Both the position numbers and the translations under genes were made by a program. Shown one piece after another: positions 1 through 64,000 of a stretch of 64,000 nt of DNA (the stretch's first letter is position 1; every line of letters begins with the position of its first letter). The notes below the pieces were generated by a model that searched no databases, was not told the DNA's origin, and saw only the letters and a list, made by a program, of their open reading frames with translations. Origin of the DNA: Plasmodium relictum (lineage: Eukaryota; Apicomplexa; Aconoidasida; Haemosporida; Plasmodiidae); contig NC_041682.1 in assembly GCF_900005765.1 (NCBI RefSeq), positions 405,420 to 469,419 on the forward strand. Direction: 5' to 3'.

Positions 1-2192
1 TTTATTTTATTTATTTATTTATTATTTTTTTTTTTTTTTGCATTAAAATTTAAATAAATCAAAATATTTTAAAATTTATTTGTTTCTTTTTTTTTTTTTT
101 TAAATCTGTAAAAAAAAAAAAAAAAGATAATTGCTATATATTTTTAATAAAAAAAGAAGTTATAAAAAGAAAAAGAATTTTTAAATTTATACAAGTATAT
201 AAAAAAATTTAACCACAAGCATATATAAATAATGATTTAAGTTATCCCTTTTTTATTGAGTTAAACACTTTATTTTTATATTTTATCGAATTTTTTTTTT
301 TTTCATTTATTATTTTGTTATAATTCTTTTATAAGAAATTATGCTTTTATTTATTATACTTTATGTAATATTACTAAAAAAATTTTATTAACGTATTTTT
401 ATTTTTTTGAATTTTGGCAATTGAGTGCTCTTAAATATGTAAATTACTAAATTTTGGCAGTCTTTTTTATTTTTCAAGCGAAAAAAGGGAAAACGATGTT
501 TTGAAACATTTTAATTTTAATTAATTGCACATATTATATTGACACTTAGAATAGTTTCAGGTTCAATATATATATTTTTTTATGTTCTTTAATACTGAAA
601 TATACTGCAATATTGTTATATTAGTTTCTTTTATATATTAATTATACAAATATCTTAAATTTTTTTTTAGAATTTTTCATAAAAATTGTGCATAAGAAAA
701 AATAATGAAAAGTCATAATTGTATAATGTATTTCTTAAAATAAGTAAATTATGATGTTTCTAAAATTATATCGATAGACAACAAATTAAAAAAAAATATA
801 CATAATGCACATAAAAACAAAAAATAAAAATGATAAAAATTTCTTTTAATTTTTCTATAAAAAAAAAGTATAATTAATAAAATCAAAATTTTTTAGAAAG
901 GTTAATGTTTGAAGATTTGCATAAGAATAAATACATAAAAATATTTTATGTAATATATATCTGTTTACTATTATTCAAGAAAATATAAAAAAATAAAATA
1001 AAATAAAAATTAAAAAATTCGTTTATATTACATTTTTTCTAAGAAATAATATAAAGTGAAAATAAAAATAAAAATATTACCATTTTATTTTTTTTAATAA
1101 ATAAATAAATTTTAATTTTAATTTTTCAATATTTAAATAGACATAATCTTAATAATATTTTACTCTTGGCTTTTTTATTTTCATATGTCTAAATTTTTCG
1201 TAAAAAAACTACACAAAAAAAAATATTTTTTTCTTTGTTACCATTTATTATTTTAAATCGCTTATTAAATCCTTTTTTTTTTTTTTTTTTTTTTTTGCGC
1301 TATTTTCTTCGTTTGATTATATCAATTCACATTCAGCTTATATGTTATTTTTTCATGAAATATGTATTCTTTTATAGATTATATTTTTTTTTTTTAATTT
1401 TTTTTTCTATATTTTTTATAGTTCTTTTATATATATTTAATTTTTTAATATTCTCTAAATTTTTTCTTTTTACTTTTATTTAATAACTTTTTTTTTTTTT
1501 TTTTTTAGTATATTTATTTCATTTATTTCTTTTTTTTATATTACATATATTTATTTTACATAAATTTTTTTTTTTAGTAGATATAACTTCTATTAAAACT
1601 ATCCCAATTTATATGAACAAAATTTATTTGCCATTTTAATAAGTAAAATAAATATTAATATATAATTAAATATAATATATTTATTAGTCTTATAATTTGA
1701 TAATAAATAGTATCATATTTTTACTCATACTATTTTTAATTAAATTCTTTAGTATTCGAAAAAAAAAAAAAAATACAAAATGATTTCCTACAATTTTTAA
1801 ATGATAATAAGAAAAAAAAAGATTACGATAATTATAATAAAATTTAAATTAAACTAAATATTTAAATGCATAGCTGAGATAAATTAAAAAAAAAAGAAAA
1901 AATTGAATTTAGTATAAAAGTTAACTGCAATACAAATTCATTGTGTATTCCTACGACTTTCTAGTATAAACAAAAGTAAATATTTATATTTTTTTTTTTC
2001 TTTGTTTCATAATTACATATATAAAATTTTGCATAAAAGTAATTAATATATTTTTTATTGTATAAATTAATAATTTAAAAATAATTAACATATAATTATT
2101 CACAAATTGGTTTACAACAAAAAAAAAAAAAGTTTTTCATTTTAGGTTTATAAGAAAATACAATTTTTGAAAGAAAAATATTTTTTAATAAA
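1..2192. other. intergenic, no gene seen
   Basis: About 2.2 kb of A/T homopolymers and (TA)n tracts upstream of the TB2/DP1/HVA22 gene. One short Phe-rich open frame (1235-1483, +) translates poly-T and is not credible as a gene. The last few hundred bases should hold the promoter and 5' UTR of the gene starting at 2193. No motif stands out. Confidence 0.6.
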
Positions 2193-3117
2193 ATGGATAA
2201 ATTAAAAGAATACGATAAAGAAAAAGAACAAGAAAAATGTAATGTAATACAAGGTGCACATGGTATTAAGAAATTATCATCAAAAGTATTAAGCGATAAA
2301 TTGAACAATTTAGATGTTAGTAGAGTATTTGACAACATAGATGATCACATAAAAAAACATCCATTCATAAATGATTTGGCAAAAAAGTTTGGCGTTAAAC
2401 CATCATATATTATTGTACCTTTTTTTTTTTTTTTATTTGTTTCTTTAATATTTGGATGGGGAGCAGCTTTAATATGCAACGTACTTGGATTTGCTTATCC
2501 AGGTATTATAAAATAAAAAAATTAATATATTAAGAAGAGATAATAAAAAATAATATATAAACAAAAAAAAAAAAAAAAAAAAAAATACTATATAAGTATA
2601 TAAATTATGTATTATTTACATATTATTTTTTTCTATTATCATTTAAATAACTTCTTTAAATATGTGTATACTTTATATATATTGAAATAAAATATCTATG
2701 CATATAATTTTTTTTTTTAATTTTTTTTACATTAATTTAATTAATGATTTAGCATATCAATCATTCAAGGCAGTGGAATCTCAGAGTACTGATGAAACAA
2801 AGTTGTGGTTAACATATTGGGTTGTTTTTTCTTTGTTTTTTTTTCTTGAATATTTAATTGATATTATTTTATTTTGGATTCCTTTTTATTATTTAATAAA
2901 ATTGCTTTTTCTTTTATATTTGTATATGCCTCAAGTTAGAGGAGCAGAAATGGTATATAATTATGTTATAAGACCAATTTTATTAAAACACGAAAAAACA
3001 ATAGATGATACTGTTCAGAAAATCAGTCAAACAGCTACTAACCATTTAACACAAATTACCGGAAATTTAACAGAGAAGTTAGTTCAGGAAGGACTAAGGA
3101 GGAGAAATATTAATTAA
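2193..3117 (+). CDS. TB2/DP1/HVA22 (REEP5/Yop1-like) ER-shaping membrane protein, 2 exons
   Basis: Family members are hairpin membrane proteins that shape tubular ER; that role is inferred from the family. Exon 1 is 2193-2502 and exon 2 is 2753-3117. The donor follows the GFAYP codons (cag|gtatta) and the acceptor is gatttag|catatc, giving 224 residues. The junction restores GFAYPAYQSFKAVES, closely matching the REEP5 segment GFGYPAYISIKAIES. Further family signatures follow: WLTYWVV, then a hydrophobic segment ending WIPFYYLIK, then a C-terminal part containing IRPILLKHE. Membrane segments lie at about residues 74-100 and 119-150. The C-terminal tail is polar and amphipathic, as expected. 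The N-terminal 60 residues are charged and less conserved. Neighbouring S15A is 2.2 kb downstream on the same strand. Confidence 0.9.
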
Positions 3118-3317
3118 TGAAGAAAATATTTTTTTATATACATATATATTATTACTTCAATTATAATATTATGAAAAATAGTAAAATTCTACAAATATAT
3201 TATTTAAAAAAAAAAAAATGGATATATAATTAATGAAATATAATAACATAAAATATGATGAAATAAAATATAATTAAATGTAATATATACAATATTATAA
3301 TATGCAAAATATAATAA

Positions 3318-3383
<66 letters not shown>

Positions 3384-5327
3384 ATAAATTGTTTTCTGTA
3401 AAAAAATGTGATAATATTAGATCATAATATTTATATAATTTTTTTTTTTTAAATTTCAAAAATTTAAGAAAAAATACTTCTTCAATCTTATTAAGAAATA
3501 GAAATACCTTCATATATGTATTATTTTTATCTTACTTTTTTTTATTTTTTTTGTTTTTTGGTTTTTATTTTATCAGATAACTTTCTTTTTTAAATTGTCT
3601 ATATATGCGTATGTTTCTTTTAACATTTATTGTTCTAAGTATATTCATTATTTAAACTATTTCATTTATAATATTTCTCTTAATGTATAAAAAAATAGAA
3701 AAAGTTATTTATTATTACAAATGATGTTGAAATATTACTTAGCTTAAAATAATATAATTCATATATAGAAAAATACCCCCTTTCTCCAAAAAAAAAAAAG
3801 AATTTAACATTAACTTGAATGTACTTACATTTTACAATTTGTAATATATTTTTGTATAAATGTAATATACTAGATAAATATATTTATTAAATTCATTTAA
3901 TAATTTTTTTTTTTTTTTATTATCACAGAATATTTCTGTTTCTTTTTCTATTTTTTTTTTTAAAATATAAAATAAATTAATGCTTATTACTGATTTTTTT
4001 TTTTTTCACTTTTTTTTAATATTGCATAAATGTTATTAATAATTTTAGTTAAAAATAGACTTATTTAAAAAAAAAAAATTAAGATTATAAAAAATACAAA
4101 ATTTTGAAATTAATGCTTAATTATAATTTCTGCTTAATAAATTATTTCATACAAAATTGGTTTTATCAACCACCAACCATTATCTGTTATTTGAAATATA
4201 TTTTTTTTCAATTATAAAAATATATAAAGATGTAGGAAAATATAGAAAATTTTAACAATATACTGGAAAAATGTATTTGGAAATATGAAAGAAGCTTCAC
4301 TTTAAATAAAAATCATGACAAATTTTCCCAAATTTTAAATTAATATATGCATACGTATTTTAAAAAATATATAAAAAAAAGAAAAGAAAAAAGGGCTTAA
4401 AATATTAAAAACAGGTTCATATGTATAAAAATATTAAAAAAAGGAAAATAAAAAAATAAAATAAAATAAAATTTAATTATAAAGAATTTCCTATTAAAAA
4501 CTATGAAAAAAAAAAAATATAAGCCTTTGTAAATTTTTATATATTATTTATAAAGAATCAATATTTCATTTTATTATTATTTAAATGTAATAAATAGAAT
4601 TAATGAAAATAAAAAAACATTAAAATGAAAACAAATTTATTTTTTTCATTTTTTTTAAGTTTTCTGCTTAAAATTTACTTTCAGTTTCTTAAAAATGTAT
4701 TTTTTTTTTTTTTAAAGTGCATTAATGTAGAAAAAAAAAATTTATAAAAAGCATAAGCTCACAATAAATAATACTCCAAAATAAGCATGATAATATTAAA
4801 AAAAAAAAAAAAAATATTCTTAAGTAAAAATAAATTCATATAAAAAAAAAAAAAATAATTAAAAAACAAAAACAAAAATAAAAATAAATTTTATTCAAAT
4901 TTATATATTAAAAAATTTTCAATATACATTTTAATTTTAGAAAATACTCGAATTTTTTAAAATTTCTTGAAAGTATAAATCCACTGATTCTTTTTTTATT
5001 TCTGATTAATTTATGAATTTTTTTTGAATACACCAAAAACTGAATTATTCAAAGTAAAAAACAAAAAATATTTAATTAAAATAATAAATTTATTTTTCTA
5101 CATATATAATCCTTTGATAATTTTTTAAAAGTTATACAATATTTTGTATTTCCTAATAAATATAGAAGAAATATTTTTTAAAAAATTTCTATATATTTTG
5201 ACTTTTTTTTTTCCCTTTTTTTTTTTTTAAATATAATATTTGAAAATTCTATTTAATTTTTTTTTATTTAAGATTATATAATCGATAATAAATTTATATA
5301 TACATATTTTTTTTTTTTTAATAATAG
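3118..5327. other. intergenic with (TA)n microsatellite
   Basis: About 2.2 kb between two plus-strand genes. It contains an uninterrupted (TA)n run at 3321-3379 and many A/T homopolymers. The open frame on the minus strand here (3295-3513) simply reads through the TA repeat. I see no tRNA-like or conserved RNA structure. Confidence 0.6.
3321..3379. repeat. (TA)n microsatellite
   Basis: Roughly 59 bases of perfect TA dinucleotide downstream of the TB2/DP1/HVA22 gene. Similar (TA)n tracts occur at about 7735-7764, 12470-12511 and 33184-33230. They are typical of Plasmodium intergenic DNA and are likely length-polymorphic. Confidence 0.9.
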
Positions 5328-5835
5328 ATGGTTCGCATGAGTGTATTAGCTGATTGTTTGAAAACAATAAACAATGCTGAAAAGAGAGGAAGACGACAAG
5401 TTTTAATTCGCCCATCATCAAAAGTTGTTATAAGATTTTTGAGATATATGCAAAAAAAAGGATACATTGGAAATTTTGAAATAGTAGATGATCATAGATC
5501 AGGAAAAATTGTTGTTAATTTATTGGGAAGAATAAATAAATGTGCTGTTATATCACCAAGGTATATATATGACAAAAAAAAAAAATTATATATAAAAAAA
5601 TTAATGAAATACATTAAAAATTATAAGTATTTTTAATTTTTAATTTTTTTTTTTTTTTTTTTAATATTTATATAGATATGACGTAAAATTAGAAGAAATC
5701 GAAAAAATTATAACAAGTATATTACCTAGTAGACTTTTTGGTCATTTAATTTTAACAACACCATATGGAATAATGGATCATGAAGAAGCAAGAAGAAAAC
5801 ATACTGGTGGAAAAGTTTTAGGTTTTTTCTTTTAA
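5328..5835 (+). CDS. RPS15A: 40S ribosomal protein S15A (uS8), 2 exons
   Basis: Component of the small cytosolic ribosomal subunit that binds the central domain of 18S rRNA. Exon 1 is 5328-5560 and exon 2 is 5676-5835, joined by a 115-base intron (ccaag|gtatat ... tatag|atatg). The product is 130 residues, exactly the usual length. It begins [11 protein letters not shown], contains [18 protein letters not shown] and [10 protein letters not shown], and ends with [19 protein letters not shown], the invariant eukaryotic S15A C-terminus. The start codon is preceded directly by a polypyrimidine/TAG sequence, so a 5' UTR intron ending at the ATG is possible. Identity is certain from the protein sequence. 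Confidence 0.98.
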
Positions 5836-6530
5836 ATGTTTAAATTTGTAAAATACATAAAACATTTAGTAAAATAAAAAGGATAAAAGATGTGAATATT
5901 TTGGCTTCTATACATGAAATATATGTAAGAAATATTATTTATTTTATTATTTTAATATATATATATTTTTTCTTTTACTATTATATATATATGTGTATAT
6001 ATAAATGTAATTGTTTTTGAAATAATTTAAAAAGGTAATTTTTTATTTTTGAAAATTATTACAAGATATCATTCTATTAGTATGTTTAATTTATATACAT
6101 TTGAAAAATAAGAAAAAAAACTAAAATAAAAAATAAGTGATACAAACTGAGGTTAAAAATAAATTAGAATTGCAATTTTTGGATAACTAAAAATTATTAT
6201 ACAGTCTTTAAAATTAATTTTTAAATAAAATTAAAAAAATAAAGTAGAAATACTACAAGTTTTAATTACATAAAAAAAAGAAAAAATAAAATAATAAATT
6301 CTTTAAAATTTTCAAAAAAAAAAAAATTACATCAAAGTTACATAAAAAATAGTATTTTAGAAATTTTTTTGTCAAAGGAAAAGAAAAAAAATAAAATAAA
6401 AAGAATATAAATACAATTGCCTTTTATAAAAGGAAAACATATTTTATCTGAAATACAATAAAAATTAAGTTTTTGATTTTCATAATAAGTGTTTAGTGAA
6501 AGGTATTAGTTTATTAAAAATATATATATA
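5836..6530. other. convergent intergenic region
   Basis: About 0.7 kb between the 3' ends of S15A (+) and the RING protein (-). It should hold both 3' UTRs. It is A/T-rich, and no gene or structured RNA is visible. Confidence 0.6.
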
Positions 6531-7730
6531 TTAAGTTACTTCTGTTTTATCTAAATTTTTTAATGGAAACTTAATAAATGAGGTAAAGAGGCATCTACAT
6601 ATTGGGCATTTTTCTTGTCTTAATGATTTCATGCAATCATAACAAAATGAGGAATGACGACAAGGCATTAATAAGGTATCTTTATAAGATGTCATGCAAA
6701 TTAAACATTCTTTATCGTGCTCTTCATGACCATATATATCTAATATATCAATAAATTGAAAAATATTACATTTTTTTTTTGATTTTTGCAAAGAAACACT
6801 TTGATTTAATACACATATATCTTTTATTATGAAAGGTTTGTATTTATCCTTTATTTTTTTAAAGTCTACTAAAACAATTAATGTATTACAATTATCATTT
6901 TTTTTTGATTTTTTGCTAGAAGCTTTATTTACATTATATTGATCATTAGATGGAATATCATTTAAAACAATTATTAGAGGTATTCTAATATTTTCTTCAT
7001 TATTCATCATTTTATTTTCTTTAATGTCAACCTTATTTTTTTTTTGTTTTTTTTTTTCTTCATTCTCCTCTTTTTCTTTTTTTTTAATCATATTACTCTT
7101 TTCAACTTCTATTTCATTTAAGATTTCTGTTACACAAAAATTTTCATCATAAGGCATAGTATATGTAACATTATTACCATTACTAAAAAAGGATTTAGGT
7201 GTTTTATAAAAACATGAATTGAAATCAATCATATTATCTTCTTGAGGATCTACGTAATAGTCATTTTTTTTTTTATCTAATAATAAGGTAGTCGCATCGG
7301 AAGTTTGTTTATTTGGTATTGTTTTGCTAAATCCATCCTTAAAAAAATTTTTAAAATTATCTATGCATATAACAGTGCTTTGCCCATTTATAGATTTCTT
7401 ATTTGATTCTATTTTATTATGAATAATATCATTTACTTCTTTTAATAGAACTCCCCAAAATAATCTAATATATATGGAATTTTTTGAAGAAAAGGTGAAG
7501 GAAATAGAATATTTATATAGTTGATTTAAATCATTGCAACTAGAACTTAAATAATTTTTATACAGTTGTATATTATTTTTTATACTTATATTCAAATTTA
7601 TTTTATCTACACTTTTTGGAGTAATTTTTTTTTTAATTCTTATTATATCATTTACATGACTTCTACATAACATTTTAATTTCGTTTATATATCTTGACAT
7701 GTTTTTCATATAAATTGCCTAAAAAAAAAA

Positions 7731-7771
<41 letters not shown>

Positions 7772-8140
7772 AATGAAAAATGATGTAATAAACATTCGGC
7801 TGTAAATATAATAAATAATACATAAATATATTAATACAAATTTATAATGTTATAGAATATAGAAATATATATTACTCTTAGTTATAAAAGAGAATTATCA
7901 TATATATATTTTTTAAAGATTTACCTTTCTATTTTTTAGATATTTCATAATATTATAAGATGCATAAAATCTTGACAAAATTGATATAAACCATAAGAAC
8001 ATAATAAAAAAAAGCAAAAAACAAAGAGTGTTTAAAAAGCTGGAAGTATTGAATATGCATAGTAACTCCTCATCTTTACAATTATTAGTCATCACAATGT
8101 TTTTGTACATATCTAGGTCATATTCATCTATTATGCTCAT
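6531..8140 (-). CDS. membrane-anchored Mahogunin-like C3HC4 RING E3 ubiquitin ligase, 2 exons
   Basis: Two minus-strand open frames join cleanly. Exon 1 is 8140-7925 (72 codons, donor aag|gtaa) and exon 2 is 7718-6531 (acceptor ttttag|gcaatt), in phase 0, giving 467 residues. Residues about 36-56 are one strong hydrophobic segment (LCFLLFFIMFLWFISIL). Residues 410-447 are a C3HC4 RING: CLIC, PCRH, CYDC and CPIC, the expected zinc ligands. The segment around YSISFTFSSKNSIYIRLFWG resembles the conserved strand region before the RING in MGRN1/RNF157-type ligases. The middle (about 215-235) is a Lys/Glu-rich low-complexity spacer. The product is probably an E3 ligase held on an internal membrane with the RING in the cytosol; the substrate is unknown. 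MUL1-type ligases are the main alternative. Confidence 0.8.
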
Positions 8141-9092
8141 TTTGACTCAAATGACTTTCCTCTTTATTAAATTAAAATATAAAAAAAAAAAAAAAACTAA
8201 TATAATTATAATTTTCTCACATGCTAAAAGAAAATTTAAATCTTTCTATTATTAGCTGAAGTTTAATTATTTTATATTTTTAAAATAATTTAAGAAATGT
8301 AATTATTAAATATTACTTCCTAATTACAAATTACCATATTTAATATACAAATGTTTTTAAAAGATTTAACAAAAAAACTTGTAAAGTTATAATCATTTAT
8401 TTTATGTTTATTTAAAAAAAATTTTTTTCGTATAAAAAATAAGATAATTTATATATTAAAAGTATTATTTTTAATTTATAACCGTACTTAGGGGAAAAAA
8501 AAAAAAATATATATTACAAATTAATATATATATAGTACAAAATAATAAAAATTCTTTTCTTTTTTTTTTTGGGTTTTTTTTTTAAACGTATGTGAAAATC
8601 TTAAGATTTTCAGTATTTAAAAAAATAATGTAAATAAATAAAGAATTTTTTAAAAGCTTATCTTTGCTTTTATTTGCATAGAATTTACCAGGATTTAATT
8701 TAAATATGTAAAAAGAAAAAAAATATATTTTTTTTTTATATTTCATTATACTATTTTCAAATAAAATATTATGTTTGTAAAATTTTCTTCTCAGTTTTTT
8801 CTTTTTTCTTATAATAATTTGTAAATATTTATATTGAATTATTTTTTTTCTCCAAAACATATGTATGCGTATTTATATGAGCTCTCATTTATTATTTATT
8901 ATTATAAGAGTTCTAACTTTTTTAATGATTTAATTATGTGTATATATTTTTTTATAATAGGATAAGTTCTTAAAATAAAAAAGTAAATTTAGAACTTGTA
9001 TATATATATATAAAAAAAAAAAAAAGATTTATAATATATATATATATATATATTTTTTGTCACAATGTTAATAATTATTTTTTTTTTAATAT
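8141..9092. other. intergenic, no supportable gene
   Basis: About 0.95 kb between the start of the RING gene and the end of the proteasome gene, both on the minus strand. A 92-codon Lys/Ile/Phe-rich open frame (8582-8860, -) has no recognisable domain and fits chance in this composition. (TA)n tracts are present at about 9001-9051. Confidence 0.5.
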
Positions 9093-10070
9093 TTATTGAT
9101 TTAATTGTTCTACATATTCTACAGCTATTTTCATTGCGTTATTTAAAATACTTTCTCCTATATTTTGAAATTCATAAGAAGATTCTTCACATATCCATGA
9201 GAAATTAACTAAATTTGATAAATTATCTTTATTAATGTGATCATCACTAGTTAAAATAATTTTATATATATCAATTAAAGCATCTTTTACATTTATGTTT
9301 TTATAATTTTTTTTTTCAATCTCCGTTTTAAACATTTCTTTATTCTTTCCTATAACCACTCCTGAGTATTTATAACATGCTCCATTAGGTTCTATGCAAT
9401 AAATTTCACCTATTAAATAAAATGAATTAAAAATATATATATATGAATATATAAAAAATTGAATAATGGAAAATAAGATATAATATATTTTTGAATTATT
9501 CTATATAAATATATTTCTAAAATCGATACTATATAATATAAAATATTCTTTTATAGCACAATTTATGTAATCTGAAAAAAATGTAACTTATCTTTTGTGA
9601 TTTTTTCTTTTTTTTCTCAAGTTACCTTTTTCATTTTTATCAAAAGATGCTAGAATAATTGAGGAAGCAAAAGGTCTAAGATGCCAGTATAATGTATATG
9701 CATGAATATATAAAGAAATTCTATTAGTTAAAATGTGTAATGGTATATTAGTATGAAAATTATAATAATAGTTATTAGCTTCACTTTTTGCTCTATCAAT
9801 AATATTTCTTGCATCCCCATCTAATCCTGCATATGTAATTATAATATTGTTATTAATGTGATATATTCTATTATAACTATTTTTCTTAATCATTTTATTT
9901 TTATCTAAATTTGAATTAATACAACAACTTATTATTCCATCTTTACATTCTAAACTTAAAGCTGTATTATTATTATTAATTGATTTATAAATATATTCAA
10001 CTTGATATAACCTCCCATCTGGTGAAAAAGTAGATACTGATAAATCATATCCTGCACTTAATCCTGCCAT
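9093..10070 (-). CDS. PSMA3: 20S proteasome subunit alpha type-3, 2 exons
   Basis: Alpha-ring subunit of the 20S proteasome. Exon 1 is 10070-9626 (donor aaaag|gtaac) and exon 2 is 9409-9093 (acceptor aatag|gtgaa). The phase-1 junction creates the codon for the Gly before EIYCIEPNG, giving 253 residues, the normal length. It opens with GYDLSVSTFSPDGRLYQVEY, the alpha-subunit N-terminal signature. It also keeps IPLHILTNRISLYIHAYTLYWHLRPF, which matches the PSMA3 segment with HAYTLY and VRPF. Alpha subunits lack the catalytic N-terminal threonine, as here. The C-terminal helix is shorter and less acidic than the human one. Type-3 is preferred over other alpha types because of GYDLS.STFSPDGR and HAYTLY. 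Confidence 0.95.
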
Positions 10071-11151
10071 TTTTTAATAATTTTCTCAAAAAAATTAAAA
10101 AAGAAAAAAATTTCAAAAGAAAAAAGTAAAACTAAAGTGTTTACTATATTTTCAATAGAAAATAAAAATATTCTTTATATATTTGATAAATATATTAATG
10201 GAAATTATTTTAAAAAAAAAACCAAAAATTCACTATCTGAAAGCTATATAATTATACATTAATATTTATTTTCTTTTATTTTATAAATATTATCAAGCTT
10301 CATTAGGACTAAGTAAAAAAAAAAAATTAAAATATTTCTTGTTTATGTGTATTTATATATGAATAAAAAACATTACTTTTTATTGTAAGTATTTTTGTAC
10401 AAAAAAAAAAAAAAAAAAAAAAAAAGAAATCTTTTTAATATATATATATATATTTTTTTTACTTTTTAAAATAAATATGAATTACATCTCTTAAAAATTA
10501 CACTTTTTTTTTTTATTATTGAATATTTAGAAAAAATATGGAGGAAAAATACATAAATGATTTTTATTATATAAAAAATAAGAATGTTTGTTCTTTTATA
10601 TTTATGTATATTTATATGAAACAAGTATATATATATTTTTTTTTAATTATAAATATTTTCAATACTATTTATACAAGTAATAATATACATAATAAATTAC
10701 ATAAAGAGACTATATAATATTTTATGTTAGGGTAAAAAGGTTATTTAGAATAAAATTTTTCTTTAACATACTAAAAAGCTAGTTAAAAAGAAAAATTCTT
10801 ATAAACAATAAATTAATAAAAGATACACTATAATTAATTTTAATTTTATAAAAAAAAATATTTATTCTTCATCATATTTACAAGAGAAAATTAAAAAAAA
10901 AAAAAAAATGACTAAAATAATATTTAAATTATATCAGAAAAACCTAAATTAGAATTACATAATATAAAAAAAAAAAAGTAGAATCTTGAAAAATGATTAC
11001 AATTGTATATATTAGGATTCCAAGAAAAAGATATTATTTAATAATTATAAAGAAAATATATTTTTATCATTTTAAATATTTTTAGAAAATGTTAATATAT
11101 ATCTCAATGAATTATTGTAATGTATTAAAAAAAAAATATTACTATATGTAC

Positions 11152-11265
11152 TTTTTTCATAAACAATTTTTAAAATATTTATTTGTTCTCGTTTAAAATT
11201 ATTCAAACATATGTTGCAATTTTCAATTTTTAATAAAATTTTATAAAAAGAAAATTGTCCTCTAT
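11152..11265 (-). other. possible internal exon of an unassembled gene
   Basis: A 114-base minus-strand segment is bounded by an acceptor (tttgtaatag) and a weak donor (gtacat). It reads RGQFSFYKILLKIENCNICLNNFKREQ and onward, including one CxxC. A 20-base segment at 10943-10924 after ctaatttag would fit its phase and supply a stop. No first exon was found. It may be a fragment of a small multi-exon gene or chance. Confidence 0.2.
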
Positions 11266-11540
11266 CTATTACAAAAAAAGAAAAAAAAAAAAAAATCATG
11301 TTCTCATATAAAATTTAAAAGAGAAAAAATTTTAATTTGACTATCAGACTATTTTTAAATCCTACTTTCCTTTAACAAAATTTTTTTTTTTCATTTTTAA
11401 AAAAGAAATAAGTTTTTCTTAAAAATGTTTTAAAAAACATTTAAAATTAGACAGAATAACTTTAAGAACTAATTTTATAAAAATACATATATATAAATTT
11501 ATTAACAATATCATTATCTTGTATTTTTATTTTTTAATAG

Positions 11541-11703
11541 AACAACATTCGGAAGAGAAGAAAGAAAAAAAATTGTTATTCTAAAATCAATATTATTATT
11601 CTATACTTTATTATTGCTTGTATTTATAATTATAATTTGTTATATATATTCATATAAGGTTCAAAATTTTTCACTTTTTGTTTATATGAAATGTTTTAAT
11701 TAA
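11541..11703 (+). other. possible terminal exon of an unassembled tail-anchored protein
   Basis: The segment follows a good acceptor (ttttttaatag) and is open to TAA at 11701-11703. Read in the frame after one base, it encodes a charged stretch (TTFGREERKK) followed by a long hydrophobic segment (SILLFYTLLLLVFIIIICYI) and a short tail, as in a tail-anchored protein. No convincing upstream exon was found. A short open frame starting at 10538 (MEEKYIND...) is a weak candidate first exon. Chance cannot be excluded. Confidence 0.25.
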
Positions 11704-11853
11704 AAAAATATTATGTGGAATTTAAGTAAAATACATATATAGAAGAACATACTCGTTTATATAGAAATTAAAATTTTTTCGAACAAAAAGTATATAAAAT
11801 AATTAATTATATTTTTTTTTTTTTTTTTTCTGTTCATTATAGTAAAACAAAAA

Positions 11854-11860
11854 TGCATGC
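11854..11860 (+). promoter_or_regulatory. TGCATGC, candidate ApiAP2 site upstream of B9
   Basis: The palindrome GCATGC lies in TGCATGC about 950 bases upstream of the B9 start codon. TGCATG-type words are known targets of Plasmodium ApiAP2 factors, including the sporozoite factor AP2-Sp. B9 is known to act at hepatocyte invasion and in the liver stage, so the site makes sense, but a 7-base match alone is weak. Confidence 0.3.
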
Positions 11861-12467
11861 CTTTTTTTGTGAGAAAAAATATAATACTCACCCAAATAAA
11901 ACTTATCAAAAACAACAAAAAATAAAAAATAAATATAATTTTTTGAGTGAAATTAAAATTTATTTAAAAATAAAACAAAAATGAAAAAATTTTAAATATA
12001 TGATATTATATAAATTTTAAATTTTAATGTTTATTTTTTTTTTTCTATGCTAGAATTGTCCTTACAACTATAGACACTATTTTGTTTATTTTTATTTTTT
12101 CTCTTTCTGTCTAATTGCAAATTATATAAAATTGTATTATATTTTAAAAAAGCTATATTAGAAAATAAAATAGACATGTAACGCATATAATTTAAAAAAA
12201 AAAAAAAATAAGGAAAAATGGGAATAATTTTAAAATAAATTATTTATTTTGTCGTTTTAAGCACTTTTCTTTATATAAAAAAAAAAAAGAAAAAGAAAAA
12301 AATTATATTACAAAAAAGAAATTTTTCTTTTATGCATATTTATCTTTTTTTAATATTCTTTTTTTTTTTTTTTTGTAGTTTTAGTAATTTTTATATGTAT
12401 TAATTTTTTTTAATTTTTGAATTTGAATAATATTAATGTTGTTAAAATATCTTTAGAAAGTAAATAG

Positions 12468-12512
<45 letters not shown>

Positions 12513-12815
12513 GTATTTAATTTATTATATAGGCAATTTATTTAAATTTTGGTATTTTTAATTATTTTTATTTTATATTTTGACAGATACAAATTATTAT
12601 TTTTTTATTATCGTTATTAATAGCATTTAATATGTTTTTATAGACAGTATATTATTCTTAAGAAACAAATATGTTCTTATTTTACTTAAATTATAGTTTT
12701 ATTTATTTTATTAATGTTCTTTTGATATTGATTTAATTTTCCCTTAATTCATTATTTAATTTTATGTTTTTTTTTTTTTTTTTTGCAAATAATTAATTAT
12801 TAAAAATCATAAATA

Positions 12816-15368
12816 ATGTATAAATTAAATTACATTTTGATGTATATTGTGTTACTGAGTGATTTATTTGTACTTAGTAAAAAGTTGAAGAAATTTGATC
12901 CTGTTATAAAAGAAGAAAACCAATTATATCAAGAAGTATCATACAACTGTGAGTACAGCGGATTTTTAAATTTAGATAAAGATTTTATTCTACATTATTG
13001 TTTTTTTGTTGGAGAAGATGAACATAATGGTTTAGTTTTTAGAAAATTTTTTTCAAAAGAATTAAAATGGGGTAATTCTAATGAAGTTTTGAAAACAAAT
13101 AAAAAGATAAATTTATTTATATTCATAGATGATTATTTACTAGAAAAATTAATTTTAATCTACAGTTACGATAAAAAAATTAGAATAACAGTATTTAATA
13201 ATTATACAGAACCAACAGATATTATAGAAGAAATTAGTTTGAATTATGAATTTTTACATAAGCCTAATATGACTACTAAAATTACTTATTTTTATGAAAA
13301 AAAAAAATCAGTATGTGTATGTGGGATAAATAAAAGTGAAAATATTCTGTGTACTTTTTCTTTTGATTATGGATTATCAATGGATGATGACGATTCTGTT
13401 GAATTTGTTTTAAAAAAAAAAATTCCAATGGGTCATTATAGGATGGATGTGAAATTTGAGAAAGATTATGTTTATTTTAACTTATTTGATGATTCAAATG
13501 ACACCAATTTTTATGAATTGAAATGTACTAAAATAGATGATACATATGAATGTAATATCTTAAATAAAGTAATAAAAGATTTAGATAATATCAAATATAA
13601 GCATATATTGAGAAATGAATATTTTGAGATGGTGGCTTATGAAAATGAAAATGCTTGTTATATAGGATGGACATTTAACTTTATAAGTATAAATAATGAG
13701 ATAAATAAAAAAATAACAGAATCTTCATGTTCTAATGTATCAGCATACTATGGTGATGAATTCTTAATAATTACCTACAAGAAACACGAAAATGAAAATA
13801 TTTTTTATTCTATATTCGAAGTAAGATAAAATAGTAAAAAAAAAATTTTGAATATTTTTATTTTCATTTATTAATTTGAAATCACTACATATATATTATA
13901 AATATATATTTATATCAATTTTCATTTTTCATATATATATATATATTTTTTTTTAAAGAACTTAATTATGAAAGCCAAAGGATGCGAATATAAAAATGGG
14001 GGAAGCTTATATGTGATGAATAATTTTTTGAATAATAGTTGTGTAGTAAATATAAATAATATGAATGTTACATCTGATAATTATGATGAAATTAATTTTA
14101 GTATCGTTGTTCCAAGCAAATTTAATATACAAGAAAAATGTTTTTTATCAAACCAATTATATAAAAATAAGAAGACTAATTTATATTATTTAGAAGAAGA
14201 AAATATAGAAGAAGAAGATATAAAAATTTACACTTTTTATTTTTATAAGTACATTTTGGCTTTTACTGATTTTAAAGGAAGTAAATGCAATCTTGAAAGT
14301 GATAATAAAGAAGAATTAGAAGTATCATTAATATCAGAGAACTTTTATCATGAATTCAATTGTGATATTTCATTAGATTCTTGTGATTTTTTTGTTCATA
14401 GTCAAAGTAAAATAAATATAAATTATAATAAGGAATGGATAGTTGATAAAGAATTACAAAAATCTAATGTTATTTATAATGATTCACATATATCTTTATA
14501 TGATGTTATTAGCTTTTCTAATGCAAATCAGTTGATAACTATTAATAATGATATCATACATATCATTATTCCATCACTTATACTTCATACTAGAACTTTA
14601 AAAATAGAATTTACAAAAAATAATACAGAAGAGAAACGTTATGTTATTATAAGGTTGCAAAGAGATGTTTATCCAATTAAAAAAGTACTAGGTGTAAATT
14701 TTTCAGATATTTTTGATATTTATTACAAATATTATAATTATTATAATGAAAAGGCGAGTTTTTTATTAAATGAATTTGAAGAAACATCATATATAGGTAT
14801 GATATGTCAAACAAATAAAGAAATGACTTCTTCTCCTTGTTCCTTGACTCTTTCTGATTTTTTTAATAAATTTATTCGAATACAAAAATTATTTCCAAAG
14901 AATATGCCTTTTGTGTACTATAATTCCAAAAGAAAAATACAAATAAGCAAACCTTATTTTTTAAATGAAACACGTTTTGTTGTCTTTAAAAATTTCGGAT
15001 CATTTTTAGAAAAAAATGGTATAAAATATATGAATCTTACATGTAAATGTCCCAAAAAAAATTCAGATTCAGATGAATTTAATGAAATTAATTTCACTAT
15101 CACTAATGAACGAATATCTCCCGACGTTCTTCAATCTACTGAAGTTATTGAAGTACCTAAATCTTCTAAAGATACTGAAGTTTCTGAAGTCCCTGATGAG
15201 TCGAAATCTTCCAATTTTAGGGAATACCCAGCAATTACTAAAAGAACTTCACAAAAAATTTTAGGATTAACAAATAACTTAAGTGACGATTATTTTTATA
15301 GAAAAAGTTATTCTACTTATTTTAACATAAATATTTTGTTACTTATTATTATTTTTATTATTACATAG
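12816..15368 (+). CDS. B9: 6-cysteine (s48/45-domain) protein B9, 2 exons
   Basis: Exon 1 is 12816-13820 (donor cgaa|gtaagat) and exon 2 is 13959-15368 (acceptor tttaaag|aac), in phase 0, giving 804 residues. The N-terminus is a signal peptide (MYKLNYILMYIVLLSDLFVLS). The C-terminus ends in a bare hydrophobic stretch (INILLLIIIFIIT), as in GPI-anchored 6-Cys proteins. About twenty cysteines are spread through the ectodomain in pairs typical of s48/45 domains, for example NCEYSG, VCVCG, KC...EC and TCKC. I name it B9 because, in P. falciparum gene order as I recall it, B9 lies between proteasome alpha-3 and CRK4, exactly as here. Known B9 is a surface or secreted factor for sporozoite invasion and liver-stage development. 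A short Ser/Glu/Val/Pro repeat precedes the GPI region. P92 and other 6-Cys members are less likely because of position. Confidence 0.85.
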
Positions 15369-17129
15369 TATTATTATTTCTTTATTAGTATTTGCATGTA
15401 TTCTTATATATTTCACATATATATTTAACTTTTATATTTTAAGTATGTTGCATTTATTATTTTTTAAATAGACGTTTATTTTTAATAATTTTTTTTCTTT
15501 TTTTTTATGAACATTTTAAATAAATTTTACTCTATTCATATCTTTAGTATATTTTAATCCTTTTTTTTTTTTTTTGTTTTCAAATATATTATGTGTACAT
15601 TATAGGTACACTGTCTAACAGTTTTAATTATACATTTTTTATATACTCAAGAATGTTAAAATTTATCTTAATACTTCTAATTATAAATATATGTAATAGC
15701 AAAGATAAATATTTAATGTTTTTAATAAAAATAAAAAATAGTTAATAAATAAGTCTTTATTATGCTTTTTACTTTATTTTATTTTTTTAATAAAAGATTG
15801 ATAGAAAAAAAAAATAAAAAAAAAATTCGTTTAAAACCTTTATTTGAAACATTAATGGGTGAATTTTTTTTATGTAACTGAAAAAAAGGGTTATAGTTTT
15901 AATACTAATATATAAGTATATATACAAAGTTAAATATTAAAAAAAAAAAAATGTGTATATACATATATATGTTATTTTAGTTATTAAAACATAATTCAAA
16001 TAAAAATCCTATATTTTTATTTTTATCAAAAAAAAAAAAAAAAATAAAAATATATACATCTATATAAGCCTATATATAAATGCAGATATATAAATTTAAA
16101 AATATAGACAGTGTAATATCATAATTTTTTTTTTATATATATTTACTGGTGTGAATAAGTAATATTTAAATAAAAAAAATAAAATAAGTATGCATTTCAT
16201 TTTTTTTTTAAACATTGAAATATATTTGCATTAATAATATTGATTTTAAAATATATTAAAATTGATACTAAGGGGAAAAATATGCATATATAAATATATA
16301 TATTTTAATTATATTTTAAGATTTAGAAGGTATATTAAAAAAAAAAAAAAATTAGTGAAAAAATTTAAAAAAGTAGAAAATACATAATATTTTTATTTAT
16401 GTATACAAATATAAAATATAGAAGCCAGTGAAAATTTATATGAATGCTTAAAAAAAAAAAAAGTATATAAACAAAAAATTGTGCTCTTTTACAGATATAA
16501 ACAAGTCTATTTTTTTAATAAAATAAAAATAAGAAAAAAATAATTATATATATTTATCTTATTTATGAATATATAATGATTTCATAAATTTTTAAATTTA
16601 CAAAATGTTATATAAATTTGATTATATAAAAAAAATAGAAAAATATGTACCTTTTAAAATGATGCACTCATTGAACATTTTTTTATTCTTTTTTCCTTCA
16701 TTAAAATTAAAAAATATATTAGATTTAAAAATATATTATAAATAATTTAATTTTTTTTCTTCTAATTTAATGAATATTATGTAAATAATAAACAAACAAT
16801 TAAGTACAAACATAATATGACATTTTATTATTGCGCAATTACTTCAATAATTAGGAAATACAGCAATTCATTATTTTTATAAAAATTAAATAAAAAAAAT
16901 ATATATATATATACTTTTAATTTATTAAAGAATGATAAATTAAAATTTTGAAGACAGTATATTTTATAATTTACTTATTAAATATATATATATAAAGCAT
17001 TTATAATAAATCCAATAATATAGATATAAGAATATTTGTTTTTTTTGATTTTGTTTCATTTTTATTTTATTAATAATATTATTATTAGTAGTAGTGGTAT
17101 TTAAAGTGTTTATTTTGCTTTATTCTTCT
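15369..17129. other. convergent intergenic region
   Basis: About 1.8 kb between the 3' ends of B9 (+) and CRK4 (-). It is homopolymer-rich, with no gene, tRNA or repeat family seen. Both 3' UTRs are expected here. Confidence 0.6.
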
Positions 17130-20100
17130 TTAAAAATAGTAAGTGCCATTTTTTTTATAATACCTCAATAAATCTTCATTTAAATAGAGATGAACATCTT
17201 TAAACCACTTATGTTTTAATGCTTGATTGGCTGTAATTCTATTCTTATAATCATAGCTTAAAAATTGATCAATTAAATCAATACCGTCATCACCTAAAAT
17301 TCTTCTTCCATATATATCAGTGAAAATAATTTTTAGCATTTTAATTCTATCAGTTTTAAATTTTGGTAATTCACCAATAAATTCTTTTTTTAGTAAATCA
17401 TCAAATTCTTGGTCTGGTAATCCCCTAAAAACTAAAATTTTAAATAAAACAGATGATTCGAACTTAGATGTTACTGGAACAAATCCTAATAAGCATTCAC
17501 ACATAGTTATACCAACTGACCATATGTCAACAGAGTAATTATAAACAGTACTATTACATAAAATTTCAGGTGGTCTATATTGTAAAGTGATAATATTACA
17601 ATCTTTTGTTTCTGCTTTTAAGAAATGATCATATACACCTAATCCGAAATCAGCAATTTTTACTATCCATTCTTTAGAATCATTTAAACCATCTGATAAA
17701 TACTGAATATTTTTGATAAGTGTATTGGCAGGTTTTATATCCCTATGTATAATAAACTTTTTGTGAAAATGATTTATACCTTGTAACATTTGATATATGA
17801 TTACTTTTGTTTGCATTTCTGTTAAAGATGGCACTTCAGGATAAAAAGAACGATTTTCTATTTTTTTCAAAGGTAAATAAACATATTTTACATAATTATG
17901 TATATGATCATAACACATATCTATTCTTTCACTAGGTAAGTATTGTGCTGTACATTGTTTAATATGCTGAATAAATAATGAATGTTTTTTTTTTGCTTTA
18001 TTTAAAATATCATTTAAACTACAGTCACACTTTTCTATTACTAGGAACAAGTCCCAATTTTCAATATAATCATTATTTTTACTCTCAATTTTTTTTAACT
18101 TTTTTGAATGCTTTCTAAATTTTAATTTATCTATACTTTTATTTTTTAGTTTAGTTGACTCATTTTTATTCATATAATTTTTATATTCCGTTATTTTCAT
18201 TTTTTTTTTAATATGACTAGAAGAAATATCATTACTTCTCTCTTTTTTTAAATCTTTCTTACATATTGTAGAAGAATAACTATGACTATTACTGTTATGA
18301 CTGATATCATTATTATAACTTCTTAAACTTTTAATATTCCTATTAGAAGTACTAAATTTTATATCATTTAAATTATCTTTATCTATATTATACATTACTA
18401 AATCTTTCTCTAGGTCTTCAATAGTTACATAATTTTTTGTAATTAAATTTAAATATTTATTGTTTCTTTCTATAGTATCAAATGATGGAGAATATTGAAT
18501 TCTTTCTGCTTTTCGATGTCTCTGAAAACTAAAATCATATTCTGCCGATAAATTTTCGTTTCTTGTTTTCTGATTTCGATGAGCTTTCATTTTCCCCTTT
18601 CTATAGGTGTGAACTCGAAAACTGTCTAGCAAACAGACAACATTAGGATGGAACAAAATTCTCATAATATTAAATTCATTTATTGCAAACTCTTCAGAAC
18701 CAAATTTATATTTAAAATTAGGCCAGAAGTATCTAAGAACTTTAATAGCAAAACTTAAGTAAGAATCATCTAATGATTCAGCATTAAATACCTTACCGTA
18801 GACTCCTTCTCCTAATTTTTTGACAATTTTATATTTTTTCATAAAATCTCTAGGAAATAAATTTAATAATTTTTCTATTTTTACATCGTAATTTTTATGA
18901 TTAAAAGAAATATGAGTAAATATTTTTTCATTCTCTATCATTTCTCTTTCATATAAAGATTGCTTATCATATAAAAAACCCTCTATTAAATCTAGACTAA
19001 AATTTTTTAATTTTTCATCAGTTATGTAATCTTTTATGAGAAATTCTTCCTCAATAATATTATTATTTTCATTAAAAAGATCATCAATAGTATAATTTTC
19101 ATTATCTCTAAATGGAATTAATTCTTTTAACTTTTCAACTTCTCTATTTTCTAATTTTAAAGAAGAAGCCGAATATTTTCCAAAAAATTCTTTTTTACTA
19201 ATGCACCAAAAATTTTTAATATAATTTTTCATTATACTTTTTGTGTTCAGGTCATTATTTATAATTATTTTTTCTCTTTTATTTATTAGTAAATCTTGAT
19301 GATTTAGGAGTATGTTAGATATTTTATCGTCTTGTTTGTTTTCTATTTTTGATATTTCTTCAAATTTATTTTTTTTCATCAAAATATTATACAACGAAAT
19401 TTTAGGTTTTTTAAACAATTTTTCTCCTTCAAAATGATCATTTGTTAATGTGAGAAAGGAATTTGATTTAAACTTTAAAAAGTCATCTTTTAGTCTAGCA
19501 TTTTCTCTTTTTTTTCTATTAATGAAAACATTAAAGTTTTCATCTTCTTCGTACATATTACAAATATTATTAATTATGTTATTATTTATATTTTTTTTAA
19601 ATTTATAAGAACAAAAATTTTCAAAATTCATTAAATTTTTAGAGAATAACTCATCATTATATTTGCTATTCTTTAATATGTTTTTATTTTGAATAGAATT
19701 CATAAATAAATATTTATTTTCTTCGTTTTTATTATTAAATGGTAAATTAATAGAATCAAGATATTCTTTATTTCTTTCTTTATATTTATAAATAAAACCG
19801 TCTTCATTTTTACATTCGTTTTTCTCCATTGAGTCCTCCTCAGTACTTATACTATTCATATTATTTTTCTTATTATTATTCATATCATTGTTATTTAAGA
19901 TGTTAATATCATTGTTAATACTAGTATTATTTTTATTATTATTATTCATAATGTTATTATCAACCTTATCTTCTTTATATGTGTAAATGGAATTTCTACT
20001 TAACAAAAGGGATGTTTCTGAATTATTTATGTCATATATTTCATTGAATCCTTTTGAATTTTTAAAAGATTTATTACTCATTTCTAAAATATTACTATTT

Positions 20101-20846
20101 TTCAAATTGTTTTCTTTTAATGGAATTGCGTTATCCATTATGTACTCATTATCATTAATATATGTTTTATTTTTATTTTCAACACTTTCTTCATTTTTTG
20201 ATTTATAAATATCCATATTAAAATTCTGTAAATGAATTTTGTCTAATTTACATTTTTTATAATTCAACAAATTGTATTCTATGTTATTCTTCATATTTAT
20301 ATAATTATTTTGATTTAACACATTTTTGTTATCATTAATATTATTATTATTAGAATTAGTATTATTATTATTCGTTATTAAATTATTATATTTATCATTA
20401 TTAATATCATTTTGGAAAGTGTTTATCATATTATAATTTGAATTGTTCAAACTATCACTTTTATTATTTACCCAAACATTTAAATCATTTTCATCTTGAA
20501 CAATAATTTTTCTCCCTTTAAATGAAGCTGCCCTATTTACATTAGCCATTCTTTTTTCTTTATCTAATTCTTTAAATATTGTTTCTTTTTTAAGATTTTC
20601 TTTGCTTCTTGTGTTAATTAAATAGGTCGATACTAATTTTTCTTTTGTATTCTTCGAAATTTTGTCATTTTTAACTTTTTTTAAATTTTTTTTAATAGTT
20701 TCTTCATTTTTCAATTCATTTGTAAAAACACCTTTTTTTTTATTCATGTTTACTTTTCTTTTGTTTAAATTTTTCTTTTCACCATTACAACTTTTTTCAA
20801 TTTTTAAAACATTATTTTTAATTCGTTTTGAAGTTATTTTATCCAT
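17130..20846 (-). CDS. CRK4: cdc2-related protein kinase 4 (CRK4), single exon
   Basis: CDK-like Ser/Thr kinase of 1238 residues. CRK4 is known in P. falciparum as a kinase driving DNA replication in schizogony. Residues 1 to about 640 are Asn/Lys-rich low complexity. The kinase domain follows: glycine loop LGEGVYGKV at about 675-685, catalytic Lys in FAIKVL, and a helix C of EEFAINEFNIMRILFHPN, equivalent to the PSTAIRE region. HRDIKPAN starts at 1034 and the DFG Asp is near 1066 (ADFGLGVY). The APE box reads RPPE, followed by DIWSVG. A charged insert of about 180 residues (about 750-928) separates beta-4 from the hinge (LFLVIEKCDCSL). All catalytic residues are present, so it should be active. 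Its position next to B9 supports the CRK4 name. Confidence 0.9.
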   Translation of the reverse strand: MDKITSKRIKNNVLKIEKSCNGEKKNLNKRKVNMNKKKGVFTNELKNEETIKKNLKKVKNDKISKNTKEKLVSTYLINTRSKENLKKETIFKELDKEKRMANVNRAASFKGRKIIVQDENDLNVWVNNKSDSLNNSNYNMINTFQNDINNDKYNNLITNNNNTNSNNNNINDNKNVLNQNNYINMKNNIEYNLLNYKKCKLDKIHLQNFNMDIYKSKNEESVENKNKTYINDNEYIMDNAIPLKENNLKNSNILEMSNKSFKNSKGFNEIYDINNSETSLLLSRNSIYTYKEDKVDNNIMNNNNKNNTSINNDINILNNNDMNNNKKNNMNSISTEEDSMEKNECKNEDGFIYKYKERNKEYLDSINLPFNNKNEENKYLFMNSIQNKNILKNSKYNDELFSKNLMNFENFCSYKFKKNINNNIINNICNMYEEDENFNVFINRKKRENARLKDDFLKFKSNSFLTLTNDHFEGEKLFKKPKISLYNILMKKNKFEEISKIENKQDDKISNILLNHQDLLINKREKIIINNDLNTKSIMKNYIKNFWCISKKEFFGKYSASSLKLENREVEKLKELIPFRDNENYTIDDLFNENNNIIEEEFLIKDYITDEKLKNFSLDLIEGFLYDKQSLYEREMIENEKIFTHISFNHKNYDVKIEKLLNLFPRDFMKKYKIVKKLGEGVYGKVFNAESLDDSYLSFAIKVLRYFWPNFKYKFGSEEFAINEFNIMRILFHPNVVCLLDSFRVHTYRKGKMKAHRNQKTRNENLSAEYDFSFQRHRKAERIQYSPSFDTIERNNKYLNLITKNYVTIEDLEKDLVMYNIDKDNLNDIKFSTSNRNIKSLRSYNNDISHNSNSHSYSSTICKKDLKKERSNDISSSHIKKKMKITEYKNYMNKNESTKLKNKSIDKLKFRKHSKKLKKIESKNNDYIENWDLFLVIEKCDCSLNDILNKAKKKHSLFIQHIKQCTAQYLPSERIDMCYDHIHNYVKYVYLPLKKIENRSFYPEVPSLTEMQTKVIIYQMLQGINHFHKKFIIHRDIKPANTLIKNIQYLSDGLNDSKEWIVKIADFGLGVYDHFLKAETKDCNIITLQYRPPEILCNSTVYNYSVDIWSVGITMCECLLGFVPVTSKFESSVLFKILVFRGLPDQEFDDLLKKEFIGELPKFKTDRIKMLKIIFTDIYGRRILGDDGIDLIDQFLSYDYKNRITANQALKHKWFKDVHLYLNEDLLRYYKKNGTYYF

Positions 20847-21200
20847 CTATATTTCAATGATAAAAAAAAAAAAGGAAAAAAGAGCAAAAAGGAAAAATAT
20901 CAAAAAAAAAAAAAATTTTTAAGTAAGAACAAAAGCCAATAAAAATATCGAAAAAAAAAAAAAATTAAAAAAAAAGCAAAAAAATGCAATAGACAGAAAA
21001 TGTACTTTTTTTTTTTTTTTTTTCATGAGTGAATATTTTTTTATTTTTATAGTTGTAAATTACTAAACTTATGATCTACTAATATTTATGTTATATTCTT
21101 TTTTTTTTTTTTTTTTTGTATAAATAGAAACTATTTTATAATATCCCTTTTTTTTTTTTTTTATGTTAATAAACAACTATTTAACTTAATGTGCTTTTTT
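20847..21200. other. CRK4 upstream region, left edge of gap
   Basis: A/T-homopolymer DNA upstream of the CRK4 start codon, expected to hold its 5' UTR and promoter. It ends at the run of Ns. T-runs of 16-20 bases near 21007, 21100 and 21148 may have contributed to the assembly break. Confidence 0.5.
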
Positions 21201-21500
21201 NNNNNNNNNNNNNNNNNNNNNNNNNNNNNNNNNNNNNNNNNNNNNNNNNNNNNNNNNNNNNNNNNNNNNNNNNNNNNNNNNNNNNNNNNNNNNNNNNNNN
21301 NNNNNNNNNNNNNNNNNNNNNNNNNNNNNNNNNNNNNNNNNNNNNNNNNNNNNNNNNNNNNNNNNNNNNNNNNNNNNNNNNNNNNNNNNNNNNNNNNNNN
21401 NNNNNNNNNNNNNNNNNNNNNNNNNNNNNNNNNNNNNNNNNNNNNNNNNNNNNNNNNNNNNNNNNNNNNNNNNNNNNNNNNNNNNNNNNNNNNNNNNNNN
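21201..21500. other. assembly gap of exactly 300 N
   Basis: Positions 21201-21500 are all N. The true length is unknown. It lies directly beside the most A+T-rich repeats in the window, so missing repeat sequence is likely. The adjacency of the two flanks depends on the scaffolding evidence across this gap. Confidence 1.
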
Positions 21501-22170
21501 AATAATATAAATAAATTAAATTAAATTGAATAATAATTAAATAATAAATAATATAATGAATTAAATAATATAATAAATAAATTAAATCAAATAACAATTA
21601 AATAATAAATAATATAATAAATAATTAATTGATAAATAATATAAATAAATTAAATTAAATTGAATAATAATTAAATAATAAATAATATAATGAATTAAAT
21701 AATATAATAAATAATTAATTGATAAATAATATAAATAAATTAAATTAAATAATATAATAAATAAATTAAATTAAATTGAATAATAATTAAATAATAAATA
21801 ATATAATAAATTAAATTAAATAGCAATTAAATAATGAATAATATAATAAATAAATAAATTAATTAATTAAATTAAATTAAATGATATAATATAATGAATA
21901 AATAATTAAAATTAAATAATAATAACATAATAAGTTAAATTAAATAGCAATTAAATAATGAATAATATAATTAATAAATAAATAAATTATTTAATTAATT
22001 AATTTAATTAAAATTAAAATAATAAATAAAATAAAATAAATAAATAATAAATTATTTAATTAGTTAATTTAATTAAAATAAAATAATAAATAATATAATA
22101 AATAAAATAAAACGATAAATAAATAAAATTAAACTAAATAATAAATAAATAACTTGAAAATTGAAATAAA
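21501..22170. repeat. very A+T-rich imperfect repeat block, candidate centromere core (truncated by gap)
   Basis: Built almost only from AATAAT, AAATT and ATAAT words. The first 400 bases contain about 14-16 G or C. A stretch of about 80 bases at 21501 recurs almost perfectly at 21635 (134 bases on), and its first 30 or so bases recur at 21725 (90 bases on). Shorter sub-repeats containing tagcaattaaataatgaat occur near 21810 and 21940. Plasmodium centromeres are known to be 2-3 kb tracts of about 97% A+T with short imperfect tandem repeats, one per chromosome. This block, its gene-free surroundings and its position fit that description. Confidence 0.65.
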
Positions 22171-23300
22171 ACATTCATAAAAAATAATATATCATAATTC
22201 AAATAATTTAGTCAAGTATAAATAAATAATATTTATTTTAAATTTAATGTATAAAATAAACAAAAAAATAATAAAAATTAAATAATATATATTAGAATAT
22301 ATTAATTAATATAAAATAAGTTAATAAATATATTTTATATTAAGTTAATTATAATTATTCAAATTCATTAAATTAGTTTTAAAAAGTATACAAAATTATT
22401 ATATTGTTTTTATTCCATTAAAAAATTAATAAAAATATAAATAATATACATCATTAATAATAGTTAATTAAATTCAATACTACAATTTTTATAAATATAA
22501 AATAAAAATATAATAAAAATATATATGTATATAATTAATTAAACTAAAAATGTATACTATATTATATTAAATTAAATTAAACTAATTTAATAAAATTTAA
22601 TTAATCATTATATTATTTTATTTATTTTTATTATTAAATGAGTTTATATATCTAAAATTATAAAAAATTAAATTATTATTTAATATAATCAATATATTTA
22701 ATTTAATTTTATTTATTATTATTTTTTTTTTTTTTAATTTAAATTATATACATATTATTATTATTTATTAATTATTCATTTCTTTAGTTATTTTGTTTTA
22801 ATTAAATTACTATTTTAATTAATATTATTTATTTGTTTTTTTAATTAAACTCATTTATATATTTATGCGTTAGTTTTTTAATTTAAAAAAATAATATTTA
22901 CATATTCATTATTAATTTATATGTTACTCATTTATGTAAATTATATTTATTTATTTATTTTATTATTTATATATATTATTTATTTGTTTTAATAATTTAT
23001 ATATTTGTATTATTTTTTTTTTTTATTTATTTATTTTTATTTATTATTTAAATAACTAATTTATTTAAATGTATCTTATATTTTTATAATATATATTAAA
23101 TGCATATATTACATATATATATATATGTTTAATTTATAATTTTTTTTTTTTTTAGATTATATTATTATAATTATTATACTTCATTTATAACATATTTATA
23201 ATTTTTTCTAAGATTATTTAATTTTTTAATTTAAAATAATTTAGAATTTTTATATTCTATTCATTAATCGTTTTTTTTTTTTTTAAATTACACATATTAA
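22171..23300. other. A+T-rich flank of candidate centromere
   Basis: Gene-free. Strand composition changes here: the repeat block is A-rich on the plus strand, while about 22610-23150 is T-rich, built from TTTATTTATT words. There are almost no G or C residues until about 23330. It is probably part of the same centromeric tract. Confidence 0.5.
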
Positions 23301-26300
23301 ATTTTAATTTTAAAATAGTATTTATTTTATATATGTATTTAAAACTTTTTGCATAATATACTTGAAATCATTTATTGATTTCTTTATAAAAATTATACCT
23401 GAATGTTCACCTAATTTAACTATTAAATTTTAATTATATGGCATTTTATAATTTCTTATTCTTTTTTGGATTATGTAAACCAGCAGATTAAACAATTTTG
23501 TAGTATATTTATACTTTTCTTTATTTAATATTTAAAAAAAATACCATAAACCTTTTTATTTGTTGATTTATATGAATATGTAAAAATATATTTTTTTTAA
23601 AGGCATTATTTAATTAAAATTTTTTTATTTTAATATATTTATGAGACAATAAATGAATTAATATTTTATTTATTTGTTTCGCTTTATTAAGAATAAGACC
23701 ACGTGAAAATTATATTTTCTTCAAAAAAAATATTTTTTTAATCTATCTAATCCTTTAAGGAAATTTTAATTTTTGTAATTTGTATTTAGGAACCTTAATT
23801 TTTTACTTTAAAAAGTATATATTCTTTTTCTTTTTCTATATAAAATTTTGTAATTTTTTCTTAGACATAAATACCTTTTATAGTAATTTCCTTGTAGATA
23901 TGAAGGATATTATATATACTCATACATCTATTTAATATACTATTTTCTTTTAATCACTAATCTTTCAAAATAGAATAAAAAATTAACTGAGATGCATATA
24001 AGCAAATTAAAATCATGTTTTTAATTATATTTTTTAATTCCATTTTTTAAAATACAAATTATCTATTTATAGCTTAAAATATTAAAAACTAAATATGAAA
24101 ATTTTTTATAATATTATATGATTTACTTAAAATTTCTGAAAACTTCATTTTCCAATAAAATTCTACAAATATAAACACAAAATTTTAATCATCAAATTTA
24201 TTTTTTTATTTTAGGCTATGTTTACATTCCTTCCTAATACGATATGTATTGTTCATTAATAAAAATATAAGATTAATACTACTAGTATATTATTCAATAA
24301 TTACAGTATGCATCCCTTTTCTAATTATTTTTACATATATAATTCTTAATATTTATAGGATTATAATAATTTCAATAACCAAAGATAAATAAAATATATA
24401 TAATATTTCTATTTAAAAGGAAAAATACTTCCATTTTATCAAAAATATGGCGGAAATTAACTAATTTTTCTTTTTCTTCCCTCTAAGCCTATTTAAACTT
24501 TATTTTATTGGTGAAATTACTAATTAAAAATTTATAAAATACATATTCGTGATTTTATGAAGTTATGATTTACCTTTTATTACATTATCTTTCCCATTAA
24601 ATTAATATTAAATCACTATAAATTTTTATATTTCATAATATTTATCCTTGTGGAGTTTAAGGTTAGAAATGCCTAAATAGAGATGTAATATATAAATTAA
24701 CAATACTTTGATTTTAACTCAACATTGTATTCTGTATGCTACGTAACTTAATTGTCACCTTAAAAGTTTATTCATTTTTTTATTAAAATAAATATGCTGC
24801 TTGTAATTTTTTTGGATACACCATTTTTTAATAAGACAAAATACTATTAAATAGCAAAAAGGATTATATATAATTTATAAGAGAGTTGGAATTCCTAGTT
24901 ATTAGATCTTAATATAGTTCATTAAATGAACACAATTTACATAGAAATATATGAGAGATTTCTAGGTATAAAAATTTAAACTTTTAAAAATACAAAATAT
25001 CAAAATAAATGTTTTAATTTTTTAACTATATATATTTTACATTTTTTATTTTATTTCTTCTTTTAATATGATGAGAATTCTAATTTTATTTTTTTATTAA
25101 TATCTATATTATGAATCATGAATATTTTGCCTTTTCAGGTTTTCTTTTGATAAATATGAAATTTATAAAAAAGATAAACATAGTAATTTCTGAGATTCCG
25201 AACATAACAAATATATAATTCATATTCTCCGAATACACAAAAAAAAGTTTGAATAATAAATCATAAATTTCACATAATTATTTTCTTATAAAAAGGAAAA
25301 AGTTTCAAGGAAATTATTATTCCCAATGCATTATTCACAACCTCTTATTCTTTTTTTTTTTGTAAATAAAGCATTTAGATAATCTCTAAAAAGGCTTTAA
25401 TTTTTAAGCATATTTTTTTTATAAATAATGGTTATTTACACAAAATCACCATGTATCATATGGCGTATATATTCAACAATATATAAAATATTTTAGTAAT
25501 TAAAAATAATTATGTTAAAAATTTTATTTCTTATTAATCTATTGGATACACAAATTAGATAGATTATTAACTCTGTATCCTTTTGAAATTACCCTTGTTT
25601 AAAAAAATTATTTTAATATCTCATAAATATACTTATTCTTAAAGTGTTATGAGACTAAAAGTTTCAAAGATCTTTTATTTTTATAATTATTGAAATAAAA
25701 TATTATATTTTAATAAAATAGGAATATGTAAGAATAATAATCTATATATATTTTGAGCTATAAAATTTTATCTTAAAGTAGAATTTACCAATTTTCATAT
25801 TGAAAATTAACATAAATTATAGTATTCTTTTTTAAAGTTTTACAATCACTGTTTTTTACACAATACCTTTTTTATAATTTTTTTTATACAAAAGTTATGA
25901 TAAATTTATGAATTTACTTTAAGACATTTTTACCAAAAATATTCATATTAAAACTTTCTATTTTAATTAGAATGCTATTGTTACACATTCTAAGTTTTAT
26001 CTATGTAAAGATTTGTATCGGTAACCAATTTGTTACATATCTTATATATTAATATATTCTTATATATCATTCACTTTTATCGATTATTTAAACTATACTT
26101 AAATTTTGTAGAATAAGACAAAATTTTATAACTTATTTTGAAATGTTAAAACATAAATACCTTTTATTTTAAGAAAACATTTTATTAAAATTTAAATGTT
26201 TTAACACTTTAAAATTTGATGAATACCATTTTTTTATTTTTATCAGTTCAAGATGAAGCAAACTTTTTCACATAAGTTTATATGCTATTAATGCTACATT

Positions 26301-29300
26301 CTTATGAATGTGGATGTACATATGGTGATAAAAATGACTCATTTGATATATATATTTTTTTTACAAAAAACCATTATTCTATTTACAATATTTTACATTT
26401 AAATTTGATTAAATAAATTACTTCAATTAAACAAAAAATTAAAAAGAAACGCGAAATTTTTAATATTCAAATACTAATATATTATATTATAAATATATAA
26501 TGCTATGATTAAAATATCTCTGCAGAATTTTTCTATAATAAAATGCATCAAGTAATATATATTATATTTTGGTAATATAGGAGAAAACATAATTTTTTAT
26601 ATTTTAAAACAATGTATATACTTTTAATCATCACAACAATTAAAATTTTACCAATTTAAGTGGAAATAATATTTTATTTCTAACGAAAAAAATCGTCATG
26701 TTGCTACATAATAAGTTAAACAATACATTAAAATTTCTTATAGTATCTCTCATATTTTGAATGATATTCCATAAATTATGTTGAGAAAACTCATGTTATT
26801 TCATTAAATTTTATATAACACTTTAAATAATAGTTAATATATAAACATAATTTATAAAATTTTTATAAATTTGTAACATGAATAAATCATAAATTTCTAG
26901 GATATTATTTATGACTCTATCAGGTAAAGTGAAAATAATAGTTATTTTATTTTCTTCAAAATAAAGTAGAATTTCTGTTTTATAACTTTTTAATATATAA
27001 GATAAAAAAATTAGAGATACATTATTTACTATGAGAATTATTGTCCAAAAGAATAATTAAAATATCCCTATTCTGAATTTCTCTTGTAATTGATACGATA
27101 TGATTTTTTTGTTGAAATCTATAACAGAACTAAACTACATTTCATAAAATTTTGAATTTTATATAGAGTAAAAAAAAATTTAAGTATATGCTTTCCTTTT
27201 AAAAATTTTAAATATTATTATATAGAAAAGTAAATTTTATATGCTTTAAATTGTTGGTAAATTTAAACAAAACTTGCAAGAATTTTTATATTATTAAAGT
27301 TAAAATATGCGCATAAATAATTTAAAAATTTGTTTTAAAACTTTTTTATTATCATTTTTTAGAAGAAAAAAAAAAAAAAAGGTAGAAAATTGCGTCTACT
27401 ATGAACTATAGAATTATTTTTTTTCTCTTTTATTCTATTAATTATAAGGACTATTTAAAATTGTATGTAATTCCTTTTGTTTATATTTTTTAACTAAAAT
27501 CAATAAATTTTTACTATAGAATGCAAATGAATGAAATTGCTCTTTTATTGTATCACTGTTGTCTAAATCCAATAGTAAAATTTTACTTTTTTATATATAT
27601 AAAATACTGAGAATATTCGTAAATAGGATGTATAAATCAGATGAAGTGGACTAAAAATTATAGATAAAAAGATCTACAGTTAAAAAATAATTAGGATTAA
27701 AAGAACTGTACAATTAATATTTTTTTCTTTTTTATTAAAAATAATTAATGGTTTAATTCTAGTAAAAAATAGCTTTTGTAAAAGAGAGTAACGTTAAAAA
27801 TATAGAATACAATATTTGAAATTAAATAAAGTTATATTAGTATATTTTCGTAAATATAATTCTCATATATATATTTTTTGATATTACGTATTTATATATA
27901 TAAATAATTAAATATATTAATACAGTAAAAACATATATGTTTTAAAGTTATATCGGTAGTGCACTTTTAAAAAAAATTATAAAGTAATTTTTGTATCATT
28001 TTGTTAGAATAAAAAACATCACTTGTTCTTTCCTTGAAGAATTTCATAAGATAGATGATTATAAATGCATATCTTATGACATTTTTTTTTAAAAAAAGAA
28101 GATATTATTTTAAAATAAAAACAAGACATTTGTTTTTATCTTTACTATATATAAGGAAAGTACATTAATAATATTAGGAGTTTTAATTTAAGAAAAAAAT
28201 GATTATATTTTAAATATTATAAATAAAAATGCACTAAGTATATATGAAAATTATTTTTGTGTATAATTAATGAATTTATATTTATTTTAGCATATGCATT
28301 TTTATTTTTCTAATAGAATTTTTTATGTAAATTTTTGTTTAAAAAAAAAAAGAAAAATATATAAGTGAAAAATACATAAGTTTTTAAGTTTATATTACAA
28401 AATTCTGTAAATTTTTATTTTCCTTATATTAATCCTTATCTAAAATCATTTTTATTGTTTTCACTTGTAACTTTTTATATTAACTTTTATGAATTAATTT
28501 AAAATTATTTACATCTTTCAATATGATTAACTTAGAACTACAAGTTCGTATGATACTAATAACGAACAATTAACTTTAGCAATATTTGTTTTTTATATTA
28601 TGCTTTTGAATTAAATGAATTCATTCTGTTTTATGTAATTTTGTTATTTTATATGAATTTTTATTTTTTTTTATAATCACCCTTTGTCATTAAAAAACAA
28701 TAACATGAACAGCTTTACTTTTATAAAACATTTTTAAAATATATAATTGTTCTTTTGTTTAGTTCCTTATATTCTATGATTATCAATAATAAATATAATT
28801 CGCTAAGAAGAAATTTTGGTCTTGAATTTTAAGTTAAATATTTGGGATTATTTACATCAGAAAAAATCCTAATGGGAATCTCGTTTATTTCATAAGATTT
28901 AAGTTATTGTCTTTTTATAAAGTTAAAAATCGTTAAATTTAATATATAAATTATGTTAAGAAGAATATTCAAGAGGCATGAAGGGAAAATGTAATATATA
29001 AGAGAAACATTAAAGAAAAGGATGAAAAATATTTTAGTTCATTATGATATATAAGAAAATACATATACAATTTAAAATATTTCTGCAGAATATACAATTT
29101 TCTGATGAAATAAAAGAGATTATAACACTATACATTTATTACTATGAAAATTTCTCCTAAAAAAGAGTAATTAAATTTATATTATGATTTTCTTATTTCT
29201 TTTAGGGCTAATTTTACAAGTAAAAAGAAAATATACATATTTTTTTTTTCTACTTTAAATAAAAAATAAATTTTCCAAAATAAATGTGATACATCGTAAA

Positions 29301-31939
29301 ATATACAATTCTTTAGATTAAACTAAAGCTAGAAAAGAAAATTAATGAGTTTTGTATATTTTGTCATAATGTCATATATATACAGGTTTATAAGTAGAAA
29401 GGGATTAAACATATTTATTGAAGTAGAATATTATATAAATAAGAATTTCTATAATTTAATATACAATATGATTTTTTTTTTATTTGTATAAACTTCTAGG
29501 TTTAAAAAAAAAAAAACTCAAAAAGATGGAGAATAAGTTATGCTTAAAAGAATGGGAAAATAAAAATAAAAATAAAATTTTTTTAGGAAAATAAATGTAT
29601 ATATTATTTGTAATAAAAAAAGGTATAATTTGAGGAAATTCTAATTAAAAAAATAGTTTTTTTAGACATATGCATCCAAAACTCATTTCTTTATATAATG
29701 ATACTTTTATAATTCATATTCCAGGGTAAAATTTTTATATAACTAATATGTATGTGCATTATATAAAATATTAACTAATCTTTTACTTGTGAGATGACTA
29801 AATAAAAAAGAATGTCTTTCACATAATTTAAGAATTATCTAAAATTAAAATATTTTTTAAAAGGTTGCTAGACAAGAAAATATATGTTGAATTCAAGGTA
29901 TAAAAGTGTGGTAAAAAAAACTAAAAATTTCGTAAAAAATATTTTATAATTTTTTTTTGAAATTTTTTTTAATATATAACCTTTTAGTGATATATTAAAA
30001 AAATAAGAATACTTATCAGTTTAGAAATTAAATTTACCATTTAATTGAATGAGATACAAAATTTTTTTATTATATTTCGCATTAAAGAGTTTTATATATT
30101 TAAGAACAGCTTCTTATTTTTTAGTTTTTTTTTCTTCAATTAAATATAAAATGAATATACTATTAAAAAATATTTATTGATTATTTCATAAAATTTTGCT
30201 GTTAAGAAACATAAAAATAGTTCATTTACTATTTAAATAACATTAAAATTTTACCTATAAATTTAAAGTAAAATTTAAGGATTTATACTGTACAAAAAAT
30301 ATTGTAAAAGATTAAATTCATACATTAATTAATTTTTATAATTTCGAAATTCATTTCTTTTTTTAAACCAACAGAACAAATGTGATAATATTTTATAAAA
30401 TATATTTCTAACTATTTTTAAAGCATATTCTTTTCTTTGTTACAAAAGGATCAAAGAGCAAAATAGAGAGATTTTTAAATAAATTAAAAAGATATATATA
30501 ATGACATTTCTAATTATTTATGAGATTGTAAAATATTAATGATACAGAACTTTTCGATAATCTACTAATGTATAATAGAAATAGAAGGAATTAAAAATAA
30601 AATTATTTATAGTATTGTCAAAGTAATAACAGTTCTAATAAATTCTATTTTTCATATGTTATTAACAAACACTAATAAATTGTTGAAATTCGACATGTTA
30701 GAATAAAAGAAATATATTTGTTTTATGATTTCTTTTGTCTCTTTGAAGGTATTATGAATTTAATTAACATGCTAATATTAAAATTGATAAATTATTTTGT
30801 AAAGAGATTATTATAATGTAACTGACACATGCTACTTTCAACCCTACAGAAAAAAATAAAATGGTACAATATATTGCTTTAAATGCTATTAAAAAAAAAT
30901 AATATTTTTTATTATAATATTTATAAAAATTGAAAATTTGAAGATGTATAATATAAATGTGTATGAATTTAATGGGAAAATATTCAATTTTTTATTTTAA
31001 TTAATGTTATTTTTTCTTGTATTTTAGATAGTTCAATTTAAATAAGGATTTTATCTAACTTCAAAACTGCAAATTTAAGGAAAATTTTTTATTTGTTTGT
31101 ACTTCTTAATATAGTGAATATATTTATTGACATGTTTTTCGGAGAAACTACAAATATTTTTTATCTTTTTAAAGTTCTTTTTGTTAAGTTATAAATTTCA
31201 TATTTTATATTATATTATAAGAATTTTTTTTTTTTAAATAATTTAAAAAAAATTTAATTTTTGAACTAAAAGGAATAAAATGTAATGTACTTTAGTTTTT
31301 TAAATTAAAAAAAAATAATATTAAAATCTTAAATTTGTGTTTTGTAAAATAATATTTGATGTTAAAATAAGAAAAGAAAAACTATCATAAATATAACTAT
31401 TTCTTTTTTAAAAATCTTTTATTTATTTCAAAGTTACGAATAATGAATAATATGTCGAAACTTTGCAGAATGTTAAGTTAAGGATCTTTGTTTTTATTTA
31501 CCAGTTGAGCATATACGATATAAAATACATAAAAAAAACAAAAAAAAAAATAAATTTTTTTTTGAAATTTTATTGAAGTTTGAAGAATTTTTAAGAAAAC
31601 TTTTATAAAGGTGAAAAAATAAAGTTAAAATTAAAATACATTTTACTTTATGTAGTATTCAAGAAGATTTTTTTTATCTAAGATTTTATTCAGTATAAAT
31701 TTGTTTATTTTATTTTATTTTTTTTTTTTCTTTATTTTATTTCTATTTTTTTTTTTTAACTTTTTTTTTTATTTTTTACAATTTTGTATTGTTTTATTTT
31801 TTTTAATTTTTATATTTATTTTTGCTATATTTTCCTTTTTTTTTATTTTCATCTTTATTTTATTTTTATATTTTTAGCTAAATATTTTTCTTTTTCAATT
31901 TTTTTTTTATATAATAAAATATATAAATATTTTTTTAAA
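23301..31939. other. 8.6 kb gene-free, ORF-poor region (possible pericentromere)
   Basis: No credible coding exon found on either strand over more than 8 kb, compared with intergenic spacers of 0.6-2.9 kb elsewhere in the window. The texture differs from ordinary spacers: few long homopolymers or (TA)n runs, more even base mixing and scattered G/C. The open frame at 31784 reads a poly-T leader in its first 52 codons; the likely gene start is 31940. Possible explanations are pericentromeric DNA, heavily decayed genes or elements, or a non-coding transcript. I could not recognise any element. Confidence 0.5.
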
Positions 31940-32779
31940 ATGAAAAGTGAAAAAAATGAAAAAATAATTGACTATTTGTCATGCCCTTTAGATGATGTAG
32001 TTGATCGTGAAAAAAAAAGTGGAAAAAATAGTTTTTTAAAACCTAGTAATACAAAAAAAAGTGAATTTAATACAAATTACATGAAAAAAAAAGATTCAAT
32101 ACAGGGTTCAAATTTCAGAGCAAGAAAATTGAGATATGTAAATAGGAAAACAGGAAATTACAAAAAATATTTTTATAATAATAGATTAAGTAACAAGAAA
32201 TTTAATAAATATAAAAGAAGTTTTTATAGTGGAAGAGATTATTATAAAAGTAGAAATAATAATTACAGTTCTCATTATGCTTTTGATAATTATAAAAGTC
32301 CGTTTAATAAAAAGTTTGTGAATAACAGAAATAAAACATCTAGTAGTATATATAGGGGAAATTTGACAAAAAATAAAACAAGAAAAATATTTAAAAAATC
32401 TCAACCAGCTAGAACTGTAATTAGTAAAAGGCTAAATAGTTATAAAACAGTTCAAGTTCCCGCAAAAAAATTTAATAATTTAAATATATCTCTATATCGT
32501 AAAAATAGATCATTTACCTTAAGTAACAAGCGTCCTAAAACTGTTCCAGTAAATAAAAATAAAGTAATTAGAAAAGGAACAAAAAAAATTACAAAGAACA
32601 CAAATAGTAGAAAAAATTCGAATGGATCAAAATTTAAATCACTAAATAAGTATTTTTTGTCTAAAATTAAAATTGTTACTTCTTTAAATAAGATACCATC
32701 CCCCTTAAAGGAACAAAAAGATACTGAAGTTAATCTTCCTGAATCATTAAATAATGCCAATTTGAGAAAAGCAGATTAA
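31940..32779 (+). CDS. basic protein with ALY/REF-like N-terminal motif, candidate RNA-binding/mRNA-export adaptor
   Basis: A 279-residue protein. I chose the ATG at 31940 because the 52 in-frame codons before it translate a poly-T leader into Phe/Ile. Residues 1-25 contain IIDYLSCPLDDVVDREKKSG. The LDDVVxxE/K core resembles the UAP56-binding motif near the start of ALY/REF and UIF export adaptors (LDDIIxxxR). The rest is strongly Lys/Arg/Asn/Ser/Tyr-rich with no folded domain: KLRYVNRKTGNYKKY, RNNNYSSHYAFDNYKSP, SLYRKNRSFTLSNKRPK. No RRM is visible. Nuclear location and RNA binding are inferences. It is the first gene to the right of the gene-free block, and a polypurine microsatellite follows its stop codon closely. 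Confidence 0.7.
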   Translation: MKSEKNEKIIDYLSCPLDDVVDREKKSGKNSFLKPSNTKKSEFNTNYMKKKDSIQGSNFRARKLRYVNRKTGNYKKYFYNNRLSNKKFNKYKRSFYSGRDYYKSRNNNYSSHYAFDNYKSPFNKKFVNNRNKTSSSIYRGNLTKNKTRKIFKKSQPARTVISKRLNSYKTVQVPAKKFNNLNISLYRKNRSFTLSNKRPKTVPVNKNKVIRKGTKKITKNTNSRKNSNGSKFKSLNKYFLSKIKIVTSLNKIPSPLKEQKDTEVNLPESLNNANLRKAD

Positions 32780-32800
32780 GTAGAGAATTATAAAAAAAAA

Positions 32801-32822
32801 GAAAAAGAAAAAGAAAAAGAAA

Positions 32823-32866
<44 letters not shown>
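32801..32866 (+). repeat. polypurine microsatellite (GAAAAA)n/(GAAA)n
   Basis: Pure purine tract of about 65 bases, 20 bases after the stop codon at 32779: first GAAAAA units, then at least ten GAAA units. It lies in the 3' UTR of the basic protein gene. Long polypurine tracts can form triplex DNA; no function is shown here. Confidence 0.85.
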
Positions 32867-33177
32867 ATAATGAAAAAATAAAAAAGATGTAAATAAAGGG
32901 TTATTTTAATTAATTATTTTTATATTATGAAGAGTACTGTTTGTAATTTTTATTTTTTGTGAAATATAAAAAAGTAAAAAAAAATAAAAAAAAAACAAAA
33001 AAAGAAATAAATAAAATAAAAATAAAAAAAATAATATATATATATATATATACATATATATAGTAAAAAAAACAAAAAAAATTAAAAAGTTTTAAAGACT
33101 ATATCCCAGTATCATTGGCATTTTCTTGAAATACTAATGAACTAAAAATAAATTTCTTTTGTTATTTTTAATATTAA

Positions 33178-33233
<56 letters not shown>

Positions 33234-34252
33234 GAGAAAATTAAGGAAATTTTATTATAAGATTATTATTTCAAAAATGAAATCATGATTTTTATTTTAT
33301 GTTTCAATTAAATATGTGCTTTTCAAAAATTTGAAGTAGAAATAGGCGGTGTGCAAATACATTTACAATTTTCTTATTTTGATAAAAAGGGAAAAATAAT
33401 AATTGTATATTATAGTTAAAAGTTTTTTCTTTAAAAATTACAAATTTCCAAAAGAACGTTTGAATATTACATGGAAGAAATAGAAAAAAAAAAATTAAAA
33501 TATAATATTTTTTAGCATTTATGATACACATATTATTTATTATTTTCAATATTTAAAATATGGGTTACTACTTTAAAAAGATAAAAACAATACACTGTTC
33601 AAAAGAAAAATTTAAAAGAAAAAGTTTAAGAATCTTTGATAGAATTAGTAGCACACCTTATATTATATGTATGCACTTTTATTTTTATATTTTTTTGTTA
33701 TTAAATACTCTTTAGCTGAAGAAAATATATATAATTATTATAATTTTTTTTTTTTAATCATTATTGTTTAAAATATATACATAAATAACAAAAGAATGAA
33801 ATGCTTATTTCTTCACTTAAATAAGTATGCATATATAATATATAACCATGAGGCAAAAATGTGACTATTTTGCATTTAGAAGAAAAAAAAAGCGTATACA
33901 TAATGATATTTTACCTAATTTTTTAAGTATAACAATTATAAACAAAGAACAATAAGACAAAATAAATTAGTGAATAATTAAGGAACATATACATGATTTT
34001 TTATTCTTTCAATAATATTATTTTTTGTTTCATATTTTGGTAAACTGTAATATTCTAGATAAAAAAGTGAATATATAGTTTTGTATTCTTTATAAATTCA
34101 TTAAATATACCATTTCTTATTTCAATAATTTTTTATATCACTTGTTCAAATCCTTTTTCTTTTGAGATAAGTTGTCCTTTTAAACTAGAAGTAATTTATA
34201 GTTATAATCGTTCTACTATAAAATATTCTGAATTATAAAGGCATATATACAT
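32867..34252. other. convergent intergenic region
   Basis: About 1.4 kb between the basic protein gene (+) and the Ku70-like gene (-). It holds a (TA)n tract at 33184-33230. A minus-strand open frame at 33304-33549 has no domain and is probably chance. Confidence 0.5.
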
Positions 34253-36028
34253 TTAGATAAGTAATTTTTTTTTTTCATTAAAAATTACATTTTCAATAGC
34301 CATTCTAATTTTATTCATATTGATATTTTCAATCATGTAAGGATTAAATTCGTCCGATTCTATATATTTTAATATATTTGTTATTAAATCAATACATAAT
34401 TTGTCTCTTTTTACTAAGTTTTGGTTAACAGAAACATTTTTTGTACTACTTTTTTTAGAACTATCATTGAAGTATATATTTGAGTTAATAGATTTTCTCA
34501 TAAAGTTTGATATATTATTTTTAATGTGATAATTAAAGCTCATTTTATGTTTCATATAATTACAGTCTAAATATTTTATATCATTAAGAAATGGATACTG
34601 TTTTAATAAAAAACCAGCAGGAGTTTTCTTTTTTTTATTTACAGGAGGTGGAATGTAAGGTATTAAAAGAATTATTACTGGAGTGGAATGACGAAAAAAA
34701 ACTCCCATTGCAATCTTTTTCTTTTTTATGAGTGAAGATAACAAGGAATTAAATATTTTTACATTTCTTTTATCTTTTTGTTTAAAATAATCTTCTTCTG
34801 TTAAATCCTTATTCTTTTTTAATTTATATTTATTTTGATAATAGTTGCTTTGAGGAAAAATAAAATAATTAGAACTTAAATTATTTTCAATTTGCAAAAA
34901 TTCAGAATTTAAAAAGTGAGTTATTTTAATAAAATTTGCGTTATTATATGATAGTGTTTTTTTTTCATCATCCTTTATAATTACTTTAAAATCCTCTATA
35001 TTAATATATTTTGAATTTTCCTTTTTTAGAATTTCAGAGGAACTATCAATATAAAGTGCTTTGGGAGTTAACTTAGAGTTTTCCTTATGAAGAGTTACTA
35101 TATTTTTAATGTATTCTTCTTTACTAGATAAAAGATAAATATTTATATGAACGTTTAACCCATTTACTACATTCAAAATATTTGAAGTGTAATTTTTAGA
35201 AAGGGACATAATTCTCATTAAGCAATTTTTTAATTTATATAATATAATTTTTTTCTTTATATAATTTTGAAACACGCTTTCTGCAATAACTTCCTCTAAA
35301 ATTCTTATGTTTTTCTTTTTTTCTTTCTTTAAACGTATATAAAAAAACTCTCCTACTTTTTCAATTGACTCTAGCCTTTTTTTTAAAATATTTATATTTA
35401 AATGCTGAGGCATAACTGTTTGTGTATAATAAATAATTTTATTTACATAAATTACATTTTTATTAGTTGAATTATAAATAATTATTCTATTTAATAATAA
35501 TAATACATCTTCGAATGAACATAATGTGCTTTGAAATTTTCTGTTTTTGATTTTTTCTTCCATATCAAACATATTAATACTCCTTAATTTTGATATATCT
35601 ATTAAATATTTAATCAAATTAACACTTAAATATTGGAGATCAAAAAGAAAACATAATTTATAAAAAACAAAATTTTCATCTACTTTATAGCTTTTATATA
35701 AAATTATACATATTTTTATATTTTCATTTTTAAATGCCTTAAATTTTAATTCTTCAATTATACTTTGAAATATTATATACCAACTTGTATGTATTTCAGA
35801 ATTGCTATTAGTGGACAAAAACATATTTTCTTCATATTCAATTAAAAATATGATTTGTTCTAAATATTTCAATTTTTTTGTTTCTGTATCAATTATATTT
35901 GAGTAACTACTAAAATCGTTTATCTCTTCAGATGAGGGATCACTTTCAATAAAAAATACGTTTTTTTCACATTTTGAATTATTTTTTTGGGTTGAGTTAT
36001 TTACCGCAACAGAATTATAAAAATACAT
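34253..36028 (-). CDS. Ku70-like protein (vWA-type N-terminus plus Ku core), single exon
   Basis: A 591-residue protein; human Ku70 is 609. Residues 57-210 resemble the Ku vWA domain: LEQIIFLIEYEENMFLS aligns with SLIFLVDASKAMFES, and CSFEDVLLLL...KIIYYTQ aligns with SDYSLSEVLWVC...RIMLFTN. Residues 285-490 resemble the Ku DNA-encircling core: LNVHINIYLL (IVISVGIYNL), SSNYFIFPQS (PSLFVYPEE), STPVIILLIPYIPP (NIPPYFVALVPQ) and KTPAGFLLKQYPFLNDIKYL ([20 protein letters not shown]). Residues 540-590 match the C-terminal arm: LKYIESDEFNPYMIENINM aligns with LRFTYRSDSFENPVLQQHF. Motif order and spacing agree. There is no visible SAP domain. TPAGF favours Ku70 over Ku80. Ku70 normally pairs with Ku80 to bind DNA ends. 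Identity is low, so function and DNA binding are inferences. Confidence 0.7.
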   Translation of the reverse strand: MYFYNSVAVNNSTQKNNSKCEKNVFFIESDPSSEEINDFSSYSNIIDTETKKLKYLEQIIFLIEYEENMFLSTNSNSEIHTSWYIIFQSIIEELKFKAFKNENIKICIILYKSYKVDENFVFYKLCFLFDLQYLSVNLIKYLIDISKLRSINMFDMEEKIKNRKFQSTLCSFEDVLLLLNRIIIYNSTNKNVIYVNKIIYYTQTVMPQHLNINILKKRLESIEKVGEFFYIRLKKEKKKNIRILEEVIAESVFQNYIKKKIILYKLKNCLMRIMSLSKNYTSNILNVVNGLNVHINIYLLSSKEEYIKNIVTLHKENSKLTPKALYIDSSSEILKKENSKYINIEDFKVIIKDDEKKTLSYNNANFIKITHFLNSEFLQIENNLSSNYFIFPQSNYYQNKYKLKKNKDLTEEDYFKQKDKRNVKIFNSLLSSLIKKKKIAMGVFFRHSTPVIILLIPYIPPPVNKKKKTPAGFLLKQYPFLNDIKYLDCNYMKHKMSFNYHIKNNISNFMRKSINSNIYFNDSSKKSSTKNVSVNQNLVKRDKLCIDLITNILKYIESDEFNPYMIENINMNKIRMAIENVIFNEKKKLLI

Positions 36029-36981
36029 TTTTATTGAAAGAAAAAAAATTTTACATGTGACTAAAATGTGTAAAGTTTTATTATGTATAAATATATATAT
36101 GTGTTTGTATATATATATTTAAAATAGAAGGGAAAAAATGAACAAAAATGAATTGGATTCAAGTCATTTAATGAAAACAAAAAAAAATTAAGGTGAAAAA
36201 AAAGTTTCATAAATTATATGAGAAAAATTTATCATGGTTAAATTTATCAGATGTTTTGTTCGGAATATTTTTCAACAGTACAATCAAATTAAAATATACT
36301 TTTTCCATATTTATTTATTCTTAACATTAAATAAAAAAATAAAAAATAAAAAAAAAGAATATTTATTAAATATTCATATGAAAAATATACAAGTATTTTT
36401 TTTTTTTACACAAGTGTAATATATACTTTATTTAAATTTAGAATTTCATCGTCTAAAAATCTTAAAAACAAATATATATGTGTATTTGATTAGATAATCT
36501 CTAATATACATATTAATTTTTAAAATTAAAAAATAAACTAATTTTTTTCACATATTTATATTTTAAAAATGAGAAGAATATGGCTAAAGTTAATTTAGTT
36601 CTTGTTTCGTAAAAAAAAAAAAAAAATAAAATAAAACAAAATAATATGAATTGTAAACAATAAATAGAATAAAAAAAAAAAAAAAAAAATATATTTTGAA
36701 ATTCTCTTAATACTTTAAAATATTTTTATTTAAAAATAATTTTTTTTGTTTTTACGAAGAGGTTTCAAAAAAAGTATAAAATACAATTTATTATATGTAA
36801 ACTTTTAAGTTATTAGAAGTCGAAAAATAACTTTGGGATCAGATTAATAGAATGTAAAGTTTCATTGTGGTAAAAAATGAAGAATTATAAAAAACTCAAA
36901 AAATAACATTAAATTTCAATTTAAATATTTAGAATATAAGTACAAGATAATACAAGCATATATACATACATATGTACATAC

Positions 36982-37025
<44 letters not shown>

Positions 37026-37195
37026 TTACATAGTTTAAAGCTATACATTAATTACGATAGTGTAATGCGGAATTATTTATCATGAAAAAATTGTATAGAA
37101 AAATTAACGAATGGTATAGAATTTACTAATCTCATAGTATAACTTTTATTTTTTTTACAAGTTTGGAAAAATGGTAAGAATCTATAATTTTTAAA
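36029..37195. other. divergent intergenic region
   Basis: About 1.2 kb between the starts of the Ku70-like gene (-) and the secreted-protein gene (+); it should contain both promoters. It includes a CATA/TACA microsatellite running into (TA)n at about 36955-37020. The 61-codon frame at 36234 (+) has no domain support. Confidence 0.5.
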
Positions 37196-38347
37196 ATGAG
37201 TTTAAGTTGTATTGATATGTATTTTCTTTATTTTATATTAATCATCATAACAATTAAAGTAAAATGCATGAACATACATGCAACAAATGAGAAAAATGGA
37301 AGTGTAAGACTATCCAAAATTATTTCAAACAGTTTTACAAAGAAAAGTAAGTTTAGTTTAAACATTTTTAAAAAAAGAAATAAATTTGGAAAAAAAAGTA
37401 TATTTGAAGATGCTGTTTACACAAATAAAAAAAAAAGTATTATTAATTTAGTTTATAAAGACATTATTAAAAAGGATAAAAAATTTATTGTGAGAAAATT
37501 AAATGAAATTATATATAAGCAACAAAAAATAAATTCTCCTTTATTTTTCAATGAAAATATTCATTGCTTTCATAAAAATTTCCTTTATTATTATATATTT
37601 TTTTATGTTTTAAGAATAAACATAAACACTTATATGTTTAAAAGAATTCATAAATTCTTGATAAATAAATTAAAAATCGATTTCCTAAATAATACAATAT
37701 GTAACTTAAATTTATTTAAAAATATATATATCTGGAATGAAGAAATAATTTCAAAAATTTATAAAAAGTATTTTATGATTTATGAAAAGGAATTAAATAT
37801 TATCATTGATCAACATCTAAATTACGATGAATATTACCGCAATAGAGTGAAAGAATTTGATAATAAAGAGTTTACTATTCCTTTATTAAATATATATGCT
37901 ATATTATTTTTTAATACTTTTAATAAAAATTTTTACTTAAAAAGTGTAGATACCATTAAAAGACTGATTCAAACAAATATTAAAATTTATTTTTTAAAAA
38001 ATTATATTAATGATCAATATTCAATGAAAAAGATTTTGTATACATATCAAATATTTTTTAGATTGTCGATTAAGAAAAACATGATCCCATTATTTTATGC
38101 ATTTCAAGATAATTTTAAATTAAGCAAAAATTTCGAATTAATTTCTGATACAATTATAAAACAAGTAGATGTTAATATACCTAATTTAAAAATAGTTAAT
38201 TTATTTAATTTATTTGTTATATTATTTAAACTTTTACTAAGTAAAACAACTCAATTAATATTTTATTCTACTTTAGTTTATATACAAAAAAAGATACATG
38301 AAAAAAAAAAGTTTATAAGAGACATATATTCCTTTCCATTTTATTAG
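37196..38347 (+). CDS. conserved-type protein of unknown function with secretory or plastid-type leader
   Basis: A 383-residue protein in one exon; I do not recognise a domain. The N-terminus has a hydrophobic signal (MYFLYFILIIITIKVKC, from residue 8) followed by about 50 Lys/Ser/Asn/Phe-rich residues almost free of acids (SLNIFKKRNKFGKKS). That is the bipartite pattern of apicoplast-targeted Plasmodium proteins. The body (about 90-383) is rich in Ile, Phe, Tyr and Lys and looks all-helical (FTIPLLNIYAILFFNTFNKN, IPNLKIVNLFNLFVILFKLL). It could be an apicoplast protein, a secreted protein or an ER membrane protein. An alternative start at Met 8 would give a cleaner signal peptide. Confidence 0.7.
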   Translation: MSLSCIDMYFLYFILIIITIKVKCMNIHATNEKNGSVRLSKIISNSFTKKSKFSLNIFKKRNKFGKKSIFEDAVYTNKKKSIINLVYKDIIKKDKKFIVRKLNEIIYKQQKINSPLFFNENIHCFHKNFLYYYIFFYVLRININTYMFKRIHKFLINKLKIDFLNNTICNLNLFKNIYIWNEEIISKIYKKYFMIYEKELNIIIDQHLNYDEYYRNRVKEFDNKEFTIPLLNIYAILFFNTFNKNFYLKSVDTIKRLIQTNIKIYFLKNYINDQYSMKKILYTYQIFFRLSIKKNMIPLFYAFQDNFKLSKNFELISDTIIKQVDVNIPNLKIVNLFNLFVILFKLLLSKTTQLIFYSTLVYIQKKIHEKKKFIRDIYSFPFY

Positions 38348-38996
38348 GAAAAAGAAAATATACATGTACAATTATAATACATATGTGGACTTTTATATTA
38401 ATTCAACATAATTTAATCAAATAATTTTTTTAATAAAAGTTCTAAAAAAAAAAATTTTCATATGTAAGCATTAAAAAAAAATGAGAACTTTAAATTATAC
38501 AAAATGAATTTCTATACTTAAAGTTTTTATAGAAACAACTAAAAAAACAAAAAATAAAAAATTGAACAAAATATGAAAAGAGAATCTTCTAATAATATAA
38601 TTTATATATATATATATATATAAAGCAGCAAAAATTTTTTATTTATTTATAAAATTGTATAGATATATAAAACAACTCTTATAAAATTTTTTTTTTTAAT
38701 TTTATAGAGTATAAAATTATAAAAATATTATGATAATTTGTAGTATAAAATAAAAAATGTTTAATTTTATAAAAATTAAAAAAAAAAAAAAAATATAAAT
38801 TTATATATAGTTTAAAATATTAAATATTGACATTATAAATTGAACAAAATAAAAAACCTATAAAAGAAATATGGAACTTTATTTTTAAATAACTTCACTT
38901 CTAATTATAGATAAAAAGAGAAAACTATAAAAGAGTAGTTACAAAAATTTGCTATAAGTAAAAATAAAAAAAATATAAGTAATGAATGTTCTAGTT
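38348..38996. other. convergent intergenic region
   Basis: About 0.65 kb between the 383-residue protein gene (+) and the syntaxin gene (-). A/T-rich 3' UTR sequence with a short (TA)n tract near 38605; nothing else seen. Confidence 0.6.
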
Positions 38997-39938
38997 TTAT
39001 ATAATTTTTACTAGAATTGGTACACATATAATAATTATAACAAAAACAATACCGATAGTTATATAACACATCCACTTTGATGTTTTTTTTTGGATATTTC
39101 TAGCATCAATTAAATCAGCATTTGCCTTTTCTGTAAAATCTTGTGCATCCTTTATATTTTCATGAATATTATCTATTACTTCATCATTCATTTCAATTAA
39201 AGCAGATAATTCTATGATAGTTTGATGCAAGTCATATACACTTTTTTCTAATGTTTTCACATCTTTATACTTAGTTTCCACATCTGTTAATGCATTCTTT
39301 AAATCCTCGTGTCCTTGTAGTTTCCACTTAACTAGAATTTGGGTATTCACATCATCATGATTTAATACATAATTAATATCGTCATCAGTATAATTTGGGT
39401 AAATAATTTTAATATGTCTAGACATTTTATCTTTCATACTATGATGAAAAACATTTTGAATATGCTGATAATTATACAAAGATTTTTTAAATATATTAAT
39501 TAGATTATCATGTATATCTTTTTTTATAGCTCTATTTTCTTGTGATTTTAGAATGAATTTTTTTCTTAAGTTTCTTATATCTATTTTTATTGATTGAATC
39601 ATATCATTAGTATTTTTTATTAGTGTATTTAATTGTAAACTTAGTTCATTTTCTTCTTCTACTGTTATCGATATATTTATTTTATTTTTTAAGGATGAAA
39701 TCTCAAAAACATTTGCATTGATATTTTGTATATCTTGTTTTATTTTATCAACTGTATCTACATATATCATTAAATCACTATTGTTTTTATTGGAAACATT
39801 AATTATTGTTTCTTCATTTATGTCTACGTTATCAATTATTTCGTTATTTTGGAATATTAATGTTTGTATCATATGTTTTGCATTTTGCTTCTTTTTACTT
39901 ATAGCTGAAGTTTTTACATTATCAAATAAATCAATCAT
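38997..39938 (-). CDS. syntaxin-like (Qa-type) SNARE, tail-anchored
   Basis: A 313-residue SNARE for vesicle fusion in the secretory pathway. Residues 1-220 are helical and charged, like a syntaxin Habc region. About 225-285 is the SNARE coiled coil: LEKSVYDLHQTIIELSALIE, then DEVIDNIHENIKDAQDFTEK, closely following syntaxin-1 ([27 protein letters not shown]). Residues 289-313 are a single C-terminal membrane anchor (WMCYITIGIVFVIIIICVPILVKII). Aligned on EVIDNI, the zero-layer position normally held by Gln is Asn 251 (codon at 39186-39188). Qa class is inferred from EVIDNI and the overall layout. Compartment (Golgi, ER or plasma membrane) cannot be told from sequence. Confidence 0.85.
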   Translation of the reverse strand: MIDLFDNVKTSAISKKKQNAKHMIQTLIFQNNEIIDNVDINEETIINVSNKNNSDLMIYVDTVDKIKQDIQNINANVFEISSLKNKINISITVEEENELSLQLNTLIKNTNDMIQSIKIDIRNLRKKFILKSQENRAIKKDIHDNLINIFKKSLYNYQHIQNVFHHSMKDKMSRHIKIIYPNYTDDDINYVLNHDDVNTQILVKWKLQGHEDLKNALTDVETKYKDVKTLEKSVYDLHQTIIELSALIEMNDEVIDNIHENIKDAQDFTEKANADLIDARNIQKKTSKWMCYITIGIVFVIIIICVPILVKII

Positions 39939-41237
39939 TGTTAAAAAAAAAAAGGGGAAATATATTTTTTACTAGTTATGTTTTACATTTATACATGTAT
40001 TTAACAGTATAAGACCAATAACAGAGATATATTTATTTCTTATTTTATTTTGATGTAATATATCTGGGAATTATTTTGCATTTTTTTAAAAAGGATTTTT
40101 TTATCATTTACATGATTTGATCTATCTCAAATTTATATTTTTATAGTATTTACATTTTTTTTTTTTCCTTTCATATATTTCAACTTTTTTTTTTTTTTAA
40201 ATCTTTTTATCATGAATTAACATTTCTATATTTACTCATATAATGAAAAAAGCCTGTAAGATTTAATATCATTGAAAATACTAATTTTTAGAACAATAAA
40301 AGATTAATTTTAAAATGATTTATAAATAATAATAAAAAGAAAAGATGTAAAAAATAATTTAAATGATTTAATTTTTATATATTTAAAAAAAAAAATTTTC
40401 TTCATTTAAACAAATATGTAAATACAAATATATGTATTTATTTTATGAAAACATCATTGTAGTTTTTCAAGTGTATATATAAATGCACATACGCATATGA
40501 AAAAAGAAATTTTAAATTAAGTTATAAAGTATATTTTGTATTTTTTCCTTTTTTTTTGGAGGAGATTTTCAGATATCTTAAACCTTTTTTTTATTCGTCA
40601 TTAAAACTGCAATAAATATGTATATTACAGATTGTTATATTTGTATGTATTAAAAAATTATGCATTCATTAGGATTTTATATTTTGTTTATTTTTTTAAG
40701 GGGAGTGTTTTAAAAGAATTATTCGTAAAATATAATTAAACATCTATATAAATAAAGAAAAAAAAAATTTTTTGTAGTTTGTATTGTTCTGCTTTTTATT
40801 TCTTTTTCTAAAAATTGATTTAACAATTTGCTTTGAAAAAAAAAATTTTTTAAACAGCTTTTCTTTTTTTGTTCAAAAACTAATAATTTTGTCTTTTTAT
40901 TTCATATAGTAACATATTTGCACACACATTGAATTACATTTAAAAAAAAATATTTGCTTTCTATGAAACAAGTGTGTAATTATTTTTCTATAAAATTTTC
41001 TTTTTTTCTTTATTTGCATTTTAATTTAATATTTAGTAATACAATATGTAGTTTAACGAGAAAAATAAAAATTATATTGTTAACATTTTTTTTATTTTAT
41101 TCTCTCAAGATTTTAATTTTATCATTTTTTTTTTTTTTTGAATATGTTTTTGTTTTTTTTCAAATTTTATTTTACTTAAAATTTACACATTATTCTATTT
41201 TGATAATTTCATAAGATTAACTTCTGTTTATTTAATT
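39939..41237. other. divergent intergenic region
   Basis: About 1.3 kb between the starts of the syntaxin (-) and C2-PH (+) genes, expected to hold both promoters. An 86-codon Phe/Leu-rich frame at 40954-41214 (+) comes from T-rich sequence and is not supported. Confidence 0.5.
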
Positions 41238-43342
41238 ATGATTTATATTGATTCACATAATTTGTTCTATATATGTAGTTGTTTTCTTGGGTCAGTATGT
41301 ACTTTATGCATATGTAAAAACCGTGATTTAATACCTCACATTAGTGAAAATAAACACATAGGTAATAAAATTAGAAAACTTAAGAATTTATAAAATTATA
41401 AAATTAAAAAGTAAATTTTTTATTAATCGTGCAATTTCAAAATTTGAACTATTAAGAAATGGAGTTTGAGAATATGTAAAATCATTTAATTCTTTTTAAT
41501 ATTTTAATGTTATTTTTTTTTTTTTTACTTTAGGTCAAATATATCGTTTTTTAAATATTCATAAATATGAATCATTCAGTGTTATAATTGAGATTCATCA
41601 CATAAATTTAAAATTTAGTGACGATGAAAAAAAAAAGTATATAATTCACTTGAAAATTGGAAATCGATATGCTTATACCCACTATTATAAAGAGTATCAG
41701 AATAAAATTCATATAGAAGTATAATTAAAAAAAAAAAAGGAATAAAATAATTTATTTTATGAGACTCTTTTAATTTTTAAAAATTTTCATAATATATGTA
41801 TTCATGAGGAAGAATTTTAAAAAATGAAAAAAATTAAATGTATTTTCAGTTTGATATGAAAAAAAATAAATAAAAAAAATGAATGCTCTTAATTTCGTTT
41901 ATTATTTTATTTAAAAATTATATATAAAACGTTGTATAAAATTTTGTCTAGAATTTTTTGTAATGTCTATTTTTTTTTTTTTTTTACAAGAGTAGGAAAG
42001 AAAAAACATGCTAGTTAAACAAAATAACAATGTTCTAAGAATTGAGGTTTATAAAAAAGGGACATTAAAAAACACTTTTTTCGGTTCATCTGATATTCAC
42101 ATATATAATGATATAATTAAAAAATTATTTCCTAATAATATATATTTTAATTTAGTGAATAAGAATCAGATAGTTGCAAATATATCTTTATCATTTCATT
42201 ATATTAATTTAAATTGTATAAAAAAGGATGATCAAATATATACATCTCTTTTTATTGAAACTATTATATCAGTTCAGAAAAGTCAAAATAAAAATAATAA
42301 AAAAATAGAAGAACTCATAAATGAAGGAAAAGAACATTTTGAGGCTATTAAAGAAACTGATGTTAGTTTAAGTATGGTTTACAAGAATTATAATAATTAA
42401 AAATTTATAAATAAATATATATATATTTGAAATTATTATTTTAATTATTATGTAATTAAATAACATATATTTGTCCAATTAGTTTTATACAATATAATTG
42501 TGATATTATTTATTTATTTTTTTTTTCTAAACAGATATATATAAGAACATATCTAGTTTAGCAATTGAGGATAAAATTCACCTTTTTTGTAAAAATTTGA
42601 ATGGATATTTGCTGTATAGTAATTATTATGTAAAAAGATATTATTACAAATATTATTTCTATTTACACTTTTTTAAGGGGAAATTCTATTGGTGTTATTA
42701 TAATGATGAAACGGATGCACTGGTTAATTTTTTTTTTTTTTTTAATACATATGTTAATTTTAAACACAACAAAATAAATAATTACTGTGTGTTATTTTAT
42801 TCATATTATTTTTTTTTAATATAATATTATATATAAATGATTTATCATATATGCATATGTATTTTTATATATAGGTAGATAACAATAGAATAGATTACAT
42901 TAGGTTAGAATACGTGGTTAATGTATACAGTGATGTTTATAATCATAAGTATTTTTATATAAAATATAAAAAAAAAAATGAAAAAAAAGAGAATTACTTG
43001 TACTTAAAAACTGTAGATAAAGATAGAAATATATGGATAAATGTTATTCATGATTTTATAATTTTGATTAATAATTATAAAAATGAAAAAAAAAGTAAAA
43101 AAAAAAAACTTAAAGAGAAAAATAAACAAGATAAAAAAAGAACTTCTAGAGAAATAGAGGATAATAACAATAGTTTATCTCATTCTTTATCTATGAATTC
43201 TATTAAAAATAAATATTTAGATAAAAAGTATAAAGTTGATACATTAAGTAATATTGATAATGAAGATGATTATAAAAGCCATGTTGATTTAAGAAGTATT
43301 TATAAAGATATGAATAAAAATATGTATAATTATAGTGATTAA
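41238..43342 (+). CDS. C2- and PH-domain protein, 5 exons
   Basis: Five exons join in frame: 41238-41361, 41534-41718, 41996-42371, 42535-42722 and 42875-43342 (1341 bases, 446 residues). All introns are GT..AG (g|gtaata, gaa|gtataa, a|gtatgg, ctg|gttaat) and every phase agrees. Exons 2 and 3 form a C2-like beta region (SFSVIIEIHHINLKFS, VLRIEVYKKGTLKNTFFGSSDI). Exons 4 and 5 form a PH domain. It starts with LNGYLLYSNYYVKRYYYKYYFYLH, interrupted by the intron after DETDAL. It ends with the helix containing the invariant Trp (KDRNIWINVIHDFI). The tail (about 355-446) is Lys/Ser/Asp-rich and disordered. Likely a peripheral membrane protein binding lipid through C2 and PH; partner unknown. The third acceptor (agtag|gaaag) was chosen because the alternative three bases upstream is out of frame. 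Confidence 0.7.
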
Positions 43343-44147
43343 GCATTATAACTCTTAATTTTATAAAATAATTAAAAGGAAATGTTTTTATTAAAGAAAA
43401 ATTAATAATTACTATTTTTAATTTATATTTTAATAATATTATTATATTTTATTAATGCCAATATATTTTTTTTTTATTATATTTTCATGTTGTAACTTTT
43501 TAATTCTTAAGAAATTTTTAATGATAAAAAATTGTCAACATAACAAAATTTACATTTGTTTTAAATATATATATATATATATCCTTGTTATTAGATATAT
43601 ATTTTTTTTTTAATAAATCATACTGGTTCTTTTAAAAAATTAGAGATCTTTGTGAATTAAGTTATTTTTTAGGATAAAAAATATATGTTTACTAAATTGT
43701 TTATTAAAAAAAAATGATAAAATTTGCGAATATTAATATTTCATTAAAAAAACTAACAGATTATATGTGGAATATATTAATATATATAAAGAGAAATTTT
43801 TTTTTCAGTAACATGTCTTTACATCTTTTTCATATTTTTTTTTTAAAATATGAATAAAAATGTACAGAATAATGAAAACAAATATTCTCTAAAATTAAAA
43901 ATTTTCAAAGTTTATTTTTTCTAATTTTAATTCGTCCTTAAATTTTTTGTTTTTTTATATAATTTTCTTTTTGTTTTCATTTTTCCGTACGTTTACTTTA
44001 TATTAATAAATATTTTTAATTCTTATTTTTATTTTTTACTTCATATTTTTTATCGTAAGAAAAATTATTTTTAATGGCAAAAGTAACAATAGATGAAAAA
44101 AAAATTATAGAAAAAAAATATATTTTTTTTTTTTAACTATTATGTAT
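43343..44147. other. convergent intergenic region
   Basis: About 0.8 kb between the C2-PH gene (+) and the 1232-residue protein gene (-). A/T-rich, with a short (TA)n near 43565. Nothing else supportable. Confidence 0.6.
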
Positions 44148-47100
44148 TTATGTTGTCAAAATATTTTCTAAAATATAGTTTTCTTTATTTATATAGCAAT
44201 TATTAGATGAATTTTCACTTAATCCATTTTTTTTCATTATTTTACCTTCATCTTTTGAAATTTTAATAAATTGAGTTGCATCTATAATACTTAAAAAAAA
44301 ATTATTTGCAAATTTTTTTTTTAAAAAGTTGTAAATAAATAAAATCTCTATATTAATTAAAAGTGATTCATCATATTCATAATTAAAAAAAAAGGTATCC
44401 TCTTTTATATTTACAACAGTTCGTTTTAATTCATATGGGTAAAATAAGAGACAATAAAAAAATTCCTCATTATTTTTTTCTAGTATAAGTAAAATATCTG
44501 AAGTTAAGAATCTGTTTAATTTATAAAATGTTTTAATTTTTTTAGAGGAATGTTTATTTTTAGAAATAAGATTTTTCGCTTCATTGTATGTTCTAATAAG
44601 ATTTGAAAAATTACTTATAGATTCAGTGATACTTTTATATTGATATCTATGATTTATATAATCATCATTAAAAATATCATTGAAATGGAAATCCTTATTA
44701 ACTGTTGAATTTATAAATGCAAAGTCTTCCTTTTTTAATTCAAAATTTTTTTTACTTGAGTAATTCGAATTTGTTTGTAAATGAGAATCGTAATGTTTCA
44801 TTTTTTCTATTTTTATTATATCCATATAAACATTTTCATTTATAATTTTTAAGAAATTTAAAATATACATTATTTGATAGTTATATAATTCATTTTTTTC
44901 TTTTTCTAAATAATCTGCAAATTTTTCGAAAAATTGAATAATAGAAAACTTTGCATTAAATAAGTTTTCTTTTAGTATTTTAGTATATTTTTCTAAAATA
45001 TCTTCACCTTTTTTAATTTTTATTAAATTATTATTCTTTGAAAAAAGTGTATTTAACTTTATATTTTCATATGTATTTTTACAGCTTAAAATTAACATTA
45101 ATAAAATGTTTAAGTAGTTACAGAAATTCAAATTAGAAGGAAAAATTTCTGTTTTTTCTATTTTTTTTAAAAAAAAATTATTGTTTATTAAGTCTAAATC
45201 TTCATTTTTATTTTCATCGAATGAATAAGATGAATTAAAGAGTGCATTATCACATAAACTTTTATTTTTATTTTTAATATCATCATTGGGATTTAAATTA
45301 CCCTTAGTATCATTATATTTATTAAAGTTATTGTTATTATTATTAACATCATTATTTTTATTTAAGTTAATGTTAGTGTTAATAATATTTAAATTGTTAC
45401 TTGTATTATTTTGAAAAGATGAATTACCGAAGATGTCTAGGTTTATAAAATTTTGTTTTATTTGTATGTCTGTGGGAAGTTTCCATATACTTTCATTAAA
45501 TTTATCTCTTTTTAAAAAAGGTTCTTTGTCTTTTTTTATTTTAGTTTTTTCATCTAAATTTAAGAAGTAATGTAAAATTAATTCCATTTCTTGCTTATTT
45601 GTTTTTTTAAAAATATTAAAGCATAATATAATTATTTTAATTTTTTTTCTTAATTCTACTAAATGCATATATTTTTTTATATGATTAGATATTAAATGGA
45701 AAATTTCATAGTTGTAAATTTTAAATTTATGAAAAATTTTTAAGTATAAATATAAATTGTTTATACTAAAAAACTTATAATTTTCTTTAATAATAACTAA
45801 ACATAATATATATATATTTAATAATTTTATTTCGCTTATAGATAAACAAAGCATTAAATTATGTAGAATATATTTTATATTTTTGTCATATAAATTTTTT
45901 TCAATTATTTTTATTATTTTTTCACTTAATTCATCCCAGTACAATTCAAATTTATTTTGTAAGTCATTTTCTTTAATATTTGAGTTTTTGCATTCTACAA
46001 AAAAAAAGTTATTATTATATAGATAGTAATTAGAGCTATACCTATATATTTCGTTATGCTTCCATTCTTTATTTAATGTATACAAAGTGTTATATTTATT
46101 ATCATTGTTGTAATTATTATTTAATTTGTTTTTTTTTTCCTTCTTATTAATAGTATTGTTAAATTTATGTTCTAGTATGCTTTCAAATTGTTTTTTTTCA
46201 TTGTGAAAATATAATTTATGTTTATAATTGCAAATACTAAAAGTTTTTAAAATTTTTGATATGACATAAAAATAATTAATAATATTATCTAATGACTGTT
46301 TTTCATTTATTTTTTCTACGTCTAAAATTAAATGCAAAAAAAAATCATAATTTAAGTAATTACATTTTATGCAACAGCTTATGATATTTGTTATTTGAAA
46401 AATATTAAATTCTTTATTACTGATTTCTGTATAATTTATTATTGGTTTGCTTAATGTTTTTCTACTAAAAGAATAATTTTCTATCTCTTTTGAAGCTTCA
46501 ATTTTTTCTTTTCCTTTTTTTTGTGAAAAATTCCCTATAATATGATTTGATAATTTATCAAAAAGTTCTTCTACATAATTTGGTTTAAATTTAGAAAAAG
46601 AATAATATACATTCGTTAAATGTACTGAATTATAAAAATAATAATTTTGTATTATAATGTTTTTTAATTTTAGATACAGTTCTTCATTGTAAATATTTAA
46701 ATTTGCTAATGATAATAGCAAAGATGGAATTAAAAAATAATTGCCATCTTTTAAATTAACATTTAAAATTTGTATTACACTTAAAAAAATATTTTTATTT
46801 TTAATTTTTAATTTATACATTGATGACAAAATGCATAAAATATCTTCCATACGAAATTTCTCTTTAGAAATTTTATTAATATATCTGATCAATGTGTCAT
46901 TTGTAATTACACAATTTTGTTTGTTGTGCATATTATCACTATAATTATCACGAAATTGTTCATAATTTTTTGAATATATGTGTAAAACATTGGAAAAACT
47001 TCTTATATTTAATTTTTTTAAGCTAACTTTTGTTAAAATTTTATCATTAATCCTTTTAATAATGTCCTTATACTTTTCAACTTTATTCCATTTTTGAATA

Positions 47101-47846
47101 ATATATAAAAATATGCTTAATTGATTATTTGTCATTTCATCAAATTTTTTTGATAAAATACTTATATGATTATCTACAATGTCCATGATGTATACTTTTT
47201 TATTTTTTTCGTTATCCTTAATGATAAGTACCTCTTTTATATGTTCTTTACTTTTAGTTATCCCTAATAATAGCATAAAAATACTTTTTATTTTTAAGTA
47301 TTCACAATTTTTTGTTTCTTTATAAAATTCTAATAAATAATGATTCCACTCTTTTTCATTTTTTATGTTATTCTTACTCATATAATATATTTTTTTACAT
47401 ATATTATTTACATGTAATGTATTGTATACATTTACGTTTATATTTTTATTTTTGTCAATGTTAATATTTTTTTCTACAATTTTTATAGATTTCTCATATA
47501 TGGTATTGTCATTAGGATTACTACACATCTTAATATCTTTGTTTCCATTATATTTTTCTTTTTCATCATATTTTTTTATTTTATTATTGCTTATGCATCT
47601 AATATGTGACAAATTATGTTTATCATTATATACATTTTTCTTAAAAATATTTTTTGCATTCAAATATTTGTTGTATTCCTTTTTTGAGGGATTGATTTTG
47701 CTCCATCTAAAACATATTATTGTACGCCAATTTATCTTAATAAAATTTTTGTTATCAACAAATTTACATAAATCATTTTTTAATTTATTATTTAAAGAAA
47801 AACTTTTTAAGAAAGTAATATCTTTTAATAGAACTACACTCCTCAT
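44148..47846 (-). CDS. large helical-repeat protein, probably mitochondrial, RAP/HPR-like
   Basis: A 1232-residue protein in one exon. The N-terminus (MRSVVLLKDITFLKSFSLNNKLK) is basic and amphipathic, like a mitochondrial presequence. Residues about 230-420 carry successive two-helix units resembling organellar helical repeats: NQLSIFLYIIQKWNKVE, SFSNVLHIYSKNYEQF, EDILCILSSMYKLKIKNK, LIPSLLLSLANLNIYNEE and LTNVYYSFSKFKPNYVEELF. Similar units recur at about 475-510 and 660-760. An Asn-rich linker lies at about 810-885. The C-terminal 100 residues (ILFIYNFLKKKFANNFFLSIIDATQF) could hold a diverged RAP-type fold, but I see no clear RAP signature. By analogy such proteins bind organellar RNA, including fragmented mitochondrial rRNA. 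Function is inferred only. Confidence 0.6.
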   Translation of the reverse strand: MRSVVLLKDITFLKSFSLNNKLKNDLCKFVDNKNFIKINWRTIICFRWSKINPSKKEYNKYLNAKNIFKKNVYNDKHNLSHIRCISNNKIKKYDEKEKYNGNKDIKMCSNPNDNTIYEKSIKIVEKNINIDKNKNINVNVYNTLHVNNICKKIYYMSKNNIKNEKEWNHYLLEFYKETKNCEYLKIKSIFMLLLGITKSKEHIKEVLIIKDNEKNKKVYIMDIVDNHISILSKKFDEMTNNQLSIFLYIIQKWNKVEKYKDIIKRINDKILTKVSLKKLNIRSFSNVLHIYSKNYEQFRDNYSDNMHNKQNCVITNDTLIRYINKISKEKFRMEDILCILSSMYKLKIKNKNIFLSVIQILNVNLKDGNYFLIPSLLLSLANLNIYNEELYLKLKNIIIQNYYFYNSVHLTNVYYSFSKFKPNYVEELFDKLSNHIIGNFSQKKGKEKIEASKEIENYSFSRKTLSKPIINYTEISNKEFNIFQITNIISCCIKCNYLNYDFFLHLILDVEKINEKQSLDNIINYFYVISKILKTFSICNYKHKLYFHNEKKQFESILEHKFNNTINKKEKKNKLNNNYNNDNKYNTLYTLNKEWKHNEIYRYSSNYYLYNNNFFFVECKNSNIKENDLQNKFELYWDELSEKIIKIIEKNLYDKNIKYILHNLMLCLSISEIKLLNIYILCLVIIKENYKFFSINNLYLYLKIFHKFKIYNYEIFHLISNHIKKYMHLVELRKKIKIIILCFNIFKKTNKQEMELILHYFLNLDEKTKIKKDKEPFLKRDKFNESIWKLPTDIQIKQNFINLDIFGNSSFQNNTSNNLNIINTNINLNKNNDVNNNNNNFNKYNDTKGNLNPNDDIKNKNKSLCDNALFNSSYSFDENKNEDLDLINNNFFLKKIEKTEIFPSNLNFCNYLNILLMLILSCKNTYENIKLNTLFSKNNNLIKIKKGEDILEKYTKILKENLFNAKFSIIQFFEKFADYLEKEKNELYNYQIMYILNFLKIINENVYMDIIKIEKMKHYDSHLQTNSNYSSKKNFELKKEDFAFINSTVNKDFHFNDIFNDDYINHRYQYKSITESISNFSNLIRTYNEAKNLISKNKHSSKKIKTFYKLNRFLTSDILLILEKNNEEFFYCLLFYPYELKRTVVNIKEDTFFFNYEYDESLLINIEILFIYNFLKKKFANNFFLSIIDATQFIKISKDEGKIMKKNGLSENSSNNCYINKENYILENILTT

Positions 47847-48389
47847 ATCATATCCCAGTGTTTTGACTTAAGTTTTCTAATTTTTTTTTTCTTTTTTAAT
47901 CTTATGAAATAAGAACATTTTTGATATTAATAAAATATTATAATAAAATTATTATATTTTAAAATGAGGCTTTAACTTTTCCATCATTGGTTTTTAAAAA
48001 TTTTTTTTTTTTAATACAGAAAATTGTTGGGAAAAAATAAAATTGATACATAAATTTTTTTTTTTTTATATTCTTTAAAATTTAAATTTAAAAAAAAAAA
48101 AAAAAAAATTCAGATTTATAATACTACTAAATTTTATGTTATTTTTAATAAAAATTTATTCTAATAAAAGGAATTTCAATTTTTTTATTAATGTTCTTAG
48201 AAGATAATTTTTAGGTTCTTTATAATTTAAAAAAAAAAATTTTAAATAAGAAAAATGTTATTAATAAAATGATTTTTTTTAATTTAATTATTTTAATTTT
48301 CTTAAAATTTTAATACTAATAAATAGAAGTGTAAAGTAGAAATATCATTTTAGAAAAAAAAAAAAAATTTCAAACAATTTCTGTGTAAC
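47847..48389. other. intergenic region
   Basis: About 0.54 kb between the L33 gene and the 1232-residue protein gene, both on the minus strand. Dense A/T homopolymers; no gene. Confidence 0.6.
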
Positions 48390-49107
48390 TTAGCTCATTC
48401 TTGGTAAACTCCTGAAAGTAGAAATTTAGAAAAAAAATATAAAAAAATTATAAATTATAATTTTTGTATATTAAAAATAAAGTAAATTATATTTTCTTAA
48501 TATCCTTTTTTTTTTTTTAAGGAATATATATATTTTTTTTTTATTTACCTATATGTATTGTCTACTAATTTATTAAATTTTCCATAGAGATATGCTTTTT
48601 CAACTCTTTTTAAAAGAGGTCTTAAGTTTTTATTTTTTCCTTAAATTATATAAAAAAATATTATTAAAAATTTTATAAAAAATATGAATGTATTTTTAAA
48701 TAAATATGAAGATGAAAATTTATATATATATAAAAACCTGTAAAACGAGCATAATTAATTCCGTGCAATGTTAATTTTTTTTTTGATTTTGACTTCATAT
48801 GTTTTTGATAAAACATCCTACAAAAAAATTATATTGATAAAAATATCTATAACAATTAAATATTCTAAACAATAAAAAAAAATTATATAGTAATTTGTAT
48901 ATTAATAAAATTAATTAGAGTTTTCATTAGTTGAACTAACACATGTCGATTAACTACTGGATCATGCTTTCTTAATGATAATCTAAATTTTGATTTATTA
49001 GGAGAGATATATGTTGAATAAATATAATTGCTTGCACATGATGATATTAAATTTATGTGAACTCTTTTACTTTTTGAACGAAAAAATACATTACTTAAAA
49101 AAAGCAT
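48390..49107 (-). CDS. organellar ribosomal protein L33 (bL33) with C-terminal extension, 4 exons
   Basis: Exons are 49107-48941, 48817-48738, 48639-48549 and 48411-48390 (360 bases, 119 residues). Phases 2, 1 and 2 all agree and every intron is GT..AG. Residues about 11-62 are bL33: SKSKRVHINLISSCASNYIY (bacterial KRVKIVLVSS...GY.Y), then RKHDPVVNRHV joined across intron 1 to MFYQKH (bacterial RKYDPVVRRHVLFKEAK). The junction restores the family motif, which supports the splice. A 55-residue extension follows (HGINYARFTGKNKNLRPLLK, RVEKAYLYGKFNKLVDNTY), which bacterial L33 lacks. The leader is only about 10 residues without a signal peptide, so mitochondria are more likely than apicoplast. 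Bacterial L33 sits near the E site of the large subunit. Confidence 0.85.
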
Positions 49108-49961
49108 TTTATAGAAAAAAATTTAAAAAAATACATATTAGTTCCTCAATAAATACTTGGAATGCTTTTCGTAAATAATTATATATATAATACTTTAAAT
49201 TTTTATACAATTAAAATGTTTACTAAGTAAACTTTTAAAATAAAAATTATTAATTATATATTTTCATGTATAATTATGATTTATTTTTGAAAACAAAATT
49301 TATAGTTTTTTGAAAATCTATTACAAGGAAGAAAATATAAAAAATATATAGGAACAGAGAAAAAAAGTAATGCAAAGAAAAAAAAAAAAAAAAGTGTTCT
49401 TTAAATTGCAATTACTAAATTCGATAAGTAATATTTTCTAGTTAAAAATCTTTTAAATATTAATTTTTTAAATTATGTAGAAAAAAAATTTTGTAAATAG
49501 AATAAGAACAAAAAATTATTTAAAGTTTTTTTTTTTTTGTTTAAAAGAGAGTAAAATTTTGTATTATTCTACACAAATATTCATATTAAAAATTTAGAAA
49601 AAAAAATAATTAAAATAGAAAACCAAAAAATGAAATAAAATAAAAATTTATTTTTTTGTTTAAATTATAAAAAAAAAAAATTAAGAAAAAAGAAAAGGAT
49701 AAGTGATAAAGACATAAGGAGATCAAAATTGGGAAATAAAAGTATAGCAAAATTTATAAGATTATTTTTATATATGGGTATAAATTTTATTTAAGTAAAA
49801 TATGAAAAGATTAAAACAAAACAAAAAATATAGCATAATAAATAACTTTATTTAAACAAAATTGAAAAAAAAAAGCATATTTAGTTTAAATTAATACATT
49901 TATATGATCAATATAATTGTATTTTTGTAATTAATACCATAATTAAACATTATTTTTAGAA
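49108..49961. other. divergent intergenic region
   Basis: About 0.85 kb between the start codons of L33 (-) and the transporter (+). It should contain both promoters. Homopolymer-rich; no distinct motif. Confidence 0.6.
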
Positions 49962-51485
49962 ATGAAAAAAGCAGAAAGTTCACTAAATTCGTCAAAATAT
50001 AAAATAATTTTAGGTGGTTTTTTGATACATTGTACTTTAGGTAGTATTTATTGCTTTTCCAATATTAGTGTTTATGTAATATCTTATATGAAAATTATAG
50101 GATGTTCTAATGTTAAATATAAAGATAGTAGTTGGATATATGTGTTAACATTAATTTTTCAATGTTTTTTTGGTTTTTTTGGAGGTATATTAAATCAGAA
50201 TTTAGGACCACAAATTAGCGTTTTATTAGGTGGATGGCTAATGTGCTTAGGGATTTTATTATCATATTTTACTGTATTTAATTTCTATTTATTTTTGATG
50301 ACTTATGGAATATTGTGTGGAATAGGTTGTGGAATTGCATATCCTATTCCTTTATCTGTGGCAGTTAAAAAACATTACGACTACAAGGGGGTGGTATGGA
50401 AATGTATTCTTATATAATATATATATATATTAATAAAACAATGTTAATAAAAAATTGTTGTATAATATATATTCATTATTATTATTTTATTTTCCATTCT
50501 GTTATATATTTTTATTTAATTTTAATTTCATTTTTTTTTTTAGATAAGTGGAATTATATTTATAGGAAGAGGATTGTCTGTTTTTATTATTTGTCCTTTA
50601 CAAAATTATTTTATAAATAAATATAATTACATGCCAGATTATATACCAGAAATGGAGAGTTCAGATGAAAAATATTTTAGTAACTTAGATATATTAAATA
50701 AAGTTCCTTATCTATTTATATATGAAGGGATTTTTTTTGCTATAATTCAATTTATTGGTGCTTGTTTAATTTCTGATTCATCAGATAAATCTAAAGAATT
50801 TATAACATTTACTGATAAAAACAGCAAAATGCTACATTTTGATGAAAAAAGTTTTTCTAATAAAAATAATGGAATATCAAATTCTTTCAAAACTTTATCG
50901 AACACATCGAATTTTTCTTACAAAGAAACTAGTAATACGTTTATTAATCGTAATTTTATATTAATTTGGTTAATGATTTTTTTTAATTGGCAAGCAATTT
51001 CATATACTCAAGTATTTTGGAAAATATTTGGATTAAATTATCTATATATTGATGATAGGTCTTTATCTATATTAGGAGCTGTATCTTCTCTTTTTAATAT
51101 ATTTGGAAGAATTTTCTGGGGATTGATAAGCGATTTAACTAATTTTAAAGTAGCTTTAATATTAATGAGTTTATTGATGAGTTTTTTAACAGTTACATTA
51201 ACCTTGTCAGGTTTATATGGAATAAGAACTTATTCAATTTGGGTATGCCTTATTTTTTTTTGTCATGCAGGAACTTTTTCCATTTTTCCATCCATAACTG
51301 CACACACATTTGGAACAAAACATTTTGGTCCAATATTTGGTCTTCTTTTTACTGCTAGAGCTTTTTCTAGTATTATTAATGCGATGATTTCAGCTGTCTT
51401 GTTAAATAACATTGGAAACATTGCAATGTGTGCAATAGTTTCAGTATCATCATTTGTGAGTATTATGCTAGCGGTAATTTTTTAA
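49962..51485 (+). CDS. major facilitator superfamily transporter, monocarboxylate/OFA-like, 2 exons
   Basis: Exon 1 is 49962-50393 (donor gtg|gtatgg) and exon 2 is 50544-51485 (acceptor tttttttag|ataagt), in phase 0, giving 457 residues. The product has about 12 hydrophobic segments. Exon 1 holds the first four to five, including GGFLIHCTLGSIYCFSNISVYV and a Gly-rich GILCGIGCGIAYPIPLSVAVKKHYDYKG stretch, typical of the oxalate:formate/monocarboxylate branch. The junction gives KGVISGIIFIGRGLSVFII, equivalent to the KG..SG...G motif of that branch. A polar loop of about 70 residues (about 215-285) divides the two halves. The second half includes SLFNIFGRIFWGLISDLTNFK, a copy of the MFS signature G(R)xxxGxxxD. 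Substrate is unknown; monocarboxylate is suggested by family and by the annotation I recall for the P. falciparum gene here. Confidence 0.8.
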
Positions 51486-54377
51486 AAAAAAAGGAAATAT
51501 TTTTTGTTTTTCTTTTTTTATACCTTTATATTAAATTTTTATTGTTAGACATACATTAAATGTATTTTTCCCCCCTTTTTTTATGTAAAAAAATTTGTGA
51601 AATAATATGATTATAAAAAGTTTTATTATTTTTTTTTAAACCTGCACAATTCATATATGTATATGTTTTGTACATATAAAGGGTTGTATATTCTACATTA
51701 TTTTCATTTTTTGTGAATTTTATAAAAATTGAAAAAAATTATATATAAAAAAAAATCACTTATATAAATAAATGATTTTTTTTTTTTCTTTTTATACATT
51801 ATTATATTTATATATTATTTATTGATTATATTTTTTAATACATATGAAAGAATGGCTTTAATTAATATTTCAAATTTCATATATTTCAAATTTTTTTCTT
51901 CTAATGTTTTTTTACATGTTTAATATACATATCTATACTATTTTTTCTTATTATATATAGATATTATTCAGAAAATTGAAAATATTTTTTTCAAATAATA
52001 CTTATATATATATGTATTCGTATTTTTTTTATAAGACAAATACGTATATATTAATATATTATATATTTTCATAATTTTTTTGTTCTTATAGTCTTTTCTT
52101 ATTTTTTAATATTGTTTTATTTTTTAATTATAGTTTCATATTATTATAGATTTTTTAAATAATTATCTTTATTTTTTATATTAATAAGAAATAATAATTT
52201 ATAACTTTTTTAATTTTTTTCTAAATTTTTGTTTACCTACTCAAAATAACATTTTAAAGTATTGTTTTATGTTTTGTCAAAAAAATAAAAGCATATATTT
52301 TTACTTATGAAATTTGAAAGAAAAAAAATTATAAAATAAGGAATATGAAGTTATTTGTGTGTTAATTTTCTACAAAGAAAATTAAAACAAAAATTGTTTA
52401 TTAAAAGATAGACAATTACAAACATAATTTTTTTAAAAAATTAAAATGAAAAAGAGAAGACAGAATAAAAAAATTCTCAGCAATTATGAACATAGTTTTT
52501 TTTTTTTTTATATATAATATTATATTTCATTTGAAATGTTCTAGGAAGTATTTAAAGAAAATTAGTATATTAATTTCACGTAATATGTTATATTTTATTT
52601 TTATTGATAACAATGATGTACACATTTTTAAAGACTAAATAAAATATAAAATTTCCATTTCTAATATTTTTTTTCTGCTTATAAAGTAGTTAAAAAGTTT
52701 GTATTTATAAAAACTCTTTTTTTTTTTATAATATATTATTTTACATTTCATATAATATAAAGACAAAATATATATACATATAATTTTCATATGTATTTTC
52801 TTTAATATAAAAAGTAACTGAAAAATTAAAATTTCATCTTTATGAGTTTGAATGATTATTAAAGTATTAATTATAAGTTTATTTTATATTAGTTTTATTT
52901 TATTTATTTTTAGCGTTAAAATATATATAAATATCTATGTACATGAATATATATGTTTAAATAAAATTTTAAATTATATGTGTAGAATTTTTGTTTTTTG
53001 GAAATTATTATATTTATGTCCTTAGTTCTATGTAAGTAATAAATTTAAAAATTTTTTTAAAATGGCAAAAAGCAAAAAAAAAAAAAAATTTTGTATATGC
53101 TTAATAGAACTTTCCTGAATTATAATTTTAATTTTTTCCTGAAATTTAGAAATGTAAGACGATACTGTTTTTGAATAAAAATGTGATAAAATGTATTTTT
53201 CTGAAAAGATACAAAAAATGTAGATTAATATTGATAATTAAATGAGGAAAAAAAAAAAAATATATTTTAATTTGTAAATGTATTAAAGTTTTAATTTTCA
53301 TATATAAAGTTTTTTGGGTGTTCATAAATCTTTTATGAAAATTTTAAGTATACACTGAAATATTTTTATAAATTTTAATGTATTAAAAATAGGTTATCTT
53401 TTTTTTTTCTTGAATTTAATTGAAATAAAAATTTTAGAATAATTTATAAAGTATTCTGATTAAAATTTTTTTTATACTCCTGATGTAGAAATAATTTCAT
53501 TAAGAAATGCATCTTAAAAAAAAAAAAAGGAATAAGACAAGGAAAAGAGATGAATATCTCATTTAATTTATATTTCAACATATTTTATTAAGGAATTCAA
53601 AATTTGATAAAAAAAAAGAAAAGGAATAAAGGTTCATAGTAAAAATTCTATTTATATTCACCATTATTTTAATAATAAAAAAGAATTAAAAAAAAAAAGT
53701 AATAAAAAAATTATTCGAGTATTTTTTTTTTCGCAGGTTTCTAACTAAATAGAAATGTAAAAATAAAAAAGCAAATATAATTTAAAGAAAAAAAATTAAA
53801 TTATTTAAATATGCTTATTTAATTTTATTTTGTTTTATTTTTTTTGTATGCTATATATAAATTTTATAAATTTAATAAAAAATATGATTAATAAACAAAC
53901 AATAAATTTATTTATCAAATATCATTAATAATTATTTATTCAATTTTCTATGATATTATATACATGTTTTTTTATAATTAAATGGCTATCACCCTTTTTT
54001 TTAAAGTTAAATTACACATACGTAAAATTGCATTTATAAATATATAATATATTGATACATAAATGATCAATATTATTCTGATCACGCAAATTAATGAAAA
54101 TTATATTAATGCTATTACACAAAGTAATATATATTTAAATAAACTGGAATTATAAGTTTTAAAAATATGGTAAAGTTCTTTTAATATATATATATATATA
54201 TCTGTATTTTTTTTTTTTTTTTTTTTAATGCTTATTATTATTTTTTAATTTAATTTATAAAGCAAAAAATATGAAAAAATAAAGAGATTATTTCATAAAA
54301 ATATATCAATTTAATTGTAATAAGGGTATTTATTTATCAATACGGTATTTTTTTTTTTAATTTTAATCCGGCTTGAA
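51486..54377. other. intergenic region, no gene seen
   Basis: About 2.9 kb between two plus-strand genes, the longest spacer outside the 21-32 kb block. It is homopolymer-rich like ordinary spacers in this genome, with T-rich sequence to about 52.2 kb. No exon, RNA or repeat family recognised. It should hold the transporter 3' UTR and the Timeless promoter. Confidence 0.6.
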
Positions 54378-57300
54378 ATGTCACATATAGACATAAATAA
54401 TAAAAGCAATATATTTAATGAAAATTATGAGGATAGTGATGAAGATGAATATTTTGAAATAAAGAGTAAATTAGAATATTCAGAAGATGATAATAAAGAT
54501 GAAAATGGAGATGAAGAAGAAGAAGAAGAAGAAGAAGAAGAAAACGAAGAAGAAAGCGAAGAAGCTGAAGAGGTAAATGAAAATTATTTATCAAATGAAA
54601 AATTAGAAGAAGATATATTTAATGAAAATAATTTATTACATGCTATAAAAACTAGAGAAGTGTTAGAACAGGAAATTTTAGTTCTTTTTCGTAATATGTT
54701 AAAAAAAGAAACAGTGCTAAATAAAGATGTGAAGAGTAATTTAAATGGAGATTTATCATCATTTAAAGATGATTCTGGGGATAAAGAATTGAAAGAATTT
54801 GAAAAGTCTAATTTAAAAATAAAAAATAAAGATGTATTTAACTTTATATACCATAAAATGAATTTAAATGCAAAGGAGAAAAAAAGAGAAGAGAAAAATA
54901 AAGAAAAGCAATTAATGGAGGAACAGATTGTAAAATGTAAAAGTATTGAAAATATAGAAAAAGATCATTATATATTAGATACCAATGTAGTAAATATATT
55001 AAATGATATTAATACATATTTAAAAAGAGAAAGAGAATATTTGAATAGAAAAATTGGTAATTATATTGATTCTACTTTTAAAAATCCAATGTATGTAACT
55101 TTGTATATTTTTAATAATCAAGTATTAAAAGACACCATATTGCAAATAATAAATATCATTAAAAATGAATTCGATAATGCTATTTATAAAGATATTGATG
55201 AAAATTTATTAACAAAAAATATCTTAATTTTAATAAATTATTTAACTGCTAGACCAAGTAAAGAATGGTTTGAATATTGGCAAAGGCATATGCCTACATT
55301 TAATAATAAAAAAAGTGATTTCAATGTTTACAATTATCTACAAATAGAAAAAAATGAAAGAAAAATATTTTCTAATGCTTTAAAAAATGATATATACATA
55401 AAAGAATTGCAAAAAAGATCTAATATAATAGAGCAATATCAAAAAGGCTTACAAAGTTTAAAATGTTTATTATCTAATAAAAATTTTTTAAGTATTTTGA
55501 ATGAATTCAGATATAACTGCCAATTATTTATAGATGCTGATTATAGAGGTATTGAAGAAAATGAAAAAGTAGTTGAAATGCAAAGAAAAGAAAATGAATT
55601 AATTGAAGAAAAAAAAAAATTAAAAGAAGAGATGGACTCTTACAGGGAACAGTCAACAGAGGATGAAACAAATGAAAGTGATATAAATGAAAATGATTCA
55701 GGTAATGAAACTGATTTAAATAATGAAGATGAATTAAATGATAAAAATAATATTAATAAAAATAATTTAGATAATGTAAATAATTTAGATAATGTAAATA
55801 ATTTTGATAATGAAAATAATATAGACAATGAAGATAATTCGATTAATGAGAAGGTTAAAAAGAAAAAAAAAAAAAATATTATAAAAAATAAAATCATGAA
55901 TATTAAAAAGAGAGTACATCATATAAATAACGAATTACACGACATTTCCAATTTTTTTTTAGAAGATAAGAGAAAAAGAGAAAAGTTAATACATGAATAC
56001 AATCAAAATATATGTTTGGTTAGAAGCATATTATCGCAAGTATTGGGAATAAGAAATACTAGATCAACCAAAGATATTAATTTAAATAATGTTCATTATG
56101 CCATATTACAAAATATTTTAGATAAACATAGTTCTTTGAATTTAATAGTTGATGAAATGATACATTTATTTGAAAAAGATATAAAAAAATATGAAAATGA
56201 AAAGAATATACATATACCTTACCTAAGACAAAATACTATGAAAGAAATATGGGAATATGTTAGGCTGTTTTATAATGTTATATGTTATATAGATCCAATT
56301 GATTTAGTGAAATCATTAACTAATCAAAAAAATAAAGTTAGAAATGTAAGTTATAATAATATGAATGATAAAAAGGATATAATTGATATAGAAAATATAC
56401 AAAAAAAAATGAATGAAACAAAAAGAATTAGTTTAAAGGGCGATATAAAAAGAAAAAGTATTCCTAATAATAATAAAAGAAATAGCTTTTTAAATGAAAA
56501 AAAAAAAAATTTAATGTTAATGCATTTATCAAGAATAAATCCATTATTAGCTAAGGAAAAAGTAAGGAAGCCCAATGAAGAAAAACACATGAGGAAAAGA
56601 AAAAAAAAATTTATAGAAAGGAAAAACTTAATAGATCATTATGAAAACTTTTCTTTTGAAGATTTGTCGTTTAATATATTTTCAGAAGAGAGTTCTTTTA
56701 AAAAATATAATATATTAGATATATTTGATCATGCTAATTTATATAAAGTACAAGAGTTTTTAAATAGTATTATAGGAATAAATGAAGAATTTGAAAATAT
56801 TTATGATAATGATGATGATTTTAATTATTCTCTAAAGGTTTTTTTAAATATATGTATAAAAGATTTAAGAAGGTGTATAATGGAATATTACAATTATCAG
56901 TGGGATATTAAAATAATTTTAAACATTCATGCATGGATAGTTACATACTACACAAATTATTATATATATGAAAATAAAAAAAGATTACATAATTCTAGAA
57001 AAAAAAATTGGAAACGAGAAGTAGAAGAAAAAGAAAAGGAGGAATGCTTCAATAGAAATCAAAATGATTATAAAATGGAGCATGAAAATGCCTTATTTAT
57101 ATCAAGAATTCAAATGTTATTGGGAATGCAGATGTATATAGGTGATAACAGTATACATTCAGAATTTCTATGCGAAACTTTTCAACGTTTAATAAGGGAA
57201 GAAAAAATGAGAAAAAATAGTAGTAAAGTAATTTTATGTTGTCTAAGATGCTTGTTTTCTGATTTAAATTTAATTGATATACATTCATTATCAACTGATG

Positions 57301-60300
57301 ATAATGTTAAATCTATTTGTAAATCATCTCTAGATAACTTCTTAAAGAGAAATATCCTAAATACATTAAGTTGGATACTCAAAAATTTTAAAATCATGAG
57401 CCATGAGAAAAATATTTTTATATATTCTTTAAAATGCTGTTTGTTAATAATACATTTATTAGAAAAACTAGGTGGTAGTACATTTATTGTAAAAGAAAAT
57501 AAAAAAATTTATGATGAAGATGAAGAATATGAAAATGATGAAAAAATAAAAAGTAATAGTTGTGATGAAAATTATTATAATGATTCTATGGAAAAAATTG
57601 TTGTTTCAGATTTAATTGATGAAATTTATAGTGGCAAAATAGTAAATATATGTATGCAAATTTTAGAAAATTTTAAAAGAAATAGCATATATATAAATGA
57701 CTTAATCATTACCTATTTTGAACATTTAATAAAACACAAAAATAATGAATATAACTTTTTAATATTTTTTGATATAAAATATTTTTTAATTTTTAAAGAA
57801 ATTATTAATGATGAAGAATGCTATACGAATCCTCATTATTACTGGATCGCTGGATTTTTTGAAAATATAATTAGCTGCTTTTTTAAGTTATGGAATACTA
57901 ATTATTTTATAGCTACTGAATTATTTTTTAGTAAAGATGTTAATAAAAATATTTCTAGTTTATTAAATGAAAAGTATATGTTATCGATTTTTAGTAATTA
58001 TAATGAAGGAAATGATAATTTTATATACAATGAATTAAATAAAGGGGTACATATAAATGACATATTTATTGAATTAAACAGTCGAAAAAGATTAGAAGCA
58101 CTAGAATGGTCAAAGGAAGATATCGAAAATTTGAAAATTTATTTTAAACAATTTAAGCATATGCATAACTTTTTGCCTTTTATTAGTGAGATGTTAAATA
58201 AATCAACAAATACAGTAAAAAATCAATTGATTTATTTAAATTATATTGACAAAAGAGGAAATGTAATAGATGAAAATGAATATTTATCTTCTTCTTCTTC
58301 TTCTTCTTCTTCTTATTCTTCATCTAGAAGTTCTTCTGTTAAATCTTTTTTATCTAAAGAAAAATCTCCATTAAAAAAAAGTGAAAAGATGGAAAGTGAA
58401 GAGGAAAAAGAGGAATATATAAAAAGAAAAACAAAGCAGCCTTTACTTTATACTATTTATAAACTAAAAAAATTAAATGAAAATAAAGATGTTTCTAATT
58501 TAACTAATAATGAAATAAATTGTAATGTTGATAATGTTTTAGAGGAAATAAATACCAATCTAAAATCATTGTATGAGTTAAAGAAGTTATCAAAAAATAA
58601 ATTTTTCTCTCATAAAGCATTGGTTTTTGATATTCCATTAAGCATATCTTCTGATTTATTAGAACATCATTATTTTAAAAAATTATTAAAATTAATAGGA
58701 TTTCTTTATAATGAAAATGCTGATGAGTGGGCATTAAATGAAAATTTAGACATAGAAGTTTTTAGTAAAATGGTTGATAAATTTGATGAACTACATCAAT
58801 TATCACTAGAAGAATTACAAAATAAACTTTATAATATAAGTAAGAAAAATAATGATGATGAGCAAGGAGAGGAATGTGATGAAGAAAAAAATGCAGAAGA
58901 AGAATTTAATGAATATAAAAATCAGGATGAGACTAAAGAATTTAATACATCTGAGAAAGAAAAAAAAAGTAACAGAAATGAATTTTTGAATGAGGAAGAA
59001 TTACATATGCTTCCATCTCCTAAATTAAAGGGAACTTTTAAACTATTGAAATTAATGTATGAATTTTTTATATGTAACAATGATGAATGCAGATTATTTT
59101 TTAATAACTTAATAAATATAATTGAAGAAAAATGTAGTATTATATTTGAAAAAAAAAAGAAAAATGAAAATTTGATAGGAATAAAAACAGATAATTTTAG
59201 AGATGTTGAAAATAATAATAATGATGAAGAAAATTCGAACAATACTACTTTTCTAAATAATGATAATGGATTTAATAATTTAAATTTGGAAAATTATAAA
59301 ATATATTTAGATGAAAATCAAAAAGAGATTCTGAAAACCTGTTATAATAAAGACGTTTTTGAAAATTTATTGGAATATTTAGGAATTTATATTTCAAAAT
59401 TTCAGCATTTAATTATTTCAAAATATATAAATGATAAAGATTTTTTTGAAAGAATTAAAGTAATTAATAATTATAAGACATTAGGAATACAGGATATAGA
59501 AAATATAATAAACAAAAAAGAAGAAGAAATAAGGGAAAAAAAGAAAAAAAAAAAAGATAGAAATCCTTCTCCAAATCAGAAATTTGAATTCATAAAAAGT
59601 GTATGTGAATATTTAAATCAAAAATATTTAAATAATTTAGCAAGTCAGGATAAATACAATCAAACAAATTTAAAAGAAATGTATTTTGGTGATGATAATA
59701 TATTAACATATATTTATGAAAAATTGAATTCATGGAATAACAAGAGAAGTAAAAAAAATGATACAGATGATTTGATTTTAGCCATAAATGATATAATAAA
59801 GAGTGAATATACTATAAATAGTAATACGAATTATGATGTTTTAAATAACAGTACTAAAAGTAATAGTATGGATTTTTTATTTCCTTTTGTTGAGAAAATA
59901 TGTTTATCTTTAAAAGCATTACATAAAAATGAGTTAAGCATGACTTGGGAAAGTGCTGATGTACAAAAAGAATGGTTAAAAATTATGTTAAAATTATTTT
60001 ATAATATTTTGTTTGATAATACATATAATACCTTAGGAAAGTTATTTAAAGAATATAAAAATATAAAAGAGATTTTGAATGATGATTCATCTGATTTCTT
60101 AGATATAAAAAAAGTTAGTAAAAAAAATATAAAAAAAGGAAAAAATTTAAATGAAGCAGATGAGGAAATAAACGAACATGAAAAGGAGGAAAATAAAGAA
60201 GGGGAAAAAGGAGATAAGGAAGAAGAAGGAGAAGAAAAAGAAGAAGGAAAGGATAGAAAAGAAAAAGAAGAAGAAGAAGAAGAAGAAGAAGAAGAAGAAA

Positions 60301-61176
60301 AGGATAGAAAAGATGAAAAAGAAAAAAAAGAAGTATATGACATAAATAAAGAGGAAAATAAAGGAAGGGAAGAGTATATATATGATTCTGAAAAATTAAT
60401 TAGTTTTAAAAATAAAGCAGATAAAGAAAAAAATAAAGATGAAGTGAAGGATTCGTTTCTTTATTCTGAAAAAATAAATTTGATTAGCAAAGAAAATGAA
60501 ATTAATGAAAATAACTTAAAGAGAGAATTATCAAATAATATAAAAGATATTTCATCATATGAAGTGAATAAAGACAAAAACTTTGATTTTCCACAAAAAA
60601 GGAAAATATGTGATACAGTAATAGAAGATTATTCTCATTTCTTTAAAAAAAGAAAACTAGAAAATACTTATATAAATACATATAAGAAAAATAGAAAAAT
60701 TATTATTGACTCCATAATGAAAAATAAAAATATTTTTCAATATAAAGAAAACGACATTATCGATAAAGTAAAACAAGTTTTCATCATGGCTAAACAAATG
60801 GCTACTAATGGGGTACGTACATATACATATGTTCATGTTTATTTAAAATATATATCAAAATAAATATATAACCACCACATTTGTTGATATAATATATTTA
60901 TTTGTAAAAAACCTTATTACTGGCACAAATAATAATACTAATAAAATATATGTGTGTGTAATAAATAATATAAAATTCCTATATGGAAAAATTGTTTATT
61001 CAATTATTTCGCTTATGTATTTATTTATTTATTTATTTACCATTTATTTATTCTTATTTGTATATGTTTGCATATTTATTTATATATCTATTTATAAATT
61101 TACTTATATTTTTTTTTAGGAATTAAGAAATCGTTGGAAATCCAGAGACGATGTTAAAAGAATACTTTTATTATGA
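54378..61176 (+). CDS. Timeless/Tof1/Swi1 replication-fork protection protein, 2 exons
   Basis: Exon 1 is 54378-60812 (donor ggg|gtacgt) and exon 2 is 61120-61176, adding ELRNRWKSRDDVKRILLL; total 2163 residues, against about 1200 in human. An acidic Glu-rich stretch is at about 35-65. The Timeless N-domain starts near 205 with NDINTYLKREREYLNRKIGN and ILILINYLTARPS, like human LIRYLRHEDE and VIRLMVNLTQPA. It continues at about 545 with NICLVRSILSQVLGIRNTRS (human LLVRNILHVP) and reaches AWIVTYYTNYYIYEN near 850. At about 1243, EWSKEDIENLKIYFKQFKHM followed by helices matches the human C-domain (LWTGDQELELQRLFEEFRDS). Asn/Glu/Lys low-complexity inserts separate these parts. In other eukaryotes Timeless with Tipin stabilises replication forks; that role is inferred. 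Confidence 0.8.
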
Positions 61177-61417
61177 AACATAAAATTAAATATAAATTTT
61201 TTCTTTTTTTTTTAAATTTTCCTTTTATACTTACTTTTAAAATTTTGTTTAATCTTTAATAATAAACTGAAAAATTATTTTTTTATTTCATTTTTTTTAT
61301 TTTCCCTAAATTCATATATATTTTATCTTAAAGTGGACGAATTAATAAAAAAAAAAAAGGTAAGAGTTATTCTAATAAAACTATCAGTAAAAAAAATTTA
61401 TATATAAAAAAAAAAAA

Positions 61418-62039
61418 TTAAGATTTCTGAGCTTCTTCTTTTTGTTTTCTTAATCTTATAATTGTTGATTTTGCTGCAACTGCTGCTGGGGTTGTTAAGC
61501 TCCATGCTCCACCACATACTTTTCTTTTACATTTTTTGCATTGCCATATGCCAACACATGTTCTTTTTGTTGCAGTCTAATAAAAAAAGAAAAAAAAATG
61601 AAATAATACATATACGTATATATGAACAATTAAGAAATATACTAAAATGGCAAGCAAAAAAAAAATAAATAAAATAAAATAAAATAAAAACATTTTTGTT
61701 AATGTAAATAGCTACCTTTCCACAAAAGGAACATAAGTATTTGGCATGTTGCATTAATTCAATTTTCTTCATTTGTTTACGAAGTGATGATCCATATCTA
61801 GTACCATATTTTCCTGTTAAACCAACCTAATATAATAAAAAAATAAAAATGTAAATCTATATTCCGTTTACATAAATTTTTAATTTCATTATTAATTAAA
61901 TGGGAATTAACTCTTATAAATATATATATATAATTTTTTTGAATTTCATTTTTTATAATGATACATCTACATTTTATATTTTGCATATTTTTTTTTTTTT
62001 GTTTTCATTTGTTTTTACTTTTTTAGTTCTCCTCGACAT
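61418..62039 (-). CDS. RPL37A: 60S ribosomal protein L37a (eL43), 3 exons
   Basis: Zinc-binding protein of the large cytosolic ribosomal subunit. Exons are 62039-62019 (only MSRRTKK), 61826-61716 and 61576-61418: 291 bases, 96 residues, close to the usual length. Donors are gtaaaa and gtagct; acceptors are tattag|gttgg and tattag|actgc. Each exon is a whole number of codons. Exon 2 begins [18 protein letters not shown] and ends CSFCGK. Exon 3 continues [19 protein letters not shown] and [16 protein letters not shown]. The two CxxC pairs (CSFC, CKKC) form the zinc site. The splice at CGK|TATKR restores the family alignment. In P. falciparum, as recalled, it also lies next to Sec61 gamma. Confidence 0.97.
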
Positions 62040-63015
62040 TGTTATTAATGAAAGAATATTTATTTTATTTGAATTAGTGATAAATTTTCAATAGTTTAAC
62101 AAAATGAGATATTTTATTTAAAATTAAATAAAAAAATCGAAAATATAATAAAAAAGAAAAAATTTGATAAATTATATTTTTTTTTTTTTTAAATTTAAAA
62201 AAAAAAAATATTGCTTAATAAAAAAAAAAAAAAAATTAAAATAAAATAAAAACCACTTTACCCTCTTTTAAGTAAAAAGTAAATTTTAATATAAATTAGT
62301 AAATCTTCGTAGATAAAATATTATTCATATATACATAAATATGTATATTTATATATTTATATGATTTTTTTTTGTTTATTAAAAAACCTTATTTCTTTAG
62401 AATATTTTATAAAATTAATTCCTTAATATAAGATTTATTTATTTTTTTTTTTTTTATTCTATACTTTTCTAATAAATATACACTTTTGTTAAATAAAATA
62501 ATACTGAAAATGTAATAAGGAATTTTTTTTTTTTTTAAAATACAAATAATGGGTCTTTCAAAATTTAAATGGAATTTCTATAAAGGATACGAAAATTAAA
62601 AAAAATAATGATTGTTTTTTTAACACTTATAAAGTAGCTTTAAAAAAAAAGAAAAAAGAAAAAAGAGATTTGCATACAAGTGTATGAATAATTTAAATAG
62701 ATAAGCTCTACATTTAATTCTTCCAAAATATAATTTTTTTTTTAAAAAATGTTACTTAAAAAAACAATAAAATGTTATAGTTATATAATTTTTTATAATG
62801 TTCTACTAACAATAAATATTATATGCATATATAAAATTACAGTAAAGATTATTCTTTAAATTACACTTAAATAATTGTAACCAAAAAAAAAAAAAAAAAA
62901 AAAAAAATAGTTTGTTTCTTTTTCAATAATAATAATTATATTATAATTGTTTTCTTTTCTAATTGCTAATTTTATACAATTTCATCTTTTAATCTTGTAT
63001 TTTTTGTTATCCTTT
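62040..63015. other. intergenic region
   Basis: About 1 kb between Sec61 gamma and L37a, both on the minus strand. It should contain the L37a promoter. It is homopolymer-rich (for example A27 at 62883), with no gene seen. Confidence 0.6.
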
Positions 63016-63264
63016 TTAATATGATCCTACAAGTATGTTATTAATTGGTATAAAAACTAGTTTGATCATGTATCCAATAAATCCCATTATTAAGAAACCA
63101 AAAGAACAGGCATAAACAATATTAGTATATTCTTTTTTATTTGGTTTAGTACATTTCCTTATTAGTCTTACACTATCACTGACGAATGATTGAATTCCCT
63201 TTATACAATAACCAATGGGATGACTTTCATCAGTTATAAATTCTGGAATTTTAATTTTTACCAT
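63016..63264 (-). CDS. SEC61G: protein transport protein Sec61 subunit gamma
   Basis: Small tail-anchored subunit of the ER translocon (SecE homologue). The 82-residue protein begins MVKIKIPEFITDE. I chose this Met because the 17 in-frame codons before it are Phe-rich spacer and because it gives family-like length. The amphipathic helix is GIQSFVSDSVRLIRKCTKPN, with the conserved RxxxKCTKP motif, followed by KKEYTNIVYACSFGFLIMGFIGYMIKLVFIPINNILVG, one membrane segment with the family ending. Human Sec61 gamma shows the same pattern (VKDSIRLVKRCTKPDRKEF). Single exon. Confidence 0.97.
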   Translation of the reverse strand: MVKIKIPEFITDESHPIGYCIKGIQSFVSDSVRLIRKCTKPNKKEYTNIVYACSFGFLIMGFIGYMIKLVFIPINNILVGSY

Positions 63265-64000
63265 TTTGTTATAAAGAAAAAAAAAAAAATACAAAAAACA
63301 AATAACAAAGAACAAAAAAAAATTTTTACCTTCTCTATAAAAAAAAAAAAAAATACATATAAATGTGTATATAAAATTAATTATATTATCAAAAAAAAAA
63401 AAAAAAAATGTAAATATGCTATATATTATTGTAACTAAATGTATATATATGTTTTTTTTTTCTTAATTATTAAAATATTTATAAATGAAATGTAATAAAA
63501 TTATAAGAGAGAAAAAATATATACATTTTTTTTTTTTTTTTACTTGTACAACTAACATCAACTGCTTTATTACGTTTATATTACAAAATTTTTCTTCTAG
63601 TAAAATGAAAATTTAATCAAAAAAAAAAAAAAAATTATATATATAAAAATATAGAGAAACATGTATTTATATATATATGTATATTAATGTAAAAAAATAT
63701 TCTAAAAAAAAAAAATTGAATTAAAAAATATTTTCATATTTTAAAATATGACATATAAATATGCACGTTTTTCTAAAACAAAATACACATTTTTATTTTA
63801 TTTAAATATTTTTTTTAAATTGTTTAATATTTATTTTTGTTTAATTCTCTTAAAATTATTCATTTAATATTTATAATAATTATTTATTACTTTTTTTTTC
63901 AAAGAGATAATTTATTTAATATAAATGTAAAGATTTTACTAATAATTTTTCTTCTAATTTTTATTAATTTAAAAAAAAAAAAAAAAATTTTAGCTATTTT
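63265..64000. other. intergenic region at right edge
   Basis: Promoter-side sequence of Sec61 gamma to the end of the window, A/T-homopolymer-rich. No exon or RNA recognised. Confidence 0.6.

Follow-up and report, generated by a model that had tools for sequence, protein, structure and literature searches.

A Ku70 gene with a decayed C-terminal arm and a candidate Ku80 partner in the bird malaria parasite Plasmodium relictum

Introduction

Plasmodium serves in the literature as an example of a eukaryote from which Ku and classical end joining have disappeared (PMC6635534, PMC5550746), and a 2019 survey describes the classical end-joining components as lost in the genus (PMC6635534). Elsewhere among apicomplexans, Toxoplasma and Neospora have a Ku70/Ku80 pair and, according to the same survey, keep all of the classical end-joining components (PMC6635534). 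An unusual combination, Ku70/Ku80 without Lig4, is described there for trypanosomatids, for which end protection, ATM signalling and telomere maintenance have been proposed as the roles of Ku (PMC6635534). In bird Plasmodium, Boehme et al. (2018) already named Ku70, as PRELSG_0411800 in P. relictum and PGAL8A_00014200 in P. gallinaceum, together with an I-TASSER model, and their text states that no orthologue of Ku80 exists there (PMC5880244). Within the open-licence literature these two Ku70 locus tags occur only in that paper, the tags of the two Ku80 candidates treated below occur in no paper, and no other paper on Ku in bird Plasmodium was found.

The gene analysed here is the avian Ku70 of Boehme et al. 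(2018). Our results differ from the main text of that study in two respects, namely that Ku80 was declared absent there whereas a Ku80 candidate was found here, and that a decayed SAP arm of Ku70 is not described in that text (PMC5880244). Ku70 itself is thus published; what is new is the Ku80 candidate, the decay of the SAP arm, and the combination of Ku without ligase IV in malaria parasites of birds. As in the trypanosomatids, both Ku genes appear to be kept and ligase IV was not found (PMC6635534 for the trypanosomatids). The two cases differ in that the trypanosomatids belong to another phylum, that one bird Plasmodium species has a truncated Ku70, and that no Ku relative was found from a mammalian-parasite Plasmodium. 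Toxoplasma and Neospora, which we set beside P. relictum by their published description, share the possession of an apicomplexan pair, but no ligase IV was found in P. relictum.

The Ku70 gene of P. relictum

The window, that is, the whole 64,000-nucleotide stretch of DNA that was analysed, carries the Ku70 gene as a single open frame at 34253..36028 on the minus strand (C4:439672-441447 in the 22.6-Mb genome). The frame starts with ATG and runs uninterrupted for 591 codons, confirming the product length given in the preliminary description; assuming independent bases at the composition of the window, the chance of such a frame is about 10^-27. All seven motifs quoted there in favour of Ku70 were recovered in the order stated, at residues 58, 197, 292, 388, 449, 469 and 558. 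A centromere-like 2-kb stretch of 95.3% A+T lies about 11 kb from the gene, at 21201-23200 of the window.

The Pfam Ku profile (PF02735) matched the protein with 45.4 bits (E 1.1e-11, cut-off 25). This β-barrel region spans 34568..35164 (minus strand) in two Pfam stretches, of which the best covers residues 289-395, and a profile search of the contigs placed the two at C4:440263-440583 and C4:439987-440199. The vWA-like N-terminal region (residues 50-285; 35174..35881, minus strand) gave 11.6 bits with Ku_N (PF03731; E 0.23), below the cut-off of 20.6, and falls within the stretch that hhalign aligns to Ku70 (see below), which begins at around residue 57. The apparent order, a vWA-like region followed by the Ku barrel, is that of eukaryotic Ku70 (XRCC6; PDB 1jeq_A, human, and 8s82_K, yeast). 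The protein differs from these in its low identity, about 15% over the hhalign alignment, in an insert near residues 395-420 and, for P. relictum, in having no SAP arm. The length had been likened to that of human Ku70 (609 residues); the figure is correct, but the similarity is partly coincidence, as the first vWA strand starts some 20 residues later than in the human protein (residue 60 vs 39), the protein carries the insert and the SAP arm is missing.

Assignment to Ku70 was examined using an hhalign query profile built from the window protein and the two sequences related to it, with human plus yeast Ku70 and human plus yeast Ku80 as targets. The Ku70 alignment scored 68.3 (E 4.9e-8) over 393 columns, and none of 60 column shuffles scored as high (maximum 20.3). 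With Ku80 the score was only 28.9 over 69 columns, although this value also exceeds its 60 shuffles (maximum 21.5). Likewise, HMMs built from the human and yeast sequences gave 12.8 bits (Ku70) vs 6.1 (Ku80) for the window protein and 8.8 vs 3.6 for its P. gallinaceum orthologue. Counting against a clean assignment, the metagenome relative scores higher with the Ku80 HMM (8.8 vs 4.4 with Ku70), and the leave-out trees reported below are unstable. The predicted structure of the window protein is poor (pLDDT 32.4), too low for judging the ring fold. In a Foldseek search with this model the best 50 of 275 matches all came from Ku, DNA-PK or NHEJ entries, with a best E of 7.0e-5 and eight matches at E ≤ 0.001; Ku70 chains among the matches listed were 1jeq_A, 7sgl_B, 8ag4_A, 7lsy_A, 6erf_A and 9i04_A, in addition to yeast Ku70 (8s82_K). 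With TM-scores of about 0.1, the similarity is local and does not demonstrate a ring. Taken on its sequence, with Pfam Ku over the curated cut-off and a long Ku70 profile match, the gene is a real Ku70, in agreement with the identity first proposed for it, and DNA-end binding is predicted from this identity.

Three proteins were recovered in the search for relatives, namely the window protein itself (P0001), the P. gallinaceum protein (P0002, 82% identity) and a metagenome protein (P0003, 33%), and an alignment search returned the same three. The first of these searches started from 5.8 billion proteins and scored 7,999 candidates; it needs shared 5-residue words and scores only the best candidates. 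None of the three matches comes from a mammalian Plasmodium, which, for a search of this kind, is good, if not final, evidence of absence. The orthologue that the preliminary description proposed to look for in other Plasmodium proteomes is present in P. gallinaceum, and its statement that Plasmodium has Ku70 holds for bird parasites; Ku70 does not appear to be a feature of the genus as a whole, the P. gallinaceum protein and the one metagenome protein being the only relatives found.

Decay of the C-terminal arm

The P. gallinaceum Ku70 is 684 residues long and its C-terminal arm is still read in frame. A tblastn search with this protein located a decayed relic of the arm and SAP domain of P. 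relictum at 33981..34252 on the minus strand, directly behind the open frame. Residues 1-647 of the query aligned in frame -1 down to position 34091, and residues 649-684 continued in frame -3 at 34088-33981 with 75% identity. The 93 matching codons in the window contain four in-frame stops, counting that of the open frame itself, and one frame change. The tail of the P. gallinaceum protein carries a SAP match at the position typical of Ku70, with 18.9 bits below the cut-off of 23.9, so that a SAP-like arm is a further likeness of the orthologue to eukaryotic Ku70; in the window Ku70 the arm has decayed. A SAP domain is common in Ku70 and does not define it.

No lesion was found in the 591-codon core vs about 32 expected at the density of the tail, a comparison that is to be read as a contrast and not as a strict test, because core and tail are divided at the first stop, itself one of the lesions. 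Lineage-specific changes were even, 14 being confined to P. relictum and 14 to P. gallinaceum in 570 compared columns, and P. relictum keeps 160 of the 174 columns in which the other two sequences agree. On account of the lesion-free frame, the equal numbers of changes and the columns kept, the Ku70 core looks constrained, with the arm alone having been lost. A single tail lesion could stem from an error in the assembly, but hardly all five.

A second Ku-family gene

Searching the genome with the Ku profile gave a second match of 34.6 bits at C4:135708-136193 (plus strand), inside a frame of 923 codons. The protein has 917 residues from its first ATG and matches PRELSG_0403600 of P. relictum with 100% identity, which identifies the genome as that of P. 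relictum; its gene lies on the same contig as Ku70, about 302 kb away. The sole relative found was PGAL8A_00407100 of P. gallinaceum (66%), and no mammalian Plasmodium protein was among the relatives found. The automatic UniRef name of PRELSG_0403600 is ‘Ku domain-containing protein’, so the domain is already in public annotation.

Full-length Pfam scans of PRELSG_0403600 (P0004) and PGAL8A_00407100 (P0005) returned no family. As fragments, the P. relictum protein gave a Ku barrel match of 33.6 bits (cut-off 25), and the P. gallinaceum protein gave Ku_N with 23.6 bits (cut-off 20.6) and Ku with 32.8 bits in the order found in Ku. The N-terminal fragment of the P. relictum protein matched no Pfam family; the barrel was thus detected in both species and Ku_N in the P. 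gallinaceum fragment only. On these profile matches PRELSG_0403600 almost certainly belongs to the Ku family.

Comparison of the cores with the human plus yeast HMMs favoured Ku80. The core of the P. gallinaceum protein scored 10.9 bits with Ku80 vs -3.5 with Ku70, and that of the P. relictum protein 4.7 vs -9.9, the best of 300 shuffles being 2.9 (Ku80) and 3.4 (Ku70). At full length the P. gallinaceum protein scored 10.3 (Ku80) and 8.3 (Ku70) bits, and the P. relictum protein -0.0 and -22.6. The hhalign alignment of the candidate core to human plus yeast Ku80 was not significant, with 10 of 60 column shuffles scoring as high. The predicted structure was again poor (pLDDT 27); its Foldseek top rows were the vWA domain of Ku80 (6tyu_A) and the Ku80 of DNA-PK (6zha_C), and Ku-complex entries filled 13 of the first 15 rows, with a best E of only 0.045 and TFIIH in row 4. 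A nine-row tree placed the candidate with Ku80 (support 73/91), and the swapped grouping had a p-AU of 0.034. Of six leave-out trees, two kept the Ku70/Ku80 split and the other four left it unrejected (p-AU 0.28 to 0.54); the swapped grouping went unrejected in every leave-out tree (p-AU 0.08 to 0.25).

Taken together, these results make PRELSG_0403600 probably a Ku80, although the subunit trees are not robust. The search for a Ku80-like partner that the preliminary description had advised is thus likely to have succeeded, with PRELSG_0403600 and PGAL8A_00407100 both giving Ku-family matches, and the statement in the text of Boehme et al. (2018) that Ku80 is absent looks wrong from the sequences (PMC5880244).

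The tip of the candidate, residues 861-906 (L004:4790-4927), shows 83% identity between P. relictum and P. gallinaceum vs 55% and 63% in the two preceding stretches. In vertebrate Ku80 a kinase-binding peptide sits at the C-terminal tip, and the conserved tip of the candidate is a possible peptide of this kind.

Ligase IV and the proposed role of a Ku ring

In a six-frame search of the 514-contig assembly, the ATP-dependent DNA ligase catalytic profile (PF01068) and the N-terminal profile (PF04675) each matched one place only, both within an 857-codon frame on C14. With one ATP-dependent DNA ligase found, ligase IV is not evident in this assembly, and the C14 enzyme is presumably the replicative ligase I.

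Two open Ku-family genes, each with a P. gallinaceum orthologue, and a single ATP-dependent ligase suggest that bird malaria parasites probably keep a Ku70/Ku80 heterodimer, with PRELSG_0403600 as the partner, and that its ring protects DNA ends without classical end joining. The two products would form a DNA-encircling ring that slides onto double-stranded ends and blocks resection and fusion. Without ligase IV, such a ring would cap and protect ends instead of running classical end joining; at breaks it may guard the ends and then pass them on to homologous or microhomology repair. The ring would most likely have been retained for telomere capping, a role in line with that proposed for trypanosomatids. 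In P. relictum, Ku70 has shed its SAP arm and would therefore depend on the ring alone for contact with DNA. Several results count against this explanation, namely the non-significant hhalign result for the Ku80 candidate, the Ku_N match that exceeds the cut-off in P. gallinaceum only, the unstable trees, and the two models (pLDDT 32 and 27), which are too poor to display a ring. In addition, Boehme et al. report blood-stage expression in P. gallinaceum for only 2 of 50 avian-specific core genes, a figure that refers to the whole set (PMC5880244).

The ring might instead still join ends, with the C14 ligase or an unseen one in place of ligase IV. Both Ku subunits are apparently kept alongside one ATP-dependent DNA ligase, and ligase I is able to serve in back-up joining, which counts for such a pathway. 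Against this, the genome gave no match to the X-family polymerase palm (PF14792), for which controls matched below the cut-off only, and none to XRCC4, for which the control was equally silent; in trypanosomatids, moreover, Ku without Lig4 is described as taking no part in classical end joining (PMC6635534). Continued end joining thus appears unlikely. It is quite improbable that Ku70 acts without Ku80, the second gene encoding a second Ku70-like or a repurposed Ku-domain protein. Such a role would agree with the missing Ku80 orthologue in the report of Boehme et al. (2018; PMC5880244), with the full-length hmmscans of both candidates, which found no family, with the similar full-length scores of the P. 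gallinaceum protein for the two subunits and the score of zero of the P. relictum protein for Ku80, and with the instability of the subunit trees. It is opposed by the P. gallinaceum fragments, in which Ku_N and Ku exceed their cut-offs in the right order, by the Ku match in P. relictum, and by the core of the P. gallinaceum protein, whose Ku80 score lies well above both its Ku70 score and the best shuffle.

The lesions in the tail, together with the lack of a mammalian-parasite protein among the relatives found, could also be taken as signs that P. relictum Ku70 as a whole is decaying, the SAP arm having gone first and the remainder being about to follow. There is little probability of this, as the 591 codons of the core are free of lesions where the density of the tail would predict about 32, and the lineage-specific changes are evenly divided. 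An end-protecting heterodimer accordingly remains our preferred reading.

Retention of the entire ring in bird parasites would mean that Ku was lost within the genus or among its close kin. That loss could then be related to differences between bird and mammal parasites in indel patterns, in the healing of telomeres and in the turnover of subtelomeres, and the role of Ku once ligase IV has gone would become testable. We lean, by a modest degree, towards a wider proposal as well, in which a full Ku70/Ku80 ring, kept although ligase IV is missing, would make bird Plasmodium a further lineage beside the trypanosomatids to uncouple Ku from classical end joining, with an ATM/Tel1-like kinase possibly acting alongside the ring at chromosome ends and a joint loss of both subunits on the way to mammalian Plasmodium.

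Kinase candidates

A search for DNA-PKcs gave a single FATC match of 21.3 bits, below the cut-off of 25.3, in a frame of 4135 codons; in the PDB, ATM (2e-9) and Tel1 (1e-8) are the closest to its catalytic loop. For P. falciparum, the 2004 kinome lists DNA-dependent kinases among the kinds apparently not found and describes three PI3K/PI4K-like sequences in which FAT/FATC domains were not seen (PMC526369). The P. relictum frame lies at C11:96401-108805 on the plus strand (loci L007 and L008) and has GDRHLNN as its kinase loop, together with a FATC-like end. A further match of the PI3/PI4-kinase type, with 42.3 bits, was observed at C14:58190-58789 on the minus strand, within an open frame of 8319 codons.
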